Assembly: GCF_019968905.1 (NCBI RefSeq)
Contig: NZ_CP079946.1
Coordinates: 9,025,356 to 9,089,355 of the forward strand
Reading direction: 5' to 3'
Origin: Corallococcus sp. EGB
GTDB lineage: Bacteria; Myxococcota; Myxococcia; Myxococcales; Myxococcaceae
Length of the DNA stretch: 64,000 nt
This document shows positions 1-64,000 of this stretch, piece by piece. Within the stretch, counting starts at the first letter, position 1; every line of letters begins with the position of its first letter. Both the position numbers and the translations under genes were made by a program. The notes beneath the pieces are model-generated. The model saw only the letters and a list, made by a program, of their open reading frames with translations. It had not been told where the DNA came from and ran no database searches.

Positions 1-850
1 GGAGCGCGCGAGGTACGAGCAGCAGCGCCAGCAGTATGAGCAGCAGCGTCAGCAGTACGAGGCGCAGCGCCAGCAGTACGACGCCCAGCGCCAGCAGGAG
101 GCGGAGCGCCTGCGCACGGCGGACGCGCAGCAGCGTCAGCAGTTGGAAGCGGAGATGCAGCGGCGCACGGAGCAGCAGCAGGCCGAGGCGCAGCGGCTGG
201 CGGAGCTCAACCAGCAGCTCCAGCAGCGCACGCAGGAGCTGGAGCAGGAGCGACAGGCGCGGCTTCAGGCGGAGCAGCGCGCGTCGCAGGCGCTGACGCG
301 GCTTCAGGACCAGAACCTGAAGGTGCGCGAGGAGGCGCGCGGCACGGTGGTGACGTTGTCGGGCAGCGTGCTGTTCGCGACGAACGCGACGGAGCTGTTG
401 CCCGCGGCGCGCGACCGGCTGTCGGACGTGGCGACGGCGCTGAAGCAGTCGAACAGCCCGTTGCTCATCGAGGGTCACACGGACGCGCGAGGGTCGGCGG
501 AGTACAACGACCAACTGTCGGAGCGCCGCGCGGAGAGCGTGAAGAACTTCCTGGTGAACCAGGGCGTCCCGGCGGACCGCATCGAGATCCGGGGCATGGG
601 GAAGAGCCGCCCGGTGGCCTCGAACAGCACGGCGGAAGGCCGCGCGAACAACCGCCGCGTGGAGATCGTCGTGGAGCGCAACGTGGCGGGAGCGCAGCCG
701 TCGCGCACGGGAGGCGTGGGCGGCAGCGGCACGGAGGCGAAGCCGCACGGAGCGGGCATCGACCACCAGAGCCCCCAGCCCGAGCAGGGCACGGGCGACG
801 GTTCCGCGCAGCAGCAGGTGCCCCAGCAGCCCATGGACCACGGGCAGTAG
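1..850 (+). CDS. OmpA-family protein with coiled coil, 5'-truncated by window
   Basis: Last 282 residues of an OmpA/MotB-type protein; the start lies outside the window and the frame is open to base 2. The visible part begins with four 7-residue YEQQRQQ-like repeats, continues as a long Gln/Glu/Arg coiled coil to about residue 105, then an OmpA-like peptidoglycan-binding domain (about 115-225) with GHTDARG and the helix NDQLSERRAESV, and ends in a Gly/Pro/Gln-rich tail. By family knowledge the domain binds diaminopimelate in the periplasm, so the coiled coil probably spans between the outer membrane and the wall. A strong terminator follows 28 nt after the stop. The anchoring end is unseen. 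Confidence 0.9.
   Translation, partial: ERARYEQQRQQYEQQRQQYEAQRQQYDAQRQQEAERLRTADAQQRQQLEAEMQRRTEQQQAEAQRLAELNQQLQQRTQELEQERQARLQAEQRASQALTRLQDQNLKVREEARGTVVTLSGSVLFATNATELLPAARDRLSDVATALKQSNSPLLIEGHTDARGSAEYNDQLSERRAESVKNFLVNQGVPADRIEIRGMGKSRPVASNSTAEGRANNRRVEIVVERNVAGAQPSRTGGVGGSGTEAKPHGAGIDHQSPQPEQGTGDGSAQQQVPQQPMDHGQ
14..97 (+). repeat. Four tandem 21-bp units encoding YEQQRQQ-like heptads
   Basis: Four consecutive 21-bp units start with TAC/TAT and encode Tyr-(Glu/Asp)-(Gln/Ala)-Gln-Arg-Gln-Gln. They form the N-terminal part of the visible coiled coil of the OmpA-family protein. The array may extend further upstream outside the window. Such units can change number by slippage while keeping the frame. 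Confidence 0.85.
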
Positions 851-877
851 CGCACGCTCGCGCGCCTTGCGCACGAG

Positions 878-909
878 GGTCTCCATCCCGCTTGGATGGA
901 GACCTTTTT
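878..909 (+). terminator. Rho-independent terminator after the OmpA-family gene
   Basis: Perfect 11-bp stem, GGTCTCCATCC (878-888) and GGATGGAGACC (894-904), with loop CGCTT, followed directly by TTTTTCTTT. It lies 28 nt after the OmpA-family stop codon and insulates it from the acetyltransferase gene. Confidence 0.93.
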
Positions 910-974
910 CTTTCCGTGCTTCAGGCACGCATGTCCTAAAGGGGGGCGCGTAACCCCTGAAGCCCGGCTCCGCC

Positions 975-1568
975 ATGACCGACAAGTCGCCCGTCCTGCT
1001 CACCACCGAGCGCCTGCACCTGATGCTGCTGCCGCCTGACGCGGCGGAGCGGGTGCTCGCGTACCACGTGGCCAACAAGGACCACCTGGGCCCGGTGTCT
1101 CCGGCCCGCCCGGCGACCTTCTTCTCCACCGCCTACTGGCGCACGCGCCTGGCCCAGGACCGCGAAGACTTCCGCCATGACGTGTCCCTGCGCGTCTTCC
1201 TCCTCCCCAGAGGCCAGCCTCTCGCGCTCTCTCCCGTCATCGGCAACGCCACGCTCGCCCACATCCGCCGGGGGCCGCTCCAGGCCGCGGACCTGGGCTA
1301 CGGCCTGGATCACCGCCACGAGGGCAAGGGCCTCATGACCGAAGCCCTCCGCGCCTTCTGCGACTTCGCCTTCAGCGCCATGGGCCTGCACCGGCTCCAG
1401 GCCAACCACCTGCCGGAGAACCTGCGCAGCGCCGCCGTCCTCCGCCGCCTCGGCTTCATCCCCGAGGGCTACGCCCGCGACTTCCTCCTCATCAACGGAC
1501 AGTGGCGCGACCACGTGCTCAATTCGCTCGTGGCCCCCGGCGAGCCCGGCCTCCGCGGCGGCCCCTGA
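975..1568 (+). CDS. GNAT family N-acetyltransferase, RimJ/RimL-like
   Basis: 197-residue acetyltransferase of the Acetyltransf_3 (RimJ/RimL) type, expected to transfer acetyl from acetyl-CoA to an amino group. It opens with the typical LLTTERLHLMLL strand. The core reads DLGYGLDHRHEGKGLMTEAL, whose HEGKGL segment is the R/Q-x-x-G-x-G/A acetyl-CoA pyrophosphate loop, followed by LHRLQANHLPENLRSAAVLR and RLGFIPEG, as in ribosomal-protein acetyltransferases. The substrate cannot be told. The stop is immediately adjacent to the stop of the convergent S9 peptidase gene. Upstream there is no obvious strong ribosome binding site, only a GGCTCCGCC stretch. Confidence 0.9.
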   Translation: MTDKSPVLLTTERLHLMLLPPDAAERVLAYHVANKDHLGPVSPARPATFFSTAYWRTRLAQDREDFRHDVSLRVFLLPRGQPLALSPVIGNATLAHIRRGPLQAADLGYGLDHRHEGKGLMTEALRAFCDFAFSAMGLHRLQANHLPENLRSAAVLRRLGFIPEGYARDFLLINGQWRDHVLNSLVAPGEPGLRGGP

Positions 1569-3626
1569 TCAACGCGCGGGCGCACGCACCCGCGGCTTCG
1601 GCTCCGCCGCCGGCAGGTTCTCGTCGAACCAGTCCAGCGTGCGGATCAGCCGGTCCTTCTGGTGTTCGGGCTTGCGCAGGCCGTGGCCTTCGTCCGCGTA
1701 GATGACCAGCTGGGTCTTCACCCCCAGCGTCTTCAGCGCCTTGTAGAACTCGTAGCCCTGCGACGCGGGCACCTCCACGTCCCGCTCGCCGTGCAACACC
1801 AGCGTGGGCGCCTTCACCTGCTTCACCCCGTTGATGGGCGAGGAGCGCGTGTACACCTCCGGCTCGTCGTACACCGAGGCCCCGAAGTACGGCAGCATCC
1901 ACGTGTCGATGTGGTTCGTGCCGTAATAGCTCTGCCAGTTCGCGATGCCCGCGCCCGCCACCGCCGCCTGGAAGCGCTGCGTCCGCGTCACCGCCCACAT
2001 CGTCAGGAAGCCGCCGTAGCTCCACCCCGTGATGCCCTGCCGCGCGGGGTCCACCGGCGCTGACGCCAAGACGGCATCCAGCCCCGCCAGCACGTCGTCG
2101 AAGTCCCCGTAGCCGAAGTCGCGGCGGTTCGCCTGCACGAACGCCTCACCCTGGCCGTAGCTGCCTCGCGGGTTGGGCATGAACACCGCGTAGCCTCGCG
2201 CCGCGAACAGCACCACCTGCGGATTGAACCCCGGCAACACGCCCGCCGCGGGCCCCCCGTGCACCACCGTCACCATGGGCGCCTTGCGGCCAGACGCGTC
2301 TGGCACCGGCAACACCAACCAGCCCTGCGCGGACTGCCCCTCGCGCGTCCACGTCACGCTGCGCACGTCGCCCACCGTGACGCGCACATCCGCGTTGAGG
2401 CGGGTCACCTGCTTCCACGCCCCCACCGGCCCCGCCCATACCTCCGGCGCCTGGGTGATGGCGTCGCGCACCACCGCGCTCGTCACGCCGTCCCTCCCCA
2501 GCGACACCGCCACGTGCTCCGGCCCCCGCCACAGCGTCGTCACCTCGCCGCCGCGCGGTGACACCGCCATCAGCGCGGCCTCGCCCTGCGCCTGCGCCGC
2601 GAACACCAGCCGCTCCGCCTTGGGCCAGAAGAGGTCCGTGGCCGTCGCCTTCATCCCTTCCGTCACGTCGCGAGCGGGCGGCACCTTCGCGGGCAGCCGC
2701 GCCTTCTCTCCCAACCGCACCTTCGCCGCCAGCCGCTCCGGCACCGACACCACGAGCACGTCCCCCCCCGTGCTGCCCTCGTCGCTCATCAGGCCCTCGA
2801 TGAACGCGAGCTGCCTGCCATCCGGACTCCACGCGGGCTTCGCCACCTGCCACCGTGGCACGTGCAACAGCGACGTCTCCCCCGACCCGGCCTCCACCGC
2901 GTACACCCGCGCGGTCCACCAGTTCGCATCCCCTGGCGGCTGCGACGCCACCACCGCCACGCGGGCGCCGTCCGGGCTCCACGCGTACTCGTGGATGAAC
3001 AGCCCCGCGGGCGACACGAGCCGCAGCTTCGCGTCCTCCACCGTCACCGTCGCGAAGCGCTTCACCGGCGGAGACGCCTGCACCACGCCTGTCTCTCGCG
3101 CCGCCGGGCCCCGGGGCCCCAGCGCGTCCTCCGCGCCCTCGATGACGAGCAGCCCCACGGACCTCCCATCCGGCGACCACTTCGGCGCCGCCACCACCCC
3201 CGTCACCGTGGTGAGCCTCCGCGCGGGCCCGCCCGCTCCAGACGCGTCCGCCACGTAGAGCTGCCGCGCGCGGCCCTCGCCCGCCGTGGACAGGAACGCG
3301 AGCTGACGGCCGTCCGGGCTCCACGCCAGCGACCCTTCCGCGCATGGCGCGCCGTCATCCGACGCGGTCACCCGCACCGGCGCCCGCTCCGGATGCGCCA
3401 GCTCCCGCACCTGGAGCCGCGCGGCGTCCTCGGTCCCCGGCACCGACTCCACCCAGGCCACCCGCGTGCCGTCCGGCGACAGCGACACCTCGCGGATGCG
3501 CACCATGCGCTGGAGCGCGTCGTACGTCGCGCTCACCTCCACCCTCGCGGGCGCGGGCACCGCCCCGGACGCCAGCGCGCCCCACATCCAACAGCCCACC
3601 GCCACTGCCAGGGTTGCCGCTCGCAT
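1569..3626 (-). CDS. S9 family prolyl oligopeptidase-like peptidase, exported
   Basis: About 685-residue serine peptidase of the S9 (DPP4/acylaminoacyl peptidase) class. The ATG at 3626 is chosen over an upstream in-frame GTG at 3647 because it gives a clean signal peptide (MRAATLAVAVGCWMWGALA). The N-terminal half has repeated SPDG/WSPDGRQLAF blades of a TolB-like beta propeller. The C-terminal alpha/beta hydrolase has the nucleophile motif GWSYGGF, an Asp in HGERDVEVP and a His in DEGHGL, so the Ser-Asp-His triad is intact. It probably degrades short peptides in the periplasm or outside the cell, consistent with a predatory lifestyle. A TAGACT -10-like hexamer lies at about 3656-3661 on the minus strand. 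Confidence 0.93.
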   Translation of the reverse strand: MRAATLAVAVGCWMWGALASGAVPAPARVEVSATYDALQRMVRIREVSLSPDGTRVAWVESVPGTEDAARLQVRELAHPERAPVRVTASDDGAPCAEGSLAWSPDGRQLAFLSTAGEGRARQLYVADASGAGGPARRLTTVTGVVAAPKWSPDGRSVGLLVIEGAEDALGPRGPAARETGVVQASPPVKRFATVTVEDAKLRLVSPAGLFIHEYAWSPDGARVAVVASQPPGDANWWTARVYAVEAGSGETSLLHVPRWQVAKPAWSPDGRQLAFIEGLMSDEGSTGGDVLVVSVPERLAAKVRLGEKARLPAKVPPARDVTEGMKATATDLFWPKAERLVFAAQAQGEAALMAVSPRGGEVTTLWRGPEHVAVSLGRDGVTSAVVRDAITQAPEVWAGPVGAWKQVTRLNADVRVTVGDVRSVTWTREGQSAQGWLVLPVPDASGRKAPMVTVVHGGPAAGVLPGFNPQVVLFAARGYAVFMPNPRGSYGQGEAFVQANRRDFGYGDFDDVLAGLDAVLASAPVDPARQGITGWSYGGFLTMWAVTRTQRFQAAVAGAGIANWQSYYGTNHIDTWMLPYFGASVYDEPEVYTRSSPINGVKQVKAPTLVLHGERDVEVPASQGYEFYKALKTLGVKTQLVIYADEGHGLRKPEHQKDRLIRTLDWFDENLPAAEPKPRVRAPAR

Positions 3627-3674
3627 CCGCCGCCTCCCGAAAAGCACCGGGGCAGAGTCTAACGAACCGCCCGC

Positions 3675-4196
3675 TCAGTGCAGCTGCGTCGGCAGCATGG
3701 GCAGCCCGTGGAAGAAGCGCCGTCCACTTTCGAAGCGATGGTGGAAGGTGACGCGCTGATCCAGGTACAGCCGCGCCATCTCCTCCTCGCCGTACGCGCG
3801 GAAGAACGCGGCGCGCGCTTCATCACACGCCCGCTCGTACTCCACGCACAGCGCCTCCCACTCCTCCGGTGGCAGCTCCCCCTCCGGCCAGCCCTCGCTG
3901 GTGAGGCCGTACGAGCGCTCCATCGCGTCCAGCTCCCGGGCCCGCATCCGCACGCGCGGATCCTCCGCGATGGCCTCGTCCGCCATCGCCGTGAGGATGT
4001 GCGCCACCAGGAAGAAGCCCGCGTCCGGCGGCACCGCGCCCGCGTCCCGCGCGCTCCGGAACGTCACCAGGAGCTGCGCGTCCATCTCCTCGCCGCCCAG
4101 CTCCGCCAGCTTCTGCGCCAGGCCACGCCACCGGGCCTCGGTCTCCAGGGCCTCGCGCCGCACCCCTTCCAACTCCTGCTCGCCCGTCTTTTTCAT
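3675..4196 (-). CDS. Unknown protein, acidic and helical
   Basis: 173-residue protein of unrecognised family. The start is the ATG at 4196 because GGAGAGGACACC lies just before it; the open frame extends further upstream but without a better start. The protein is rich in Glu, Ala and Arg and looks all-helical, with no signal peptide, no Cys pair and no catalytic motif that can be recognised. Segments such as LPPEEWEALCVEYERACDEA and MARLYLDQRVTFHHRFESG may form a helical bundle. It lies 48 bp upstream of the co-oriented S9 peptidase, so the two may share a transcript. Confidence 0.75.
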   Translation of the reverse strand: MKKTGEQELEGVRREALETEARWRGLAQKLAELGGEEMDAQLLVTFRSARDAGAVPPDAGFFLVAHILTAMADEAIAEDPRVRMRARELDAMERSYGLTSEGWPEGELPPEEWEALCVEYERACDEARAAFFRAYGEEEMARLYLDQRVTFHHRFESGRRFFHGLPMLPTQLH

Positions 4197-4610
4197 GGTG
4201 TCCTCTCCGGCCCGCGAAAGTCCCTTCCCACGAAGGTTCCCACCCTCGTCTGACGCTCGGACCCGGCAAACCGCGCAGTCCCATTTTTCCAAGACGTCCC
4301 GGCGCGTCAGGTGCCGGACGCCCAAGCGCGGCGCCGTCGCATGCCGGACGCGCACCTGTCCGCGGGGGGACGGACGGCCCGGCGGCCAGGCCGGGCATTT
4401 CGGGGCTGCCCGGGTGACGAACCACACGGCCGGTGATTGCGTCCGGCAACGTCCCTTCGCCAAGGCCGGGTGTCACCCGCAGGACGCTTGGGCCGCGCGC
4501 GGCGCCCACTCGCGCACTTGGTGGATGCCGGTGGTTGCCGACAGGCCCGGGAGGACGCATCCGCAAGACATGGGGCCCGAAGCCGGTGGCCCGTCCCGGG
4601 AGCCCTGCCG
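4197..4610. other. Intergenic region, divergent promoters
   Basis: About 410 bp between the divergent unknown gene and the AI-2E-type permease. Open frames cross it on both strands, but none has a ribosome binding site plus plausible protein composition. The 10-mer TGCCGGACGC occurs twice (near 4312 and 4344). No clear -35/-10 pair or terminator was recognised. Confidence 0.5.
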
Positions 4611-5693
4611 GTGTCCGAATCCGTCGTCCCACCGCAATCGAAGTCCCAGGTGTCGCTCCGCACGGTGCTCACCGTGTGCTTCGGGGTGCTGGGCGTGCTG
4701 GTCCTGGTGGTGCTCGTGGCCAGGACGCGCCTGGCGCTCACGCTCACCGGCATCGCGGCGCTCATCGCGCTGGCGCTGGAGCACGGTGTGTCCCGCCTGG
4801 AGAGGCGCGGCCTGAAGCGGTGGATGGCCATCGCCCTGGTGCTGCTGGCGCTGTTCATCGCCATCGTGGCGCTGGGCCTGCTGGTGATTCCGAACCTGGT
4901 GGAGCAGGTGGACGCGCTGGTGACGCAGTGGCCGCACCTGTGGAAGCAGGTGCGCGCCACCGGACTCCTGCGCGCGCTCAACCAGCGGCTTCAGAGCCTG
5001 GGCTGGAATGAACGGCTGGAGGAGGCCACGCCCGCGCTCGCCGGCCCCCTGCCCTCGCTCCTGATGAGCGCCATTGGCGGCGTGGTGGGCCTGCTGGGCG
5101 GCATCGTCACCGTCTTCTTCCTGGTGGTGTTCATGCTGGTGTTCGGCGGCGGCGTGCTCAAGCGCCTGCTCGACCTGGCCCGCCCCGACCACCGCCTGCG
5201 CTACGTGCGCGTGCTGCGCAACATCTACAGCGCGACGGGCGGCTACCTGTCCGGCATCACCCTCATCTGCGCCATCAACGCCACGCTCACCACCACCATG
5301 CTGGCGGTGCTGGGCATGCCCTTCTACCTGCCCCTGGGCGTGGTCAGCGGCTTCTCCAGCCTGGTGCCCTACGCGGGGCCCATCGTCGCGGGCGGCATCA
5401 TCACGCTGCTCACGCTGGCCACCGGCGGCCTGTGGAAGGCGCTGGCGGTGTTCATCTACTTCCTCCTCTACGGCCAGCTGGAGGGCAACGTGATGGCGCC
5501 GCTCGTGTTCAAGCGCACCGTGCACGTCAACCCGCTCCTCACGCTGCTGGCGGTCCTCTTCTGCGTGGAGCTGGCGGGCATCGTGGGCGCGGTGGTGGCC
5601 GTGCCCGTGGCGGCCACCGTGCAGATCATCGTCCGCGAGGTCCTCCTCTTCCGCCAGGAGCGCCGCGCCGCGGCCGTCCTCCCCGAGCCCTGA
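4611..5693 (+). CDS. AI-2E family transporter (UPF0118/PerM-like)
   Basis: 360-residue polytopic membrane protein of the AI-2E/PerM family. The GTG at 4611, preceded by CGGGAG, is taken as start; the frame is open further upstream but that part has no membrane character. Hydrophobic segments are arranged as in the family: two near the N terminus, one, then a cluster (IGGVVGLLGGIVTVFFLVVF, YLSGITLICAINATLT, VVSGFSSLVPYAGPIVAGG, WKALAVFIYFLLYG) and a last one near the C terminus. The conserved LVPYAGPI and the LEGNVMAPLVFKR region match the family. Members export small molecules such as AI-2 or act as ion antiporters; the substrate here is unknown. The stop overlaps the DedA start by one base. 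Confidence 0.9.
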   Translation: MSESVVPPQSKSQVSLRTVLTVCFGVLGVLVLVVLVARTRLALTLTGIAALIALALEHGVSRLERRGLKRWMAIALVLLALFIAIVALGLLVIPNLVEQVDALVTQWPHLWKQVRATGLLRALNQRLQSLGWNERLEEATPALAGPLPSLLMSAIGGVVGLLGGIVTVFFLVVFMLVFGGGVLKRLLDLARPDHRLRYVRVLRNIYSATGGYLSGITLICAINATLTTTMLAVLGMPFYLPLGVVSGFSSLVPYAGPIVAGGIITLLTLATGGLWKALAVFIYFLLYGQLEGNVMAPLVFKRTVHVNPLLTLLAVLFCVELAGIVGAVVAVPVAATVQIIVREVLLFRQERRAAAVLPEP

Positions 5694-6307
5694 TGAGCCA
5701 CTCCCCCCTCCAGCTCCTGCTGATGCACGGCTCTGTCCCGCTCATCTTCCTGGTGCTCGTGGCCGGGGGGCTGGGGCTGCCGTTCCCGGAGGACGTGGTG
5801 CAGCTGGCGGCGGGCGTGCTGTCGCACCGGGGCGCCATGCCGCTGCCGGTCGCCCTCGCGCTGTGCTTCGCGGGCGTGCTCAGCGGGGACACCGTCCTCT
5901 TCCTCACGGCGCGCCGCCTGGGGAACGCCCTGTACACGCACCGGCGCACCCGCCGCCTCTTCCCTGCCGAGCGCCGCGAGCGCATCCAGCGGCTGTACGC
6001 GAAGCACGGCTCCCGGGTCGTCTTCTTCGGCCGGTTCATGTCCGTGCTGCGCGTCCCGGTGTTCGCCATGGCCGCGGCGGAAGGGATGCCCCTGCGCCGC
6101 TTCCTCTTCTGGGACGGGCTGGCGCTGTGCCTGAGCTCGCCCCTGGTGGTGATGCTGGGCTACGTGGGGTCCGCGAGCGTGGACCGCGTGGCCAGGGGCG
6201 TGGGCCGCGTGGAGCACTTCATCGCGCTGGCCGGCGTGGCCGCCCTGCTTGTGGTGCTCGCGGTGCGGCATGTCCGCGAGAAGCGGCAGCCTCGCCCGTC
6301 CCCCTGA
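5693..6307 (+). CDS. DedA family membrane protein
   Basis: 204-residue integral membrane protein of the DedA/SNARE-associated (VTT) family. The ATG overlaps the stop codon of the upstream AI-2E-type permease (TGATG), so the two are translationally coupled. Family features are the LPFPEDVVQLAAGVLSHRG segment near the N terminus, the amphipathic G.R......FGRFMSVLRVPVF region with its conserved basic residues, and a C-terminal hydrophobic helix. DedA proteins support membrane homeostasis and lipid (undecaprenyl phosphate or phospholipid) flipping. Pairing with the permease suggests a joint envelope role, but the substrate cannot be inferred. Confidence 0.9.
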   Translation: MSHSPLQLLLMHGSVPLIFLVLVAGGLGLPFPEDVVQLAAGVLSHRGAMPLPVALALCFAGVLSGDTVLFLTARRLGNALYTHRRTRRLFPAERRERIQRLYAKHGSRVVFFGRFMSVLRVPVFAMAAAEGMPLRRFLFWDGLALCLSSPLVVMLGYVGSASVDRVARGVGRVEHFIALAGVAALLVVLAVRHVREKRQPRPSP

Positions 6308-6340
6308 GTCGCGCACGGGGCGGTCCCCACCACCCCACCC

Positions 6341-7692
6341 GGGAGTGAAGCAAGCAAGCTCACACCGGAGGCGCCGCTCGGGCCGGTGGACACCTGGCCG
6401 CAGAGCCTGCGCACGACCGTCAGCCTGTGCCTGTCCTCCACCTTCCCCATCCTCATCGCGTGGGGGCCGGAGCGCGTGCAGCTCTCCAACGACAGCGACC
6501 GCCCCATCTGCGGCGCGAAGCCCCCGGAGTCCATGGGCCAGCGCTTCCGCGAGTGCTGGGCCACGGCGCTGGCGGCGGTGGGCCCGTGTTCGAGAAGGCG
6601 GGCACGGGCACGGGTTCCTCCATCGAGAACCAGCGCATGTTCCTGGACCGGCACGGCTACCTGGAGGAGGCCTTCATGACCTTCTCCTTCAGCCCCATCC
6701 GCGACGAGTCCGGGGGCGTGGGCGGCCTCTTCCACCCCATCGCGGAGGTGACGGAGAAGCTGCTCAGCGCGCGGCGCACGCAGACGCTGCGCGAGCTGTC
6801 CGCCCTGCTGGGCAACGTGAAGGCGGTGGAGGACATCGGCGCCGCGCTGACGCAGTTGCAGCCGGACACCGTGCTCGACACGTCCCCTTCCTCTTCTTCT
6901 ACCGCCGCGATGAGTCCGCCCCGCGCGTCCGGTGGGTGTCCGGCATGGGCCTGCCCCCGGGCACCGCGTGGAGTCCGGAGGCGGCGGATGAGCCCCCGGC
7001 GCGCCCTGGATGACGCCTACCGCAACTTCTACGAACAGCTCCAGGCCACGGTCACCCACGCCGTCGTCAGCGTGCGCGCCTAGGAGTCGCTCGCGGACAT
7101 GGACGCGCCGCTGCCGCCGACGCAGCGCGCGCGCCAGGAGCTCACCCACCGCAACGCGCTGCGCCTGCTCGAGCTGGTCAACTCGCTGCTGGACGTCTCA
7201 CGCATCCGCTCGGGCAAGCTCGAGCTCCACATGGAAGAGAGCGGCCCGATGGAGCTGGTGCACGAGGTCCTCGACGTCTTCCACGAGCAGATGGAGCAGG
7301 CCCGCTGCGTCCTCCAGCTGCGGGCGGAGCTGGGCCTGCGCGTGTGGTGGGACCGCTCGCGCGTGCAGCAGGCGCTGACGAACCTGGTGTCCAACGCCAT
7401 CAAGTACGCGCCGGGCACGGCGCTCGACATCGGGCTCAGGAGGCACCGCGACCGGCTCATCCTCTCCGTGTCGGACGGCGGCCCGGGCATCCCGCAGGAG
7501 CACCAGGACCGCGTCTTCGAGCGCTTCGAGCGCGGCGGCCCGCCCCGCTCCGTGCACGGCCTGGGGCTGGGCCTCTTCATCGCCAGGCAGATCGTCGAGG
7601 GCCACCCTGGCAAGCTGGTCCTGCGGAGCGCCCCCGGCCAGGGCGCCACCCTCATCATCGACCTGCCGCTCCCGCCCAGGGTCCAGGCCTGA
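6341..7692 (+). pseudogene. Decayed PAS/GAF sensor histidine kinase
   Basis: Remnant of a soluble sensor kinase spread over all three frames. Frame 2 (about 6341-6590) encodes the start of a PAS-like domain, from TPEAPLGPVDTWPQSLRTTV to about VGPCSRR. Frame 1 (about 6590-6880) continues with VFEKAGTGTG and FSPIRDESGGVGGLFHPI. Frame 3 (about 6880-7010) carries a GAF-like piece, FLFFYRRDESAPRVRWV. Frame 1 resumes with YRNFYEQLQATVTHAV, meets an in-frame TAG at 7081-7083, then encodes the dimerisation helix and an intact-looking HATPase (NAIKYAP, DGGPGIP, GLGLGLFIA). The SHELRTPL-type H box expected between YRNFYEQL and the TAG is absent. The last piece could still be translated from 7099, but it has no phosphoacceptor His. 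Confidence 0.85.
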
Positions 7693-7702
7693 GCCCGGGC
7701 CC

Positions 7703-9151
7703 TCAGTGTTTGACGCTCGGGGGCTGGACCGGGCCTGGCTGGATGTTCTGGTTCACGTGGAAGAGGTTCTCCGGGTCGTACTTCCGCTTCACGTCCACCA
7801 GCCGGGGGTAGTTGTCGCCGTAGGTGGCCCGCACGCGCTCCTGGCCCTCGTCCATCATGAAGTTCACGTAGGCGCCGCCCGCCGAGTACGGATGCAGCGC
7901 GCTCCAGTACTCCTTCGCCCAGGTGGTGATGTCCGCCGCCCGCTCGGGTGACGGGTCCACCCCGACGATGACCTCCGACCAGCGCGCATCGCGGAAGCGG
8001 AAGGCGGTGTCATGCGGGCCCACGCGGTGCACCGCCCCGTCGATGGGGTACAGGTGCATGGTGGACTGCATGGACGGCAGCCGCTGCGCGAAGGAGATGT
8101 GGCGCTCGATGGCCGCGTCCGGCAGCTCGCGCACGAAGTCCGCGCGCCAGTACCATTGGTGCCCCGGCGGATAGAGCGCGTCGAAGGCGGTCTGCAACAG
8201 GGGGAAGGGCATGGCCATCACGCCGTGCAGCGCGGGCTGCATCGCCAGCACGGGCGCGAACGTCTCATCCGCGCGCGAGGGATGGCCCGTGTAGCACCAC
8301 ACGATGCCGCACATCTTCTGGAGGTGGAGCTCCTCCGGGAAGGGCGGCGCGGGCGGCACGGTGATGAAGACGAAGAAGCCGTTGAGCTCCTCCGGCGCGG
8401 CCGGGAGGAACTCGCGGTACCAGCGCATCACCTCCACCGCGCGGTCCAGGGGCCAGAGCGTGGGGCCTCCGACGACGATGTCCACGGGGTTGGCGCGGAA
8501 GAGGAACGACGTCACCACGCCGAAGTTGCCGCCTCCGCCGCGCACCGCCCAGAACAGGTCCGGGTGCTTGTCCGCGCTCGCGGTGACGAAGCGGCCGTCC
8601 GCGAGCACCATGTCCACGGCGAGCAGGTTGTCGATGGTGAGGCCGAAGCGGCGCGTGAGGTAGCCCAGGCCGCCGCCCAGCGTGAGCCCGGCCACGCCCG
8701 TGGTGGAGATGATGCCGGAGGGCACCGCGAGCCCGAAGGCGTGGGTGGCGTGGTCCACGTCCCCCCAGACGGCGCCGCCCGCGACGCGCACCGTGCGGGC
8801 CTCCGGGTCCACGCGCACGCCGCGCATGCGCGACAGGTCGATGACCAGCCCGTCGTCCACCAGTCCCAGGCCACCGCCGTTGTGGCCGCCGCCGCGCACG
8901 GCCAGGGGGAGCTTGCGCTCGCGGGCCAGGGCCACCGCGGCGATGACGTCCGCCACGTCCGCGCACCGGGCCACCATGGCCGGGCGCTTGTGGATCATCG
9001 CGTTGTACAGCTGGCACGCCTCCGCGTAGTCGATGTCCCCCGGCTGGATGAGCGCGCCGCGCAGCTGCGCCCGGAACAGCTCCACGCTGTCCGGCGTCAG
9101 CCCGGCGGGCAGGCTGGGGCCTGTCTGCGGGCGATGGCTTTCGAGTGTCAC
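7703..9151 (-). CDS. FAD-binding oxidoreductase, berberine-bridge enzyme type
   Basis: 482-residue flavoprotein. The GTG at 9151 is chosen because GGAGGAG sits upstream; the frame is open far beyond it but that part is the shadow of bioA. The N-terminal PCMH-type FAD domain has LPLAVRGGGHNGGG, with the His that often bonds FAD covalently, and the block VAGLTLGGGLGYLTRRFGL. The C terminus has the BBE motif AYVNFMMDEG with YDPENLFHVNQNI. A Cys in CGIVWCYTG might give a second covalent bond. Such enzymes oxidise sugars, alcohols or secondary metabolites and form hydrogen peroxide. Downstream of bioA on the same strand with a 128-bp gap; no link to biotin synthesis is implied. Confidence 0.93.
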   Translation of the reverse strand: MTLESHRPQTGPSLPAGLTPDSVELFRAQLRGALIQPGDIDYAEACQLYNAMIHKRPAMVARCADVADVIAAVALARERKLPLAVRGGGHNGGGLGLVDDGLVIDLSRMRGVRVDPEARTVRVAGGAVWGDVDHATHAFGLAVPSGIISTTGVAGLTLGGGLGYLTRRFGLTIDNLLAVDMVLADGRFVTASADKHPDLFWAVRGGGGNFGVVTSFLFRANPVDIVVGGPTLWPLDRAVEVMRWYREFLPAAPEELNGFFVFITVPPAPPFPEELHLQKMCGIVWCYTGHPSRADETFAPVLAMQPALHGVMAMPFPLLQTAFDALYPPGHQWYWRADFVRELPDAAIERHISFAQRLPSMQSTMHLYPIDGAVHRVGPHDTAFRFRDARWSEVIVGVDPSPERAADITTWAKEYWSALHPYSAGGAYVNFMMDEGQERVRATYGDNYPRLVDVKRKYDPENLFHVNQNIQPGPVQPPSVKH

Positions 9152-9279
9152 GGCGATTCCCTCCTCCAGGAGACGGCACCGGCACGGCGCCTGCCCCAAC
9201 GGATGCGCACGCGGAAGGTCCGCGTGGCACCGGGAAGCAGGAGGGGGCTTCCCGGCACGCGCCGCCAGCAAGGGCCGCC

Positions 9280-10611
9280 TCAGCCCGCCGCCACCTCGCG
9301 CAGGCTGTCCTCCACGCCCTGCAGCAGCAGGTCCAGGTCCGCGTCCGGGATGGTGAGCGCGGGCGCGATGTAGACGGTGTTGCCCATGGGGCGCAGGTAG
9401 AGGCCGCGGCGGCGGGCGGCCTCGTACACGCGCCAGCCGCTGTCCGCGAAGTAGCCGCCGCCGCCCAGGTCCACCGCGCCCACCATGCCCACCGCGCGCG
9501 GGCGCTCCAGTCCGGGGAGGGTGGCGGCCATGCGCTCGAAGGCGGCCTTCACGCGCGGCGCCTTGCGCTGCACCTGACCCAGCACGTCCTCGTCCCGGTA
9601 CACGGCCAGCACCTCGCGCGCCACGGACGCGCCCAGCGGGTTGCCGCAGTACGAGTGCCCGTAATAGAGCGCCCGGTCCTTCGCCCCCAGGAAGCCCTGG
9701 AAGATGCGCTCGGACGCGAGCGTGGCGGCGAAGGGCATGAGGCCCCCGCTGAGCGCCTTGGCCAGGCACAGGAGGTCCGGCACCACGCCGGCCAGGTCCA
9801 CCGCGAAGCGCGCGCCGGTGCGGCCCAGGCCGGTGAAGACCTCGTCGGCGATGAGGAAGGTGTCCACCGCGCGGGTGGCCGCGCGCACCTCGCGCACGAA
9901 GTCCGGCGACGACATCCACATGCCCGCCGCGCCCTGGATGACGGGCTCCAGGATGACGCCGGCGATGCCGTCCGGATCCGCCGCGAGCGCGGCCTTCAGC
10001 TCCTCCAGGGCGCGCGCGTGGCCTCCGGCTTCCGCGGGGGACGGCACGTGCACCACGTCGAAGAGGAGCGGGCCGAAGACGTCGCGGAACTCATGCACGC
10101 CGCCCACGCTGGTGGAGCCAATGGTCTCGCCGTGGAAGGCGCCGGTCAGGGTGATGAAGCGGGTGCGGCGGGGCCGGCCGTTCTGCGCCCAGTACTGCGC
10201 GGCCATCTTGATGGCCACCTCCACCGCGGTGCTGCCGTTGTCCGAATAGAAGACGCGCGACAGCTTCTGCGCCGAGGGCACGTCCGCCCGGTCCGCGCCC
10301 GGGGCCAGCGCGGTCAGCTCCGCGCCCAGCCGGGCCGCCGGGCCGTGGGTGATGCCCGCGAGCGAGACGTGGGCCAGGCTGCCCAGTTGCTCGGTGAGCG
10401 CGCGGACGAGGCGCGGGTGGCGGTGTCCCAGGGTGGACACCCACCACGAGCCATTGGCGTCCAGGTAGCGCCGTCCGTCCGCGTCATGGAGCCAGACGCC
10501 CTCCGCCCGGACGATGACGAGCGGATCCGTCTTCGCGATGTACGCCTCCATGGCGGTGTAGGGGTGCCAGACATGCTGCTTGTCGAGTCCGACGAGGGTG
10601 GCCCGATCCAC
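9280..10611 (-). CDS. bioA: Adenosylmethionine-8-amino-7-oxononanoate aminotransferase
   Basis: 443-residue class III PLP aminotransferase. It converts 7-keto-8-aminopelargonic acid to 7,8-diaminopelargonic acid with S-adenosylmethionine as amino donor, a cytosolic step of biotin synthesis. Diagnostic blocks: HVWHPYTAME near the N terminus, GSWWVSTLGHRHPRL, SDNGSTAVEVAIKMA, FHGETIGSTSVGG, ILEPVIQGAAGM, IADEVFTGLGRTG, and the PLP lysine in LCLAKALSGGLMP. The start is the GTG at 10611, with AGGAG nine bases upstream. Other bio genes are not in this window, so biotin genes are scattered in this genome. The longer open frame upstream is not coding. Confidence 0.95.
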   Translation of the reverse strand: MDRATLVGLDKQHVWHPYTAMEAYIAKTDPLVIVRAEGVWLHDADGRRYLDANGSWWVSTLGHRHPRLVRALTEQLGSLAHVSLAGITHGPAARLGAELTALAPGADRADVPSAQKLSRVFYSDNGSTAVEVAIKMAAQYWAQNGRPRRTRFITLTGAFHGETIGSTSVGGVHEFRDVFGPLLFDVVHVPSPAEAGGHARALEELKAALAADPDGIAGVILEPVIQGAAGMWMSSPDFVREVRAATRAVDTFLIADEVFTGLGRTGARFAVDLAGVVPDLLCLAKALSGGLMPFAATLASERIFQGFLGAKDRALYYGHSYCGNPLGASVAREVLAVYRDEDVLGQVQRKAPRVKAAFERMAATLPGLERPRAVGMVGAVDLGGGGYFADSGWRVYEAARRRGLYLRPMGNTVYIAPALTIPDADLDLLLQGVEDSLREVAAG

Positions 10612-10890
10612 GGTTGAAGGCTCCTGGGCGCACTGAGGGTGACGCGCCGCATGCCCTTCTGCCCTCCCCGGGGGCGGCCCGCAACGTCGCGGTGCGACAC
10701 GGGAGATGGAGATGAATGGCTGGCCGCACCGCGCCTTATCCACCAGCGGACAGGCGTGGGGAGGGGGACGCTCAGTGGCGTGCGTCCGCTGTGGAGGGGG
10801 GATGGGGAGACGGTGCCGGTGACATGGGGAGCGCTGACATTGCCGTGACAGGGGGGGTGTTAGCCCTGTGTCTGTAAACACGGGAGAGTC

Positions 10891-11688
10891 ATGGCCATCA
10901 TCATCTTCTTCATCAGTCACTGGCTGCTCTGCGTCTTCTTCCAGAGCTTCTTCCAGCACCGTTACGCGGCGCACCGGATGTACAGCATGGGTCCGCGGAC
11001 GGAGAAGGTGATGCACCTGCTCACCTACCTGGTGCAGGGCTCGTCGTACCTGTCGCCGCGCGCCTACGCCATCCTGCACCGCGAGCACCACGCGTACTCG
11101 GACACGGAGAAGGATCCGCACTCGCCGCACTACTTCAAGGACGTGCTGCGGATGATGTGGCACACGAAGGAGCGCTACTCCGGGCTCGTGACGCGGAAGA
11201 TCCAGCCGGAGCCGCGCTTCGACGGTGGCTTCCCGGAGTGGAAGCTGGTGGACGAGACGCTGGGCCAGTCCTGGTGGGCGGTGTTGGGCTGGGTGGCGCT
11301 GTACACGGCGTTCTACGTGACGTTCGCGACGTCGCCCTGGATGTTCCTGCTGTTGCCCATCCACTTCGTGATGGGGCCGGTGCACGGCGCCATCGTGAAC
11401 TGGTGCGGGCACAAGTACGGCTACCGGAACTTCAAGGGCGCCGACAAGTCGCGCAACACGCTGCCGGTGGACGTGCTGTGCATGGGTGAGCTGTTCCAGA
11501 ACAACCACCACAAGTACGGCAGCAGCCCGAACTTCGCGGCGCGCGCCTTCGAAATCGACCCCACGTGGCAGGTGATGCGCGTGCTGTCCAAGCTGGGCGT
11601 CATCCGCATCACCACGCCCCAGCGCGCGGTGTACCCGGAGCCGCGGGAAGTGGCGCGGCAGAGCGGCGCCGGAGCACAGGTGGCCTGA
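10891..11688 (+). CDS. Membrane fatty acid desaturase (acyl-CoA/acyl-lipid delta-9 type)
   Basis: 265-residue integral membrane di-iron desaturase. Three histidine boxes are present: HRYAAH (residues 23-28), HREHH (63-67) and NNHHK late in the protein, with an extra conserved GHKYGYRNF. Several hydrophobic segments flank the boxes. Start ATG follows GGGAGAG closely. The enzyme would introduce a double bond into acyl chains, using electrons from a ferredoxin or cytochrome b5-like partner not found here. Myxobacteria make many unsaturated and branched fatty acids, so a role in membrane fluidity is likely. A terminator follows 25 nt after the stop. Confidence 0.92.
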   Translation: MAIIIFFISHWLLCVFFQSFFQHRYAAHRMYSMGPRTEKVMHLLTYLVQGSSYLSPRAYAILHREHHAYSDTEKDPHSPHYFKDVLRMMWHTKERYSGLVTRKIQPEPRFDGGFPEWKLVDETLGQSWWAVLGWVALYTAFYVTFATSPWMFLLLPIHFVMGPVHGAIVNWCGHKYGYRNFKGADKSRNTLPVDVLCMGELFQNNHHKYGSSPNFAARAFEIDPTWQVMRVLSKLGVIRITTPQRAVYPEPREVARQSGAGAQVA

Positions 11689-11713
11689 CGTAGGATCCAG
11701 ATGTGAAGCAACG

Positions 11714-11746
11714 CGGGGGAGCCGTCCGTCAGGGACTGCTCCCCCG
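11714..11746 (+). terminator. Probable terminator after the desaturase
   Basis: Nine-bp perfect stem CGGGGGAGC (11714-11722) and GCTCCCCCG (11738-11746), with a short inner GTCC/GGAC pairing, then TGGTGTTT. The weak T run makes it a moderate rather than strong intrinsic terminator. Confidence 0.65.
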
Positions 11747-11769
11747 TGGTGTTTCCGGAGAGGACTCCA

Positions 11770-12150
11770 ATGAAGGACACGTTGCCCCAGCCAACAACCA
11801 TGACCCTTGAGGCGACCGGGCCTGAAGAGGCCCAGCGGCTGATCGCAGTGACTGCCCTGGGGATGTGCCGAGCGCTGACGCTGGGCACCCTGTCACCGAC
11901 CTACGCTTGCGAGCGGCTTTTCGGGCCTGCGCTGCTGACCCGCCTCGAAGCGATGGAGGTACACCCCGAACTCCGTCACGCCATCCATCTGGCGACGGAG
12001 TTGGGAGATGTGGCCCGGCTGGCACCGGAAGCCCTGTCCGGCTCCATCGCGGAGATTGAGGGAAAACTCCATCAGGTGCTCGCGAGCCTTCCTCCTCCGT
12101 CGAGTGATGCCGCGAAGTGGCTCGTGAAGCCCTCTGTGCAGGGCACGTGA
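11770..12150 (+). CDS. Small hypothetical protein (DUF3969-like?)
   Basis: 126-residue protein with no signal peptide. The ATG at 11770 is preceded by GGAGAGG, which decides the start over an in-frame upstream GTG. It is mostly helical, with LIAVTALGMCRALTLGTLSP followed by YACERLFGPALLTRLEAM. That pattern loosely resembles the DUF3969 family, for which no function is known, but the match is from memory and weak. Its stop is 8 bp from the stop of the convergent QorB-like gene. The terminator at 11714-11746 separates it from the desaturase. Confidence 0.7.
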   Translation: MKDTLPQPTTMTLEATGPEEAQRLIAVTALGMCRALTLGTLSPTYACERLFGPALLTRLEAMEVHPELRHAIHLATELGDVARLAPEALSGSIAEIEGKLHQVLASLPPPSSDAAKWLVKPSVQGT

Positions 12151-12158
12151 GTGCGACG

Positions 12159-13016
12159 TCACGCCTGCTTGAGCATGGCGGACAGTTCCTCGGCCAGGGT
12201 CTTGGTAGGGCGGCCGATGAGTCGGCTGAGCGTGCGGCTGGTATCGTTGAGGTCGCCCCGGGCGATTCCCTCGTCCGAGTTCGCCAGCACGTCCGCGTAG
12301 CCCTTGGGCAGGCCTGCCTGCTGGAGCGCGGCGGCGAAGTCAGCGGGTGGCAGGTCCTGGTAGGTCACGGTCCTGCCGGACTGGCGGGACAGTTCCGCTG
12401 TGTACTCCGCCAGCGTGAAGCCCGTGTCGCCCGCGAGTTCGTACACCTGGTCCTCATGGCCCGTGCCGGTGAGCACCGCGACGGCGGCGTCCGCGTAGTC
12501 CTGGCGGGTGGCGGGAGCGACGCGGCCGTCCTTCGCGCAGCCTCGGAGCACGCCCTGCGCCAGCGTGCGCTTCGCGGCCTCCGTGTAGTTCTCCAGGTAC
12601 CAGCTGTGGCGCAGGAGCACGAACGGAAGCCCTGACGCGCGGATGGCCTTCTCCGTGTCCAGGTGCTCCCCCGCCAGCAGCATCCGCGACGTGTCCGCGT
12701 GCAGGATGCTCGTGTAGGCCAGCAGCTTCACGCCGGCCCGCTTCGCCGCGTCCACCACGGTCCGGTGCTGCTTGCGGCGTTGGCCCACCTCGCTGGAGGA
12801 GATGAGCAGCACCGTGTCTCCTTGCGAGAACACGCCGTCCCAGGTGTCCGGGTGGCCGTAGTCCGCCTGGCGCACTTGGATGCCGCGCGCGGCCCAATCC
12901 CCTGCCTTGTCCGGATTGCGCGCCACGACCGCGACCTGGTTCACAGGGACCTTCTTCAACAGGCCCTCGATGACGAAACGGCCCAGTCTTCCCGTTGCTC
13001 CTGTGACGACGATCAT
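12159..13016 (-). CDS. NAD(P)H:quinone reductase, QorB-like (atypical SDR), copy 1
   Basis: 285-residue NmrA/QorB-type atypical short-chain reductase. The N-terminal Rossmann motif is TGATGRLGRFVIEGLL. SSSEVGQRRKQH, LAYTSILHADTS, YELAGDTGFTL and the C-terminal SRTLSRLIGRPTKTLAE line up along their length with E. coli QorB (YtfG). It is expected to reduce quinones with NADPH. It is the downstream member of a tandem pair on the minus strand, 49 bp after copy 2 and about 60% similar to it by eye. The pair is divergent from an HxlR regulator, as ytfG is next to ytfH in E. coli, so induction by quinones is likely. Confidence 0.88.
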   Translation of the reverse strand: MIVVTGATGRLGRFVIEGLLKKVPVNQVAVVARNPDKAGDWAARGIQVRQADYGHPDTWDGVFSQGDTVLLISSSEVGQRRKQHRTVVDAAKRAGVKLLAYTSILHADTSRMLLAGEHLDTEKAIRASGLPFVLLRHSWYLENYTEAAKRTLAQGVLRGCAKDGRVAPATRQDYADAAVAVLTGTGHEDQVYELAGDTGFTLAEYTAELSRQSGRTVTYQDLPPADFAAALQQAGLPKGYADVLANSDEGIARGDLNDTSRTLSRLIGRPTKTLAEELSAMLKQA

Positions 13017-13065
13017 CGCGTCCTCCCACCCTGAGTGAGCCAGGGCGGGAGGAGAGGATCCGCAA

Positions 13066-13923
13066 TCATCCCTGCTTCAGCGCCGCGCCAATCGCGTTCC
13101 CGAACGGCGCCGTGGGCCGGCCAATCAGACGGCTCAGCGTGCGGCTCGTGTCGTTCAGCTCCCCGCGCGACAGGCCCACGTCCGCGTCCGCCAGCGTGTC
13201 CGCGAAGGGCTTGGGCACGCCCACCTGCTGCAGCGCCGCGGAGTACTCCGCCGCCGGTAGGTCCACGTACTTCACCGGCTTGCCGGACTGCCGCGACAGC
13301 TCCGCCACGTACTCCGGCAGCGTGAAGCCCGCGTCACCCGCCAGCTCGTACACCTGGTTCTCGTGGCCCGCGCCCGTCAGCACCGCCACCGCCGCGTCCG
13401 CGTACTCCTCGCGCGTCGCCGTCGCCACCCGGCCGTCCTTCGCGCTGCCCTGCACCACCCCGTACTGGAGCGCCGGCGCGATGTGCTCCGTGTAGTTCTC
13501 CACGTACCAGCCGTTGCGCAGGAACACGTACGGGATGCCCGACGCGCGGATGGCCTCCTCCGTCGCCTTGTGCTCCCCCGCCAGCGACAGGCCGCTCGTG
13601 TCCGCGCGCAGGATGCTCGTGTAGGCCAGCAGCTTCACGCCCGCCTTCTTCGCCGCCTCGATCACCGCCTTGTGCTGCGGGAAGCGCTTGCCCACCTCGT
13701 TCGCGGAGATGAGCAGCACCGAGTCCCCCTTCCCGAACACCCCGTTCAGCGTCTCCGGGTGGTCGTAGTCCACCTGGCGCACCTGCACCCCACGCGCCGC
13801 CCAGTCCTTCGCCTTCTCCGGGTTGCGCACCGCCACCGCCACCTGGCTCGCCGGCACCTTCTTCAGCAGCCCCTCGACGACGAACCGGCCCAGCTTCCCC
13901 GTGGCTCCCGTGACAATGAACAT
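13066..13923 (-). CDS. NAD(P)H:quinone reductase, QorB-like, copy 2
   Basis: 285-residue paralogue of the adjacent reductase, with the same length and motif order: TGATGKLGRFVVEGLL, ISANEVGKRFPQH, LAYTSILRADTSG, ENYTEHIAPAL, YELAGDAGFTLPEY and SRTLSRLIGRPTAPFG. The equal lengths and colinearity indicate a tandem duplication. Differences include ISANEVG for ISSSEVG in the loop over the nicotinamide, so the copies may differ in substrate. This is the promoter-proximal gene; a probable promoter and a dyad operator lie directly upstream between it and the divergent HxlR regulator. Confidence 0.88.
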   Translation of the reverse strand: MFIVTGATGKLGRFVVEGLLKKVPASQVAVAVRNPEKAKDWAARGVQVRQVDYDHPETLNGVFGKGDSVLLISANEVGKRFPQHKAVIEAAKKAGVKLLAYTSILRADTSGLSLAGEHKATEEAIRASGIPYVFLRNGWYVENYTEHIAPALQYGVVQGSAKDGRVATATREEYADAAVAVLTGAGHENQVYELAGDAGFTLPEYVAELSRQSGKPVKYVDLPAAEYSAALQQVGVPKPFADTLADADVGLSRGELNDTSRTLSRLIGRPTAPFGNAIGAALKQG

Positions 13924-13974
13924 GGCTCCGCCCTTTCCTTCCCGCGCCCCAGGCGCGAAATCGAACTGGCACTT

Positions 13975-14004
13975 ACCCTAACGGGGGTACTCACTTTCCG
14001 TAAG
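13975..14004 (-). promoter_or_regulatory. Probable promoter of the tandem qorB-like genes
   Basis: On the minus strand, CTTACG (13999-14004) and TAGGGT (13975-13980) are separated by 18 bp, a sigma-70-like arrangement 52 bp before the start of QorB-like copy 2. The operator dyad at 13986-14012 covers the spacer and the -35 box, which would allow direct repression. Confidence 0.45.
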
Positions 14005-14012
14005 TACGTACC
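13986..14012. promoter_or_regulatory. Candidate HxlR-family operator (inverted repeat)
   Basis: Imperfect dyad GGTACTCACTT (13986-13996), spacer TCCGT, AAGTACGTACC (14002-14012), with nine of eleven positions complementary. Outside it a second pair, ACTTACC (13971-13977) and GGTAAGT (14017-14023), shares the same centre roughly. HxlR regulators bind such dyads as winged-helix dimers. The site lies between the divergent qorB-like and regulator genes. Confidence 0.6.
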
Positions 14013-14031
14013 TCATGGTAAGTATCACGTC

Positions 14032-14442
14032 ATGAAGACACGCAAGGGCAGTCCACTGCTGGAGAAGGTGAAGCAGCGCGGGGACCTGTACGCGGCGGCG
14101 TGTCCCTCGCGCGGTGTCCTGGAGCACGTCACCAGCCAGTGGGGCGTGCTGGTGCTCGTCGCGCTCAAGGAGGAGGGCACCCACCGCTTCAGCGAGCTGC
14201 GCCGCAAGGTGGGCGGGGTGAGCGAGAAGATGCTCGCCCAGACGCTCCAGTCCCTGGAGCAGGACGGCTTCGTGCACCGGGAGGCCCACCCCGTGATTCC
14301 TCCCCACGTGGACTACAGCCTCACGCCCCTGGGCGAGGAGGTCGCCGTCCACGTGGAGGCGCTGACCACCTGGATCGAGGACAACGTGGCCCGGGTGATG
14401 TCCGCCCGCACCAAGGCCCCACCTCGCAAGAAAGCCTCCTGA
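14032..14442 (+). CDS. HxlR family transcriptional regulator (QorR/YtfH-like)
   Basis: 136-residue MarR-like winged-helix repressor of the HxlR family. Cys24 in AAACPSRGVLEHVTSQWG occupies the place of the single redox-sensing Cys of QorR, YodB and related regulators. RFSELRRKVGGVSEKMLAQT is the recognition helix region and PHVDYSLTPLGEE the wing. The regulator is divergent from two quinone-reductase genes, with a candidate operator between them. By family knowledge, quinones or diamide would modify Cys24 and release repression of the reductases and probably of the regulator itself. The tail KAPPRKKAS is basic. The start is the ATG right after GTATCACGTC; no strong ribosome binding site is visible. 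Confidence 0.92.
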   Translation: MKTRKGSPLLEKVKQRGDLYAAACPSRGVLEHVTSQWGVLVLVALKEEGTHRFSELRRKVGGVSEKMLAQTLQSLEQDGFVHREAHPVIPPHVDYSLTPLGEEVAVHVEALTTWIEDNVARVMSARTKAPPRKKAS

Positions 14443-14536
14443 GAGCCCCCCGGGCGGCCCCGGGCCTCCCTGCCCGGATGCCCTCCAACAGGACGAACGG
14501 GAGCGAAGGAGACAGGCCCGCGTTAAGACTGCTCCC

Positions 14537-15724
14537 GTGCCCGCCGACACCCCTCTGAAGGTCCGCATTCTCGATGCCATCCGCGATGTCCCGGCCGCCC
14601 AATGGGATGCCCTGGTCACCGACGGCGCGCCCCCCTTCGTGCGCCATGCGTGGCTGTCCGCCATGGAGGAGAGCGGCAGCGCCACCGAGGACACCGGCTG
14701 GGCCCCGCACCACCTGACGCTGTGGCGCGGGAAGAAGCTCGTCGCCGCCGCGCCCGCGTACCTCAAGTTCCACAGCATGGGCGAGTACATCTACGACTTC
14801 GGCTGGGCCAACGCCGCCGCCCAGCTGGGCGTGGAGTACTACCCGAAGCTGCTCGTGGGCGGCCCCCTGTCTCCCGCCACCGTGCCGCGCTTCCTCACCG
14901 CCCCCGGCGAGGACGCCGCGAAGCTGCGCCGCGCGCTCCTGGAGGCCGCCGTCCAGACAGCCCAGGAGCAGGACTGCTCCGGCGTGCACGTGCTCTACCC
15001 CACGGACGAGGAGGCGGACTTCCTGGAGGAGGCCGGGCTCGCGCGCCGCATCACGCTCCAGTTCCATTGGAAGAACCCGGGCTACCAGCGCTACGACGAC
15101 TACCTGGCCCGCTTCGACTCCAAGCGCCGCAACCAGCTCAAGCGCGAGCGCGGCGCCGCGGCCACCCAGGGCATCCAGCTGCGCACCGTGCGCGGCGCGG
15201 ACCTGACGCAAGAGCACGCCCGGCGCGCGTACACCTTCTACACGTCCACCTGCGAGCGCCATGCCTGGGGCCAGGTGCAGCTCACCCCGGGCTTCTTCGA
15301 GCGTGTCTTCCGCGACCTGCCTGACACCGTGGAGATGGTGGAGGCGGTGAGGGACGGGGAGGTCATCGCCGGGGCCTTCAACCTGGCCACGCCAGAGCGG
15401 CTCTACGGCCGCTACTGGGGCTGCACGGAGGAGCACCCCTTCCTGCACTTCAACGTCTGCCTGTATCACTCCGTGGACGACTGCATCCGCGCGGGCCGCA
15501 AGGTGTTCGAGCCCGGCGCGGGCGGCGAGCACAAGGTGTCTCGCGGCTTCGAGCCCACCGCCGTGCACAGCGCTCACCTGATTTTCGACAAGCGCCTGGA
15601 CAAGGCCGTCCGGAGCTTCCTGCGCATGGAGCACGCGCGGCTGGCACCCGCGGTGGAAGAGGCGGAGCGCATCTGCGGCCTCAAGCCGTGGGGTGCGGCC
15701 TCTCCCGGGTCCACCGGCACCTGA
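14537..15724 (+). CDS. FemAB-like / GNAT peptidogalycan biosynthesis protein
   Basis: 395-residue protein of the FemAB_like (PF04339, COG3146) type. The N-terminal half has PFVRHAWLSAMEESGSA, GWAPHHLTLWRGKKLVAAAP and GEYIYDFGWANA. The C-terminal half has FDSKRRNQLKRERGA, FYTSTCERHAW and an acyltransferase fold ending FNVCLYHSVDDCI and FEPGAGGEHKVSRGF. These are two tandem GNAT-like lobes, expected to transfer an amino acid or acyl group from tRNA or CoA. The true substrate of the family is not established. A TTAAGACT box lies 5-12 bp before the GTG start and there is no ribosome binding site, so the message may be leaderless. Confidence 0.87.
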   Translation: MPADTPLKVRILDAIRDVPAAQWDALVTDGAPPFVRHAWLSAMEESGSATEDTGWAPHHLTLWRGKKLVAAAPAYLKFHSMGEYIYDFGWANAAAQLGVEYYPKLLVGGPLSPATVPRFLTAPGEDAAKLRRALLEAAVQTAQEQDCSGVHVLYPTDEEADFLEEAGLARRITLQFHWKNPGYQRYDDYLARFDSKRRNQLKRERGAAATQGIQLRTVRGADLTQEHARRAYTFYTSTCERHAWGQVQLTPGFFERVFRDLPDTVEMVEAVRDGEVIAGAFNLATPERLYGRYWGCTEEHPFLHFNVCLYHSVDDCIRAGRKVFEPGAGGEHKVSRGFEPTAVHSAHLIFDKRLDKAVRSFLRMEHARLAPAVEEAERICGLKPWGAASPGSTGT

Positions 15725-15783
15725 AAAACCTGAACGTCTGTCCGCCAGCCCACCGGCCGGAGCGCATCGGGGCTCGGTTGAAG

Positions 15784-15811
15784 TTGTGAAATCGGGGTGA
15801 ACCTCTAGAGT
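15784..15811 (+). promoter_or_regulatory. Promoter of the SUFU-domain gene
   Basis: TTGTGA (15784-15789) and TAGAGT (15806-15811) are separated by 16 bp. The -10 ends 8 bp before the ATG at 15820 and no ribosome binding site is present, so transcription should start at or next to the start codon (leaderless). Confidence 0.6.
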
Positions 15812-15819
15812 CCGCCCCC

Positions 15820-16515
15820 ATGAAAGTCCCGGAGACCGACGAAGACTTCATCCAGTGGTACGAAGACTGCTGGGCTGACCGCGACGAGGTGGAGTACCCC
15901 AAGCTGTTCGGTGCCATCCGCGAGGAAGTGGACCTCCTCGAGGGCACCGGCGTGCTGGAGGGGTGGCTGGAGAGCGAGCTGGCCCAGGGCCAGGAGCTGG
16001 ACCCCAACTGGCTGCCCATGGGCGTGCGCGTGGCGCCTCCCAGTGAGCAGTACCCGTACTGGACCTACGTGACGAGCGGCCTGTCCAACCCCTTCACGGT
16101 GGTCCCAGGGCAGGACCTGGCGGACGACGCCCCCAGCGGCCTGGGCTACGAGATGGTCATCCACACGCCCGAGGAGGAGCGCTGGCCCGTGCTGCGCCTC
16201 CTGGACATGATGGCCTACAACCTCGTGTGCGCGCGGCTGTTCGCCATGGGGCACCGCTACCCGGTGGACGGCACGCTCACCGGCGGTGACACCAAGCTCG
16301 CGGGCTTCGTGTTCGTGAAGGACGCCAACCGCCCCAGCCACTTCACCCTGCCCAGCGGCCAGGTGGAGCTGCTCACGCTGGTGGGCGTGACGAAGAACGA
16401 GATGGCCTTCGCGCGCTCCAACGGCATGGACAGCCTGATGAAGAAGCTGGCCGACCCCGCGAACCCGAGCACCGCGTACATCACGCGGCCGGAGCGCGAC
16501 GAGGTGAAGCTGTAG
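15820..16515 (+). CDS. Suppressor-of-fused (SUFU) domain protein
   Basis: 231-residue acidic cytosolic protein with a bacterial SUFU domain over most of its length. The core has YPYWTYVTSGLSNPF, the block GYEMVIHTPEEERWPVLRLLDMMAYNLV, and the later FVFVKDANRPSHFTLPSGQVELLTLVGVT. The function of the bacterial domain is poorly known; many members act as immunity proteins in polymorphic toxin systems, while others stand alone. No toxin gene lies next to it here. A leaderless promoter precedes the gene. It converges on a hybrid histidine kinase, with a 12-bp GC-rich hairpin at the junction. Confidence 0.88.
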   Translation: MKVPETDEDFIQWYEDCWADRDEVEYPKLFGAIREEVDLLEGTGVLEGWLESELAQGQELDPNWLPMGVRVAPPSEQYPYWTYVTSGLSNPFTVVPGQDLADDAPSGLGYEMVIHTPEEERWPVLRLLDMMAYNLVCARLFAMGHRYPVDGTLTGGDTKLAGFVFVKDANRPSHFTLPSGQVELLTLVGVTKNEMAFARSNGMDSLMKKLADPANPSTAYITRPERDEVKL

Positions 16516-16524
16516 TGCCCCCGG

Positions 16525-16564
16525 CTCGCCGCCGCGTCAGCCGGTACCGGTGCGCGGCGGCGAG
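16525..16564. terminator. GC-rich hairpin at convergent SUFU/kinase gene ends
   Basis: Perfect 12-bp arms CTCGCCGCCGCG (16525-16536) and CGCGGCGGCGAG (16553-16564). The 16-nt loop contains the palindrome CCGGTACCGG. It covers the last codons of the kinase gene and lies 10 bp after the SUFU stop. There is no U tract, so a bidirectional pause or Rho-dependent end is more likely than classic termination. Confidence 0.45.
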
Positions 16565-18528
16565 GACTCCACCAGCGAGTGCAGGAGGCCCGGCTCGAAG
16601 GGCTTCTCGATGCGCGGCAGCGGCACGGCCTGGAGGAAGGCACGGGCGCGCTCCGTGAAGCTGCCGCCGGTCATGAAGACGAAGCGCGACAGGAGCTCCG
16701 GCCGGCGCCGTGACAGCTCCGCGTGCACGTCCATGCCGGTCAGGTCCGCCATCATCAGGTCGCAGAAGATGCGGTCGAAGGCGTCGTCCTCCTCCAGCAG
16801 CGTCAGCGCCTCCCGGCCGCTGTGCGCCACCACCACGTCGTGCTGCTTGCCCAGGATGCGCCGGAGCACCGAGGTGAGCTGCGGCTCGTCATCCACCACC
16901 AGCACGCGCTTGCGCGCGGCCGCGCCGTGCGCGCGCACCGCGGGGGCGACCGGGTGGATGAACTGCTCCGCGATGGGGAGCCTCACCTGGAAGGTGCTGC
17001 CCAGGCCGGGGATGCTGGTGGCTGTCAGCTCGCCGTGCATGCTGCGCACGAGCCCCAGGCAGATGGACAGCCCCAGGCCGCTGCCCTCCCCCACGGGGCG
17101 CGTGGTGAAGAACGGCTCGAAGGCGCGCTGGAGCACCTCCGGCGTCATGCCCAGGCCGGTGTCGGACACCTCCGCCAGCACCCACGCGCCCTCGCGGCGG
17201 GTGGTGAGCGTCACGCGGTGCCGGTCGAACGCGCCGGAGGGGATGGCGTGCGCGGCGTTGATGAGCAGGTGGAGGAACACCTGGCCCAGGCGCGACTCGT
17301 GCGCCAGCGCGTGCGGCACCTGGCCGTAGTGGCGCTCCACCTGGGCGCGGCTTCGCAGGTGGGTCATCGCCATGGAGATGCCGAACTCCAGCGCCGCGTG
17401 CACGTTCACGGGCTCCAGGCGCAGCTCGTCCGCGCGGGCGAAGCTCTGCAGGTCGCGCACGATGACGCGGATCCGCTCCGCCCCCTCGCGCGCCTCGCGC
17501 AGCGCCTCCAGCGCCTCCCCCAGCACGTCCTGGAGGCCGGGGCGGCGGGCGAGCGGCGTGAGCTGCTCCACCGCGAACTGGAGGTTGCCGGTGACGTAGG
17601 ACAGGGGGTTGTTGATTTCATGGCCCACGCCCGCGGCCAGCTGGCCCGCCATGGCCAGCTTCTCCGACTGCACCAGCCGCTCGCGCGCGGCCATGAGCTC
17701 GTGCGTGCGGCGCTGGGCCAGGGCCTCCGCCTCCAGGCGGCCGGAGTGCTCACGGGCGAGCAGCGCGTCGCGCTCCGCCTGCACGCGCTTCTTGTCGGTG
17801 ATGTCGCGCGCGTAGGTGGAGACGTTGCGGCCGCTGGACCAGGTGTGCACCTCGTGCCAGCGGTCGCGCCCGGTGCGCAGCTCGAAGAGGCGGTAGCTCT
17901 CCTCGGCGGCCACCTCGCGCAGCGTGCGCTCGAAGGGGGTGCCGCACAGCTCCGGGCACACATCCCACAGCACGCGGCGGAAGAGCGCTTCTTGCGTGCG
18001 GCCGGTGAGCGCGGCGGCGTTGCGGTTCACGTAGGTGAGGCGCCAGTCCGTGTCCACGGTGAAGAAGGCGTCCGGCATGCTCTCCAGCACGTCGCGCACC
18101 CAGTCCAGCGTCTCGCGCAGCCCCTCCTCCACCCGCTGGGCGCTGGTGATGTCGCGCAGGCGCAACAGCACCCCGTCCCGCAGCGGCACCGCGGTGCCCT
18201 GCAGCAGGGCGTTCCCTTCGCTGAAGTGGTCCGCGTGCGGCCGGCCGGACTCCACCACCTGGCGCAGCAGGTCCATGTGTCCGGCGATGCCGTCCTTCGA
18301 GGACACCTCGCTCAGGCGCCGGCCGCGCAGCAGCTCCGGCCCCTGCCCCAGCGCGCGGGCAGCGGCGGGGTTCGCCCACAGCCACTCGAAGTCGACGATG
18401 GGTCCTCCCGGCGAGCGCACGGCGCGCAGCACCATGCACGCCTCCGGGTGTTCGCGCTCGGCCTCCTCCAACGCGGCCAGGAGCGCATCCGGGAGCGGCA
18501 GGGCCACGGTCGTCTCGGTCGCGGACAT
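16537..18528 (-). CDS. PAS-PAS hybrid sensor histidine kinase/response regulator
   Basis: About 663-residue soluble hybrid kinase; ATG at 18528 is preceded by GGAGCTGGG. Order: PAS (about 20-130), second PAS with FFTVDTDWRLTYVNRNAAAL (about 150-260), a coiled-coil linker, HisKA with the phosphoacceptor in GVGHEINNPLSYVTGNL, HATPase_c with INAAHAIPSG, SDTGLGMTP and GLGLSICLGL, and a C-terminal receiver beginning VLVVDDEPQL with the phospho-Asp in FCDLMMADLTG. No membrane segment is seen, so the signal is probably cytosolic. The receiver at the C terminus suggests a phosphorelay or feedback on the kinase; no separate output gene is adjacent. It is divergent from the dipeptide epimerase gene. 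Confidence 0.93.
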   Translation of the reverse strand: MSATETTVALPLPDALLAALEEAEREHPEACMVLRAVRSPGGPIVDFEWLWANPAAARALGQGPELLRGRRLSEVSSKDGIAGHMDLLRQVVESGRPHADHFSEGNALLQGTAVPLRDGVLLRLRDITSAQRVEEGLRETLDWVRDVLESMPDAFFTVDTDWRLTYVNRNAAALTGRTQEALFRRVLWDVCPELCGTPFERTLREVAAEESYRLFELRTGRDRWHEVHTWSSGRNVSTYARDITDKKRVQAERDALLAREHSGRLEAEALAQRRTHELMAARERLVQSEKLAMAGQLAAGVGHEINNPLSYVTGNLQFAVEQLTPLARRPGLQDVLGEALEALREAREGAERIRVIVRDLQSFARADELRLEPVNVHAALEFGISMAMTHLRSRAQVERHYGQVPHALAHESRLGQVFLHLLINAAHAIPSGAFDRHRVTLTTRREGAWVLAEVSDTGLGMTPEVLQRAFEPFFTTRPVGEGSGLGLSICLGLVRSMHGELTATSIPGLGSTFQVRLPIAEQFIHPVAPAVRAHGAAARKRVLVVDDEPQLTSVLRRILGKQHDVVVAHSGREALTLLEEDDAFDRIFCDLMMADLTGMDVHAELSRRRPELLSRFVFMTGGSFTERARAFLQAVPLPRIEKPFEPGLLHSLVESSPPRTGTG

Positions 18529-18633
18529 CCCAGCTCCTCGAGGCCCCGGCGACTGCCCACCCCCGGGGAGCCCGCATGTCGTCACGAATCGGACGGCGGC
18601 TCAAGCCAACCCCAGTCTTCGTATCTTTCTTAA

Positions 18634-18686
18634 CCTTCGTGAATTGCTAGGAAAATCACTTGAGTCTGGAGGTGATTCCACGAAGG
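18634..18686. promoter_or_regulatory. Nested inverted repeats between divergent kinase and epimerase genes
   Basis: Outer arms CCTTCGTG (18634-18641) and CACGAAGG (18679-18686); inner arms AATCAC (18654-18659) and GTGATT (18672-18677) share nearly the same centre. The element lies between the divergent kinase and epimerase genes, 44 bp upstream of the epimerase ATG. It could be a regulator binding site or a leader hairpin of the epimerase mRNA. Confidence 0.4.
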
Positions 18687-18729
18687 GCTCCCTTCCGGGT
18701 ATGGGCGTCAGCCACACTCCTTCCCGCCC

Positions 18730-19806
18730 ATGCGCCCTACGTACATCACGCACGTCGCGTTCGAAGCGCTGCACCTGCCCCTGACGGAGCCGTTCGCCAT
18801 TGCCACGGGCGCGCAACACGCGGCGGAGAACGTGCTCGTGCGCGTGACGCTCGCGGACGGCACCGTGGGGCTGGGCGAGGCGGCGCCCTTCACCGCGGTG
18901 AGCGGGGAGACGCAAGCGAGCACGCTGGCCGCGCTGGAGCCGGTGCGGGGGCTGCTCGTGGGGCGTGATGCCCGGGCGTGGCGGCCCGCGTCGGAGGCGC
19001 TGGGGGATGTGCTCGCGCTGGCGCCGGCCGCGCGGTGTGGGGTGGAGATGGCGCTCCTGGATGCGCTCACGCGGCACCACCGGCTTCCGCTGTATGCCTT
19101 CTTCGGCGGGGCGGGGACGGAGCTGGACATCGACATGACGGTGACCGCCGGGGATGTGGCGCACGCGGTGGCGTCCACGCGGGCCATCCTGGGGCGGGGC
19201 ATCGACACGTTGAAGGTGAAGGTGGGCGCGCTGGACCCGGACGCGGACGCGGCGCGGCTGGTGGCCATCCACCAGGAGGCCCCGAAGGCGCGGCTCTTCG
19301 CGGACGCGAACGGGGGCTACGACGTGGCGGAGGCGCTGGCGTTCCTCAAGGAGCTGGAGCGCGCGGAGGTGCCGCTGTCGCTCTTCGAGCAGCCGGTGCC
19401 GCCGTCCGACGTCGCGGGGCTGGCGGAGGTGACGCGCCGCTCGAAGGTGCCGGTGTGCGCGGACGAGTCAGCGCGGTCGGTGAAGGACGTGCTGCGGCTC
19501 ATCCGTGAGAACGCGTGCCACGGCATCAACATCAAGACGATGAAGTGCGGGATGGTGGAGGCGGTGACGATGTGGAGCCTGGCCCGCGCGGCGGGGCTGG
19601 AGCTGATGGTGGGCGGCATGGTGGAGAGCGTGCTCGCGATGAGCGCGTCCGCGCACCTGGCGGCGGGGCTGGGCGGCTTCACCTACGCGGACCTGGACAC
19701 GCCGTTGTTCATCGCGAGCCACCCGTTCCAGGGCGGAGGCCGGTACACGGGCTCGCGGCTGACGTTGGACCCGGACGCGCCGGGGCACGGCGTCACGCTG
19801 CGCTGA
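18730..19806 (+). CDS. Dipeptide epimerase (L-Ala-D/L-Glu epimerase type, enolase superfamily)
   Basis: 358-residue member of the mandelate racemase/muconate lactonizing subgroup, closest to dipeptide epimerases. The N-terminal capping domain has PLTEPFAIATGA and GLGEAAPF. The barrel carries the first catalytic lysine motif LKVKVG, metal ligands in DANGGY, FEQPVPP and CADES, and the second catalytic lysine in NIKTMKCG; the end has DLDTPLF. All metal and base residues are present, so it should be active. Ala-Glu epimerases help recycle murein peptides; other members accept other dipeptides. A convergent S41 peptidase ends 4 bp away, suggesting peptide turnover. The start ATG is supported by the family start IxxxxFEALHLPLTEPF. 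Confidence 0.92.
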   Translation: MRPTYITHVAFEALHLPLTEPFAIATGAQHAAENVLVRVTLADGTVGLGEAAPFTAVSGETQASTLAALEPVRGLLVGRDARAWRPASEALGDVLALAPAARCGVEMALLDALTRHHRLPLYAFFGGAGTELDIDMTVTAGDVAHAVASTRAILGRGIDTLKVKVGALDPDADAARLVAIHQEAPKARLFADANGGYDVAEALAFLKELERAEVPLSLFEQPVPPSDVAGLAEVTRRSKVPVCADESARSVKDVLRLIRENACHGINIKTMKCGMVEAVTMWSLARAAGLELMVGGMVESVLAMSASAHLAAGLGGFTYADLDTPLFIASHPFQGGGRYTGSRLTLDPDAPGHGVTLR

Positions 19807-19810
19807 GACC

Positions 19811-20995
19811 TCACTTCACCCGGGACGCGGCCACGTCGAGCGCCTTCTCTCTCTGCGGATCCGCGCCGGCCGCGTAGGGCAGCGCGTCCGGGACCTCCAC
19901 GTCCACCGGCACGCCCACGCCCTCCAGCCGTTCGCCGTCCACCTTCACGTCCATGACGGCGAGGTAGAGCAGGTCCCCATTGGACAGCTTCTGCGGCCCA
20001 CCGCCCAGCACCGCGCCCGCGGTGCGCTGTCCCACGAGCGTGGCCAGTTGGTGGCGCTTCATCGTGAAGGCCACCAACTCCTTGCCGCTGCGCGAGTTGC
20101 CATTGACGAGCAGCACCACCGGCTTGCGCCAGGACGGCGTGAAGGGGTGTGCCTTTCCATCGCGGCTGGTGCTGACAAGCTGGGGGAGCTGCGGGTTGAA
20201 GAGGTTGACGAAGGCGGGATTGCAGCCGCCCCAGCCGTCGCGGAAGTCGACGACGAGCGCGTCCGCCTCCGCGAACGTGGACTGGAGTGCTTCCTCCAGG
20301 GCCTGCTGGTACTCGTCGCCGGTGCACGCGTAGACGTGCTGGTAGGCGACGCGGTGGCCCTGGCGCTCCACGACCTTCCCGCTGGCCTTCTGGAACGCGA
20401 GCCACTCCTGGCGCGGGTTCACGCGGTGGGGCGTGACGGTGAGCGACAGGGGTTCTGCGCCCTTCACGCGCTCCACGGTGAGGCGCGTGGCCCTGCCCGC
20501 GCGGTTCGTGAAGGAGTGCCAGGGATGGAAGGGCGCGCCCTCCACGGCGACGAGCCGGTCCCCGCGCAGGAGGCCCGCCCTGGCGCCGGGGCCCTCCGCG
20601 AAGACGTGGCGGACGAAGAAGCCCTCCGGGGTCTCCACCACGTCCACGCCGATGCCGGTGGCCTCCACCTTCTTCTGCTTGAGGAAGGTCTGGAAGATGG
20701 CGGACACCTCCGCGTGGCCGGGGCTCTCCTTGGGGTAGTAGGCCGTGTGCGAGGCCTTCAGGTCCGCGAGCGCCGCGTTCGTGCGCCGGGCGAAGTCCTC
20801 CGCGTCCTTCGCGCCGGCGGCGTAGTCCTGGTGCGCGTCCGCCCAGGCCTCACCCTTCGCGGCGTCGAGGAAGCGGGTGCGCACGAGGGTGACGATCTCC
20901 TCGCCTCGCTTCGCGTAGGGGGATGTCGCGGCCTGGGCACTGCTCCCGACGAAGAGCAGCCCCGCCACCCACCACCGCGCTGTCCGGACCGCCAT
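19811..20995 (-). CDS. S41 family (tail-specific-like) serine peptidase, exported
   Basis: 394-residue exported peptidase. The ATG at 20995 has GGGAGGTGTGCGC before it and opens a signal peptide (RWWVAGLLFVGSSAQA). A PDZ domain follows at about 100-180 (GFFVRHVFAEGPGARAGLLRGD). The catalytic S41 domain has DALVVDFRDGWGGCNP, VVLLVNGNSRSGKELVAF with the likely nucleophile in NGNSRSGKE, and GQRTAGAVLGG. The classical Ser-Lys dyad lysine of Tsp (GKG) is absent at the last motif; this resembles S41 members that use another triad. It probably trims proteins or peptides in the periplasm. It is convergent with the dipeptide epimerase. Confidence 0.88.
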   Translation of the reverse strand: MAVRTARWWVAGLLFVGSSAQAATSPYAKRGEEIVTLVRTRFLDAAKGEAWADAHQDYAAGAKDAEDFARRTNAALADLKASHTAYYPKESPGHAEVSAIFQTFLKQKKVEATGIGVDVVETPEGFFVRHVFAEGPGARAGLLRGDRLVAVEGAPFHPWHSFTNRAGRATRLTVERVKGAEPLSLTVTPHRVNPRQEWLAFQKASGKVVERQGHRVAYQHVYACTGDEYQQALEEALQSTFAEADALVVDFRDGWGGCNPAFVNLFNPQLPQLVSTSRDGKAHPFTPSWRKPVVLLVNGNSRSGKELVAFTMKRHQLATLVGQRTAGAVLGGGPQKLSNGDLLYLAVMDVKVDGERLEGVGVPVDVEVPDALPYAAGADPQREKALDVAASRVK

Positions 20996-21117
20996 GCGCA
21001 CACCTCCCGTGAGGACTTCACGATTCTTCACAAGAGCGCGTCCCGGAGGGAAGGGAGGGCGTCCTGGCGCCGTGCGGTGTGGCGAACGGTGCGGGCGCGG
21101 TTAGGGATGAGGGGCTC

Positions 21118-21747
21118 ATGTTGGATGCGCCCTCGTCATCGCCCAGGCTCATGCTCGTGTCGGAGGACCCCCTGGCCCGGGGTGCGCTCGCACGGGTGCT
21201 GAGCGACCAGGCGGAGGCCTGGACGGTGGTGGCGGCCGGCACGCAGGAGGAGCTGGAGTCGGCCAGGGGCGAGCCGCCCGACGTGGTGCTCTGGGACACG
21301 GGCCTGCGGTTGGAGGAAGGCGCGGCGCCGGACCTGGGCGCGCCGGTGCTGGCGCTGGTGGCGGACGAGGCGGCAGGGGAGCTGGCGCTGGGCGCGGGCG
21401 CGAAGGGGCTGCTGTTCCGAGACGTGGCGCCGGGGATGCTGGGGGCCGCGCTGCACGCGGTCGCGCGAGGCCTCACCGTGTTCGAGCCGGGCCTGGCCCA
21501 GGTGCGCGCCGCGCCCAGGAGCACGGCCCCGTCGGGAGCCCCAGGCCCGGACACGCTGACGCCGCGCGAGCGCGAGGTGCTGGGCCTGTTGGCGGAGGGC
21601 CTGTCGAATAAGGCCATCGCGGACCGGCTCGACATCAGCGAGCACACCGCCAAGTTCCACGTGAACGCGGTGCTGGCCAAGCTGGGCGTCCAGCGCCGCA
21701 CGGAAGCCGTGGTGCGGGCGGCGCGGATGGGATTGGTGACGCTCTAA
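21118..21747 (+). CDS. LuxR-family (NarL-type) DNA-binding response regulator
   Basis: 209-residue regulator: an N-terminal receiver domain (about 8-120) with [13 protein letters not shown], the phospho-Asp in VVLWDTG and the conserved Lys in GAKGLLFRD, then a GerE/LuxR helix-turn-helix with [20 protein letters not shown] and [19 protein letters not shown]. The ATG at 21118 with GAGGGG upstream is chosen over an earlier in-frame ATG at 21079. The cognate kinase is not adjacent, so it is orphan in this window. A TTAGGGAT -10-like element lies just upstream. It is a stable GC-saturated gene at the border of the less GC-biased block that starts at 21752. Confidence 0.92.
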
Positions 21748-21751
21748 GCGC

Positions 21752-23047
21752 TCAGGGGGCGATGAGGGCGTTCAGGCTCTTCCATTCATCATCCAGGGAG
21801 GCCTGCACGAATTCACGAACGACGGATGGCAGGGGCCACGATTCCCCCCTTGGGAGCGAGGAGACGGCCTGGAGCATAGCCCGGGCATGTTCGTAGTCCC
21901 GAGCCACCTGGGCGAGCTTCGCCTTGTCGTCCATCAACTCCGCGCCCTGCTGCATCTGGTTGAGTCCCGCGAAGTGGTCCACCAATGCCGAGCCCGCGAC
22001 GGTGCGCTCTCCCAGGGCGAAGAGCACCTGCCCCAGTCGGATCCGTTCCTCGGTGGAGAGACGCTCCTTCGTCGCCTCCACCCGCTTCTTCAGGTGCAAG
22101 GTCGCATCCAGGGACAACGAAACCGCGGCTGCCTGGAAGAGGAGGGAGGGCCGCGGAGTGATGCCCGTGGACTCCAGGCGTCGTTTCGCGGCGGCACCCG
22201 CATGGGCCAGTGAGGTGCGGCGAAAGTGCGGGAGGGCCGCGATCCGCTCCAGCGCCTGGATGTCCTCGCGTGTGAGCGGCGCTTCTTGCGATGATTCCCC
22301 CAGCAGAAGGAGCAACGGTCCCTCGGATGCGCCCGTTTCGGAGGGGAGCGCGTCGAGCTTGCGCCGCACCACCTCGCGAGCTTGATGCCGCACCTCCGCC
22401 AGTGCGTCCTCGCCGGAACGGGAACGGAAATAATCATGGGCGGCGAGCAGCAGGTCGCGGTCCTCCAGTTCCGAGACATGCGCCGCGAGCCACTGCTGCT
22501 GTGCGTCCGAGGCCTTGTCCGCGAGCGCCGCCGTGAAGCGGACCTCCATGGACTGAGACCGTTCCCACACCTTGTCGACGAAGGACTTCAGGTCAGGAAG
22601 GGGCTCCGGAAACCCGTTGGCGTCCCTGAGGTCCGGACGTCCCGCGCGATTCCACGCCTCAATCAAAGCCTCTCGCCAGCCCGGCGCCAGCACCTGGCGA
22701 CGTTGCTCAACGAGCTCCGCGAGCACCACGATCTCCGGCTGTTCGGGGGCCAGCGCACGAAGCCGGGCCACCGTTCGGGCGGCTTCGTCCAGCGCCCCCA
22801 GTTCCATCAGCACGCAGGTCTGGACCTTCAGCGCCCCCAAATGCTGGGGAGCCTCCTCCAGCACCACGGCAAGCTCCGTGAGAGCCAATACCAACTCACC
22901 CGCCCAGACATGGGTCACAGCCTGCTGGACCTTTGCGTCGGCGCGTTTCTGGAGCGCTTCTGCATTCGCGACCGAGCGCCACCAGGCGACACCGACGAGG
23001 AGCAGGCCCAGGGCCAGCAGGGACAGGGCCCGCATCAGAGCCTTCAT
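21752..23047 (-). CDS. Membrane-anchored helical repeat (TPR-like) protein, last gene of the AAA/HNH unit
   Basis: 431-residue protein with one N-terminal membrane segment (LMRALSLLALGLLLVGVAWW), so probably anchored with the rest in the periplasm. Residues 30-110 look like two degenerate TPR units (LVLALTELAVVLEEAPQHLGAL; LDEAARTVARLRALAPEQPE). The remainder is helical, with no catalytic motif recognised. Its start overlaps the stop of the Fic/Doc-like gene by 4 bp, so translation is coupled to the unit that begins with the AAA ATPase at 25760. Codon use is less GC-saturated than in the flanks. It could be a membrane effector or scaffold; the role is unknown. Confidence 0.75.
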   Translation of the reverse strand: MKALMRALSLLALGLLLVGVAWWRSVANAEALQKRADAKVQQAVTHVWAGELVLALTELAVVLEEAPQHLGALKVQTCVLMELGALDEAARTVARLRALAPEQPEIVVLAELVEQRRQVLAPGWREALIEAWNRAGRPDLRDANGFPEPLPDLKSFVDKVWERSQSMEVRFTAALADKASDAQQQWLAAHVSELEDRDLLLAAHDYFRSRSGEDALAEVRHQAREVVRRKLDALPSETGASEGPLLLLLGESSQEAPLTREDIQALERIAALPHFRRTSLAHAGAAAKRRLESTGITPRPSLLFQAAAVSLSLDATLHLKKRVEATKERLSTEERIRLGQVLFALGERTVAGSALVDHFAGLNQMQQGAELMDDKAKLAQVARDYEHARAMLQAVSSLPRGESWPLPSVVREFVQASLDDEWKSLNALIAP

Positions 23048-23466
23048 CGGACGCGAAGCTCGCGGAGATGTTCGACGACCCAGAGGAACACCGCCTCGAC
23101 GTCCTTGACGCGATTGTCGGAGATGGCCATCACCAGCGCCTCCGCTTCATCAATCGTGGCGTCCACCTCCAGGCCCATGCACGCCAGGGCCTCGCACATG
23201 GCGAGCCAGGCGATCCGCTTGTTCCCATCCACGAAGACCTGCTTCGTCGCGATGTAGAAGAGCAGGTAGACAGCGTACATGAGCCCCGGGACCGCTTCCG
23301 GCGGGGCGCCATACTCCTCCGCCGTCCAGGCAGCGCCCAGGGTCGCGCCAGGGCCCAGCGCATCGCGGACGCCCACCCTTCCACCGTGCGCTGCGATGCC
23401 CTTGGCCTGCAACTCCTGAAGCCGGGGCAGACTGCAGAACCGGTCATACGGCTGGGCGTCACTCAT
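23044..23466 (-). CDS. Fic/Doc-family protein with substituted catalytic histidine
   Basis: 140-residue Doc-sized Fic-domain protein. The active-site loop reads QVFVDGNKR (76-84) and is followed by IAWLAMCEALACMGLEV, as in Doc toxins (H-x-F-x-D-x-N-K-R then a helix). The catalytic His is Gln76 (codon CAG on the minus strand), while the anion-binding GNKR is intact. Fic enzymes transfer AMP or, in Doc, phosphate to targets; loss of the His normally abolishes activity, so this may be a pseudoenzyme or do different chemistry. It overlaps both neighbours by 4 bp. The gene before it does not look like a Phd antitoxin. Confidence 0.82.
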   Translation of the reverse strand: MSDAQPYDRFCSLPRLQELQAKGIAAHGGRVGVRDALGPGATLGAAWTAEEYGAPPEAVPGLMYAVYLLFYIATKQVFVDGNKRIAWLAMCEALACMGLEVDATIDEAEALVMAISDNRVKDVEAVFLWVVEHLRELRVR

Positions 23467-23768
23467 TGGGCAAGCCTCCGCAGCAGTTCACTCCACTTCC
23501 GCAAAGCGTGCGCGTCCCGCTCCTCCGCGGGAGGAACCGGCACGTCGGCGCCTTGCTCGCGGATCCAGATGAGCCGGGGCTTGGGCCCCATGACGACCAT
23601 CGCGGAGACCTCTCGCAAGCGGGAGGCCTGCTCCACCTGCTGCGCCGTGACGGTCACCGTGAGGCTCCCGCCCTCCGGCCGCGCAATCTGGATCGCTGGC
23701 GTGTTCGACACGCCGGGATCGATCCCTTCGACGATGCCGTGAACCACTTCCAGGTGAGGCAACACCAC
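23463..23768 (-). CDS. Small protein, unknown, between HNH-like and Fic-like genes
   Basis: About 101 residues from GTG 23768, which has AAGGAGG five bases upstream; the in-frame ATG at 23789 would add seven residues but lacks a good site. The N-terminal half looks beta-rich (VVHGIVEGIDPG, LTVTVTAQQVEQAS) and the C-terminal half helical (ERDAHALRKWSELLRRLAQ). The Pro-rich middle reads IREQGADVPVPPAEE. It overlaps the Fic/Doc-like start by 4 bp, the place where an antitoxin often sits, but no Phd-like features are visible. Function unknown. Confidence 0.65.
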   Translation of the reverse strand: MVLPHLEVVHGIVEGIDPGVSNTPAIQIARPEGGSLTVTVTAQQVEQASRLREVSAMVVMGPKPRLIWIREQGADVPVPPAEERDAHALRKWSELLRRLAQ

Positions 23769-23809
23769 GATTCCCTCCTTGAGCGTCATCGGCCTGGACT
23801 TGAGCCAAC

Positions 23810-24499
23810 CTACGCCTTCTTCCTGCGGGCCCCAGACTGAGTCTTCCGCGTCCCCAAAGCAGACGAGGCTTCCGCACGAGCAAGGCCCACCTGGTTGCTG
23901 CCTGCGGACCACTTTCGGCCTTCGCGCGACTCCCAAGCACGTACCGCCCGAGCCACCAGGGGAGCTTTGTCCTCCAGATAGTCGAGCGTCACACGTCTCT
24001 GCTCGTACTCCTTCAGCCACTGCCTCCGATACCGGACGACTCGCTCATCGTGGTCCAACCCCAGCAGGCGAAGCGTGTCGGCGGCCCGCTTCCGCAATCG
24101 GGGCGGGCAGCTCGCTGTCACCTGAAGCTGAAGCGATGGGAGGAGGAGCGCGAACCAACCATCCTTGATGGCGAAGGGATCCAGCAGGCGAGTGGAGACC
24201 AGTGCCTGCTTCCGGCTGTTGAGCCATCCGGCGGTGTACCGGAAGTTCTTCCATTCGTAGGCGAGCCGCCGGTTCTCATCGATAGAGATGAAATGATCGA
24301 CGGTGCCTGGCGAGCCCAGGTACATCGCGGTGTAGGCACAACGCTCGACGAAGGCTTCCGCGAGTTGCGCATTGCAGCGCTGCCAGTAGGCAGGTGGCCG
24401 GCCAGGAGCCTTCGGATTGCGGCGCAACCATTGAAGTCCGGGCCCTCGCACCCGCGAGTCGAAGTCCTCAGGCTCTCTTCCTGGAACGCACCGGACCAC
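23810..24499 (-). CDS. HNH-like nuclease, PtuB-like partner of the AAA ATPase
   Basis: About 229 residues from GTG 24499, chosen because GGGGGAGG lies five bases upstream; alternatives are ATG 24514 and TTG 24523. The N-terminal VRCVPGREPEDFDSRV resembles the start of HNH proteins that accompany ATPases in retron and Septu loci. The nuclease core is read in GTVDHFISIDENRRLAYEW, then KNFRYTAGWLNSRK: His of VDHF, Asn of KNF and Asn of LNSRK could form the HNH triad. The usual CxxC knuckles are missing (RCAYTAMY). A basic tail (GTRKTQSGARRKKA) could bind DNA. It overlaps the ATPase gene by 32 bp. The nuclease call is an inference. Confidence 0.62.
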   Translation of the reverse strand: MVRCVPGREPEDFDSRVRGPGLQWLRRNPKAPGRPPAYWQRCNAQLAEAFVERCAYTAMYLGSPGTVDHFISIDENRRLAYEWKNFRYTAGWLNSRKQALVSTRLLDPFAIKDGWFALLLPSLQLQVTASCPPRLRKRAADTLRLLGLDHDERVVRYRRQWLKEYEQRRVTLDYLEDKAPLVARAVRAWESREGRKWSAGSNQVGLARAEASSALGTRKTQSGARRKKA

Positions 24500-25760
24500 G
24501 GTTGCCTCCCCCATCGCGAGCAACGACCCACCGGGGCCAGAACGGATCCTGCTCAGGGAGCAGGCGTCTCAGCTCAGCGTCGATCTCCTTCAGCGTCCCC
24601 ACGCCCTCGCGCTCGCCTCGCATGTAGGCCTCGGCGGCCTCCACCGCGCGTTCAGCCTCCAAGGCACGCGCTTGAGTCAGCCCCATGACAGGCGACGTGA
24701 GCCAGTCATTCGCATCTCCCTGCTTCGCCCAGGGGAGCTGCCGCAGGTTCACGTGTCCCTTGTCGAGTTGGAACAGGAAGAGGGCGTCCTGCTCGTCGTC
24801 GAAGAATGGCTCCAACGATGCCAGAACCAGGGGGGAGTGAGTTGTCAGAAATGTCTGGACTGAGGTTTCGCGTGCAAGACCATCAATGACCTGGATGAGC
24901 GAACCCACGATGCGGCGCTGCCAATGTGGATGCAGGTGGGTCTCCACCTCGTCCACCAACAGGATGAAGCGGGGGTCGCGCGGCCTCCCGAGGAACTCCG
25001 AGGCCTGGGTGTGTTCGTGCCATGCCCAGACGATGAGATAGGCCAATCCGAGAATGCGCCGCATCCCCGCCGAAGCGTGCACCACCGGAATGGTGCCATA
25101 GGGCATGTCGATGGTCGGGTAGTCCTGGACGTCTTCCACTGCCAGGCGCGTAGGCCGTCCAGGCCGAATGGGTTCATCCCGGGGTGAGAGTTGCTCCAGG
25201 GCTCGCTGCAACATCTGGAACGGCGATCGTGCCGAGCCATCGTCCTGCAACTGCCAGGTCAACCAGTCCCGGACGAGCCCGTTACAGACCGTCTTGCCCT
25301 CGAACTTCAGGCCCCCCCACAGGTCCTGCGGAGAGAAGTGGAAGGCATCAGGTCTGCGCAGCAGGTCCGGATCCGAACGGGACGTCTTGTGCCAGTAGTT
25401 CCGCGCAGGGTCCCAGACGGAGAAACTTCCGTCGACACGCGCATAGACGGTCAGGCCCGGCATGGTCGGGCGCCCTTCTGGCCAGGGCCACAGCTGCCGT
25501 TCCGGATCGAAGTGGCTCGTCTTGGTCGACGCTCGCTGCGACTTACCCGTCAGGGTCCATTCAATCTGACGCCGCTTCGCGCCGCGATGCGGCCACGCCG
25601 GCAAACCGGGCCACGTTCCGGTCAGGCTCCACCATGCCACGTCGAGCAGGAAGCTCTTGCCCAACCCATTGTCGCCCGTCAGGACGTTCAGCCGAGGTGC
25701 GAACTCGACGTCCAGGCGAGGCGCGGGGCCAACCCCCTGAAGGTGAAGCGCTCGGAGCAT
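24468..25760 (-). CDS. AAA (ABC/SMC-like) ATPase, PtuA-like
   Basis: 430-residue ATPase of the RecF/OLD-like AAA_15/AAA_21 group. Walker A is GDNGLGKS (29-36); a signature-like loop is VVHASAGMRRILGLA; Walker B is FILLVDEVETHLHP; and the H-loop is FLTTHSPLVLASL. The C terminus, with TLKEIDAELRRLLPEQDPFWPRW, is followed by a basic tail. Such stand-alone ATPases paired with an HNH nuclease form Septu (PtuA/PtuB) defence systems and the accessory pair of some retrons; no reverse transcriptase is present here. This is the first gene of a five-gene minus-strand unit. No clear ribosome binding site precedes ATG 25760, only 117 bp from the divergent MoxR gene. Confidence 0.85.
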   Translation of the reverse strand: MLRALHLQGVGPAPRLDVEFAPRLNVLTGDNGLGKSFLLDVAWWSLTGTWPGLPAWPHRGAKRRQIEWTLTGKSQRASTKTSHFDPERQLWPWPEGRPTMPGLTVYARVDGSFSVWDPARNYWHKTSRSDPDLLRRPDAFHFSPQDLWGGLKFEGKTVCNGLVRDWLTWQLQDDGSARSPFQMLQRALEQLSPRDEPIRPGRPTRLAVEDVQDYPTIDMPYGTIPVVHASAGMRRILGLAYLIVWAWHEHTQASEFLGRPRDPRFILLVDEVETHLHPHWQRRIVGSLIQVIDGLARETSVQTFLTTHSPLVLASLEPFFDDEQDALFLFQLDKGHVNLRQLPWAKQGDANDWLTSPVMGLTQARALEAERAVEAAEAYMRGEREGVGTLKEIDAELRRLLPEQDPFWPRWVVARDGGGNRGPVRSRKRA

Positions 25761-25861
25761 GCGCCGACACTTAGCGCATCCCGTCCGTACCGCCCACTTC
25801 CGAAAGCCCGGATGGAGGGGGAGCACCCATCCAGCGCACACCCGCCTCACCCTCCCGCTGC

Positions 25862-25867
25862 TACACT
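25862..25867 (+). promoter_or_regulatory. -10-like element before the MoxR operon
   Basis: TACACT at 25862-25867 ends 10 bp before the ATG of the MoxR-type ATPase, which lacks a ribosome binding site, suggesting a leaderless or nearly leaderless mRNA. No good -35 box is seen, so an activator or alternative sigma factor may be needed. Confidence 0.35.
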
Positions 25868-25877
25868 CCGCGCCTCC

Positions 25878-27419
25878 ATGGCCAACCAGGATTGGGTCTC
25901 GCGCCTGCTCACCGGGCGCGCGTCGGCGGACAAGGGCCTCAGCGTCCACCTCTCCGAGCGCGACGGCGGCAGCCTCCACGACAAGATGCGGCAGGCGTAT
26001 TGGTGGATCACCAACAACGCCGTCATCTGCCCCTACTACGACATCGAGTTCGGCGGCAGCGCCGCGCTCAAGAACACCGCCGGGGACGAGGTCCACCTCC
26101 CGGAGGACATGAGCTACAGCTCCTTCGTCCTCATCCCGCTGCTCACCCTCTTCACCTGCCGCCGCGCGCTGCTCGTGGGCGGCCCGGGCCGCGGGAAGAC
26201 CACCTCCGCCATCCTCATGGCCCTGCTCTCCGGCATGGGCCGCGAGGACGTGCACCGGGGCATCCAGCGCGGACATCCGCAGCTGTCCATCGCGGACCTG
26301 CTCGGCGCGCCGCTGCCGTCCGACATGCTCAAGGCGGAGGACCTGTCCGCCGTGAAGGTCAGCTGGCGCAAGTGGATTGGCCAGCGCGTGAAGATTGTCG
26401 ACGAATACAACCGCATCCCCACCAAGACCCAGTCCGCCCTGCTGTCGCTGTTGGGCGAGGGCTACGCGGAGATGATGGACCAGTACGTCTACACCGGCCG
26501 CTCGTCCTGGTTCCTCACCGCCAACGACGACCAGGGCGGCGGCACGTTCCAGGTCATCGAGGCGCTCAAGGACCGCCTGGACGTCGTCGTGCGCGCCGTG
26601 CCCTTCAACTCCGGCTTCGTGGACACGCTGCTCCAGCGCATCGAGTCCGACAAGTCCCCGGAGGAGCTGCTCCCCAAGGACATCGTCTTCACGCCCGGCG
26701 AGCTGGAGAAGGCCTACAACGCCATCCTCGCCGTGGAGGTGCCCAAGGGCGTGCTGGAGCGCGTGGCCTTCTTCCTGGGCCAGCTGGACTTCTGCCGCAT
26801 GGCGTCTCCGCGCTTCGAGTTCAAGCACAAGGACACGCTGAAGCTGGCCGGGCAGACCGTGTCCGCCGTGTGCAACGAGCAGTGCCCGCTGGACAAGAAG
26901 GTGCACCTCTGCACGCAGACGGAGAACGGCACCAGCGTGCGCGCGTATCAGACCATCCTCCACTTCGCGAAGGCGCTCGCGTTCTTCCGCGGCCACCGCG
27001 TGGCGGAGCTGGAGGACTTCCGGCAGATCATCCCCTGGGTGCTGCACGAGAAGCTCACCCCCAACGCGCGCAGCCCCTTCTTCGAGGTGAAGGGCAACAA
27101 GATGCTGCTCCAGGACCGCGTGGCGTGGATCCGCAACATGTTCGACATGGCCATGGCCCGCTACGGCACCCACGCGCCCGTGCGCCAGAAGGTCGCAGCC
27201 CTGCGCACCGAGCTGGACCAGGGCCTGTCCGGCGTGGACCTGCGCACCACGGAGAAGCGCCTGTCCACCGTCACCGCGCTGATGAACGAACTGATGACCC
27301 GCCAGGAGTTGTCCGGCCCGGTGTACGAGGACCTCATCCACTTGAAGTCCCTCTACAGCCGCTACCGCAACTACGCGACGTGGCTGAAGGAGAACCCGGG
27401 CGGTCAGGGGCAGCCATGA
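25878..27419 (+). CDS. MoxR-type AAA+ ATPase
   Basis: 513-residue AAA+ ATPase. Walker A is GGPGRGKTT (101-109), Walker B VKIVDEYNRIP (about 172-181, with DE at 175-176), and sensor 1 lies in SSWFLTANDDQGGG, followed by an arginine-rich EALKDRLDVVVRAVPF, typical of MoxR proteins. The C-terminal 150 residues are helical and family-specific. MoxR ATPases work as chaperones with VWA-domain partners; here the VWA protein is two genes downstream. It is first of five genes joined by 4-bp overlaps (stop 27419, next start 27416). It is larger than classic MoxR (about 330 residues), closer to the long forms in VWA-linked conflict systems. Confidence 0.9.
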   Translation: MANQDWVSRLLTGRASADKGLSVHLSERDGGSLHDKMRQAYWWITNNAVICPYYDIEFGGSAALKNTAGDEVHLPEDMSYSSFVLIPLLTLFTCRRALLVGGPGRGKTTSAILMALLSGMGREDVHRGIQRGHPQLSIADLLGAPLPSDMLKAEDLSAVKVSWRKWIGQRVKIVDEYNRIPTKTQSALLSLLGEGYAEMMDQYVYTGRSSWFLTANDDQGGGTFQVIEALKDRLDVVVRAVPFNSGFVDTLLQRIESDKSPEELLPKDIVFTPGELEKAYNAILAVEVPKGVLERVAFFLGQLDFCRMASPRFEFKHKDTLKLAGQTVSAVCNEQCPLDKKVHLCTQTENGTSVRAYQTILHFAKALAFFRGHRVAELEDFRQIIPWVLHEKLTPNARSPFFEVKGNKMLLQDRVAWIRNMFDMAMARYGTHAPVRQKVAALRTELDQGLSGVDLRTTEKRLSTVTALMNELMTRQELSGPVYEDLIHLKSLYSRYRNYATWLKENPGGQGQP

Positions 27420-28243
27420 GCGATTTCGTCAAGGACCTGGAGAACGAAGCCCGCGGCCGGTTCGTGCGCTGGGACCGCGCGCTGTGGAGCGCCTTCCTCA
27501 ACGGGCCCGTGGTCCGCATGGGCCGGGGACTGGCCAGCGGTGACGCCGCTGCCGGCGAGGAGGTGCTGCGCAACTACATGCGCCTGGGCGCGGAGGGCAT
27601 CGGGCTGGGCTACCTGTACCCGGAGTCCGCCGGGCGGGAGAACTTCTTCACGCTCGCGTGGCGGGAGCTGCTGCCGCGCCTGTTGCCGGCCCTGCGCCAG
27701 GAGGAGCAGGCCCGGGCGCTCGCGCGCATGTGGAACCTCAGCGAGAACCTGGAGTCCGCGCCGCCCTGGGTGCAGCGGCTGTTCTGCCGCCTGGGCGCGA
27801 AGCTGACCTCGCTGGAGAACCTGGAGGGCCACCTGCACGGCATCGCCAACGCGGCGATGGAGCCTCCCACCCAGGCGCTGGGCGACACGTCCACCGCGAA
27901 GTGGGTGGACCTGTCCCAGGAGGACGCGCGCTTCATGCCCGGGGAGATGCACTTCCTGGCGCCCGCCATCGTCTGCGTGCACGACCGCCACCGCGCCACC
28001 GCCGCGGGCGGACGCGACGCGGCCACGCAGGGCGTGTGGCTGGTGGAGAAGCCCGTGCTCCTGGGCTCCATGGGCTGCACCGAGCGGCTGGAGCCCGCGA
28101 CGGGCAAGCCCTCCAAGGCGCTCACCTCGCTGGCGCAGCGAGACCCTCGCGCGGGGGACTGGTACAGCACCCTTCACAACGAATGGCGCGCGGTGGCCAC
28201 GATGCAGACGTCCCAGTGGCTGGCGGTCATCCTGCCGACATGA
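27416..28243 (+). CDS. Unknown protein of the MoxR-VWA operon
   Basis: 275-residue soluble protein of unrecognised family, starting in an ATGA overlap with the MoxR gene. It appears mostly helical in the first 160 residues (ENFFTLAWRELLPRLLPALR, ARALARMWNLSENLESAPPW, LTSLENLEGHLHGIANAAM) and beta-rich after 190 (FLAPAIVCVHDRH, GVWLVEKPVLLGSMGC). It ends WLAVILPT, just at the coupled start of the VWA gene. No catalytic motif or signal peptide is recognisable. Its position between ATPase and VWA partner suggests an adaptor or the substrate-specific third component of a ternary system, but this is only context. Confidence 0.8.
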   Translation: MSDFVKDLENEARGRFVRWDRALWSAFLNGPVVRMGRGLASGDAAAGEEVLRNYMRLGAEGIGLGYLYPESAGRENFFTLAWRELLPRLLPALRQEEQARALARMWNLSENLESAPPWVQRLFCRLGAKLTSLENLEGHLHGIANAAMEPPTQALGDTSTAKWVDLSQEDARFMPGEMHFLAPAIVCVHDRHRATAAGGRDAATQGVWLVEKPVLLGSMGCTERLEPATGKPSKALTSLAQRDPRAGDWYSTLHNEWRAVATMQTSQWLAVILPT

Positions 28244-29949
28244 GCGCGGGCGCGGCCTTCACGCCAGAGGATGTAGAGCGGTGCTGGCGCGACGCGCTGG
28301 CGCTGTGGGACGTGCACGTGCAGCTGAGCCCGCCCGAACCGCACCAGCCCTTCCCTCCCGGCGAGGCCGCGCCGGATGAACCGCTCGCGTACATCGACCT
28401 GGTGCGCCGGCAGGTGTTCGTCCACTTCGACCTGCTCGTCCGCATGGGCGCGCGCGACAGCCTCACCGCCGTGCTGGCCCACGAGATTGGCCACCACGTG
28501 CGCTTCCCGCACACGCTGGGCTGGGACGCGGAGCTGCGCGTGATGGAGCAGCGCCTCATCCCCGGCCTGGGCCAGTCGCTCACCAACCTGTTCTTCGACC
28601 TCCAGGTGAATGAGTTCGTGGGCCGCACCCACGCGGAAGCGCTGTGCCAGGTGTACCGGGGCTTCCTGCGCACGCCCGACGGGCGAGAGAAGAACAAGGA
28701 CCCGCGAAAGAAGAAGGATGGCGGCACGGGAGGCCCATCCCCGCTGTTCTGCTTCTACCTGGCCATCTACGAGGAGCTGTGGCGCCGCGAGCCCGGATAC
28801 CTGGTGCCCGAGGACCTGCTGCCGAAGCTGGAGGAGGCCTACCCGGGCTTCCGCGCGCAGGCGCGCATGTTCGTGCAGACCTTCTACGCGCTGCCCGACC
28901 CGCGCCTGCAGTTCCTCTACTTCTGCGCCACGTTCATCCGCTTCATCGACGTGCCCTCTGAAGTGGCCTTCTGCCTGCCCATGGGCGGAGACATCTCCCC
29001 TCCGGACGAGGGCGACCTGGACGCGGCGGTGCAGTCCGGCGAGCGGTGGGGGGACGTGCTGGACGAGGCCCGCGCGAAGGGCTGGCTGGACGACTCGCAC
29101 GACACGAAGGAGTCGGATCCGCTGGAGACCATCCGCCGCGTGACGGCGCACCTGCCCGGCAAGGATGGCGGCAGGCTGCGGCGGGCGCTGGTGGCCCGGT
29201 ACTACCGGCGGCTGGTGGACCAGTACATCCTCAAGCTGCCCGCCTCACCCGCGAAGCCTGAGCCCTACCTGCGCACGATTCCGGAGGCGTGGGAGTACGG
29301 CGACGACCCGTCCACCATCGACTGGACGCTCACGGTGATTTCGCAGGGCCCGCTCGCCGCGGTGTCCCCGCTGCGCCGCGAGCTGGAGGCGGACCTGCCG
29401 CCGCCGTCGGAGCTGGGCGTGCCCGCGCTCGAAATCTACCTGGACACCAGCGGCTCCATGCCCAACCCGGAGCAGCAGCTCAACGCGATGACGCTGGCCG
29501 CGCAGGTGCTGTCGGCCTCCGCGCTGCGCAAGGGCGCCCGGGTGCGCGGCATCGTCTACTCGGCGGACAACCCCATCGTGTCCCCGTGGATGTACGACGA
29601 GGAGACGGCGCGCGACTTCTTCTTCCACTACATCGGCGGAGGGACGTGGTTCCCGGTGGAGGTGATGGAGGAGCTGTCCCAAGAGGAGCCGGACGCGCTG
29701 CGGGTCGTCATCTCCGACAGCGACTTCCTGCACAACATGCGGCAGGAGGGAGCGCTGCCGGGGTTCGCCCGCGCGATGGAGCGCTCGCGCCGGGTGGTGG
29801 CCTTCCTCGCGCTACCGGACGACGCCGCCGCGCGGCAGGCTTTGGCGCCGGTGGTGGGGAGCCCGCGCTTCCGGATCGCCACCGTGCAATGGATGTCTGA
29901 CTTTGGCCGTGCCGCCGCGGCGCTGGCCGATGCCCTGTTGGAGAAATGA
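28240..29949 (+). CDS. Zinc-metallopeptidase-like plus VWA domain protein
   Basis: 569-residue protein. The N-terminal part carries HEIGHH (81-86), a gluzincin-type HExxH, followed by acidic residues in FFDLQVNEFVG that may give the third zinc ligand. The C-terminal part is a VWA-like domain with a complete MIDAS start DTSGS (402-406) and later SDSDFL. This order resembles the DUF2201/VWA-like proteins partnered with MoxR ATPases, which are thought to be remodelled by them. There is no signal peptide, so it acts in the cytosol. It overlaps both neighbours by 4 bp (ATGA). It may be the effector of the operon, as an ATPase-gated protease. Confidence 0.87.
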   Translation: MSAGAAFTPEDVERCWRDALALWDVHVQLSPPEPHQPFPPGEAAPDEPLAYIDLVRRQVFVHFDLLVRMGARDSLTAVLAHEIGHHVRFPHTLGWDAELRVMEQRLIPGLGQSLTNLFFDLQVNEFVGRTHAEALCQVYRGFLRTPDGREKNKDPRKKKDGGTGGPSPLFCFYLAIYEELWRREPGYLVPEDLLPKLEEAYPGFRAQARMFVQTFYALPDPRLQFLYFCATFIRFIDVPSEVAFCLPMGGDISPPDEGDLDAAVQSGERWGDVLDEARAKGWLDDSHDTKESDPLETIRRVTAHLPGKDGGRLRRALVARYYRRLVDQYILKLPASPAKPEPYLRTIPEAWEYGDDPSTIDWTLTVISQGPLAAVSPLRRELEADLPPPSELGVPALEIYLDTSGSMPNPEQQLNAMTLAAQVLSASALRKGARVRGIVYSADNPIVSPWMYDEETARDFFFHYIGGGTWFPVEVMEELSQEEPDALRVVISDSDFLHNMRQEGALPGFARAMERSRRVVAFLALPDDAAARQALAPVVGSPRFRIATVQWMSDFGRAAAALADALLEK

Positions 29950-30512
29950 TGGCCGTCTCGATTCCCCACCTCCGTGAGCAGCTCGCGGCCACGCCCATCG
30001 TGTCGCCGTATCCGTATGACCTGGCGGTGGCCATCGTCTGCGACACCTTCCGCATGGCCAGCCAGCGCCCCCCGTCCGAGGCAGAGTGGGAGAAGCTGGA
30101 GCAGCGCCTGAAGAACCCGCTGTTCCGCGAACAGGTGGGCATGCTCGCGCACGTGCTGGTGTCCTCGGACCTGCGCAAGAAGACGGCGCTCTACCTCGGC
30201 CCGGACCGCACCCCGCAGGCGCGGCTCCAGCAGTTCTTCGAGGAGGTGCACCCGCTCACCGCGGAGATGGTGCGCTCCAACGCCTTCCGCCAGGAGGAGT
30301 TCCTGCGCAAGTGGCTGGCGGCCCTGGGCGCGGACATCGAGGGCGAGACAGAGGCCGAGTCGAGGCGCCGCCTCAAGGACCTGGACTACCGGCAGGCCGT
30401 GACGGACCTGCGCAAGGTGGAGGAGGCGCGCAAGAAGGAGGCGGACCGGCGCCAGCAGATGCTCGAAGAGGCCCAGCGCAAGGAAGCCGAGGCCCGGGGC
30501 TGGCGCGAGTGA
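29946..30512 (+). CDS. Unknown coiled-coil protein of the MoxR-VWA operon
   Basis: 188-residue protein translated from an ATGA overlap with the VWA gene. The first 130 residues are helical and include YPYDLAVAIVCDTFRMASQR and TPQARLQQFFEEVHPL. The last 50 form a charged Lys/Glu/Arg coiled coil (RKVEEARKKEADRRQQMLEE). No known domain was recognised. The coiled coil suggests it oligomerises or binds another component of the operon. The stop overlaps the GTG of the next gene (GTGA). Confidence 0.78.
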   Translation: MMAVSIPHLREQLAATPIVSPYPYDLAVAIVCDTFRMASQRPPSEAEWEKLEQRLKNPLFREQVGMLAHVLVSSDLRKKTALYLGPDRTPQARLQQFFEEVHPLTAEMVRSNAFRQEEFLRKWLAALGADIEGETEAESRRRLKDLDYRQAVTDLRKVEEARKKEADRRQQMLEEAQRKEAEARGWRE

Positions 30513-31810
30513 CGCTCGGGGTCGCGCCCAAGGCCCGCATCCGCCGCGACAGCCACACGCAGCGCCCGCACCTGCCCTGGGCGCTGGACGTGGCGGAGGG
30601 CCTGGCGCGCGGAGTGGCCACGGTGGACGAAGCCGCCGCCCGCGCGGAATTGGAAGCGCGCCTGCCGGCCTTGCGCGAAGCGCTCCGGGGCTCGCCCTAC
30701 TACGTGCGCGTGCTGCGCGAGTCCGGCCTGCACCCGGGGGACCTGCGCCGCCTGGAGGACCTGCGGCACTTCCCCGCGCTGGACCGCGCCACGCTCGCGC
30801 GCCACTGGGAGGACGTGCCCGTGCTGCCCGCCACGTCCGACGAATGCGTGGTGGTGAGGAGCTCCGGCACCACCGGCGACCCGGTGAACGTGCTGCGGGA
30901 CCGGCGAGACTGCCTGCTCATGTGGGCCGTGCTCCGCTTCTTCACCGAGCGCACCCGCACCGCGCCGCCCCCGCGTCCGCGCGTGGTGTTGCTGGACGCG
31001 CTGCCGGGAGGCCTGGAGTACTCCGTGCGCCTGCCGCTGTTCCACGACGGCGCCCTGCACCGCGTCTCCGTGCTGCGCGACGACGCCGCGGCGCGCCTCC
31101 AGCGGGTGAAGGCCTCGGTCGTCTTCTCCGACCCGGAGGGGCTGCGGTGGCTCCTGGCCCATCCGGAGGTGCCCTCGCCCCGGCTGGCGCTCACCTCCGC
31201 GCAGCACCTGCCGCGGACGCTGCGCGAGGCGTGGAGGCGGGAGCGCGGCGTGCCCCTCCTCAACTACTACGCCGCCATGGAGACGGGACCGCTCGCGTGG
31301 GAGTGCCTGGAGGACGCGAACCCGGGCCGCTTCCACGTGCTCACGCCGGACGTCTGGTTGGAGCCGGACGGGGACGAGGTGGTGGTGACGCGGCTGCGGC
31401 CCAGCGTGCTGCCGCTCCTGCGCTACCGGCCCGGAGACACCGGCACCGTGCGGCGCGACGCGTGCGCCTGCGGCTTCCACGGCTGGACGCTGACGGGGTT
31501 CGGTGGACGCGGGGCCTGCGCGTTCCATACGCCCTCGGGGCGCGCGGTGGACGCGTGGTCGCTGGCCTGGGTGTTCAAGCATCATCCGCTGCGCGCGTTC
31601 CGGCTGACGCAGGTGACGCGCGAGCGCTTCACGCTGGAGCTGTCAGGCGCGCCCCCGGACGGCGTGGCGGCGCTGTGCGAGCGGCTCACCGCGGCGCTGC
31701 GCAACCTGGGGTGGGAAGCGCCCGTGGTGGAGGCCGCTCCCGTGGCGGGGGGGCTGGCACCGGCCGCCAAGCCGCTCCCCTTCCGCTGCGAGCTGGCGCC
31801 TCCTGGATGA
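30509..31810 (+). CDS. Adenylate-forming ligase, PaaK/CoF-synthetase-like
   Basis: 433-residue ANL-superfamily enzyme of the phenylacetate-CoA ligase-like group (COG1541). The phosphate-binding loop is VVVRSSGTTGDP; NYYAAMETGPLAWEC matches the aromatic-acid and acidic motif; LRYRPGDTGTV carries the conserved Asp; CACGFHGWTLTGFGGRG matches the hinge region and resembles the Cys pair seen in PaaK-like proteins. It should activate a carboxylic acid to an acyl-AMP. Start is GTG 30509 in a GTGA overlap with the previous gene, so it is coupled to the MoxR-VWA operon. A ligase in such an operon is unusual; the acid and acceptor are unknown. Confidence 0.85.
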   Translation: MTLGVAPKARIRRDSHTQRPHLPWALDVAEGLARGVATVDEAAARAELEARLPALREALRGSPYYVRVLRESGLHPGDLRRLEDLRHFPALDRATLARHWEDVPVLPATSDECVVVRSSGTTGDPVNVLRDRRDCLLMWAVLRFFTERTRTAPPPRPRVVLLDALPGGLEYSVRLPLFHDGALHRVSVLRDDAAARLQRVKASVVFSDPEGLRWLLAHPEVPSPRLALTSAQHLPRTLREAWRRERGVPLLNYYAAMETGPLAWECLEDANPGRFHVLTPDVWLEPDGDEVVVTRLRPSVLPLLRYRPGDTGTVRRDACACGFHGWTLTGFGGRGACAFHTPSGRAVDAWSLAWVFKHHPLRAFRLTQVTRERFTLELSGAPPDGVAALCERLTAALRNLGWEAPVVEAAPVAGGLAPAAKPLPFRCELAPPG

Positions 31811-31897
31811 GCCGGGCCTCCGCCCGGCCGTTTGCCCTGGATTCCCGCGCCCCGCGTGAAGATTCTCCCTGGGGAAGTGCACCCGCACGGAGGTCAC

Positions 31898-32908
31898 ATG
31901 GAGACTCGGAAGCTGGGCAGGCAGGGCCTCACCGTTTCGGCGCTGGGCCTGGGCTGCATGGGCATGTCGGACTTCTACGCGGGCCGTGACGACGCGGAGT
32001 CGGAGGCCACGCTGCTCCATGCGCTGGAGCGGGGCATCACCTTCTTCGACACGGCGGACGCCTACGGCCCCGGCCGCAACGAGGAGCTGGTGGGCCGCGT
32101 GCTGGGCCCCCACCGCCAGCGCATCGTCCTGGCCACGAAGTTCGGCCTCGTGCGCGACCCGGCCAATCCCCAGTCGCGCGGCGTCAACGGCCGGCCTGAG
32201 TACGTGAAGCAGGCGTGCGACGCGAGCCTGAAGCGCCTGGGAATGGACGTCATCGACCTGTACTACCTGCACCGGGTGGATCCGAAGACGCCCATCGAGG
32301 ACACGGTGGGCGCGATGGCGGACCTGGTGAAGGCCGGCAAGGTGCGCTTCCTGGGGCTGTCGGAGGTGAACTCGGAGACGCTGCGCCGCGCGTGCGCCGT
32401 GCACCCCATCACCGCGCTCCAGTCGGAGTACTCGCTGTGGAGCCGCGATCCGGAGGACGGCGTGCTCCAGACGTGCCGCGAGCTGGGCGTGGGCTTCGTG
32501 CCCTACAGCCCGCTGGGCCGCGGCTTCCTCACCGGCCAGTTCAAGCGCTTCGAGGACCTGCCGGAGGACGACTACCGCCGCCACTCGCCCCGCTTCCAGG
32601 GGGAGAACTTCCAGCGCAACCTGAAGCTGGTGGAGCACATCGACCGGCTCGCGACGCAGAAGGGGTGCACGCCCGCGCAGCTCGCGCTCGCCTGGGTGCT
32701 GTCGCGCGGCGAGGACGTGGTCCCCATCCCCGGCACCAAGCGCCGCAAGTACCTGGACGACAACCTGGGCGCGCTGAACGTGAAGCTCACGCAGAAGGAC
32801 CTGGCGGACATCGAAGCCATCGCGCCACCGGGCGTGGCCGCGGGCGAGCGCTACCCCACCGCCATGCAGGGCTTCGTCCAGGCAGACAAGCAGAAGGAGG
32901 CACGCTGA
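31898..32908 (+). CDS. Aldo/keto reductase
   Basis: 336-residue NADPH-dependent reductase of the AKR13/AKR11 type. The catalytic Asp-Tyr pair is in [18 protein letters not shown], the Lys in [11 protein letters not shown] and the His in [15 protein letters not shown]-binding residues are in [11 protein letters not shown] and [18 protein letters not shown] 31898 is preceded by ACGGAGGTCAC; the frame is open further upstream without a better site. Members reduce aldehydes and ketones, often as detoxification of reactive carbonyls. It ends 35 bp before a sensor kinase gene, possibly on one transcript. Confidence 0.94.
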
Positions 32909-32943
32909 CGGAGGCCCCGCAGGCCCATCCGCCCCGCGCATCC

Positions 32944-35097
32944 ATGAATGCCCCCATCCCATCCGCCCCGCCGCATCCTCCGGCGCCGCCTTCTCCCGGG
33001 CCTCCGGACACGCCTCGGGTGCTCCGGAAGGAGGAGGGCCCCGCATGGGTGCGCTACGCGCTGGCCGTGGTGAGCGTGGGGGTGGCCTTCGTCGTCCAGA
33101 GGGCCCTGTGGCCCTTCATGGTGAACACCCCGTACCTGGCCTTCTTCGCCGCCGTCGTGTTCTCCAGCTGGCGGGGAGGCTGGGGACCGGGGCTCGTGAC
33201 CACCGGGCTGTCGCTGCTCCTGGTGCAGTACTTCTTCCTGCAACCCCTGGATGAATGGCGGCTGGCGCCGGGCACCCTCGTCCCGCTGCTCTTCTTCCTC
33301 GCGCTGTGCCTGTTCGCGATGACGCTGAACGCGCGCCTGCGCAGGGCGAACGCGGAGCGAGCGGACCTGCTGGAGCGTGAGCGCGCCTCCCGCGCCGCCG
33401 CCGAGTACGAACGCGCGCGCCTGCATGAGCTGTTCATGCACGCCCCCGCGCACCTGGCCATCTTCCGCGGCCCCCAGCACGTCTTCGAGCTGTCCAACCC
33501 CCTCAACTCCGCGCTGCTGGGCAATCCGGAGCGGATCCTGGGCCTGCCCGCGCGCGAGGTGGGTCCGAGGGAGGAAGCGGAGCAGGTGGCTCGCATCCTC
33601 GACCAGGTCTACACGACGGGAGAGGCCTTCGTGGGCCGGGAGGTGCACCTCAAGCTGCCGCAGCCGGATGGCTCCATCCGCGAGTACATCTTCGACGTCA
33701 CGTACACGCCCACGCACGACATGCACGGGCAGGTGGACGGCATCGCCGGCTTCGGCTTCGACATGACGGACGTGGTGCGCGCCCGCGCGCGGGCGGAGCA
33801 GCTGGCGCGCGAGCTGTCGCACAACGAGGAGCACCTGCGCATCCTCGCGGGGGCCAGCTCCTTCCTGGCCACGTCGCTGGACTATCACGCCACGGTGCAC
33901 AACGTGGTGCGCCTCGCGGTGCCCACGCTGGCGGACTGGTGTCTCATCGACTCGGCGCTGGAGGACGGCTCCTTCCAGCGCATGGAGGTGGAGCACGCGG
34001 ACACGGAGCCGGCGTCGCTCGCGGAGCCGCTGCGACTGCGCATGACGTACGTGTCGGGCCTCTCCCAACTGGTCGGCACGGTCCCGCTGCTGCACGGCCA
34101 GCCCTTCTTCATCGAGAACTTCAGCGACGACCTCCTCCCGCAGCTCACGAAGGACCCGGAGCGCATCGCGTTGCTCCGGCAGCTGCGCATCCGTTCGCTG
34201 GTGGTGGTGCCGCTGGTGGCCGGGGAGCGTTTGCTGGGGCTGCTCAGCTATGTCACCACGCACCGCTCCGGCCGGAGCTACACGGCCGCGGACCTGCCCT
34301 TCCTCCAGGAGCTGGCCAACCGCGCCGCGCTCTCCATGGAGAACGCGAGGCTGTACCGCGAGGCGCGCGAAGCGGTGCACCTGCGCGACGAGTTCCTGGG
34401 CATCGCGAGCCACGAATTGAAGACGCCGCTCACGCCGCTCAACCTCAAGCTGCAGGCGCTGCGGCGCGAGCTGGACCGCACCCCCGGCCCGGTGCCGCGG
34501 GAGCTGGTGGAGCGATACCTGGACGTGGGCTCGCGGCAGCTGAAGAAGCTGGCGGAGCTGGTGAACGACCTGCTGGACGTGTCGCGCATCGCGGCCGGAC
34601 GGTTGTCGCTGGAGTGCGCGCCCGTGGACCTGGTGGAGCTGGTGCGAGACGTGGTGGCCGCCTACGAGGGCCCCGCCGCGCGCACCGGCTCCGCGCTCCA
34701 GTTGGAGTGCGAGGGCGCCGTGATGGTGGGCATCTGGGACCGGCCGCGCCTGGAGCAGGTGGTGGTGAACCTGGTGGACAACGCCATCAAGTACGGCCAG
34801 GGGCGCCCCATCCAGGTCCGCCTGGAGACGCGAAACGGCAAGGCGGCGCTCACGGTGCGGGACCAGGGCATCGGCATCGCGGAGGAGTCGCTGCCGCGCC
34901 TCTTCGGCCGCTTCGAGCGAGCAGTGAGCGACCGGCACTACGGCGGCCTGGGCCTGGGCCTCTACATCACCCGCACGCTGGTGGAGGCCATGGGCGGCAC
35001 GGTGCACGTGGAGAGCCGCCTGGGCCAGGGCTCCATCTTCACCGTGGAGCTGCCCCTGCCCCAGCCATCCGCGGAGGCTGGGGCCCCGGCGCCCTGA
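32944..35097 (+). CDS. Membrane sensor histidine kinase (DUF4118-PAS-GAF-HisKA-HATPase)
   Basis: 717-residue kinase. After a Pro-rich start, four hydrophobic segments form a KdpD-like DUF4118 sensor (VRYALAVVSVGVAFVV, LAFFAAVVFSSWRGGWGPG, TTGLSLLLVQYFFLQPL, LVPLLFFLALCLFAM). A PAS domain follows (about 155-285, HVFELSNPL and FDVTYTPTHD), a GAF domain (about 300-455), HisKA with GIASHELKTPLTPL, and HATPase_c with DNAIKYGQG, DQGIGIAEE and GLGLGLYITR. No receiver domain and no adjacent regulator gene are present, so it is an orphan kinase here. It converges on the radical SAM gene with no spacer. Confidence 0.93.
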   Translation: MNAPIPSAPPHPPAPPSPGPPDTPRVLRKEEGPAWVRYALAVVSVGVAFVVQRALWPFMVNTPYLAFFAAVVFSSWRGGWGPGLVTTGLSLLLVQYFFLQPLDEWRLAPGTLVPLLFFLALCLFAMTLNARLRRANAERADLLERERASRAAAEYERARLHELFMHAPAHLAIFRGPQHVFELSNPLNSALLGNPERILGLPAREVGPREEAEQVARILDQVYTTGEAFVGREVHLKLPQPDGSIREYIFDVTYTPTHDMHGQVDGIAGFGFDMTDVVRARARAEQLARELSHNEEHLRILAGASSFLATSLDYHATVHNVVRLAVPTLADWCLIDSALEDGSFQRMEVEHADTEPASLAEPLRLRMTYVSGLSQLVGTVPLLHGQPFFIENFSDDLLPQLTKDPERIALLRQLRIRSLVVVPLVAGERLLGLLSYVTTHRSGRSYTAADLPFLQELANRAALSMENARLYREAREAVHLRDEFLGIASHELKTPLTPLNLKLQALRRELDRTPGPVPRELVERYLDVGSRQLKKLAELVNDLLDVSRIAAGRLSLECAPVDLVELVRDVVAAYEGPAARTGSALQLECEGAVMVGIWDRPRLEQVVVNLVDNAIKYGQGRPIQVRLETRNGKAALTVRDQGIGIAEESLPRLFGRFERAVSDRHYGGLGLGLYITRTLVEAMGGTVHVESRLGQGSIFTVELPLPQPSAEAGAPAP

Positions 35098-35892
35098 TCA
35101 GGTCGCGGCGCGGACACGCGGCAGCTGCGCGTGGGGTTCCCAGGGGCCACTGGACCCCAGGCAGTGGCGGCAGGTGGCGAGCGGCGCGTCCCGCTCCAGG
35201 TAGGCCAGCAGGCGGGTGAGCAGGTCCGGCTCATCGAGCGACACGCTGTCGCGCTCCGCGAGCGAGGGCAGGTGCGGGTGCTCCGCGGCGAGGACGGTGG
35301 CGACGTGGGGCGGCCGGGTGCAGAGGTAGAAGCGGCCCTGGTGGACCAGGTGGCAGCGCTGCTTGAGCCAGCACTTCGCGAAGACGTCCTGGACCTCCGC
35401 GTCGGACGCGAGCGGCGCGTCCGGGGTGATGCGCTGGAAGCGGTCGATGGCCTTCACCGTGAGGTGGACGCCGTGCCGGTCGCAGCGTTCGGTGATGCGG
35501 GCGATGGAGCGCTCGGGCAGGGGCGCGGACGTGTAGAACGACAGGGTCATCCGGTCGAGCCGTTCGTACACGGCGTCGGGGGCGCTCTGGGCGAGGAAGC
35601 CGTTGGTGGTGACGGACACCTGTTCGGAGAGGCCAGAGGCGCGCACCACGTCCAGTACGGCGGGCAGATCCGGATGGAGGAAGGGCTCACCGCCGGTGAG
35701 CTTGAAGACGTTGGGCTTGAGCACGCGCGACAGGCGGCGCAGGTCCTCGGCGAGCGCTTGCGGTGACACGGCCCACGCGGGCAGGTGCGGCGACAGCGGG
35801 CAGCACTGCGCGCAGCGCAGGTTGCAGTGCGTGGTGACGTGCGTCTCCAGGGACCAGGTGAGGACGCGGCTGTCGTGGAGCTCGTAGCGCAC
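35098..35892 (-). CDS. Radical SAM protein
   Basis: 264-residue radical S-adenosylmethionine protein. The 4Fe-4S motif is CNLRCAQC (C-x3-C-x2-C) in THCNLRCAQCCP, with the SAM-binding FKLTGGEPFLHPDL and SVTTNGFL. The C-terminal part contains more cysteines (CWLKQRCHL, YLCTRPP, CRHCLGSSG) that may bind an auxiliary cluster, as in SPASM/twitch proteins. The reaction is unknown; no peptide precursor gene was spotted nearby. The GTG at 35892 has no ribosome binding site but a TAGACT element 8 bp upstream, which indicates a leaderless message. Confidence 0.88.
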   Translation of the reverse strand: MRYELHDSRVLTWSLETHVTTHCNLRCAQCCPLSPHLPAWAVSPQALAEDLRRLSRVLKPNVFKLTGGEPFLHPDLPAVLDVVRASGLSEQVSVTTNGFLAQSAPDAVYERLDRMTLSFYTSAPLPERSIARITERCDRHGVHLTVKAIDRFQRITPDAPLASDAEVQDVFAKCWLKQRCHLVHQGRFYLCTRPPHVATVLAAEHPHLPSLAERDSVSLDEPDLLTRLLAYLERDAPLATCRHCLGSSGPWEPHAQLPRVRAAT

Positions 35893-35900
35893 GGGGCGGG

Positions 35901-35906
35901 AGTCTA
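35901..35906 (-). promoter_or_regulatory. -10 element of the radical SAM gene
   Basis: On the minus strand TAGACT (35901-35906) ends 8 bp before the GTG start, with no ribosome binding site in between, consistent with leaderless transcription. No strong -35 is visible. Confidence 0.4.
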
Positions 35907-35962
35907 ACCGCCCCCCCCAGCCCTGGGGCCCGTATCCCTCTCCATGCGCCGGGGCTGGAGGT

Positions 35963-37891
35963 TCACCGCGCCGCACAGAACGCCAGCACCTGGGCGAACG
36001 GATACTCGGCCAGGGTGCCGAAGAGCTTGTGCCCGCTGAGCTTCGCCTTGGAGAGCGCGGGGCTGCTGAGGCCGCAGAGGAAGCGGGCCGCCTGCCGGGG
36101 ATGCCCCAGCGCCTCCGGGTGCTTCGCCATCAGCGACCGGACCGTGGCCACCTCCAACTGTTCCCGCAGCTCCGGCCGGGGATACGGCGGTGGCAGCACG
36201 CGCGCCACGCCCGTGCGGCACCAGGTGCAGTGGCCGCAAGGCGCTTCACGCTGCTCACCGAAGTGGGCCACCAGCGCGTTGCTCTGGCAGCCGTCGTGCG
36301 TGACGAGCCGGAGGACATCGCGCACCCGCGACACCTCCTGGGCTTCGCGCTTCTGGAAGCGCCCCTGCAACAGGGCCACGAGCGCCTTCGCGTCCTCGTG
36401 CTCGCGCAGCCGCGTGTAGCGCTGGCGCGGCTCGGCCACCTGCACCTCCGCGTAGCCCTGCTCCTGGAAGTAATCGAGCGCCTTCACCACCCGGTCTCGC
36501 GGCTGGCCCAGCGCCTTCGCGACCTCGGTGGGGTCGAACGTGTACCAGGTGCGTCCCTTCTTCGCTTGCGCGAACAGGTCCTTCACGAAGCGGGCACGCT
36601 CGCCCTGGAACTTCCCTACGAGCGCATCCACCGAGCCCGCGGGCTGCACCTTGTAGCCCGCGTAGTACGGCGTGCCCTGGCGCAGCACCCCCTCCAGCTC
36701 CAGGTACGTCAGCGCCGTGCGCAGCACCAGGGGCCGCAGGTCGTGGCGGTTGCCCAGCGCGTACAGGTCCAGGTGCAGCTCGGGTCCCGAGGACAGCAGC
36801 TCCTTCACCAGCGCAGCCAGTGCCTCCGGCAGCGGCGTGTCCCCGAGCGCGAAGTTCTCCAGCGTGGGCACGTCGTCCGGACACGCGAGCAACTCCACCA
36901 CGGACGGCTTGCCGTCACGGCCCGCGCGGCCGATCTCCTGGCTGTAGCTCTCCAGGCCCTTGGGCAGGTTGTAGTGGTACACGGCGCGCACGTCCGCCTT
37001 GTCGATGCCCATCCCGAACGCGATGGTCGCCACGACGATGCCCTTCGCGGAGCGGGTCCACGCATCCTGCACCCGCTCGCGCTCCTCGGCTTCGAGCCCC
37101 GCGTGATAGGCGCTCGCGGGCAGGCCCTCCGCGCTCAGCAGCGCCGCCACGCGCTCCGCCGTCTTCTGCAGCGTCACGTAGACGATGGTGGTGCCAGGTG
37201 GCCGCGACTTGAGCCGCTCCACCAGCAGGGCATCGCGTGCCTCCGGGCCCGTGGGGGTGGTCTCCAGCGTGAGGTTGTTCCGGTAGAAGCCGGTGACGAC
37301 CGCGTGTGACTCCGGGATGCCGAAGCCCTCGCAGATGTCGTGCACCACCTGCGGCGTGGCCGTGGCGGTGAGCGCCAGGATGCGCTCGGCCTGGAGCGTG
37401 CGGGCCGCCTGCGCGAGCTTGAGGTAGTCCGGCCGGAAGTTGTGGCCCCACTCGGAGACGCAGTGCGCTTCGTCCACCGCGAAGAGGGAGATGGGCAGCT
37501 CGCTCAAGAGCCCCATGAAGCGCTCGTTGTTGAAGCGCTCCGGGGCCACGTAGAGGAGCTTCAGCGTTCCGTCGCGCAGGGACTCCGTCACCTCGCGGGA
37601 CTCCTCCAGCGACAGGGACGAGTCCAGTCGAGCAGCGCGGATGCCCCGCCGCTCCAGCGCGTCGATCTGATCCTTCATCAACGCGATGAGCGGTGACACC
37701 ACCACCGTGAGCCCTTCGAGGAGCAGCGCGGGGAGCTGGTAGCACAGCGACTTGCCCCCCCCCGTGGGGAATACCGCGAGCGCGGAGCCATGGGGCTCGA
37801 GCAACGCCGTGATCACCTCGCGCTGTCCGGGCCGGAAGGACTCCAGTCCGAAGAGCTCCCGCAACACGACGTCCATCGCAGCCTCCCGCAT
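35963..37891 (-). CDS. recQ: ATP-dependent DNA helicase, RecQ family
   Basis: About 642-residue superfamily 2 helicase with 3'-5' polarity expected, acting in recombination repair. Motif 0/I: FGLESFRPGQREVI and FPTGGGKSLCYQLPAL; motif II VDEAHCVSEWGHNFRPDY; III LALTATATPQV; V-VI FGMGIDKADVRAVYHYNLP and IGRAGRDGKP. The zinc cysteines appear late (CQSNALV... then CGHCTWC), after a winged-helix-like segment, unlike E. coli RecQ where zinc precedes the winged helix, and no clear HRDC is seen. The start may be ATG 37891 (GGAAGGG upstream), 37876 (GGGAGG) or 37912 (no site). It is divergent from the asparagine-synthase-like operon. Confidence 0.92.
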   Translation of the reverse strand: MREAAMDVVLRELFGLESFRPGQREVITALLEPHGSALAVFPTGGGKSLCYQLPALLLEGLTVVVSPLIALMKDQIDALERRGIRAARLDSSLSLEESREVTESLRDGTLKLLYVAPERFNNERFMGLLSELPISLFAVDEAHCVSEWGHNFRPDYLKLAQAARTLQAERILALTATATPQVVHDICEGFGIPESHAVVTGFYRNNLTLETTPTGPEARDALLVERLKSRPPGTTIVYVTLQKTAERVAALLSAEGLPASAYHAGLEAEERERVQDAWTRSAKGIVVATIAFGMGIDKADVRAVYHYNLPKGLESYSQEIGRAGRDGKPSVVELLACPDDVPTLENFALGDTPLPEALAALVKELLSSGPELHLDLYALGNRHDLRPLVLRTALTYLELEGVLRQGTPYYAGYKVQPAGSVDALVGKFQGERARFVKDLFAQAKKGRTWYTFDPTEVAKALGQPRDRVVKALDYFQEQGYAEVQVAEPRQRYTRLREHEDAKALVALLQGRFQKREAQEVSRVRDVLRLVTHDGCQSNALVAHFGEQREAPCGHCTWCRTGVARVLPPPYPRPELREQLEVATVRSLMAKHPEALGHPRQAARFLCGLSSPALSKAKLSGHKLFGTLAEYPFAQVLAFCAAR

Positions 37892-38006
37892 GTCCCGCCC
37901 TTCCCTGCTCATCTGAAGCGAAGTGTTTCCCGGGAGGATAGTCCACCCTCCCCGGAGGACCGTCACCGTCCCCCAGCTTCCTCCTGATACGGCGAGCCAT
38001 CGCCTT

Positions 38007-38012
38007 TATGAT
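38007..38012 (+). promoter_or_regulatory. -10 element before the asparagine-synthase-like operon
   Basis: TATGAT at 38007-38012 ends 8 bp before the ATG at 38021, and no ribosome binding site is present, which suggests a leaderless first gene. Confidence 0.45.
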
Positions 38013-38020
38013 GCGGCTCC

Positions 38021-39523
38021 ATGCCGACCCGCGATCCCAAGGCGTCGCCTTCACGCAGGGCTCCCGCGCGCGGCCTGGTTCCTCGGGCGGTGAGCGACCT
38101 GCTGCGCCATGCCCGTGCGTCCAACACGCCTTTGCGGCCGGAAGTGGAGCCCATCGGGGTGGCGCTGCCTCGAGTCCTCCGGGAAGCGGAGACACGGGAT
38201 GAGGAAGGGCTCGCGGCGCGGCTGTTGTCCGCCTGGTCCGACACCGTGCGAGCGCATGTGGAGGCAGGCACGCATGAAGTGAGCCTGAGCGGCGGCGTGG
38301 ACAGCGCGGCCCTGTGCGCGATGGCCGCGCGGCACGCCCCCGGGAAGGTGCGCGCGTGGACCATGGACGTGCACTTCGCGGACGCGGTGGAGCGGAGCAA
38401 CGCACGGCGGATGGCGAAGGTGACGGGTGCGGAGCTGGTGGACGTGCTCATCCCGGACGCCGTGCTCCCGGACCTGTTCGAGCACGCGGTCCTCGCCAAC
38501 CAGACCGTCATCCTCAACGCCCGGGCCGTGGCCAGCTACGTGTTCTACCTGGAGGCCCGGCGGCAGGGCGCGGGGCCCGTCCTCCTGAGCGGCGCGGGGG
38601 CGGATGAAGTGCTGCGGGGCAACCCTGTCGCCATCGCATCCGCGAAGGCCCGCGTAGACGAGGACCGGGCCCTGGCCGCGCAGGTCCTGGCGGCTGTGGA
38701 TAACTCGCGGGCGACGTTCCGAGCGGACTCGCGCGATCATGAGGACCTCCCCCGAGCGGCCCAGGAGGCTGTGGACAAGTCAGACAGGCCTGGGGACGGA
38801 GCGCCGCATCGCGATCAGGAATCAAAGCCATCCACGCGGCCGGCCACGGGAGCACCGGCGCCGGAGAACCCGGGTGCCGATCAAGCCGGAGCCCGTCGCG
38901 GGACCTCCGCGCCTGTGGACAACTTGAGGGCTGTTTCCGAGGGCGAAGACAGCGATCACGCCCCAAGCGCCCCCCCTGTGGACAACCTGGGGACCGGGCT
39001 CGCCGCGCCGTGGGAGCTACCATCGGAGGATGCGCTCCTCTCCGAGGAGCTGCGCTACGCGAAGTGGGTGCTGACCGAGCTCATCCTCCCGCCCGAGCTG
39101 CGAGGCGCCCGGGCCCATGGGCTCACGGTCCGCACGCCCTATCTGGATGAAGGCTTCGCGCGAATGGCGCTGGCCCTGCCGGAGTCCGTGCTGCTGCGGG
39201 AAGGGTTCGGCAAGTGGCTGTTCCGGCACGCGGTGCGGTCGCTGGTGCCGGAGGAGGTCCGCCTCGCGCGCAAGACGCCCCGGTATGGGCACACCGCGCT
39301 CTCCAGTCCGGTGCGCTCTCGCTGGCTGGAGCTGTATCGCGCGTGGCTGTCCCCCGAGAGGCTGGAGCCCCTCCAGGTCATCGACTCGCGAGCGGTGAGG
39401 GGCTTGCTGGAGCGCTACACCCGCCTGCCTCCGGATGACTTGAGGGCAGGACCGATGGATCGCCTGTTGATGCGCCTCGTGTCCCTGGCCATGCTCCAGG
39501 TCCACCCCAAGGCGCCCTCCTGA
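38021..39523 (+). CDS. Asparagine synthase-like protein without glutaminase domain, with disordered insert
   Basis: 500-residue protein with an asparagine-synthetase C-terminal (PP-loop) domain. The ATP-binding loop is SGGVDS (90-95); further matches are LSGAGADEVLRGNP and the C-terminal VRTPYLDEGFARMALALP with LARKTPRYGHTAL. The N-terminal glutaminase (Cys1) domain of AsnB is absent, so it must use ammonia or another amine, or be a lactam or amide-forming relative. Residues about 222-330 are a low-complexity, probably unstructured insert rich in Pro, Asp, Gly and Ala. It contains four (A/P)VD(N/K) blocks, encoded by four DnaA-box-like 9-mers. It is first in an operon with a glycosyltransferase and a ROK-like protein. 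Confidence 0.85.
   Translation: MPTRDPKASPSRRAPARGLVPRAVSDLLRHARASNTPLRPEVEPIGVALPRVLREAETRDEEGLAARLLSAWSDTVRAHVEAGTHEVSLSGGVDSAALCAMAARHAPGKVRAWTMDVHFADAVERSNARRMAKVTGAELVDVLIPDAVLPDLFEHAVLANQTVILNARAVASYVFYLEARRQGAGPVLLSGAGADEVLRGNPVAIASAKARVDEDRALAAQVLAAVDNSRATFRADSRDHEDLPRAAQEAVDKSDRPGDGAPHRDQESKPSTRPATGAPAPENPGADQAGARRGTSAPVDNLRAVSEGEDSDHAPSAPPVDNLGTGLAAPWELPSEDALLSEELRYAKWVLTELILPPELRGARAHGLTVRTPYLDEGFARMALALPESVLLREGFGKWLFRHAVRSLVPEEVRLARKTPRYGHTALSSPVRSRWLELYRAWLSPERLEPLQVIDSRAVRGLLERYTRLPPDDLRAGPMDRLLMRLVSLAMLQVHPKAPS
38695..38985 (+). repeat. Four same-strand DnaA-box-like 9-mers inside the coding insert
   Basis: TGTGGATAA at 38695-38703, and TGTGGACAA at 38770-38778, 38914-38922 and 38977-38985. 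Their complements, TTATCCACA and TTGTCCACA, equal the E. coli and GC-rich actinobacterial DnaA-box consensus. All four are in the same orientation and the same reading frame, encoding VDN/VDK at residues 226, 251, 299 and 320. Spacings are 75, 144 and 63 bp. Confidence 0.7.
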
Positions 39524-40717
39524 ATGCCCCGAGTCCTCATCGCCACCTCTCCCGAGAAGGGCCACCTCAACCCGATGGTCGGCGTGGCCCAGTGGCTGCG
39601 CCGCCTGGGCCACACCGTCGGATGGCTGTGCATCCCCGAACCCGCGCCGCAGCTCGAGGCCCTGGGCGTGGAGGTGCTGCGCCTGCCGCACGTCGAGGCC
39701 GCGCCGCCCGGCATCGAGACCGGGGGCGAGGCGCTGGCGAAGCTGGTGCTCGATGACGTGGCGCTGGGGAAGTGGATCCGGGGCCTGCTCCTGGATTCGG
39801 TCCCCGCGATGCTGGAGCCTGTACGCGAAGTGGTGCACGCCTTTCGTCCGGACGTGATGGCCTTGGACGGGATGCAGTACGCGGCGGTGCTCGCGGCGCA
39901 TCTGGAGGGCATCCCCTGGGCGGGCGTGTCCTCCGCGCTCACGCTGCTGGAGCCACGGCCGGAGATTCCCCTGCTGCGCAACGTGGGGGCGTTGAGGGAC
40001 GACCGTCAGGCGCTGTTCCGCCGTCACGGCTTCGACGCGAGCTTCCGCACCTGCGAGTGCCTGTCCCCCCGCCTCAACATCGTCTTCGCCACCGAGGCGT
40101 TCCTGGGGCCGGACGCGGGAGTGCCTCCGAACACGCTGCTCGTGGGCCCCTCCGTACCGCCCGAGCCCCGGGGAGACGAGGTGTCCTTCCCCTGGGAGCG
40201 CCTGGGCCACAAGCCGGTGCTGTACGTGTCCTTCGGCAGCCAGATTTCGTATCAGCCGGAGCTGTTCCGACTCATCGCGGAGGCCGCGAAGCCGTTCGAC
40301 GTGACGCTGGTGTTGTGCGCGGGAGAGCTGGCGGACACGGACTTCCCGAGCACGCTGCCCGGCGACGTGGTGGCGGTGCGCTACACGCCGCAGCGGCAGG
40401 TGCTGGAGCGCGCGGCGGCGTTCATCTCGCACGGTGGCGCCAACTCCGTGATGGAGGCGATGACGGCGGGCGTGCCCATGTTGCTGCTGCCCGTGTGCAA
40501 CGACCAGCCCGTGCAGGCGCACTTCCTGGAGAGGGCCGGAGCGGGGCTCGCCAGGGACCCGAGGACCCTCACGGTGGAGTCGTGCCGTGAAGCCATCGCG
40601 AAGCTGCTGGAGCCGAAGTCCCCGATGCGCGACCGCGTGGCGGAGATCTCCCGTTCCTACCGTGCGCACGACGGCGCGAGGACCACCGCTGAGCGCGTCG
40701 CCGGGCTCGCGGTATGA
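39524..40717 (+). CDS. Glycosyltransferase, MGT/UDP-glucuronosyltransferase-like (GT1)
   Basis: 397-residue GT-B glycosyltransferase. The N-terminal acceptor domain begins VLIATSPEKGHLNPMVGVAQ, typical of macrolide and flavonoid glucosyltransferases. The C-terminal donor domain has PVLYVSFGSQISYQPELF, then VRYTPQRQVLERAAAFISHG and the GT1 signature HGGANSVMEAMTAGVP with NDQPVQAHFLERAGAG. It should move a sugar from a nucleotide donor onto a small hydrophobic acceptor. The ATG follows the stop of the asparagine-synthase-like gene with no gap, and its stop overlaps the ROK-like start by 4 bp, so the three are one operon. Confidence 0.92.
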   Translation: MPRVLIATSPEKGHLNPMVGVAQWLRRLGHTVGWLCIPEPAPQLEALGVEVLRLPHVEAAPPGIETGGEALAKLVLDDVALGKWIRGLLLDSVPAMLEPVREVVHAFRPDVMALDGMQYAAVLAAHLEGIPWAGVSSALTLLEPRPEIPLLRNVGALRDDRQALFRRHGFDASFRTCECLSPRLNIVFATEAFLGPDAGVPPNTLLVGPSVPPEPRGDEVSFPWERLGHKPVLYVSFGSQISYQPELFRLIAEAAKPFDVTLVLCAGELADTDFPSTLPGDVVAVRYTPQRQVLERAAAFISHGGANSVMEAMTAGVPMLLLPVCNDQPVQAHFLERAGAGLARDPRTLTVESCREAIAKLLEPKSPMRDRVAEISRSYRAHDGARTTAERVAGLAV

Positions 40718-41577
40718 GTCGCTCGAAGTGGAATGCTCGCCGGCACCACCCCGAGGGGATCACCTCGCTGGAGGTGTGGAACCTGCCCGTGTTCGGCCGC
40801 GAGCTGTGGGAGGTGTTGGGCTCGCCGTGGGTGGAGGCCGACCGGCGCGCGGGCGTTCCTGGTGCCACGCTCTCTGCCCGCGTGATGCTTCCGTTGGCGG
40901 AAGCGCTCTTCCTGCTGGTGAAGAAACACGCGCCGGACGCGGCGTACCTGAGTGGAGGACTCGCGGAGCTGGATGGCTTTCCCGCCGCGTTGAGGGAGGC
41001 CACGGTGTCGCTGCGCTGCCCGGTGCACATCGCGTTGTCACCGCGCTTCGCTCCCGTGCGCGCGGGGCTGCGCATGCTGGAAGCCAAGGGGGCGCGGAGT
41101 CCGCTCTGCGTGGACGTGGGGCAGACGAGCATCAAGCTCGCGCGTCCCGGCGCCACGCGCGTCGTCGAACGGAACCTCGAGACCCTGCCGCCACTGTTCA
41201 TCGGACAGCCGCGTCCCGCGGATGGACATCACATCCGGGACACGGTGGCGTTCATCGCGGGAGCGCTGCGGATGTTCCTCGCGGAAGGCACCGGCGAGCC
41301 TCCGGACGCGCTGTGTCTGGCATTGCCATGTCCGCTGGATGAGCACCTGATGCCCGGGGGTTGTACCTACGGCTTCGAGGGCGCGGCGTCCCTGGTCCCC
41401 GACATCCTCGCCCAGGCGGGCCTGCCTGACAGGGGAGGTCCGGTGCTCGTGCTCAACGACGCGGAGCTGGCGGCCGAATCCGCGCGGCGGGCGCCACAGG
41501 TGAAGGGGCGCCGCGTGCTGTGCCTGACCCTGGGCTTCGGCCCGGGTGGCGCGCTGCTCGAAAAGCCAGGCCCCTGA
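40714..41577 (+). CDS. ROK/ASKHA-type sugar kinase-like protein, apparently circularly permuted
   Basis: 287-residue protein with ASKHA motifs in an unusual order. Residues 60-125 (LAEALFLLVKKHAPDAAYLSGGLAEL, then RAGLRMLEAKGA) look like the C-terminal end of a ROK kinase. The phosphate-1 loop CVDVGQTSIKLA (132-143), normally at the N terminus, follows them. ALPCPLDEHLMPGGC, LVLNDAELAAESA and the phosphate-2-like LCLTLGFGPGGALL (about 272-283) come last, four residues before the end. The CxCGxxGC zinc motif of ROK proteins is absent. It is coupled to a glycosyltransferase by an ATGA overlap. Activity as a sugar kinase is plausible but not shown. Confidence 0.72.
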   Translation: MSRSKWNARRHHPEGITSLEVWNLPVFGRELWEVLGSPWVEADRRAGVPGATLSARVMLPLAEALFLLVKKHAPDAAYLSGGLAELDGFPAALREATVSLRCPVHIALSPRFAPVRAGLRMLEAKGARSPLCVDVGQTSIKLARPGATRVVERNLETLPPLFIGQPRPADGHHIRDTVAFIAGALRMFLAEGTGEPPDALCLALPCPLDEHLMPGGCTYGFEGAASLVPDILAQAGLPDRGGPVLVLNDAELAAESARRAPQVKGRRVLCLTLGFGPGGALLEKPGP

Positions 41578-41644
41578 CCCGACGGAGAGGAGACCTGCCC
41601 GAATGGGGAGGTCGCCGTCCTGCCCGGTCCGCCGATGTGGCGCG

Positions 41645-41675
41645 CTTTCGAGCCCTTTAGTTTCTGGCTCGAAAG
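41645..41675 (+). promoter_or_regulatory. 5' leader hairpin overlapping the ribosome binding site of the first HtrA-like protease
   Basis: Perfect 10-bp arms CTTTCGAGCC (41645-41654) and GGCTCGAAAG (41666-41675) with an 11-nt loop. The right arm includes AAAG of the ribosome binding site AAAGGA (41672-41677), 7 bp before the ATG at 41685. If transcribed it would hide the site. It could instead be an operator palindrome, since TTTAGT in the loop is -10-like. Confidence 0.6.
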
Positions 41676-41684
41676 GAACACGCC

Positions 41685-42575
41685 ATGTCCACCGACACCC
41701 TCCAATCCCTCTCGCAGTCCATCTCCACCGTCGTCGAGCGCATCGCTCCCTCCCTCGTCCGCGTCGAGGCCCGCCGTCGCCGGGGCGCCAGCGGCGTCGT
41801 CTGGGATGCCGACGGCCACATCCTCACCACCAGCCACGCCGTCGAACACGAGGGCTCCATCCAGGTGGGCCTCGCGGACGGGCGCTCGGTGTCCGCCGAG
41901 CTCATCGGCCGCGACCCGAGCACCGACCTCGCGCTCCTCAAGGCCGACGCCACCGGGCTCACCGCGCTCACGCCCGCGCCGCTCGATGACGTGAAGGTGG
42001 GCAACATCGTCCTGGCCCTGGGCCGGCCGGGGCGCACGGCGCGGGCCACGCTGGGCATCGTCAGCGCGTTCGGCGGCAACTGGCGCACGCACGCGGGCGG
42101 ACAGGTGGACCGCTACCTGGAGACCGACGCGGACCTGCCTCCGGGCTTCTCCGGCGGCGCGCTCGTGGACGCGCAGGGCCGCTTCCTGGGCATCCCCACG
42201 GCGGCCTTCTCGCGCACCGCCGCGGTCGTCATCCCTGGTGGCACGCTGACGCGCGTGGCGAACTCGCTGCGCGAGCACGGAGGCATCCGCCGCGGCTACC
42301 TGGGCGTGGGCGCCTACCCGGTGCGCCTGCCGCGCGAAATCGAGGGCACGAAGGCGGGCCTCATCCTGCTCTCCGTGGATCCGAGCGGGCCCGCGCAGCA
42401 AGCAGGGCTGCTGATGGGCGACGTGCTGGTGAGCCTGGGCGGCCAGACGCTGTGCGGCGTGGAGGACCTGCTGGGCTACCTGGGCGACGACAAGGTGGGC
42501 ACGTCCGTCCCGGCGAAGGTGTTGCGCGCGGGCGAGCTGCGCGAGGTGCCCATCACCGTGGGCAAGCGTTCTTGA
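41685..42575 (+). CDS. S1C trypsin-like serine protease with PDZ domain (HtrA-like), copy 1
   Basis: 296-residue HtrA/DegP-like protease without a signal peptide. Triad: His in ILTTSHAV, Asp in PSTDLALLKA, Ser in PPGFSGGALVD; the usual GNSGG is GFSGG, keeping the Ser and the oxyanion glycines but changing the Asn. A PDZ domain occupies the last 95 residues (GLILLSVDPSGPAQQAGLLMGDVLVSLGG). Family members do protein quality control; absence of an export signal suggests a cytosolic or unconventional location. A second, related protease starts 12 bp downstream. A hairpin in the leader may control translation. Confidence 0.9.
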   Translation: MSTDTLQSLSQSISTVVERIAPSLVRVEARRRRGASGVVWDADGHILTTSHAVEHEGSIQVGLADGRSVSAELIGRDPSTDLALLKADATGLTALTPAPLDDVKVGNIVLALGRPGRTARATLGIVSAFGGNWRTHAGGQVDRYLETDADLPPGFSGGALVDAQGRFLGIPTAAFSRTAAVVIPGGTLTRVANSLREHGGIRRGYLGVGAYPVRLPREIEGTKAGLILLSVDPSGPAQQAGLLMGDVLVSLGGQTLCGVEDLLGYLGDDKVGTSVPAKVLRAGELREVPITVGKRS

Positions 42576-42587
42576 AAGGAGCCGGCG

Positions 42588-43502
42588 ATGAACCTGTTGC
42601 AGCAGCTCTCGGATGACCTGGAAGGACTCGTGGCCGGCGCGGCTCCGGCGGTGGTGGGCGTGGAGCACGCGCGAGGCCACGGCACCGGTCTGTTCCTCAC
42701 GCCGGACGGCTACGTGCTCACCAACCGGCACGTGGTGATGCGCTCGCCCAAGCGCCTCACCGTGCAGCTCCACAACGGCGAGGAGCGCCGGGGCACGCTG
42801 GTGGGCGCGGACGCCCCCACGGACCTCGCGGTGGTGCGCGCGGAGGGAGACCACTTCCCCACGCTGCCGCTCGCGGATCCGGAGACGGTGCGGGTGGGGC
42901 AGCTGGTGATGGCCATCGGCAATCCCTTCCGCCTGGAGCAGTCCGTGTCGCTGGGCGTGGTGAGCGCCATCAACCGCTCCATCACGCTGCCCGACGGCGT
43001 CATCCTGGAGGGGATGCTCCAGACGGACGCGGCCATCAACCCGGGCAACTCCGGCGGGCCGTTGCTCGACACGCGCGGGCGCGTGGTGGGGCTCAACACG
43101 CTGGTGTTGCCGTTCGCGCAGGGCATCGGCTTCGCGGTGAGCGCCACCACGGCGGCCTGGGTCGCGGGCCTGCTCATCCAGCGCGGCCGGGTGGACCGGA
43201 AGTTCCTGGGCATCGCCGCCACGGCGGTGAACCTGGAGCCCGCGCTCGCGAAGGACACCGGACAGCCCCGCGCCGTGCGAGTGCTGAAGGTGCAGGAGGG
43301 CACTCCCGCCGACGACGCGGGCCTCCAGCCGGACGACCTGCTGCTCGGCATCAACAGCCGGCCGGTGAGCAGCGTGGACGACCTTCAGCGGCTGATGGCG
43401 CTCGCCACCGAGGAGGAGGTGCACCTGGACGTGCTGCGCAAGGGCCGCCGCAGGGACGTCTCCGCCCGGGCCCGCCACCGCCGCGAGCCGGTGGCGGCGT
43501 GA
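42588..43502 (+). CDS. S1C trypsin-like serine protease with PDZ domain (HtrA-like), copy 2
   Basis: 304-residue paralogue of the preceding protease, with the canonical active site: His in VLTNRHVVM, Asp in APTDLAVVRA, Ser in INPGNSGGPLLD. QLVMAIGNPFRLEQSVSLGVVS and IGFAVSATTA are classic DegP blocks, and a single PDZ domain follows (AVRVLKVQEGTPADDAGLQPDDLLLGIN). No signal peptide. ATG 42588 has a good AAAGGAG site. It shares only family-level similarity with copy 1, so the duplication is old or the genes were brought together; the two could form mixed oligomers. A long hairpin follows the stop. Confidence 0.92.
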   Translation: MNLLQQLSDDLEGLVAGAAPAVVGVEHARGHGTGLFLTPDGYVLTNRHVVMRSPKRLTVQLHNGEERRGTLVGADAPTDLAVVRAEGDHFPTLPLADPETVRVGQLVMAIGNPFRLEQSVSLGVVSAINRSITLPDGVILEGMLQTDAAINPGNSGGPLLDTRGRVVGLNTLVLPFAQGIGFAVSATTAAWVAGLLIQRGRVDRKFLGIAATAVNLEPALAKDTGQPRAVRVLKVQEGTPADDAGLQPDDLLLGINSRPVSSVDDLQRLMALATEEEVHLDVLRKGRRRDVSARARHRREPVAA

Positions 43503-43512
43503 GCCCTCGCGG

Positions 43513-43552
43513 GGCTGGTTCCACGTGGGCCCGTGCCCGCGTGGAACCAGCC
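43513..43552 (+). terminator. Long hairpin between protease copy 2 and dioxygenase
   Basis: Thirteen-bp perfect arms GGCTGGTTCCACG (43513-43525) and CGTGGAACCAGCC (43540-43552), one T-C mismatch, then a 4-bp inner stem GGGC/GCCC around loop CCGT. No U run follows. It may end or stabilise the protease transcript, and sits only 6 bp before a TATGCT promoter element. Confidence 0.55.
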
Positions 43553-43557
43553 TCCGC

Positions 43558-43563
43558 TATGCT
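43558..43563 (+). promoter_or_regulatory. -10 element of the dioxygenase gene
   Basis: TATGCT (43558-43563) ends 10 bp before ATG 43574 and no ribosome binding site is seen, so that ATG is preferred over the ATG at 43559 that lies inside the element. Confidence 0.4.
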
Positions 43564-43573
43564 GCGCGCCGCG

Positions 43574-44302
43574 ATGTCCCCATCGACGACGCATGACGTG
43601 ACCGCGGAGCTGGCCGAGCGCATCGAGCGCGAGGGCTTCGCCATCCTCCCGCACGGCATCACGCCCGACGCCGCGGATGCGCTGCTTCAGGCCCTGCACT
43701 CCGTGAGCGAAGACGCAGCGGCCTCGCAGCGGCGTGGCGGCGTGCGAAACCTGCTGGAGAACGTGCCCGCCGTCCGGGAGCTGGCCCGCTCGGGCCACGT
43801 GCGCGAAGCCGCGGAGGCGGTCCTGGGCTCGCACTGCTTCGCGGTGCGCGGGCTGCTGTTCGACAAGACCCCGGACGCGAACTGGAAGGTCATCTGGCAC
43901 CAGGACCTGACCCTCGCCGTGCGCGAGCGCCGCGACGTGCCTGGCTTCGGCCCCTGGTCGGAGAAGGCCGGTGTGCCCTGCGTGCAGCCGCCCACGTCCG
44001 TCCTGGAGGACATGGTCGCGGTGCGCGTCCACCTGGACGACTGCGGCGAGGACAACGGCCCCGTGCGCGTGCTCGCGGGCTCACACCGTGAGGGACGCCT
44101 GCACTCTTCGCTCATCCCGGGCTGGCTCGAACGCAGTCCTCCCGTGGACTGCCTCGTGCCTCGCTGCGGCCTGTTGGTGATGAGGCCCCTGCTGCTGCAC
44201 GCCTCGTCACCGGCGCGCGTGCCCGCGCACCGTCGGGTCATCCATCTGGAGTTCGCGGCGAGGCCCCTGCCCGGCGGGCTCGAATGGCACGCGCGCGTCT
44301 GA
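43574..44302 (+). CDS. Phytanoyl-CoA dioxygenase (PhyH) family protein
   Basis: About 242-residue Fe(II)/2-oxoglutarate oxygenase-like protein. The double-stranded beta-helix has the iron motif H-x-D in WKVIWHQDLTLAV, a later GSHREGRLH with a candidate distal His, and an Arg in PAHRRVIHLEF for 2-oxoglutarate. DMVAVRVHLDDCGEDNGPVRVLAGSH is a typical PhyH block. The substrate is unknown; members hydroxylate lipids, amino acids or metabolites. The start is uncertain: ATG 43574 fits a leaderless message, and ATG 43559 would add MLRAA. Confidence 0.87.
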   Translation: MSPSTTHDVTAELAERIEREGFAILPHGITPDAADALLQALHSVSEDAAASQRRGGVRNLLENVPAVRELARSGHVREAAEAVLGSHCFAVRGLLFDKTPDANWKVIWHQDLTLAVRERRDVPGFGPWSEKAGVPCVQPPTSVLEDMVAVRVHLDDCGEDNGPVRVLAGSHREGRLHSSLIPGWLERSPPVDCLVPRCGLLVMRPLLLHASSPARVPAHRRVIHLEFAARPLPGGLEWHARV

Positions 44303-44327
44303 GGCGCAAGCCGTGCGGTGGCCGGCG

Positions 44328-44564
44328 CTACCGCTCGCCGTCGTCACTGAGGGGCGGCGCTTCCCTCGCGGGCTCCGTGCCCTTCTGCGCGCCGTAGCCG
44401 CCAATCCCCTTCTGGAGGATGCGATCCTCGCCCACGTCCTCGTCCGTCACGTCGCCCCGCTCCCTGTCTGGACGCTGGTGTCGGGCCTCCCGCTCCAGCT
44501 CCTCCGCGCTTTGAGTGTCCGTGCGCTCGGGCCCCTTCACCGGCGGCCCCTTGTTGCTGGCCAT
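44328..44564 (-). CDS. Small hydrophilic protein, unknown
   Basis: 78-residue, highly charged and probably unstructured protein (NKGPPVKGPERTDTQSAEEL, EREARHQRPDRERGDVTDED). ATG 44564 has AGGAG nine bases upstream, which supports a real gene. It resembles in composition stress-related small hydrophilic proteins, but no family is recognised. It lies between the dioxygenase (convergent) and the DUF2236 gene (divergent). Confidence 0.68.
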   Translation of the reverse strand: MASNKGPPVKGPERTDTQSAEELEREARHQRPDRERGDVTDEDVGEDRILQKGIGGYGAQKGTEPAREAPPLSDDGER

Positions 44565-44722
44565 GGTCGCGTCTCCTGTCTGGATGTCGTGCGCTTCAAG
44601 ACAAGGTCCGGCGCACCGCCGCCTCGGACAAGGCCTTCCGCCCACCGGCCCTTCAAGGCCACGGCGTGCCGTCACGGAGCGGGCTAACATCCCCAGCCGC
44701 CTCGCTTCCCGGAGTTTCCCCC

Positions 44723-45703
44723 ATGCCCCACCCGGCCTCTCCTCCCGAGGACGCTGCTTCCTCGGGCTGCCCCTTCAGCGGCGCGGGGAAACCTCCTGCT
44801 GCCAGCGTGCCCGGTCCCGCCTATCGCAAGCCCTTCTGGCGGGCGCGGCTGCCCGAAGTGAGCCGGGAGATCGCCACCCTGGACGCACGGCGGGACTGCC
44901 AGCGCATCGTGCACCTGCTGACCAACTACGAGTTCTCGTTCGACATCGTGCGGTCCACGGAGATCGCCCTCTTCCACACCTACGGCAGCCGTTCCGTCTC
45001 CCGCCTGCTGGACCGCACGGGCGAGTTCCGCAAGCGCGGCCAGAAGCGCTACGACGACACGCGGCTGCTCATCGCGCGCTTCATGGAGTGTGGCTGGGAG
45101 GGGGCGGAGGGGCGCCGTTCGCTGGAGCAGATGAATCACATCCACTCCTTCTTCCGCATCCCGAACGAGGACTTCCTCTTCGTGCTGTGGACGTTCATCG
45201 ACTTCCCCATCCAGTGGATGAACGACTTCGGCTGGCGTCCCTTCACCGCGCACGAGCAGGAGGCCTGGTTCCATTACTGGTGCGAGATTGGCCGCCGCAT
45301 GGGCCTGAAGGACATCCCCGAGGACAAGGCCGCCTACGACGCCTTCATCCGAGACTACGAAGCCCGCGAGTTCGTCCCCAACGAGGCGAGCCACCGCGTG
45401 GCGCAATCCACCGTGGACATCCTCGCCGGCTGGGTGCCGGGCCCGCTGCGTCCGCTGGTGGCGCCCATCAGCCTCAGCCTGGTGCCACCGCGACTGCTGC
45501 CCGCCATCCAGTTCGAAGCCCCACCCGTCTGGGTCGGCAACCTGGTCCGAGGCGCGCTCAAGCTGCGCAAGCGGGTCAAACGCCACGTGTCCCTGGAGCG
45601 CTATCCGTCCACGCTGGAGACGACACGCAACCGCACCTACCCCGGCAACACCTACCGCATTGAAGGCCTGGGCCCGGACTACGCCCACCGCGACGCGGAA
45701 TGA
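44723..45703 (+). CDS. DUF2236 oxygenase MpaB-like protein
   Basis: 326-residue protein of the DUF2236/MpaB/latex-clearing-protein group, helical heme-binding oxygenases or oxidases. Matches are in NYEFSFDIVRSTEIALFHTYG, the charged RYDDTRLLIARFMECGWEG, the His-containing LEQMNHIHSFFRIPNEDFLF, and TFIDFPIQWMNDFGWRPFT. The heme ligand His in QMNHIHS is likely present. The reaction in bacteria is not known. An N-terminal Pro/Ser/Gly-rich stretch of about 25 residues precedes the domain. It ends at a hairpin terminator shared with the convergent thioredoxin-like gene. Confidence 0.85.
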   Translation: MPHPASPPEDAASSGCPFSGAGKPPAASVPGPAYRKPFWRARLPEVSREIATLDARRDCQRIVHLLTNYEFSFDIVRSTEIALFHTYGSRSVSRLLDRTGEFRKRGQKRYDDTRLLIARFMECGWEGAEGRRSLEQMNHIHSFFRIPNEDFLFVLWTFIDFPIQWMNDFGWRPFTAHEQEAWFHYWCEIGRRMGLKDIPEDKAAYDAFIRDYEAREFVPNEASHRVAQSTVDILAGWVPGPLRPLVAPISLSLVPPRLLPAIQFEAPPVWVGNLVRGALKLRKRVKRHVSLERYPSTLETTRNRTYPGNTYRIEGLGPDYAHRDAE

Positions 45704-45737
45704 AAAGGCCCGCGTCCCTTCCCAGGGACACGGGCCT
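45703..45737. terminator. Bidirectional-type terminator between DUF2236 and thioredoxin-like genes
   Basis: Arms AGGCCCGCGTCCCT (45706-45719) and AGGGACACGGGCCT (45724-45737) pair with one C-A mismatch around loop TCCC. On the minus strand the stem is followed by UUUU (AAAA at 45703-45706), so it best terminates the thioredoxin-like gene. Confidence 0.78.
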
Positions 45738-45762
45738 CGAACCTCACGACGTGGGCGGTCGC

Positions 45763-46350
45763 TCAGCTCTTGTACTTCACGGAGCAGCCGTACGGCTCGG
45801 AGGTCGGGGTCGCCACCTGCTTGCCGTTGAGGAGCGCGTCCACCGCCGTCTGCACGTAGTTCACCTTGGTGGCTTCCTTGCCGCGCGGGTCGTTGTCGAT
45901 GGCGCCCGCGTAGCGGACCACGCCCTCACCGTCGATGACGTACATGTGCGGGGTCGTCTTCGCCGCGTAGCTCTTGCCCACCGTGCCGTCCGTGTCCAGC
46001 AGCACCGGCTGGCTGAGGCCCTCCTTCTTCTTCCACTCGGCGGCGCTCTTCGCGTTGTGCGTGGAGGACGAGTCCACCGTCAGCCACACCACCTTCTTCG
46101 CATCGAAGCCCTTCTGCGTGTTCTGCATCGTCTTGGCCTCGTAGTGCCGCTTCACGAACGGGCACTCCGGGTTCGTCCACTCGAGCACCACCACCTTGCC
46201 CTTGTACTCGGACAGCGAGTGGGCCTTGCCCGCCTCGTCCTTCAGCGTGAACGCCGGAGCGGGCTTGCCCACCTCCGCGGTGTCCGCGGCGAAGACGGGA
46301 GCGGACACGAAAGCCGCGGTGAGAGCGAGAGCCTTGAAGACCTGCTTCAT
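45763..46350 (-). CDS. Exported thioredoxin-like (AhpC/TSA/Redoxin) protein
   Basis: 195-residue protein with a Sec signal peptide (MKQVFKALALTAAFVSAPVFA) and a thioredoxin fold: GKPAPAFTLKDEAG, YKGKVVVLEWTNPECPFVKRHY, then VGKSYAAKTTPHMYVIDGEG. Instead of CxxC it has one Cys in PECPF, as in peroxiredoxins, and a second Cys near the C terminus (YGCSVKYKS) that could resolve it. The DsbD-like gene upstream on the same strand, 64 bp away, may supply electrons. A role in periplasmic peroxide or thiol defence is likely. ATG 46350 is preceded by GGAGG. Confidence 0.9.
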   Translation of the reverse strand: MKQVFKALALTAAFVSAPVFAADTAEVGKPAPAFTLKDEAGKAHSLSEYKGKVVVLEWTNPECPFVKRHYEAKTMQNTQKGFDAKKVVWLTVDSSSTHNAKSAAEWKKKEGLSQPVLLDTDGTVGKSYAAKTTPHMYVIDGEGVVRYAGAIDNDPRGKEATKVNYVQTAVDALLNGKQVATPTSEPYGCSVKYKS

Positions 46351-46414
46351 GACGGAACCTCCAATGAGTTGAACGCCGCGCAACGAACAGCCCTACCGCC
46401 ACTTCACTCCCGGC

Positions 46415-48736
46415 TCATGGCCGGGCACACACCACCGAGCCACCCTTCAACGGCGACCCGCACTCCGCCGCGCGCTGCACCGCCTGGATGACGCTGTCCG
46501 CGGTGAGCAGCTCGTTGAGCACCTCCGGCTTGTCCGGCGCGCCCGGGCTCAGCACCAGGTACATGGGCACGCCCGCGCGGCCATGCTCCGCCAGCTTCGT
46601 GGTGATGCGCGCGTCCCGCCGCGTCCAGTCCGCCACGAAGAAGGCCACGTTGTGCTTCAGGAACGCCTGCCGCACGTCGTCGCGCGACAGCACGGTGCGC
46701 TCGTTGAACTTGCACGTGAGGCACCAGTCCGCCGTGAAGTCCACGAACACCGGCTGCCCCGCCGCCAGCGCCGCCGACACCGCCGCCTCGTCCCACGCCT
46801 GCGCCCCACCGTGCGACGACGCCACCGCGCCACGCGTCTCCAGGGACGCCTGCGCCTCGTCGAAGCGCAGCGCCGCCGCGGCCGAGCCCACCAGCACCAG
46901 CACCGCCAGCGCCACCGTCACGCCCCGGCGCCCGCCCTCCAGCCCCTGCGACTGGCCGTACAGCCACGTGCCCAGACCCACCGCGATGAGGAAAGCGAGC
47001 AGCCGCGCCATCCCGTCCACGCCGGCCAGCCCGCCCATCACCCACACCAGCCACACCGTCGTGCCCAGGAGCGCGAAGCCCAGGAACTGCTTGCCGCGCT
47101 CCATCCACATGCCCGGCTTGGGCAGCTTCTTCGCCAGCCCCGGCACCAGCACCAGCACGCAGAAGGGCAGCGCCAATCCCAACCCCAGCGCCATGAACAC
47201 CAACAGCACCGTGGCCGGGCCCGCCGCGAACGCGAAGCCCACCGCCGTGCCCAACAGCGGCGCCGAGCACGGCGTGGCCAGCACCACCGCGAGCACGCCC
47301 TCGCCCGCGCTGCGCAGCAGGCCGTGGCTCTGGTCCACCTTGCCCGCCAGCGCCGTGCCGTCCGCGCCCAGCGTGTAGACGCCGAAGAGGTTGAGCGCGA
47401 ACGCCACCAGCACCGCGCTCACGCCCGCGACGAACAGCGGCTCCTGGAACTGGAAGCCCCAGCCCACGCTGGCGCCACCCGCGCGCACCGCCAGCACCGC
47501 GCCCGCGAGCAGCAGCATCGTCGCCAGGATGCCGCCCGCGTACGCCGCCGCGTGCGGAGCGACCCTGCCCTTCTCCTCCTGCACCATCCGCGTGAAGCCG
47601 TATGCCTTGAGCGCCAGCACCGGGAACACGCACGGCATCAGGTTGAGCAGCGCGCCGCCCAGGAACGCGAACACCAGCGCGAGCCCCAGGCCCAGGGGCG
47701 ACTCGCCCGCCACCGGAGGCGCCGCCGCGGGCTGCACCTTGCCCACCGCGTCCTTCACCGACGGGACCTTCAAGGGCGCCGCGCCCGCCACCGCGCCGTC
47801 CGCGGCCACCACCGGCGCGAGCGCCGTGTCCACGTCCACCGCCGTGTAGCCCTGCGCCTTCGTGCCCAGGCGCAGCGCGCCCGTGAGCCGGGGCTCGCCC
47901 CGGGGCACCACCGACGACGCCTGCCCCTTCAGCGCGAACGTCCCCGGCGCCGTCTGCGTCAGCGCCACGCTGTCCACGCCCGCGATGCGGCCGGGCACGA
48001 AGAAGTCACCCTCCACGCCGCTCGCGAAGGGCTTGCCGTCCGCCCCCGTCACGGTGAGCGTGCCGGTGAAGGGCTTGCCCGCGGTCAGCGTCGCGCCATC
48101 CAGCTTGACGGCCACGCGCGGAGCGCCCTGGGCACCCACCGGCGCCGGCACCTCGGCCTGCGAGGCATCAAACCGAGGCGCGTACTCCGGATCCAACACC
48201 GTCTCCGGCCCCACCGGCAGCGTGCGCGTCAGCACCAGCTGCGCGGGGATGCAGTGCACCTTGCACGCGAGCGCGTCCACCGCCGCGGACACGTTCAACG
48301 TGCCGCTGGCGTTCTCCGACACGTGCGCGGGCGCGAACAGCAGCACCTCGTCGTGGTAGCCGTGCGTGGTGATGAAGCCGTCCGGCGTGCGGAACGTGCT
48401 GGGGAAGGGCCAGCGCAAGTCCCCCACCGTGACGCCCGGCACGTCCCACGACACGTCCGTGGCCAGGCCGGAGTCGCCCGGGTTCTTCCAGTAGACGTGC
48501 CACTCCGGGTCCAGCTTCAGGCGCACACCCACGCGGAAATCGCCGCCCGCCTTCACCTGGGTGGCGTCCAGCAGCAGCGCGCCCTCCAGGCGCGGGTCGC
48601 CCTCGTCCGGCGCGGTGCTGCCCACGGCGGTGGCGGGCAGCGCGGCGGCCTGGGCCCACGTCGCCAGGAGCAACGCGCCCACCACCCCCAGCCCACCGAG
48701 CCGGCTTCCAGACCTCTTGCTCCACGGATGCGTCAT
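46415..48736 (-). CDS. Thiol:disulfide interchange protein, DsbD/ScsB-like
   Basis: 773-residue membrane electron carrier. After a signal peptide comes an N-terminal DsbD-alpha/DsbC-like domain (about 30-180, with DPEWHVYWKNPGDSGLATDV and ALACKVHCIPAQL) and a linker beta domain. Eight hydrophobic segments follow, carrying the two conserved Cys of the CcdA-like core (LNLMPCVFPVLALKAYGF and LATPCSAPLLG), then a C-terminal thioredoxin domain with DWCLTCKFNE. It moves electrons from cytosolic thioredoxin to periplasmic thiols. The N-terminal domain organisation is closer to ScsB than to E. coli DsbD. The probable client is the thioredoxin-like protein encoded downstream. Confidence 0.92.
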   Translation of the reverse strand: MTHPWSKRSGSRLGGLGVVGALLLATWAQAAALPATAVGSTAPDEGDPRLEGALLLDATQVKAGGDFRVGVRLKLDPEWHVYWKNPGDSGLATDVSWDVPGVTVGDLRWPFPSTFRTPDGFITTHGYHDEVLLFAPAHVSENASGTLNVSAAVDALACKVHCIPAQLVLTRTLPVGPETVLDPEYAPRFDASQAEVPAPVGAQGAPRVAVKLDGATLTAGKPFTGTLTVTGADGKPFASGVEGDFFVPGRIAGVDSVALTQTAPGTFALKGQASSVVPRGEPRLTGALRLGTKAQGYTAVDVDTALAPVVAADGAVAGAAPLKVPSVKDAVGKVQPAAAPPVAGESPLGLGLALVFAFLGGALLNLMPCVFPVLALKAYGFTRMVQEEKGRVAPHAAAYAGGILATMLLLAGAVLAVRAGGASVGWGFQFQEPLFVAGVSAVLVAFALNLFGVYTLGADGTALAGKVDQSHGLLRSAGEGVLAVVLATPCSAPLLGTAVGFAFAAGPATVLLVFMALGLGLALPFCVLVLVPGLAKKLPKPGMWMERGKQFLGFALLGTTVWLVWVMGGLAGVDGMARLLAFLIAVGLGTWLYGQSQGLEGGRRGVTVALAVLVLVGSAAAALRFDEAQASLETRGAVASSHGGAQAWDEAAVSAALAAGQPVFVDFTADWCLTCKFNERTVLSRDDVRQAFLKHNVAFFVADWTRRDARITTKLAEHGRAGVPMYLVLSPGAPDKPEVLNELLTADSVIQAVQRAAECGSPLKGGSVVCARP

Positions 48737-48903
48737 GCGACTCCCGTTAATCCACCTGGAAACGCCGTGCTACCTGGGATGCGTCCCCGCGGGGTGCACT
48801 CAACCTTCCAGGCGGCCGGGCATTCCGCATGCCCGCACGCCCGGCATCAGGGGGCCACCCCGGGCCCCCGCGCAGCCTCTCTACGCTCAAGGACTCCAGG
48901 CGG

Positions 48904-50253
48904 TTACGACTCGGTGTTGCCCGTCTTCCAGGGGAGCATCGCCGCGCTGTCCAGGGTTCCCGCCGGGGGTGCCCCGCCGTTCGCCGCGGCGGGGAGGGCC
49001 GCCCGGACCGGAGCAGGAGCCGCCGGGGCCGGCATGGGGAGCGCCGGTCCGATGCGGCTCATGGTGATGCGCGACACCTCCGACTGGGCCCGCCGCACCC
49101 CCAGCGCGGACGGCTGGGCGGCCCGGCGCTCCACCGCCCTGCGCAGGTCCGCCAGGCGGTCCACGTGCCGCTGCGCGGGCACCTCCGCGGAGCCCAGGCG
49201 CGCCAGCTTGTAGAGCCCCTTGTCCGCCCCTTCGAGCGCCCGCTCGGCCGCGTCCTGCTGACGGCGGGAGAGCGCCTTCCAGGCGGCGGCCTCATAAGAC
49301 ACGAGCTCCAGCTCCGCGGACACAGCGCGCACGAAGCGGCCCTCGTCACTCTCCGGCAACAGGCGCGTCACCGGCACGGACAGCCTCCGCGTGTCGCCGT
49401 TCTCCGTATACGAGGCGGTGACGGTGAGGTTCCAGTCGCCCTTCTCCAGCACGCCCGCGAAGAGGACGCGGCGCGGGAACGCATGCGACACCGCCCCCAG
49501 CGCGGCGCTCATCGCGTCCCCCTCCACGCGCGACGGGTAGCGGTGGCGGCAGCGCAGGTCCGCGAAGCCCGTGGGCAGCACGTACACGCGCGCGTCCGCC
49601 ACCACCTCGCCGAACAGCTCCGCGCCCAGCGCGCCCACCGCCAGCGGCAAGCCCTCCGCGTCGTCCACGTGGGTGAAGCCCGTGCCGGACGGCCCGGTGA
49701 GGGCCTCCAGGATCTCCGGCAGGTAGTGCTTGCCCAGCCCCAGCGCGTGCAGCGCCACGCCGGAGTCGTGCACCCGCTGGCCCAGCACCTTGAACTCGCC
49801 CAGCGCGGTGGGCCCCACGGAGGGCTCGCCGTCCGTGAGCATGAGCAGCTGCGGCCGGGCGCCCGGCACCAGCACGCGACGCACGGCCTCCGCGCCATGC
49901 TCCACGGCCTCGTGCAGCGCGGTGCCCTCGCCGGACTCCAGGCGGGAGAGCGCCTTCAGGAAGGCCGACTTCGCGCCCGCCTCCATGGCGCGCACGGGCA
50001 GCACCTGCTCCGCGTCCGCGTCGAAGGTGAGCAGGCCGACGTAGTCCTTGGAGCCCGCCCGCTCCACCAGCGCGCGCGCCGCCTCCACCGCCGCCGCCAA
50101 TGGCGCGCCCCGCATCGACGCGCTCCGGTCGATGACCAGGTTCACCGCCACCGGGGCCCGAGGCGTCTCCGCTTCGGCCTCCAGGGTCACCAGCAGCAGC
50201 ACTTCGCGGCCGCCTTCCGCGTCGCGCTCCACTGCCCAGGCCGTCTGCTTCAT
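48904..50253 (-). CDS. VWA domain-containing protein
   Basis: 449-residue protein. A VWA domain covers about residues 30-210 with a complete MIDAS: DRSAS at the start of NLVIDRSASMRGAPL, a Thr in GEGTALHEAV, and the Asp in LMLTDGEPSVG. The next 150 residues are beta-rich (YVLPTGFADLRCRHRYPS), and the last 60 are Ala/Pro-rich. There is no signal peptide or anchor. The domain usually mediates metal-dependent binding to a partner; no MoxR gene is adjacent here. ATG 50253 follows GGGAGCGCGG; upstream in-frame starts lack a site. Confidence 0.88.
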   Translation of the reverse strand: MKQTAWAVERDAEGGREVLLLVTLEAEAETPRAPVAVNLVIDRSASMRGAPLAAAVEAARALVERAGSKDYVGLLTFDADAEQVLPVRAMEAGAKSAFLKALSRLESGEGTALHEAVEHGAEAVRRVLVPGARPQLLMLTDGEPSVGPTALGEFKVLGQRVHDSGVALHALGLGKHYLPEILEALTGPSGTGFTHVDDAEGLPLAVGALGAELFGEVVADARVYVLPTGFADLRCRHRYPSRVEGDAMSAALGAVSHAFPRRVLFAGVLEKGDWNLTVTASYTENGDTRRLSVPVTRLLPESDEGRFVRAVSAELELVSYEAAAWKALSRRQQDAAERALEGADKGLYKLARLGSAEVPAQRHVDRLADLRRAVERRAAQPSALGVRRAQSEVSRITMSRIGPALPMPAPAAPAPVRAALPAAANGGAPPAGTLDSAAMLPWKTGNTES

Positions 50254-50763
50254 CCGCGCTCCCGCATGGTGGGGGGGTCCATGCTGCCTGCCCGCCAGTC
50301 CTGTCGCGACGACGCCCTGGAGCCCCGGAACGCCCCGGTGCACGGGCCCGCGCCCGTCTCCCCGGAAGCCTGTCGCTGATGCCCGGAGGATGTCGGGTTT
50401 CCAGGCGTGAAAGCAACGTGTCCGGCCCGACCGGGGCCTCCCTCTTCAACGGCCCGCCCACCTCCGGCGATCACCCTGCGCTCCCACGCCGCCGCGCCCC
50501 GGGTGGACGCCTCGCGTCACCCACAAACACCTGCTTTTCCACAGGAGCGTTCAGGCCTTTACGGATTTACTCCAGGAGGTTTCGCCACCGGTCATCCGGG
50601 GGCCTGCGTCCGGAGGCTCGACCCGGCCCGAGGGCGGGGAGCGTCACGGCATCCAGCGCACTGCATCAGCGTCCGGGAGTGCAAGTCCCGGGACCTGTCC
50701 GACTGTCCGACAGGTTCGTCGACGAAGGCCCCCGCGCAGGCCACGGGCCGCGGGGGCAGGGCC
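50254..50763. other. Intergenic region with hairpins
   Basis: About 510 bp without a supported gene. It holds a TTTTCCACA near-match to a DnaA box (50534-50542), a short hairpin CCGGGA/TCCCGG near 50680-50697, the dyad ACCTGTC/GACAGGT near 50692-50715, and a 9-bp hairpin at 50728-50757. Long open frames crossing it have no start signals and look random. Confidence 0.5.
50728..50757 (-). terminator. Possible terminator of the small 54-residue gene
   Basis: Nine-bp arms GCCCCCGCG (50728-50736) and CGCGGGGGC (50749-50757), 7 bp past the stop on the minus strand. There is almost no U run, so the call is tentative. Confidence 0.4.
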
Positions 50764-50928
50764 TCACTCCGCCACGGTCCAGCCGCCCCAGGCCTCCTCG
50801 GGCAGGTGGCTCCAGCGCCCGTCCTCGGTGGGCTCCACCGGCTTCACCGTCCGTCCGGATTCGCCCTCGGCCGTCAGTTCCAGGTCGTCCCGCCCCTCGT
50901 CCAGGTACGTGCTCTCGTCGTGGCTCAT
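50764..50928 (-). CDS. Small acidic protein, unknown
   Basis: 54-residue protein starting MSHDESTYLDEGRDDLEL and ending AWGGWTVAE, with many Asp/Glu and three Trp near the end. ATG 50928 has GGAG at good distance (GAGGAGCCGGAC), which supports translation. No domain is recognised. It is followed by a possible terminator. Confidence 0.6.
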   Translation of the reverse strand: MSHDESTYLDEGRDDLELTAEGESGRTVKPVEPTEDGRWSHLPEEAWGGWTVAE

Positions 50929-51386
50929 GTCCGGCTCCTCGGCGCTCCAGTTCACGGGGTGTACGGCCTGTGATGGCTCGCGTCCCCCTGGACGCCCTGC
51001 GTCAGTCAATCGGAGCCGCCCCATGCGAGCCCCTTTACAAGCTCATCTTGACCGATTTACGGACATGGTGAGACCCGCCCCCTGTTTTGTAAAGCCCTCG
51101 GGACAGCAAAGTTCCGGGAGCGTCCGGCGCGGCACATCCGGCCGCCTGCTGTCCGGCGTGCCAGGCAGGGTGCGTTCGCACGCATGCGCGGTGGGGTCAG
51201 CGAGGGTGGGGAGCCCTTGCCCCGGAGGGAGGTCCGGACGCGGTGGAGGGACTGCTGCAGGACACGGCGTCCGCTCGGTGCTTGATTCACGAATCACCCT
51301 TGCTAGGGTTGACCCACACTCCAGAATTGCCGCGTCGCAGCAACCCTGCGTTGCCGTCGTGCGGCCCCAGAGGGTCCCGAGGTTCC
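50929..51386. other. Intergenic region upstream of the Fe-S oxidoreductase
   Basis: About 460 bp between divergent genes. Short open frames on the minus strand in 51043-51297 lack start signals. The right end carries a promoter with an overlapping palindrome (51282-51309). Nothing else was recognised. Confidence 0.5.
51282..51309 (+). promoter_or_regulatory. Promoter with overlapping palindrome upstream of the Fe-S oxidoreductase
   Basis: TTGATT (51282-51287) and TAGGGT (51304-51309) with a 16-bp spacer. The dyad TGATTC-AC-GAATCA (51283-51296) covers the -35 region and is a good candidate repressor site. The start codon is 78 bp downstream. Confidence 0.55.
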
Positions 51387-53600
51387 ATGAACCCCATCAT
51401 CACCGGCCTGCTCCTCGCAGGCTTTGTTTCCATCTTCGTCATCACGATGTCCGGCCGCGTGGGCGTGCTGCTCGCGATGAAGAAGGAGAACCGGCTGGAC
51501 CACATCCCCTACCGCGTGGCGCAGCTGGTGCGCTTCGGGTTGGGCCAGAAGCGCATGGTGGACCCGGAGGAGTTCACGCCGGGCCTGTTCCACATCTTCA
51601 TCTACGCGGCGTTCATGGTGCTGGCGCTGCGCACCATCATGCTGTTCGTGATGGGGTTCTCGTCCACGGCGCTGGACGTGCTCACCGACCTGTCCCACCC
51701 GGCGTGGGACGCCGCGCCGCCGCTGCTGCTGCTCTACAAGGTCTACCTGCTGACGAAGGACATCGTGGCGGGGCTGGCGCTGCTGGGCGTGGCGTTCTTC
51801 GTGTGGACGCGCTGGAAGGTGAAGCCGGACCGCATGTCCCAGTCCTGGGAGGCCTACCTCATCCTGGGCTTCATCGCGGGCCTGATGATCACCGAGTTCA
51901 TGTTCGGCGGCAGCCACATGGTGGCCGCGCACGCCGCCGCGCAGCAGGTGCCGGTGGGCGCCACGCAGGTGCCGGCCGCTCCGGCCGCGATGGTCTGGTG
52001 GGAGCCGCTCACCAGCCTGACGGGCCTGGCGATGATGCCCCTGGGCCACTCGGCGGCGCACGTGCTGGGCGTGGCGGGCTTCTTCACCCACCTGACCATC
52101 ATCCTGGCGTTCCTGAACTTCCTGCCGCTGGGCAAGCACTTCCACATCATCACGGGCCTGCCCAACGTCTTCTTCCAGCGCACGCACTCCACCGGCAAGC
52201 TGCCCACGCCCAACCTGGAGAAGGAGGAGTTCGGCGCCGCCACGGTGAAGGACCTCACCTGGAAGAACGGCCTGGACCTGTACTCCTGTACGGAGTGCGG
52301 CCGGTGCCAGACGCACTGTCCCACGTACATCACGGGCAAGCCGCTCACGCACAAGGGCGTGAACCAGGACCTGAAGCACTGGATCTGGGACAACGAGCGC
52401 TGGGTGGAGGAGGGCTACGGCCCCAGCGGCGCGAAGGAGCCCCTGCCTGAGATTGTCGGCACCGCGCTGAAGGCGGAGACGGTGTGGGCGTGCACGAGCT
52501 GCGGCTGGTGCGAGCAGGCCTGCCCGGTGTTCATCGAGAACGTCCCGCGCCTCATCGACATGCGCCGCTACCAGGTGCAGGTGAAGGCGGAGTTCCCGCC
52601 CGAAATCCAGCGCGTGTTCGAGGGCATGGAGCGCCAGGGCAACCCCTGGGGCCTGGGCCAGGACCGGCGCGACGAGTGGGCGGAGGACCTGGCGCTGCCC
52701 ACCTGGGGTGACGGCGGCGAGTACGAGTACCTGTTCTTCGTGGGCTGCGCGGGCAGCTACGACGACAAGCAGAAGAAGGTGAGCCGCGCGCTGGTGAAGA
52801 TCATGCGCGAGGCGGGCGTGTCCTTCGCGACGCTGTCCAAGCAGGAGATGTGCAACGGCGACTCCGCGCGCCGCATGGGCAACGAGTACCTGTACCAGAC
52901 GCTGGCCAAGACGAACGTCGAGTCCTGGAACGCGATGGGCGTGAAGGCGGTCATCACGCAGTGCCCGCACTGCTTCAACACCATCAAGAACGAGTACCCG
53001 GAGTTCGGCGGCGAGTACCGCGTCATCAACCACACGCAGCTCATCAACGAGCTGCTCAAGGACAAGCGCATCAAGCTGTCCTCGGTGATGAACGCCGGAA
53101 CGAAGCTGACCTACCACGACCCCTGCTACCTGGGCCGGCACAACGGCGTGTACGACGCGCCCCGTGAAGTGCTCCAGAGCATCCCGGGCCTCGAGGTGGT
53201 GGAGATGCAGCGCAGCAAGCGCGAGGGCTTCTGCTGCGGCGCCGGCGGCGGCCGGATGTGGATGGAGGAGCACATCGGCACGCGCATCAACCACAACCGC
53301 ATGAACGAGGCGGCCCTCACGCTGAAGCACGCGGAGGATCCGAACACGCCCTTCCCCGACGCCACGGACAAGAAGAAGCCGGGCATGGTGGGCGACTACA
53401 AGGAGCCGGGCGGCAAGGGCATCGTCGCGGTGGCCTGCCCGTTCTGCTCCACGATGCTCAACGACGCGAAGAACGACACCGGCCGCGAGCAGATCCAGAT
53501 CAAGGACATCACCGAGCTGGTCGCTGACTCGATGGAGGTCAGCAGCAACAAGGGCGGCACGGTGGCGCCCAGCCCCGTGGTGAGCGCCAAGCCGGAGTAG
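51387..53600 (+). CDS. Membrane Fe-S oxidoreductase, HdrD/GlpC-like with CCG domains
   Basis: 737-residue protein. About five membrane segments of a DsrM/NarI-like domain lie in the first 260 residues. Next are two 4Fe-4S motifs, CTECGRCQTHCP and CTSCGWCEQACP, each with a fourth Cys-Pro. Two cysteine-rich CCG domains follow, with NGDSARRMG, HDPCYLGRHNGVYDAP, GFCCGAGGGRMWMEE and AVACPFCSTML. The set is that of heterodisulfide-reductase-like proteins linked to acyl-CoA dehydrogenases and electron-transfer flavoprotein in beta-oxidation. It likely passes electrons to menaquinone. No ETF genes are adjacent. The ATG at 51387 fits a membrane-embedded start (MNPIITGLLLAGF). Confidence 0.92.
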   Translation: MNPIITGLLLAGFVSIFVITMSGRVGVLLAMKKENRLDHIPYRVAQLVRFGLGQKRMVDPEEFTPGLFHIFIYAAFMVLALRTIMLFVMGFSSTALDVLTDLSHPAWDAAPPLLLLYKVYLLTKDIVAGLALLGVAFFVWTRWKVKPDRMSQSWEAYLILGFIAGLMITEFMFGGSHMVAAHAAAQQVPVGATQVPAAPAAMVWWEPLTSLTGLAMMPLGHSAAHVLGVAGFFTHLTIILAFLNFLPLGKHFHIITGLPNVFFQRTHSTGKLPTPNLEKEEFGAATVKDLTWKNGLDLYSCTECGRCQTHCPTYITGKPLTHKGVNQDLKHWIWDNERWVEEGYGPSGAKEPLPEIVGTALKAETVWACTSCGWCEQACPVFIENVPRLIDMRRYQVQVKAEFPPEIQRVFEGMERQGNPWGLGQDRRDEWAEDLALPTWGDGGEYEYLFFVGCAGSYDDKQKKVSRALVKIMREAGVSFATLSKQEMCNGDSARRMGNEYLYQTLAKTNVESWNAMGVKAVITQCPHCFNTIKNEYPEFGGEYRVINHTQLINELLKDKRIKLSSVMNAGTKLTYHDPCYLGRHNGVYDAPREVLQSIPGLEVVEMQRSKREGFCCGAGGGRMWMEEHIGTRINHNRMNEAALTLKHAEDPNTPFPDATDKKKPGMVGDYKEPGGKGIVAVACPFCSTMLNDAKNDTGREQIQIKDITELVADSMEVSSNKGGTVAPSPVVSAKPE

Positions 53601-53624
53601 CGCAGTCCGGCTCCTGATGTGACG

Positions 53625-53664
53625 AGGGCCCGGTGGCTCCCCCTGGTGGGAGCGGCCGGGCCCT
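53625..53664 (+). terminator. Terminator after the Fe-S oxidoreductase
   Basis: Nine-bp outer stem AGGGCCCGG (53625-53633) and CCGGGCCCT (53656-53664), a 2-nt internal loop, then GCTCCC/GGGAGC around CCTGGT. It is followed by TCGCCTTT. It sits between the convergent Fe-S and ankyrin genes. Confidence 0.75.
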
Positions 53665-53686
53665 TCGCCTTTCCGGAGGTGGGCGG

Positions 53687-54175
53687 CTACTTGCGGCCCT
53701 TGGGGGCGTTGCCCTCCGAGCGCAGCACGCGCTCCAGGCGCTTCGTGGCGCCGTCGTCGCCCAGCTTGCCCGCGACGTAGGCGCCGGCGGAGGCGAGCTT
53801 GCGGCGGAAGCCGCCGGGCGGGACCTCGGACGGGCGCGAGGGGCGCGCGGGGATCTCATCGAGGCCCTGGTTCTTGAGCAGCGTGCGCGCCATGTCCTTC
53901 TCGTCCGCGGTGGCGTGAGGGGACAGGAGCGCGCAGACCTGGACGTGGCCGTAGGCGGCGGCGGAGACGTAGGGCGTCTCGCCCACGGCGTCCGGCAGCG
54001 TGGGGTCCGCGCCGGCCTCCAGCAGCACGCTCACCAGGTCATCACGGCCCGCGCGCGCGGCCACCATCAGCGGCGTGCGCCCTTCCGCGTCGAAGGGGTT
54101 GGGGTCCGCCCCCGCGTCGAGCTGGGCGCTCAGGGCGGCGCGGTCACCCGCGGCGACGGCATCGAACAGGGACAC
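53687..54175 (-). CDS. Ankyrin repeat protein
   Basis: 162-residue protein from GTG 54175, with GGAGG eight bases upstream; the frame is open further upstream without a site. Three ankyrin repeats fill residues 3-85: LFDAVAAGDRAALSAQLDAG, then EGRTPLMVAARAGRDDLVSV and GETPYVSAAAYGHVQVCALL. The C-terminal half is basic (RPSRPSEVPPGGFRRKLASA, TKRLERVLRSEGNAPKGRK). No signal peptide. It is a likely protein-binding module; the partner is unknown. Confidence 0.88.
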   Translation of the reverse strand: MSLFDAVAAGDRAALSAQLDAGADPNPFDAEGRTPLMVAARAGRDDLVSVLLEAGADPTLPDAVGETPYVSAAAYGHVQVCALLSPHATADEKDMARTLLKNQGLDEIPARPSRPSEVPPGGFRRKLASAGAYVAGKLGDDGATKRLERVLRSEGNAPKGRK

Positions 54176-54505
54176 GGTGCGTACCTCCGGCAGGACGCGC
54201 GGGAGCATGGCGTTTTGGCGCACGCGACGCCAGGGAGGGCCCCGCACGCGGGCTCTACGGCCGGGCATGAAAGGCATTGCCGTTTCGCGTCGCCGGGTGC
54301 CCGCTTAAGGTCCTCTCCAGCCAGGACGAACCGCGCCGCAGCAACCCGGAGGGCCATGAGGTGATGTCGCTGGGGCTCGCCCTCTTCTTCAGCGAGGTGC
54401 GGATGTTCTTCACCGTCATCCGGCGGGTGGCGCTGCTGGCGAAGGCCGTGCCGAAGTCCCCCCGGGTCGCCCCTGGGGTTCCAACCCCGTCATCCTGAGG
54501 CCGCC
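54176..54505. other. Intergenic region with a possible short reading frame
   Basis: About 330 bp between the divergent ankyrin gene and the DUF3592 pair. A frame from ATG 54364 to 54498 would give a 44-residue peptide with a hydrophobic start (SLGLALFFSEVRMFFTVIRR) and GGAGGGCC 13 bp upstream. It is too short and weak to call as a gene. No terminator or clear promoter was recognised. Confidence 0.4.
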
Positions 54506-55036
54506 ATGCTCCCCATGAACGCGATGCTGCTGGTGGTGTTCTTCGTGGGAGCGCCGCTGTGGCTGTTGGCGCGGATGCTGCTTCAGTACCGGCTCACCGT
54601 GAAGCTGCGCGAGGAGGGCCTGCACGCCTACGGCGAGGTGGTCTCCGTCCGCCGCAGCCTGTTGGATTGGAAGGACAACATCGTGGAGTACGTCTTCCCG
54701 CTTCCGGAGGGCGGAGAGATCCAGGGCGAGTACCGGGAACGACGGTGGGGGCTGTTCGGAGGGAGGCAGAGCTCCGTGGGAGACGCCCTGGAGGTCCACT
54801 ACCTGCCGGACAACCCCCACCGGCACCAGCGCGTGGGCACGGAGCCCGGGCCGCTCATGGTCGTGAGCAGCCTGTTCGGCGCGGGCGTGTTCCTGGTCCT
54901 GGCGGCCATCGTGGTGATGAACGCGCCCGTGAAGAAGGCCCCTGCGCCGCGCGGCGGGCCCACGCCCGCGGGCAGGCTGCGGAACCCCGACGCGCCGCGG
55001 ACGCACGGGAAACCGATTCCATCGAGGGCGCCATGA
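54506..55036 (+). CDS. DUF3592-like membrane protein, copy 1
   Basis: 176-residue protein with two hydrophobic helices (AMLLVVFFVGAPLWLLARML near the N terminus; SLFGAGVFLVLAAIVVM at 115-135). Between them is a beta-rich domain beginning LREEGLHAYGEVVSVRRSLL with GDALEVHYLPDNPHRHQ, the pattern of DUF3592. Function unknown. The stop overlaps the start of a paralogue by 4 bp, so the two are co-translated. The start could also be ATG 54515; the first ATG has GAGG at good distance. Confidence 0.8.
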   Translation: MLPMNAMLLVVFFVGAPLWLLARMLLQYRLTVKLREEGLHAYGEVVSVRRSLLDWKDNIVEYVFPLPEGGEIQGEYRERRWGLFGGRQSSVGDALEVHYLPDNPHRHQRVGTEPGPLMVVSSLFGAGVFLVLAAIVVMNAPVKKAPAPRGGPTPAGRLRNPDAPRTHGKPIPSRAP

Positions 55037-55569
55037 GCACAGCGGAGACAGTCCTGGCGGTGGTGGCCCTCGTGGGAGTCCCCCTGGCGGCACTGGTGTG
55101 GGAGTTCCGCCAGTACGACCTCACCTTGAAGCTCCGGGATGTGGGACTGCGCGCCCGAGGTGAGGTGCTCCACACGCGCTGGGGTTTCAAACACAGCGAC
55201 CTGGTCGTGAAGTACGTCCTGCACCTGGAGGACGGCTCGGAGGTCCGCGGCGAATACGGGCATCCCCGCGCACTGAAGCCCTACCCCGCCGTGGGAGACG
55301 CGCTGGAGGCGCTCTACCTCCCTCACAATCCCCAGCGCCACCAGGTCGTGGGCATGGGCGTCAAGCTGGCGAAGCTGGTGGTCGACGTGGTGGGACTGGG
55401 GCTGGTCATGATCCTCACCGTGCACCTGCTGGTGGTGGACCACCGCAAGCAGCAAGCACTGGAGGCGCGCGGCTCCACGCCCCCGAGCAGGCTCCGCACC
55501 TACGAAGAGCCAACCCCGCCCTCCAGGCCACATCCCACCCGGGAGAAGCACCAGGTGGGCGCGTACTAG
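55033..55569 (+). CDS. DUF3592-like membrane protein, copy 2
   Basis: 178-residue paralogue of the preceding protein with the same plan: helix ETVLAVVALVGVPLAALVWE, beta domain (LRDVGLRARGEVLHTRWGF and GDALEALYLPHNPQRHQV) and second helix LVVDVVGLGLVMILTVHLLV, then a Pro-rich tail. The ATGA overlap indicates translational coupling and perhaps a heteromeric complex. Its stop overlaps by 4 bp the stop region of the convergent propeller lipoprotein (55566). Confidence 0.8.
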   Translation: MSTAETVLAVVALVGVPLAALVWEFRQYDLTLKLRDVGLRARGEVLHTRWGFKHSDLVVKYVLHLEDGSEVRGEYGHPRALKPYPAVGDALEALYLPHNPQRHQVVGMGVKLAKLVVDVVGLGLVMILTVHLLVVDHRKQQALEARGSTPPSRLRTYEEPTPPSRPHPTREKHQVGAY

Positions 55570-56528
55570 TTGGGCCCGTAGAAGGGCTCGTTCGCGGTGG
55601 GCACCGCGAGCGTCACGGAGCTGGCCGTGGAGGACACCGGAGCACGGTAGATGCTCGGGTCACCGCCGGAGTCGTTGAAGAGGAAGCCCAGCCCCGTGCT
55701 GCCCGTCCAGCTGGGGAAGCTCTCCTGCACCGTGCTCGCGGTGTAGTCCGTCAGCCGCCGCAGGCTGCCGCTGATGCCCGTGGTCGTCACGTTGCCCACG
55801 AAGATGCGCGTGCTGCCGGACGACAGCCGCCCGTCCAGCGCGATCTGCCGCCCGTCCGGTGACACCACCGCGCGGTTCGCGATGGCCAGCACCTCGTTGC
55901 CCAACCGCACGTAGCTGGGGCTGTTACCGTTCAGCGGCACGAACGCCAGCTGATCGAACTGGAAGGAGCTGGTCCCCGCGGGCGCCACCACCGTGTTCCC
56001 GCTGGGGAAGAAGGATGGCGCGCCGTACGCGATGGTGGTGCCGGGCGTCAGGTCCACGAAGCCGCTGCCATCCACCGCGATGCGCCCCAGCGAGCTCTGC
56101 GAACCCGAGCCCCGGTCGAACGCGAACACGATGGTGCGCCCATCCGGGCTGAACGTGGGCCCGCGGAAGTTGGTGCAGCCGCCGCAAGCCGCGTCGTTGC
56201 TGCTGATCAACGTGGCCACCGGGCCGCCCGAGGTCGGCACCGTCCGGATGGACGACGTGCTGCCGGAGCGCTGCACGAACACGACGCTGTTGCCGTTCTT
56301 GGAGATGGACGGCGTGTACGCGCCGCCACCCGTCGTCAGCCGTTGCGGGCTGTTGGGGTCGCCGTCGTCGTCCACCACGTAGACGTTCCGGTCATCGCGT
56401 ACGAAGACGAAGCCCTTGTCGAAGAGGACGTCGCCAATGGTGCCACCACCGCCCGCGTCCAGGGGCTCGCACGCCCCCAACAACCCCACCGCCACCACGC
56501 CCCCGAGCCATCGCCGCATGCCCTTCAT
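55566..56528 (-). CDS. Lipoprotein with TolB-like beta propeller
   Basis: 320-residue lipoprotein. ATG 56528 opens a signal peptide with the lipobox LLGAC (MRRWLGGVVAVGLLGAC), so the mature protein starts at Cys and is lipid-anchored. The mature part has repeated blades, for example YTPSISKNGNSVVFV, PTFSPDGRTIVFAFD, FFPSGNTVVAP and VVSPDGRQIALDG, typical of TolB/WD40-like propellers. A Gly-rich linker (DAGGGGTIGD) follows the Cys. It probably serves as a surface or periplasmic binding platform. No Tol-Pal genes are nearby. Confidence 0.88.
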   Translation of the reverse strand: MKGMRRWLGGVVAVGLLGACEPLDAGGGGTIGDVLFDKGFVFVRDDRNVYVVDDDGDPNSPQRLTTGGGAYTPSISKNGNSVVFVQRSGSTSSIRTVPTSGGPVATLISSNDAACGGCTNFRGPTFSPDGRTIVFAFDRGSGSQSSLGRIAVDGSGFVDLTPGTTIAYGAPSFFPSGNTVVAPAGTSSFQFDQLAFVPLNGNSPSYVRLGNEVLAIANRAVVSPDGRQIALDGRLSSGSTRIFVGNVTTTGISGSLRRLTDYTASTVQESFPSWTGSTGLGFLFNDSGGDPSIYRAPVSSTASSVTLAVPTANEPFYGPN

Positions 56529-56661
56529 TCGCTGTCTCTCCCGCTGTGCCGGCCCTGTCACACGTGCTTCCTGCCCGAACACTACAGGGCCCGCGGGACA
56601 GGACGTCAACGCACACGGGGCATTCACGCGCGCCCGTATCCGGGAGCGCGCACGGAGCGTT

Positions 56662-57219
56662 TCAGCGGTTGAGGCGGTTCAGCTCGTTGCGGCAGACGTT
56701 GCAGGGGCCCAGCGACTTGCGGTCGATGTCCTGCGCGGACTGCGGGAAGAACATCACGCAGCGCGAGTCCTCGCAGTACGACAGCCCGATGAGGTGGCCT
56801 GCCTGGTGCACCGCCTCCACCTGCACGCGGCGGCGAAGCTGCTCGCCCTCCGCGCCCTGGCGCAGCCGGAACAGGCTCATCACCGCGACCCGGGACTCGC
56901 GGTCCGCCTGGCCGAAGACGAAGGGTGAGTCCGGTTCGAAGAGGTCCGCGTCCGTCACGCCCATCACCAGGTCCGGCCGCCCGTCACCCGGGCCCGCGTC
57001 CCGCCGCGCCTCGTCCAGCACCGTGCCCAGCCGGCGCATGATGGCGTTGCAGTGGTACTGGCTCCGGTCCTTGTTGAAGGCATAGGCCGGAGAGGACAGC
57101 GCCATGCGGCTCACGGCCGCGCTGACGCCCAGGTGTGTCGCCAGCGGTTCCTGCAAGGCGTTCACGAGCGCGGACGGTGGACTGCCCACGGTGACCAGCA
57201 GGAGCGTCTTCTGCGGCAT
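56662..57219 (-). CDS. Archaemetzincin-family protein with substituted active site
   Basis: 185-residue cytosolic protein with the archaemetzincin layout, HExxHxxGxxHC-x4-CxM-x(n)-CxxC. Here it reads HQAGHLIGLSYCEDSRCVMF (138-157), then CNVC (173-176). The zinc His138 and His142 and the Cys of the structural zinc site remain, but the catalytic Glu is Gln139 and the third His is Tyr148. The CAG and TAC codons were read directly. Peptidase activity is therefore unlikely; it may bind peptides or metals. The start has AAGGCGG upstream. tRNA-Gln lies 57 bp upstream on the same strand. Confidence 0.85.
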   Translation of the reverse strand: MPQKTLLLVTVGSPPSALVNALQEPLATHLGVSAAVSRMALSSPAYAFNKDRSQYHCNAIMRRLGTVLDEARRDAGPGDGRPDLVMGVTDADLFEPDSPFVFGQADRESRVAVMSLFRLRQGAEGEQLRRRVQVEAVHQAGHLIGLSYCEDSRCVMFFPQSAQDIDRKSLGPCNVCRNELNRLNR

Positions 57220-57276
57220 CAGCCCACCGCCTTCAAACTCCGGACGGACTCAGGACCGCGTCCCCCCGGAGCGGAG

Positions 57277-57350
57277 TGGCTGGGGCGCAAGGATTCGAAC
57301 CTTGATAATCAGAGTCAAAGTCTGACGTCCTGCCATTAGACGACGCCCCA
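57277..57350 (-). tRNA. tRNA-Gln (anticodon UUG)
   Basis: Cloverleaf on the minus strand: acceptor TGGGGCG/CGCCCCA, anticodon stem TCAGA/TCTGA with loop CTTTGAC (anticodon TTG), T arm CAAGG-TTCGAAT-CCTTG, discriminator G and an encoded CCA (57277-57279). The acceptor end matches E. coli tRNA-Gln (CCCCAGCCA). Confidence 0.95.
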
Positions 57351-57528
57351 GCAGGTTCGCACGCGTACTCGTGGGCCGATACTACGGCACTTTGACGGGC
57401 GCGGGAACCCACTCTGACGATGAGCCCCTCCATCCGTGGAGTACGAGGGGGGTGGATCACTCCCCCGGACGCCACTCGGGCGGCTGCCGGGGGGGCGGGC
57501 TGTCATCCACCCGACAGGCGCCTCCCTC

Positions 57529-58686
57529 TCAGCCCTTCAGCACGGCCAGGGGCGTGAGCCGGACGCGGGGCGTCACGAGGTCCGCCTCGTCCTCCAGCAC
57601 CTCGGTGAGGTCCCGGTAGGCGGCGGGCGCCTCCTCCACCAGGGCGTGCGCCCGGCCCGGGTCGAACACCACACGGCGCAGGGCGTGGGCCAGCGCGTCC
57701 GGGCGGATGCGGGCCCGGGCCTCCGTGCGGGTGAGCACCCGGCCCGCTCCGTGTGAGCAGGAGCGGAAGGCCCGGGGCTCGGCGAGCCCCTCGACGACGT
57801 AGGAGGCCGTGCCCATGGAGCCGGGGATGAGCCCCCGGGCCCCCGCGTCCAGCCCCACCGCGCCCTTGCGGTGGACCCAGAGCGTGCGGCCGAAGTGGGG
57901 CTCGGAGGCGATGTGGTTGTGGTGCACGTCCACCGTCCTGTCCGCGTCCGGGGTGATGCCCAGCAGGTCGGACAGCACCTCCAGGGCCCGGGCCGCGAGC
58001 ACGTCCCGGTTCGCGCGGGCGAAGCGGCACGCCAGGTCCACGTCACGGACGCAGGCCTGGCCCGCCTCGGTGGCGGTGCTCAGCGCGGGCGGCGTGCCCT
58101 GGCCGAGCGCCCGGGCCACGCGCTGGTGGTGTTCCCCCACGGCGCCCCCCACGCCCCGCGAGCCGGAGTGGATGAGCAGCCAGAGGTCCCCCGCGCCGTC
58201 GCGGTCCAGCTCCAGGAAGTGGTTGCCTCCCCCGAGCGTGCCCAGGTGACGCGGCGCCAGCCGTTCCCAGGCATGGGCCAGCTTCTGGGTGGACAGCGGA
58301 GTGGACTCGAGCCCGGGTGGCAGGGGCAGGCCACGTCCCCGGTGCACCGCGTCCCCCACCGGGATGACCCGGGCGAGCTGGGACAGGAGCCGCTCCAGGT
58401 CCGCGCGCGACAGCGAGGCGGCGGGGAAGGCGAAGCGGTGCGCGCTCACGCCGCAGCCCAGGTCGTTGCCCAGCGCGCCGGGGACGACATGGGCCTCCGT
58501 GGCGAAGACGGTGCCCACCGCCACGCCCGAAGCGAGGTGCACGTCCGGCATCACCGCCACGTGCTCCGTGACGTAGGGCTGCGCGGCGAGCTGCTGGAGC
58601 TGCTCCAGGGCCGCCGCGGGCACCGTGCGCGCCCAGGCGAGCAGGGGCACGGCACCCGGTGGCACTTCGAGGACACGGGGCATCAT
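57529..58686 (-). CDS. RNA-splicing ligase RtcB family protein
   Basis: 385-residue RtcB-type ligase, which joins 2',3'-cyclic phosphate or 3'-phosphate ends to 5'-OH RNA ends with GTP and Mn. Active-site blocks are complete: MPDVHLASGVAVGTV, GNDLGCGV (Asp and Cys metal ligands), LGGGNHFLEL, LIHSGSRGVG, VHHNHIA and the guanylylated His in SCSHGAGR. It is somewhat shorter than E. coli RtcB. No RtcA or archease gene is adjacent; instead it is coupled to an RbfA-like gene by an ATGA overlap. It probably repairs broken tRNA or rRNA. The start is ATG 58686 or 58683 after GGAGGTGACGC. Confidence 0.93.
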   Translation of the reverse strand: MMPRVLEVPPGAVPLLAWARTVPAAALEQLQQLAAQPYVTEHVAVMPDVHLASGVAVGTVFATEAHVVPGALGNDLGCGVSAHRFAFPAASLSRADLERLLSQLARVIPVGDAVHRGRGLPLPPGLESTPLSTQKLAHAWERLAPRHLGTLGGGNHFLELDRDGAGDLWLLIHSGSRGVGGAVGEHHQRVARALGQGTPPALSTATEAGQACVRDVDLACRFARANRDVLAARALEVLSDLLGITPDADRTVDVHHNHIASEPHFGRTLWVHRKGAVGLDAGARGLIPGSMGTASYVVEGLAEPRAFRSCSHGAGRVLTRTEARARIRPDALAHALRRVVFDPGRAHALVEEAPAAYRDLTEVLEDEADLVTPRVRLTPLAVLKG

Positions 58687-59087
58687 GCGTCACCTCCTTC
58701 CCCGTCCTCGGGTTCCGTGCGTGGGGCGATGCCCACCAGGACGAAGCGCAGGTGCGGGGTGCGCTTGAGGTTCAGGTGCTCCGCGAGCCGCGAGCGCAGG
58801 AAGCCCTCCGCCCGGGTGAGGGCCTCCTTCACGGTGGCGGAGTCCGCGTCGTGCGGCAGCGTGTAGCCGATGCTCGCGATGCGGCCGTCGGGGGACAGCT
58901 CGAACGACGCCAGGGAGAGGTCTTCGAGCCGGGGGTCGGACAGCTCACTCCGGAAGAGCAGCGAGATGTCCTCGGAGAGGGTGGATTGGACGCGCAGGTG
59001 ACGCGCGGACGGCGATTCGGAATGGAACAGCGAGGAGCCCGAGCGCCGGACGGACGCGCGGGAACGGCGATGCTTGGAAGAAGACAT
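58683..59087 (-). CDS. RbfA-like protein coupled to RtcB
   Basis: About 134-residue protein with a ribosome-binding factor A domain (residues 25-120): RHLRVQSTLSEDISLLFRSE, LSDPRLEDLSLASFELSPDG and LNLKRTPHLRFVLVG, preceded by a basic Ser/Arg-rich tail (SSSKHRRSRASVRRSG). RbfA binds 16S rRNA during 30S maturation. The usual rbfA lies with infB/nusA, which are not here, so this is probably a second copy with a special role. The stop overlaps the rtcB start. ATG 59087 is likely; ATG 59114 would lengthen the tail. Confidence 0.82.
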   Translation of the reverse strand: MSSSKHRRSRASVRRSGSSLFHSESPSARHLRVQSTLSEDISLLFRSELSDPRLEDLSLASFELSPDGRIASIGYTLPHDADSATVKEALTRAEGFLRSRLAEHLNLKRTPHLRFVLVGIAPRTEPEDGEGGDA

Positions 59088-59475
59088 GAGGGAAGACGGA
59101 GTCCTGCGGGCCATGCCGGAGCACGGCCAGGTGTGCACGCGAGCGCCCTCGCGCGGACACGCCGTCTGGACCTCACGGCGGAGGCGTCCTCCACGGCCGC
59201 GGCTGCGCTCACTCGGGCGCGGCCTTCGGACGGGAGCTGGACGCCACCGGTGACGCTAGAAGCGCGACCGCACGGAGCGAACCGAGACCACCTTGGCGAC
59301 ACGTCCCATGGCACACCTCCGGCAAGCGGTCCGCGCCCGACGCGAAAGCCTTCCGGTTCCTGACATGGCGGCGCTGTCCTCTGGTGACCAGCCGCTCCAT
59401 CCACCATCCGACGCGCGGCGCCAGTCGCATTGGCGGGGCGGCCGTCCCGGGGCAAGCAGGGGGCGGGAGGGGTTC
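59088..59475. other. Intergenic region between divergent RbfA-like and disulfide reductase genes
   Basis: About 390 bp. It has a small hairpin CGCGAG-CGCC-CTCGCG (59138-59153). No supported gene, promoter or terminator was recognised; open frames crossing it on both strands lack start signals. Confidence 0.45.
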
Positions 59476-60867
59476 ATGGCCGAGACTTTCGACGTGGTGG
59501 TGATTGGGGCGGGTCCCGCGGGCGAGAACGCGGGCGCGCGCGCGGCGGCGGGGGGCTTGAAGGTCGCGCTGGTGGAGCACGAGCTCCTGGGCGGCGAGTG
59601 TTCCTACTGGGCCTGCATGCCCAGCAAGGCGCTGTTGCACCCCGGCGAGACGCTGTGGCTCGCGAAGCACACGCCCGGCGTGCGCGAGCTCATCCAGGCG
59701 CCCCTGAAAGCGGACGCCGTGCTCAAGCACCGCGACCAGATGGTGTCCGGCTACGACGACAAGTCCCAGGTGAAGTGGGCCGAGGGCGCGAAGCTCACCG
59801 TGATGCGCGGCCACGGCCGGCTCACCGGCCCGCGCAAGGTGTCCGTCACGGGCAAGGACGGCAAGGTGCGCGAGCTGGAGGCGAAGAAGGCCGTCGTCGT
59901 CGCCACGGGCAGCAAGCCGCGCCTGCCGGACATCCCGGGCCTGAAGGAGTCCAAGCCCTGGGACAACCGCGAGGGCACCGGCGCCAAGGCCGTGCCGGGC
60001 CGGCTGGTGGTGCTGGGCGGCGGCGTGGAGGCGGTGGAGCTGGCGCAGGCGTGGCGCGAGCTGGGCTCGGAGGTGACGCTGGTGCAGCGCGGGCCTCGCG
60101 TGCTCAAGCGCTTCGAGCCCTTCGTGGGCGAGCAGGTGGCCCAGGCGCTGCGCGACTCCGGCGTGCGGGTGCTGCTGGAGACGCAGGCCACCAAGGTGCA
60201 GCGCTCCGGCGAGAAGGGCGAGTACACCATCACGCTGACCGGCGGCGACACGCTGCGCGCCGACGCGCTGCTCGTCGCCATGGGCCGCACCGCGCGCACG
60301 GACGACCTGGGCGTGGACACGGTGGGGCTCAAGCCCGGCGCGTCCATCGAGGTGGATGATCAGCTGCGCGCGAAGGACGTGGACGGCGGCTGGCTGTATG
60401 CCTGCGGCGACGCGAACGGCCGCAACCTGCTCACGCACATGGGCAAGTACCAGGCGCGCCTGCTGGGCGACGTCCTCCTGGGCAAGCCCGTGAAGGCGTG
60501 GGCGGACGCGAAGGCCACGCCCCAGGTCGTCTTCACGCACCCGCAGGTGGGCAGCGTGGGGCTCACCGAGGAGAAGGCGCGCAAGGCGGGCGTGCCGGTG
60601 AAGACCGTGCAGTACGAGCTGGGTGACGTGGCCGGCGCGTCCGTCATGGGCCAGGACCTGAAGGGCACGGCCAAGCTGGTGGTGGACGAGAAGCGCCGGG
60701 TCATCGTGGGCGCGACGTTCACCGGGCCGGGCGTGGGGGAGATGATCCACGCGGCCACCATCGCCGTCGCGGGCGAGGTGCCGCTGGACACGCTCTGGCA
60801 CGCGGTGCCGTCGTACCCCACCGTGAGCGAGGTGTGGCTGCGGCTCCTGGAGACCTACGGGCTGTGA
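59476..60867 (+). CDS. Pyridine nucleotide-disulfide oxidoreductase (Lpd/MerA-like)
   Basis: 463-residue flavoenzyme. The FAD motif is VVVIGAGPAGENAGARAA, the redox disulfide CSYWAC (Cys42 and Cys47) sits in GGECSYWACMPSKALL, the NAD(P) motif is LVVLGGGVEAVELAQAW, and the second FAD contact is YACGDANG. The C-terminal base region reads LDTLWHAVPSYPTVSEVWLR, where lipoamide dehydrogenase has HAHPTLSE, so the His position differs and the substrate is probably not lipoamide. No 2-oxoacid dehydrogenase genes are nearby. ATG 59476 follows GGGAGGGG, which rules out the longer open frame. Confidence 0.9.
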   Translation: MAETFDVVVIGAGPAGENAGARAAAGGLKVALVEHELLGGECSYWACMPSKALLHPGETLWLAKHTPGVRELIQAPLKADAVLKHRDQMVSGYDDKSQVKWAEGAKLTVMRGHGRLTGPRKVSVTGKDGKVRELEAKKAVVVATGSKPRLPDIPGLKESKPWDNREGTGAKAVPGRLVVLGGGVEAVELAQAWRELGSEVTLVQRGPRVLKRFEPFVGEQVAQALRDSGVRVLLETQATKVQRSGEKGEYTITLTGGDTLRADALLVAMGRTARTDDLGVDTVGLKPGASIEVDDQLRAKDVDGGWLYACGDANGRNLLTHMGKYQARLLGDVLLGKPVKAWADAKATPQVVFTHPQVGSVGLTEEKARKAGVPVKTVQYELGDVAGASVMGQDLKGTAKLVVDEKRRVIVGATFTGPGVGEMIHAATIAVAGEVPLDTLWHAVPSYPTVSEVWLRLLETYGL

Positions 60868-60925
60868 TTGCGGCGGGGCGCCCCCGCGTGGAATGGTGCG
60901 CGCCCCACCGTGTCCCTGGCCGTGA

Positions 60926-62143
60926 ATGAGCACCGCTGAGCCCATCCGTCACCGTGCATCCCTGAAGGTGGAGTGGGCGCTGCTGCTGGTGCTCGCCGTG
61001 GCGGCGGTGGCGGTGGGGCAGCATCCCCGGCGCGGCGCGGACTTCCGCGTCTACCTCACCGCCGCCGAGCGCTTCCGCGACGGAACGGACCTCTACCGCG
61101 CCGAGGACGGCACCATGCCGTTCAAGTACGCGCCCGTCACCGCGCCCCTGTTCCTGCCCTTCACCGTCGTGCCGCCGCGCGCGGCCGTGGCGCTGTGGAA
61201 CCTGGGCTCCGTGCTCGCGCTCGGCGCCGTGTCCGCGCTCACGCGCCGCGCGATGCCGAAGGGCGGAGAGGCGACGCCGTGGCCGTGGGCGCCGGTGCTC
61301 GCCACCGCCGTGCTGCTGCCCGCGTTCTCCTTCGAAATCTTCTACGGCCAGGTGGACGCCGTGCTGCTGTGGCTGCTGGTGCTCGCGGCCGTGGGCGCGG
61401 AGCGGGGCCGGGCGTGGGGCCCGGGCGCGGCCTTCGCCGTCGCGTGTCTGCTCAAGCCCCCGGCCGCGCTCGTGGGGCTGTTCTTCCTGGCGCGCCGGCA
61501 CTGGCGCGTGGTGGGCACCACCGCCCTCTTCGGCGTCCTGCTGGTGCTGCCCACGCTGGGCCGCTACGGGTGGACGGGCACGCTGTCACAGCTGCGTGAC
61601 TGGACGGAGACCCTCGCGCGCACCACGCCGCCTTGGGCGCTGGGCCACAACCCGCAGGGCCTGCCCACGCTGCTGCTGTCGCTGGTGCTCCCACCGGAGT
61701 CGCTGCCGCCCCCGGGCGCGATGACCGTCGCGCAGGCCGTGGCGCTGGCGCTGTTCGTCGGCGCGCTCGTGTGGGCGCGTCCCGGCCCGGTGGAGCTGCT
61801 CGCGTTCTGCTGCCTGGGCGTGACGCTCTTGTCACCCCTGGCGTGGCGCGCGAACTACCTGCTCGCGTGGCCGGTGATCCGCGCGGCGCTGGAGGGGCGC
61901 TCGCGCCTGGGCCAGGTATGCGTGGCGAGCGTGGCCTTCATCGGCATGGCCGTGTCGGACGCGGTGCTGGGCGCGGAGCCTGCCCGGCGCGTGCTGCTCT
62001 TCCGGCCGTTCGCCGTGGCGTACTCGGCGCTGCTGAGCGCGCTGTTGTGGCAGACGCGACGTCACGGAACGCCCACAGCGGTTATCTCCGACGAGTCCGT
62101 GACGAAGCTCCCCCCCGGCTTCCTGATTGCTCGCGGACCGTGA
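60926..62143 (+). CDS. GT87-family (DUF2029) membrane glycosyltransferase
   Basis: 405-residue polytopic membrane protein. After a first helix (EWALLLVLAVAAVAVG) comes GADFRVYLTAAERFRDGTDLYR, the GT87 block with the conserved Asp, and then FKYAPVTAPLFLPFTVVPP. Further helices follow (VLATAVLLPAFSFEIFYGQV, LFFLARRHWRVVGTTALFGV and others), with LGHNPQGLPTLL in a loop. GT87 enzymes are polyprenol-phosphate-mannose-dependent mannosyltransferases acting outside the membrane. The acceptor is not known. It starts 58 bp after the disulfide reductase stop. Confidence 0.88.
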   Translation: MSTAEPIRHRASLKVEWALLLVLAVAAVAVGQHPRRGADFRVYLTAAERFRDGTDLYRAEDGTMPFKYAPVTAPLFLPFTVVPPRAAVALWNLGSVLALGAVSALTRRAMPKGGEATPWPWAPVLATAVLLPAFSFEIFYGQVDAVLLWLLVLAAVGAERGRAWGPGAAFAVACLLKPPAALVGLFFLARRHWRVVGTTALFGVLLVLPTLGRYGWTGTLSQLRDWTETLARTTPPWALGHNPQGLPTLLLSLVLPPESLPPPGAMTVAQAVALALFVGALVWARPGPVELLAFCCLGVTLLSPLAWRANYLLAWPVIRAALEGRSRLGQVCVASVAFIGMAVSDAVLGAEPARRVLLFRPFAVAYSALLSALLWQTRRHGTPTAVISDESVTKLPPGFLIARGP

Positions 62144-62170
62144 CCCGATCGAGACATGGCCGGGGGCAAA

Positions 62171-62215
62171 GTGTCACGGAGCCTGAACCTTCGTGACACA
62201 CGGTGTCGCTATATG
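62171..62215 (+). promoter_or_regulatory. Inverted repeat and -10 element upstream of the small gene
   Basis: Perfect 8-bp arms GTGTCACG (62171-62178) and CGTGACAC (62192-62199) separated by 13 bp, then TATATG (62210-62215), which ends 10 bp before ATG 62226. The repeat is placed like an operator near the -35 region. The -35 itself is unclear. Confidence 0.5.
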
Positions 62216-62225
62216 CGACCCCGTC

Positions 62226-62510
62226 ATGTTCGAAACGTTCGACAGCGCCTGCGGCCCGGCGGTCCAGGAGAAGGGTGACACGGTCTCCGTCCCGAACGCG
62301 CCGAACCCCAAGAAGGACGCGGCGGGCAACGTGACGGATCCGGACGTGAGCACGTTCGTGGAGTTGGAGAAGGTGCTGGCCGCGAGCACGAACAACAAGC
62401 TCATCCATCCGCAGCTGACGGCGGCGCTGGACCTGGAGAACCCGAACTTCACCCCGGCGGTGGGCTCCCCCCACTGGCTGGCCGGCTGGACCTCGTTCCC
62501 GAAGAACTAG
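62226..62510 (+). CDS. Small protein, unknown, possibly a C-terminal remnant
   Basis: 94-residue protein starting MFETFDSACGPAV. The C-terminal part, NNKLIHPQLTAALDLENPNF then TPAVGSP, resembles the last coil of parallel beta-helix proteins of myxobacteria, so it could be a fragment of a longer gene. Against decay, it has its own -10 element, a nearby inverted repeat and a very strong terminator 15 bp after the stop. No signal peptide. A leaderless start is likely because no ribosome binding site is seen. Confidence 0.55.
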   Translation: MFETFDSACGPAVQEKGDTVSVPNAPNPKKDAAGNVTDPDVSTFVELEKVLAASTNNKLIHPQLTAALDLENPNFTPAVGSPHWLAGWTSFPKN

Positions 62511-62525
62511 CCCTTCGGTGAACCA

Positions 62526-62572
62526 GACCGCGTGCCCCCGAACGCCGTACGGGGGCACGCGGTCTTCTTTTT
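62526..62572 (+). terminator. Strong rho-independent terminator
   Basis: Perfect 14-bp stem GACCGCGTGCCCCC (62526-62539) and GGGGGCACGCGGTC (62551-62564), an 11-nt loop, then TTCTTTTT. It ends the small 94-residue gene and lies just before the convergent AT-hook gene end. Confidence 0.95.
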
Positions 62573-62579
62573 CGTGGGC

Positions 62580-63077
62580 TTACGACTGCAGGCTCGCGGC
62601 GGCCTCGTCCTGCACACCGTCCGCGCCGTTGCCGCCGTCCGTGAAGAGGTTGGCCACCGGGCGCAGCTTGGGGGGACGGCCGCGGCGGCGCGGGGCGTTC
62701 TCATCGTTGCCCTGCGCCGCGCCCACCGGCTCCACCGGGGACTGGCCGCCCTTGCGCACCGGGCGCGGCAGGTGGATGGCCTCCAGCTTCGCGCCCAGGT
62801 CCGCGTCGTCCTCCGCGAACACCTTCGCGTACGCCAGCGCGCGCTGCCCCTTCTGCAGGAGCGACTCCTGGCTCTCGTTCAGCGCCTGCCTCGCCGCGTC
62901 CAACGCCGCCTGCGCCCGGGCCACCGCCTCCGCCCTCTCCCGCACGTGCGCCGCGGACTCGCCCAGCACCGCCGTGTCCACGTCCGGGAACTTCACGTCC
63001 GCCAGGTCCGTGGCGAACAGCTCGAGCAGCGCGCGCAGCGCGGGGGAGATGGAATCGTTCTCGGGGGTTTCGAACAT
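62580..63077 (-). CDS. AT-hook-containing protein, unknown
   Basis: 165-residue protein. Residues 10-95 are helical (ALRALLELFATDLADVKFPD; coiled coil HVRERAEAVARAQAALDAAR, QALNESQESLLQKGQRALAY). Residues about 128-137 are the AT-hook RRRGRPPKL, which inserts into the minor groove of A/T-rich DNA; the tail is low complexity. Strong site GAGGAGG before ATG 63077. In a genome this rich in G/C, an AT-hook protein would bind few sites, such as promoters. It may be a DNA-bending or transcription accessory factor, as CarD-type proteins with AT-hooks are in myxobacteria. Confidence 0.8.
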   Translation of the reverse strand: MFETPENDSISPALRALLELFATDLADVKFPDVDTAVLGESAAHVRERAEAVARAQAALDAARQALNESQESLLQKGQRALAYAKVFAEDDADLGAKLEAIHLPRPVRKGGQSPVEPVGAAQGNDENAPRRRGRPPKLRPVANLFTDGGNGADGVQDEAAASLQS

Positions 63078-63201
63078 GGGCAGGCCTCCTCACAAGGCGT
63101 TTGAACGACGCCTATCTGCCCAGATGTTCAGTGCCCTTTCAAGGGGGTCTTCTAACAGGCCGAAAAGTCGGCTTCGCCTGCATCGTCAAGGCCCGGGCTG
63201 A

Positions 63202-64000
63202 TCAATCCACCCGCACCAGGCCCACCTCTCGCACCCCCACCGACGGATCCACGTCCACCGCCAGGAAGTGCCGCCCCACCCCGTCGAAGCGCTCCGGGAT
63301 CGCCCCGCCCCCTCCGGAGATGAACGCCGGGATGCCCGCGTTCGAGAATGAATAGTAGCTGTGGATGTGGCCGTAGAGCGTCAGGTCCACCCCCGCCCGC
63401 GCCATCTTCCCCACCAGCCCCGCCGCCTCGTTGCGCACCGCGAAGCCTCCCCCCCGGACGCCAATCGGATCCAACGGCGGGATGTGCATCGCCACCACGT
63501 GCACCGCGTCGCGCGCCTCCTCCAGCCAGCCGTCCAGCGCCTCCTCCACCAGCGGATCCACCGTGCTGCTGCCGGAGTCCACCAGGCTGAAGTGCACGCC
63601 CCGGAAGACGAAGTGCTGGCTGCCCCGGCCCACCAGCCGCTGGTACTCGCGCGCGTCGTCCGTGAAGGTCTCGTGGTTGCCCAGCGTCGCGAACAGCGGG
63701 ATGCGCGAGTCCGCCTCCAGCCTCCGCTGGAACTCCTCCAGCTGCTCGCGCGTCCCGAACTCCGTCAGGTCCCCCGCGAAGAAGATGAAGCGCAGCGTGG
63801 GGTCCTGGTTCAGCCGCGCGTAGATGTCCCCCACCTTGGACAGCGCCTCCTGCACGTCCGCCAGCGCCGCGAACCGGAACGGCTCGCGCGTGCCCCAGTC
63901 CGGCGGCGCTACCGTCAGCCGCGCCGTCGTCCCCGGCCGCAGGGCCACGCGCCACACCTTCACCGTCGGGTGCGCGTCCGGCAGCGCCACCACCCCCAGC
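63202..64000 (-). CDS. Metallophosphoesterase, 5'-truncated by window
   Basis: Calcineurin-like phosphoesterase whose N terminus lies beyond the window; about 266 residues are visible and the frame is open to the edge. Metal motifs: FAALADVQEA (the usual D-x-H has Asp-Val-Gln), FFAGDLTEFG, LFATLGNHETF, VVAMHIPPL and LTLYGHIHSYY. GD, GNHE and GHIH are intact, so two-metal catalysis is likely despite the changed first His. An N-terminal beta-rich part (WRVALRPGTTARLTV) precedes the domain, as in purple acid phosphatase-like proteins. The substrate is unknown. Confidence 0.88.
   Translation of the reverse strand, partial: LGVVALPDAHPTVKVWRVALRPGTTARLTVAPPDWGTREPFRFAALADVQEALSKVGDIYARLNQDPTLRFIFFAGDLTEFGTREQLEEFQRRLEADSRIPLFATLGNHETFTDDAREYQRLVGRGSQHFVFRGVHFSLVDSGSSTVDPLVEEALDGWLEEARDAVHVVAMHIPPLDPIGVRGGGFAVRNEAAGLVGKMARAGVDLTLYGHIHSYYSFSNAGIPAFISGGGGAIPERFDGVGRHFLAVDVDPSVGVREVGLVRVD

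Follow-up and report, generated by a model that had tools for sequence, protein, structure and literature searches.

The non-coding datA locus of Escherichia coli combines four DnaA boxes with IHF, whose single site it needs, and its boxes include low-affinity sites with two to three mismatches (PMC10950094). At the E. coli origin, high-affinity boxes alternate with weak sites, and some of the low-affinity ATP-DnaA sites have a common core, TGATCC, that spans positions 2-7 of their 9-mer (PMC8235120). Clusters of DnaA boxes near oriC repress untimely initiation in Bacillus subtilis and Streptomyces coelicolor (PMC4585315, PMC5010248). The accessible portions of these sources give titration as the mode of action of the B. 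subtilis clusters, and a coding array with an interleaved, invariant second motif is not among the features described there.

We analyzed a stretch of 64,000 nucleotides, positions 9,025,356-9,089,355 of the single-contig chromosome of Corallococcus sp. EGB (the window), in which an asparagine-synthase-like gene contains an array of four DnaA boxes (B1 to B4) and four copies of a second motif (s1 to s4). The features are listed by position in the window; counts out of 16 refer to Corallococcus genomes.

38021..39523, plus strand: host gene, an ORF of 500 amino acids (ORF list and Pfam PF00733)
38699..39055, plus strand: in-frame insert with the array, residues 227-345, predicted to be disordered (AlphaFold2 pLDDT)
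38695..38703, minus strand: DnaA box B1, TTATCCACA (TGTGGATAA on the plus strand); TTGTCCACA in the 15 other genomes
38734..38739, minus strand: s1, TGATCG (CGATCA on the plus strand), a putative low-affinity ATP-DnaA site; invariant in 16/16
38770..38778, minus strand: DnaA box B2, TTGTCCACA (TGTGGACAA on the plus strand); invariant in 16/16
38812..38817, minus strand: s2, TGATCG (CGATCA on the plus strand); invariant in 16/16
38878..38883, minus strand: s3, TGATCG (CGATCA on the plus strand); invariant in 16/16
38912-38929: block CCTGTGGACAACTTGAGG around B3; invariant in 16/16
38914..38922, minus strand: DnaA box B3, TTGTCCACA (TGTGGACAA on the plus strand); invariant in 16/16
38932..38939, plus strand: extra invariant block TGTTTCCG between B3 and s4, 16/16, which includes the rare Val codon GTT (1-2% of Val codons)
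38953..38958, minus strand: s4, TGATCG (CGATCA on the plus strand); invariant in 16/16
38977..38985, minus strand: DnaA box B4, TTGTCCACA (TGTGGACAA on the plus strand), with the invariant block CCCTGTGGACAACCTGGGG at 38974-38992

The array resembles datA in grouping four DnaA boxes over a short distance at a site that is separate from oriC but on its side of the chromosome; datA is traversed by transcription and depends on oriC-proximal dosage, as would presumably be the case here. However, it is protein-coding, its boxes are all perfect and on the same strand, it has four additional TGATCG sites, and it has no conserved IHF site: the best matches to WATCARNNNNTTR in the 16 inserts carry two mismatches and are missing from 5 of the 16. 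Strict identity with datA (DDAH) was rejected because the locus is coding and the IHF site is not conserved; for the latter reason, the hydrolysis mechanism of E. coli datA is not specifically supported. Like the B. subtilis and S. coelicolor clusters, the array is off oriC yet near it, and it has the TTGTCCACA box in common with the cluster of the high-GC S. coelicolor. The alternation of high-affinity boxes with candidate weak sites recalls E. coli oriC, whereas the larger spacing and the lack of an AT-rich unwinding element set the array apart from that origin. Three traits of a titration locus are found here: boxes off oriC that are denser than chance allows, lineage-wide conservation, and a position in the origin-proximal half of the chromosome. 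We consider it probable (about 60%) that the locus is a datA-like chromosomal DnaA-binding array, dual-coding in the disordered loop of an asparagine-synthase-like protein, that would titrate or inactivate DnaA. Such an undescribed DNA element would probably hold back DnaA to time chromosome copying, and we found no published myxobacterial or Corallococcus DnaA-box cluster or titration locus in the open-access literature.

The initial annotation had claimed four same-strand sites resembling DnaA boxes at 38695-38985 and had considered them unexpected by chance; both claims were confirmed, and the case proved stronger than the annotation had supposed. TTRTCCACA occurred four times in the window, always within the array, against 0.28 expected from shuffled sequence, and none of 100 shuffles of the window reached four or more boxes. 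Pattern searches of the contig, which represents the whole genome (9.43 Mb; 9,431,171 bp), returned 12 perfect TTRTCCACA sites versus 20 for the reversed control pattern. One-third of the perfect boxes (4/12) lay in a 291-bp stretch inside the host gene and two at oriC, and the box with its preceding C, CTGTGGAYAA, was found seven times genome-wide, four of them in the host gene. The 9-mer is rare throughout the genome and belongs to no dispersed repeat; the first of the two results named in the initial annotation as refuting therefore did not arise.

Alignment of the 16 Corallococcus inserts revealed, between the boxes, four invariant CGATCA hexamers (complement TGATCG) that had been missed previously. 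Read on the box strand, TGATCG has the same orientation as the boxes, and exactly six bases are conserved at all four sites. The boxes had been defined before the alignment and CGATCA was picked out from it; nevertheless, picking conserved blocks alone could not yield four separate copies of one hexamer. The order B1-s1-B2-s2-s3-B3-s4-B4 was identical in 16/16 genomes, with start-to-start distances of 39 bp (B1-s1), 36 or 24 bp (s1-B2), 42 bp (B2-s2), 45, 54, 66, or 75 bp (s2-s3), 36 bp (s3-B3), 39 bp (B3-s4), and 24 bp (s4-B4). The four s2-s3 distances correspond to 4.29, 5.14, 6.29, and 7.14 turns at 10.5 bp per turn, which is only suggestive of a maintained helical phase, with approximately four events. 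Two Corallococcus genomes had one additional CGATCA upstream. The window contained 10 CGATCA copies, four of which were in the array, compared to 25.7 expected from shuffles. GATC itself was strongly depleted across the whole window (186 observed vs. 413 expected, both strands).

The gene was present in 16/16 Corallococcus genomes, and the insert contained exactly four perfect boxes in every homologue. The box-CGATCA-box pattern occurred twice per genome in all 16 and in 0/179 other genomes of the phylum. In a scan of 92 family genomes for box pairs 50-80 bp apart, each Corallococcus genome had two pairs in the host gene and one at oriC, and no further pairs were found in these genomes; in one genome (G030), two overlapping pairs were seen at oriC. 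Several of the relatives compared are draft genomes.

In homologues from the sister genus group, which includes Myxococcus and Pyxidicoccus, the equivalent linker is usually short and often has one box (TGTGGACAACTTGGGG), in some species none, and in a single genome three; unlike the Corallococcus insert, it has no array with CGATCA, and the hexamer was not seen in the linker of any of these homologues. The homologue with three boxes (L047, genome G058) likewise has them without CGATCA. B4 is probably the ancestral box, because a single equivalent box is present in Myxococcus. Elsewhere in the Myxococcus group, the only close pair of boxes (within about 1 kb) was that of oriC in five complete genomes and among the matches listed for a sixth. 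The array is missing from Myxococcus and all other relatives, and its function would therefore be lineage-specific or fulfilled otherwise there.

The alternative raised in the initial annotation, in-frame spread of a short repeat, applies only insofar as the box-plus-CGATCA units may be locally duplicated; they are not dispersed. We give almost no credence to chance or a selfish dispersed repeat as the source of the array; the apparent local duplication of its units would suit such an origin, but a single locus is conserved in 16/16 genomes. The dispersed repeat was rejected, as no copies exist elsewhere in the genome or in the other genomes scanned.

The host protein has a single Pfam domain, Asn_synthase (PF00733, E 5e-43), and corresponds to a stand-alone ATP-pyrophosphatase domain of the asparagine-synthase type with an intact SGGVDS motif. 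Its fold matches were an amidotransferase, asparagine synthetase, and beta-lactam synthetase, and no NCBIfam model scored above its cut-off against it. In an AlphaFold2 model built with 21 homologues, residues 227-345, where the array sits, had pLDDT values below 50, and the rest of the core was predicted with mostly fair to high confidence, in agreement with the initial annotation, which had described a domain of ordinary type interrupted by a disordered insert. Insert length differed among the 16 species by in-frame indels in the DNA alignment, and the array is in frame with the intact 500-residue ORF and therefore protein-coding.

Changes were mapped on a tree built from the gene body (1053 nt of a single gene, with low support at several nodes). 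The array motifs showed one change over 60 bases; the 300 other ungapped bases of the insert showed a mean of 1.79 changes, and 35% of them had none. The sole motif change, C to T in B1 of the source genome, converted TTGTCCACA to TTATCCACA, which is still a consensus box. Because the only tolerated change remains inside the DnaA consensus, DnaA is very likely the ligand; in keeping with this, Corallococcus DnaA retains the usual domain IV.

The codon preceding B1 is GCT, CTT, CCT, GTT, or ACT (A, L, P, V, T), with at least six changes on the tree; its third base is always T, against a background of approximately 5% third-base T in these genes. Ahead of CGATCA, the codon may specify R, H, G, S, A, C, or D, yet its third position is always C. 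The Asp codon within CGATCA is GAT in 64/64 cells of the alignment, although GAT accounts for 19-23% of Asp codons in the background, and the Asp codon within the boxes is GAC, with the B1 change of the source genome as the sole exception. Since the residues before the motifs vary while the third bases stay fixed, the constraint on the array is at the DNA level, and protein selection cannot account for the codon pattern. The second refuting result named in the initial annotation, homologues that spell VDN with other codons, did not arise either: codon choice for VDN and the T ahead of it are unchanged among homologues, even where the upstream amino acid differs. The single box of the Myxococcus group is also preceded by T regardless of the amino acid (GCT, ATT, CCT, TCT).

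We found it highly implausible that a repeated V-D-N and D-H/Q peptide was selected, with the DnaA boxes arising as a side effect of codon choice. The motifs do share one reading frame and encode recurrent VDN and DH or DQ, but the residue before B1 varies freely under its constant T, B2 of the source genome changes N to K without altering the 9-mer, s2 encodes either DQ or DH, and Asp is written GAC in the boxes versus GAT at CGATCA, all in a region predicted to be disordered. This cause was rejected on the third-base and codon patterns. An effect at the RNA level, with the same-strand UGUGGACAA and CGAUCA bound by a factor or folded within the mRNA, is very improbable: every motif lies in transcript orientation, but the 9-mer matches the DnaA consensus at every base and is paired at only one other place, oriC. 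No signal of conserved RNA structure was detected in the array (alifold z -0.8, single-sequence z near 0).

The contig starts at dnaA, and the oriC boxes lie approximately 21 kb away in the gidA-gidB intergenic region, as named from reading the flanking sequence. In three complete genomes, the array was located 346, 383, and 401 kb from oriC, corresponding to 0.037, 0.038, and 0.041 of the chromosome, within the early-replicated oriC half. Myxococcus homologues without the array lie at similar distances, and the oriC-proximal position therefore belongs to the gene. The possibility that the array is itself an origin was rejected, since oriC of the genus is at gidA-gidB and the array lies in coding sequence rich in GC.

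The origin, too, combines DnaA boxes with GATC-core sites. Of 50 oriC-like loci of the family (L050-L059, L113-L152), 47 had one GATC 14-15 bp ahead of the first oriC box and another 22 bp past the point where the last box begins; the latter is an Asp codon of gidB, always GAT. We found no published description of GATC at fixed distances around oriC boxes. The locus suggests that GATC-core sites belong to the DnaA recognition grammar at oriC throughout the family. TGATCG matches the E. coli core TGATCC in 5/6 positions, differing in the last base, and the distances between boxes and s sites in the array (24-42 bp) are unlike those at oriC, where spacing is tight. Most economically, the array can be read as a DnaA-binding platform that combines strong anchors with weak ATP-DnaA sites in the manner of E. 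coli oriC, without an unwinding element.

A second protein may be involved. DnaA would occupy the 9-mers and a factor recognizing the GATC core, a nucleoid protein or oriC regulator, would occupy CGATCA, forming a nucleoprotein complex for chromosome organization or replication control. This arrangement, which overlaps with the titration reading in everything except the identity of the second ligand, is conceivable, and we regard it with some doubt. CGATCA and the boxes are equally invariant, GATC stands at fixed distances beside the oriC boxes family-wide, and the depletion of GATC in the window (186 vs. 413) is also in its favor; however, TGATC is already a low-affinity core for DnaA, which makes a second protein unnecessary, and Dam-type methylases (PF02086) were found in only 5/16 Corallococcus genomes, which means that methylation at GATC does not characterize the genus. 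Given this sporadic occurrence, Dam-type methylation of GATC was rejected as an explanation, and SeqA-like sequestration was considered unlikely.

On the titration reading, the four TTRTCCACA boxes would anchor DnaA, and the four interleaved TGATCG motifs would most likely act as weak sites preferring ATP-DnaA, which would allow DnaA to fill the array cooperatively. Located 346-401 kb from oriC (approximately 4% of the chromosome), the array would be duplicated early, and the doubled array would then bind DnaA after initiation and restrain re-initiation. By analogy with datA and with the B. subtilis and S. coelicolor clusters, DnaA would probably be removed or inactivated once the early-replicated array has doubled. 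The datA-like role suggested in the initial annotation fits the DNA-level selection, the GATC motif shared with oriC, and the oriC-proximal location. The array itself, its invariance across the genus, the selection on its DNA, its uniqueness in the genome, and the GATC motifs at oriC are directly observed, whereas DnaA binding, the identity of the factor that recognizes TGATCG, and titration or inactivation as the output are what we infer. We would tentatively go further, at somewhat less than even odds, and suggest a genus-specific replication-control locus within an enzyme gene, with an oriC-like grammar of four strong boxes alternating with four TGATCG sites for ATP-DnaA placed in a disordered loop, and DNA that is both coding sequence and a DnaA-sensing switch.

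Binding of DnaA could instead have a transcriptional output: acting on the host gene, or on the glycosyltransferase gene downstream, DnaA would serve as a roadblock or regulator and couple expression to replication. The array lies inside a presumably transcribed gene, DnaA is already known as a transcription factor, and DnaA bound to box 2 of E. coli datA reduces read-through transcription (PMC10950094). We nevertheless judged this output unlikely: the array lies approximately 670 bp into the gene, distant from a promoter; eight interleaved sites seem more than a roadblock requires; and the Myxococcus counterpart of the host gene has one box or none.

To our knowledge, how DnaA is limited in bacteria beyond E. 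coli and B. subtilis is largely an open question, and the array is a concrete candidate for a DnaA-limiting locus with exactly defined sites. It is coding, and synonymous or near-synonymous recoding could therefore eliminate the boxes while altering the protein little or not at all, making titration cleanly testable. The locus also suggests that protein loops may harbor DNA for replication control.

Several minor observations were made at and near the origin. In Corallococcus, the gidA frame crosses the oriC GATCA and appears to stop at the TAA in the first oriC box, TGTGGATAA (G000:C1:9410293-9410385, L113); in those sister genera that were inspected, gidA seems to stop earlier, at the TGA of TGATC. 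Four Corallococcus genomes (L117, L118, L119, L128) had a third oriC box, TGTGGACAA, 11 bp past the start of the first. A lone DnaA box was found approximately 23 kb downstream of dnaA in three complete genomes (G000:C1:23466, L008; G018:C1:27744; G028:C1:2056678), where the flanking alignment breaks; it reads TGTGGATAA in one of them, a change within the consensus. The three complete Corallococcus genomes also had a second lone perfect box in common (G000:C1:800425, L010; G018:C1:818798; G028:C1:2864644).
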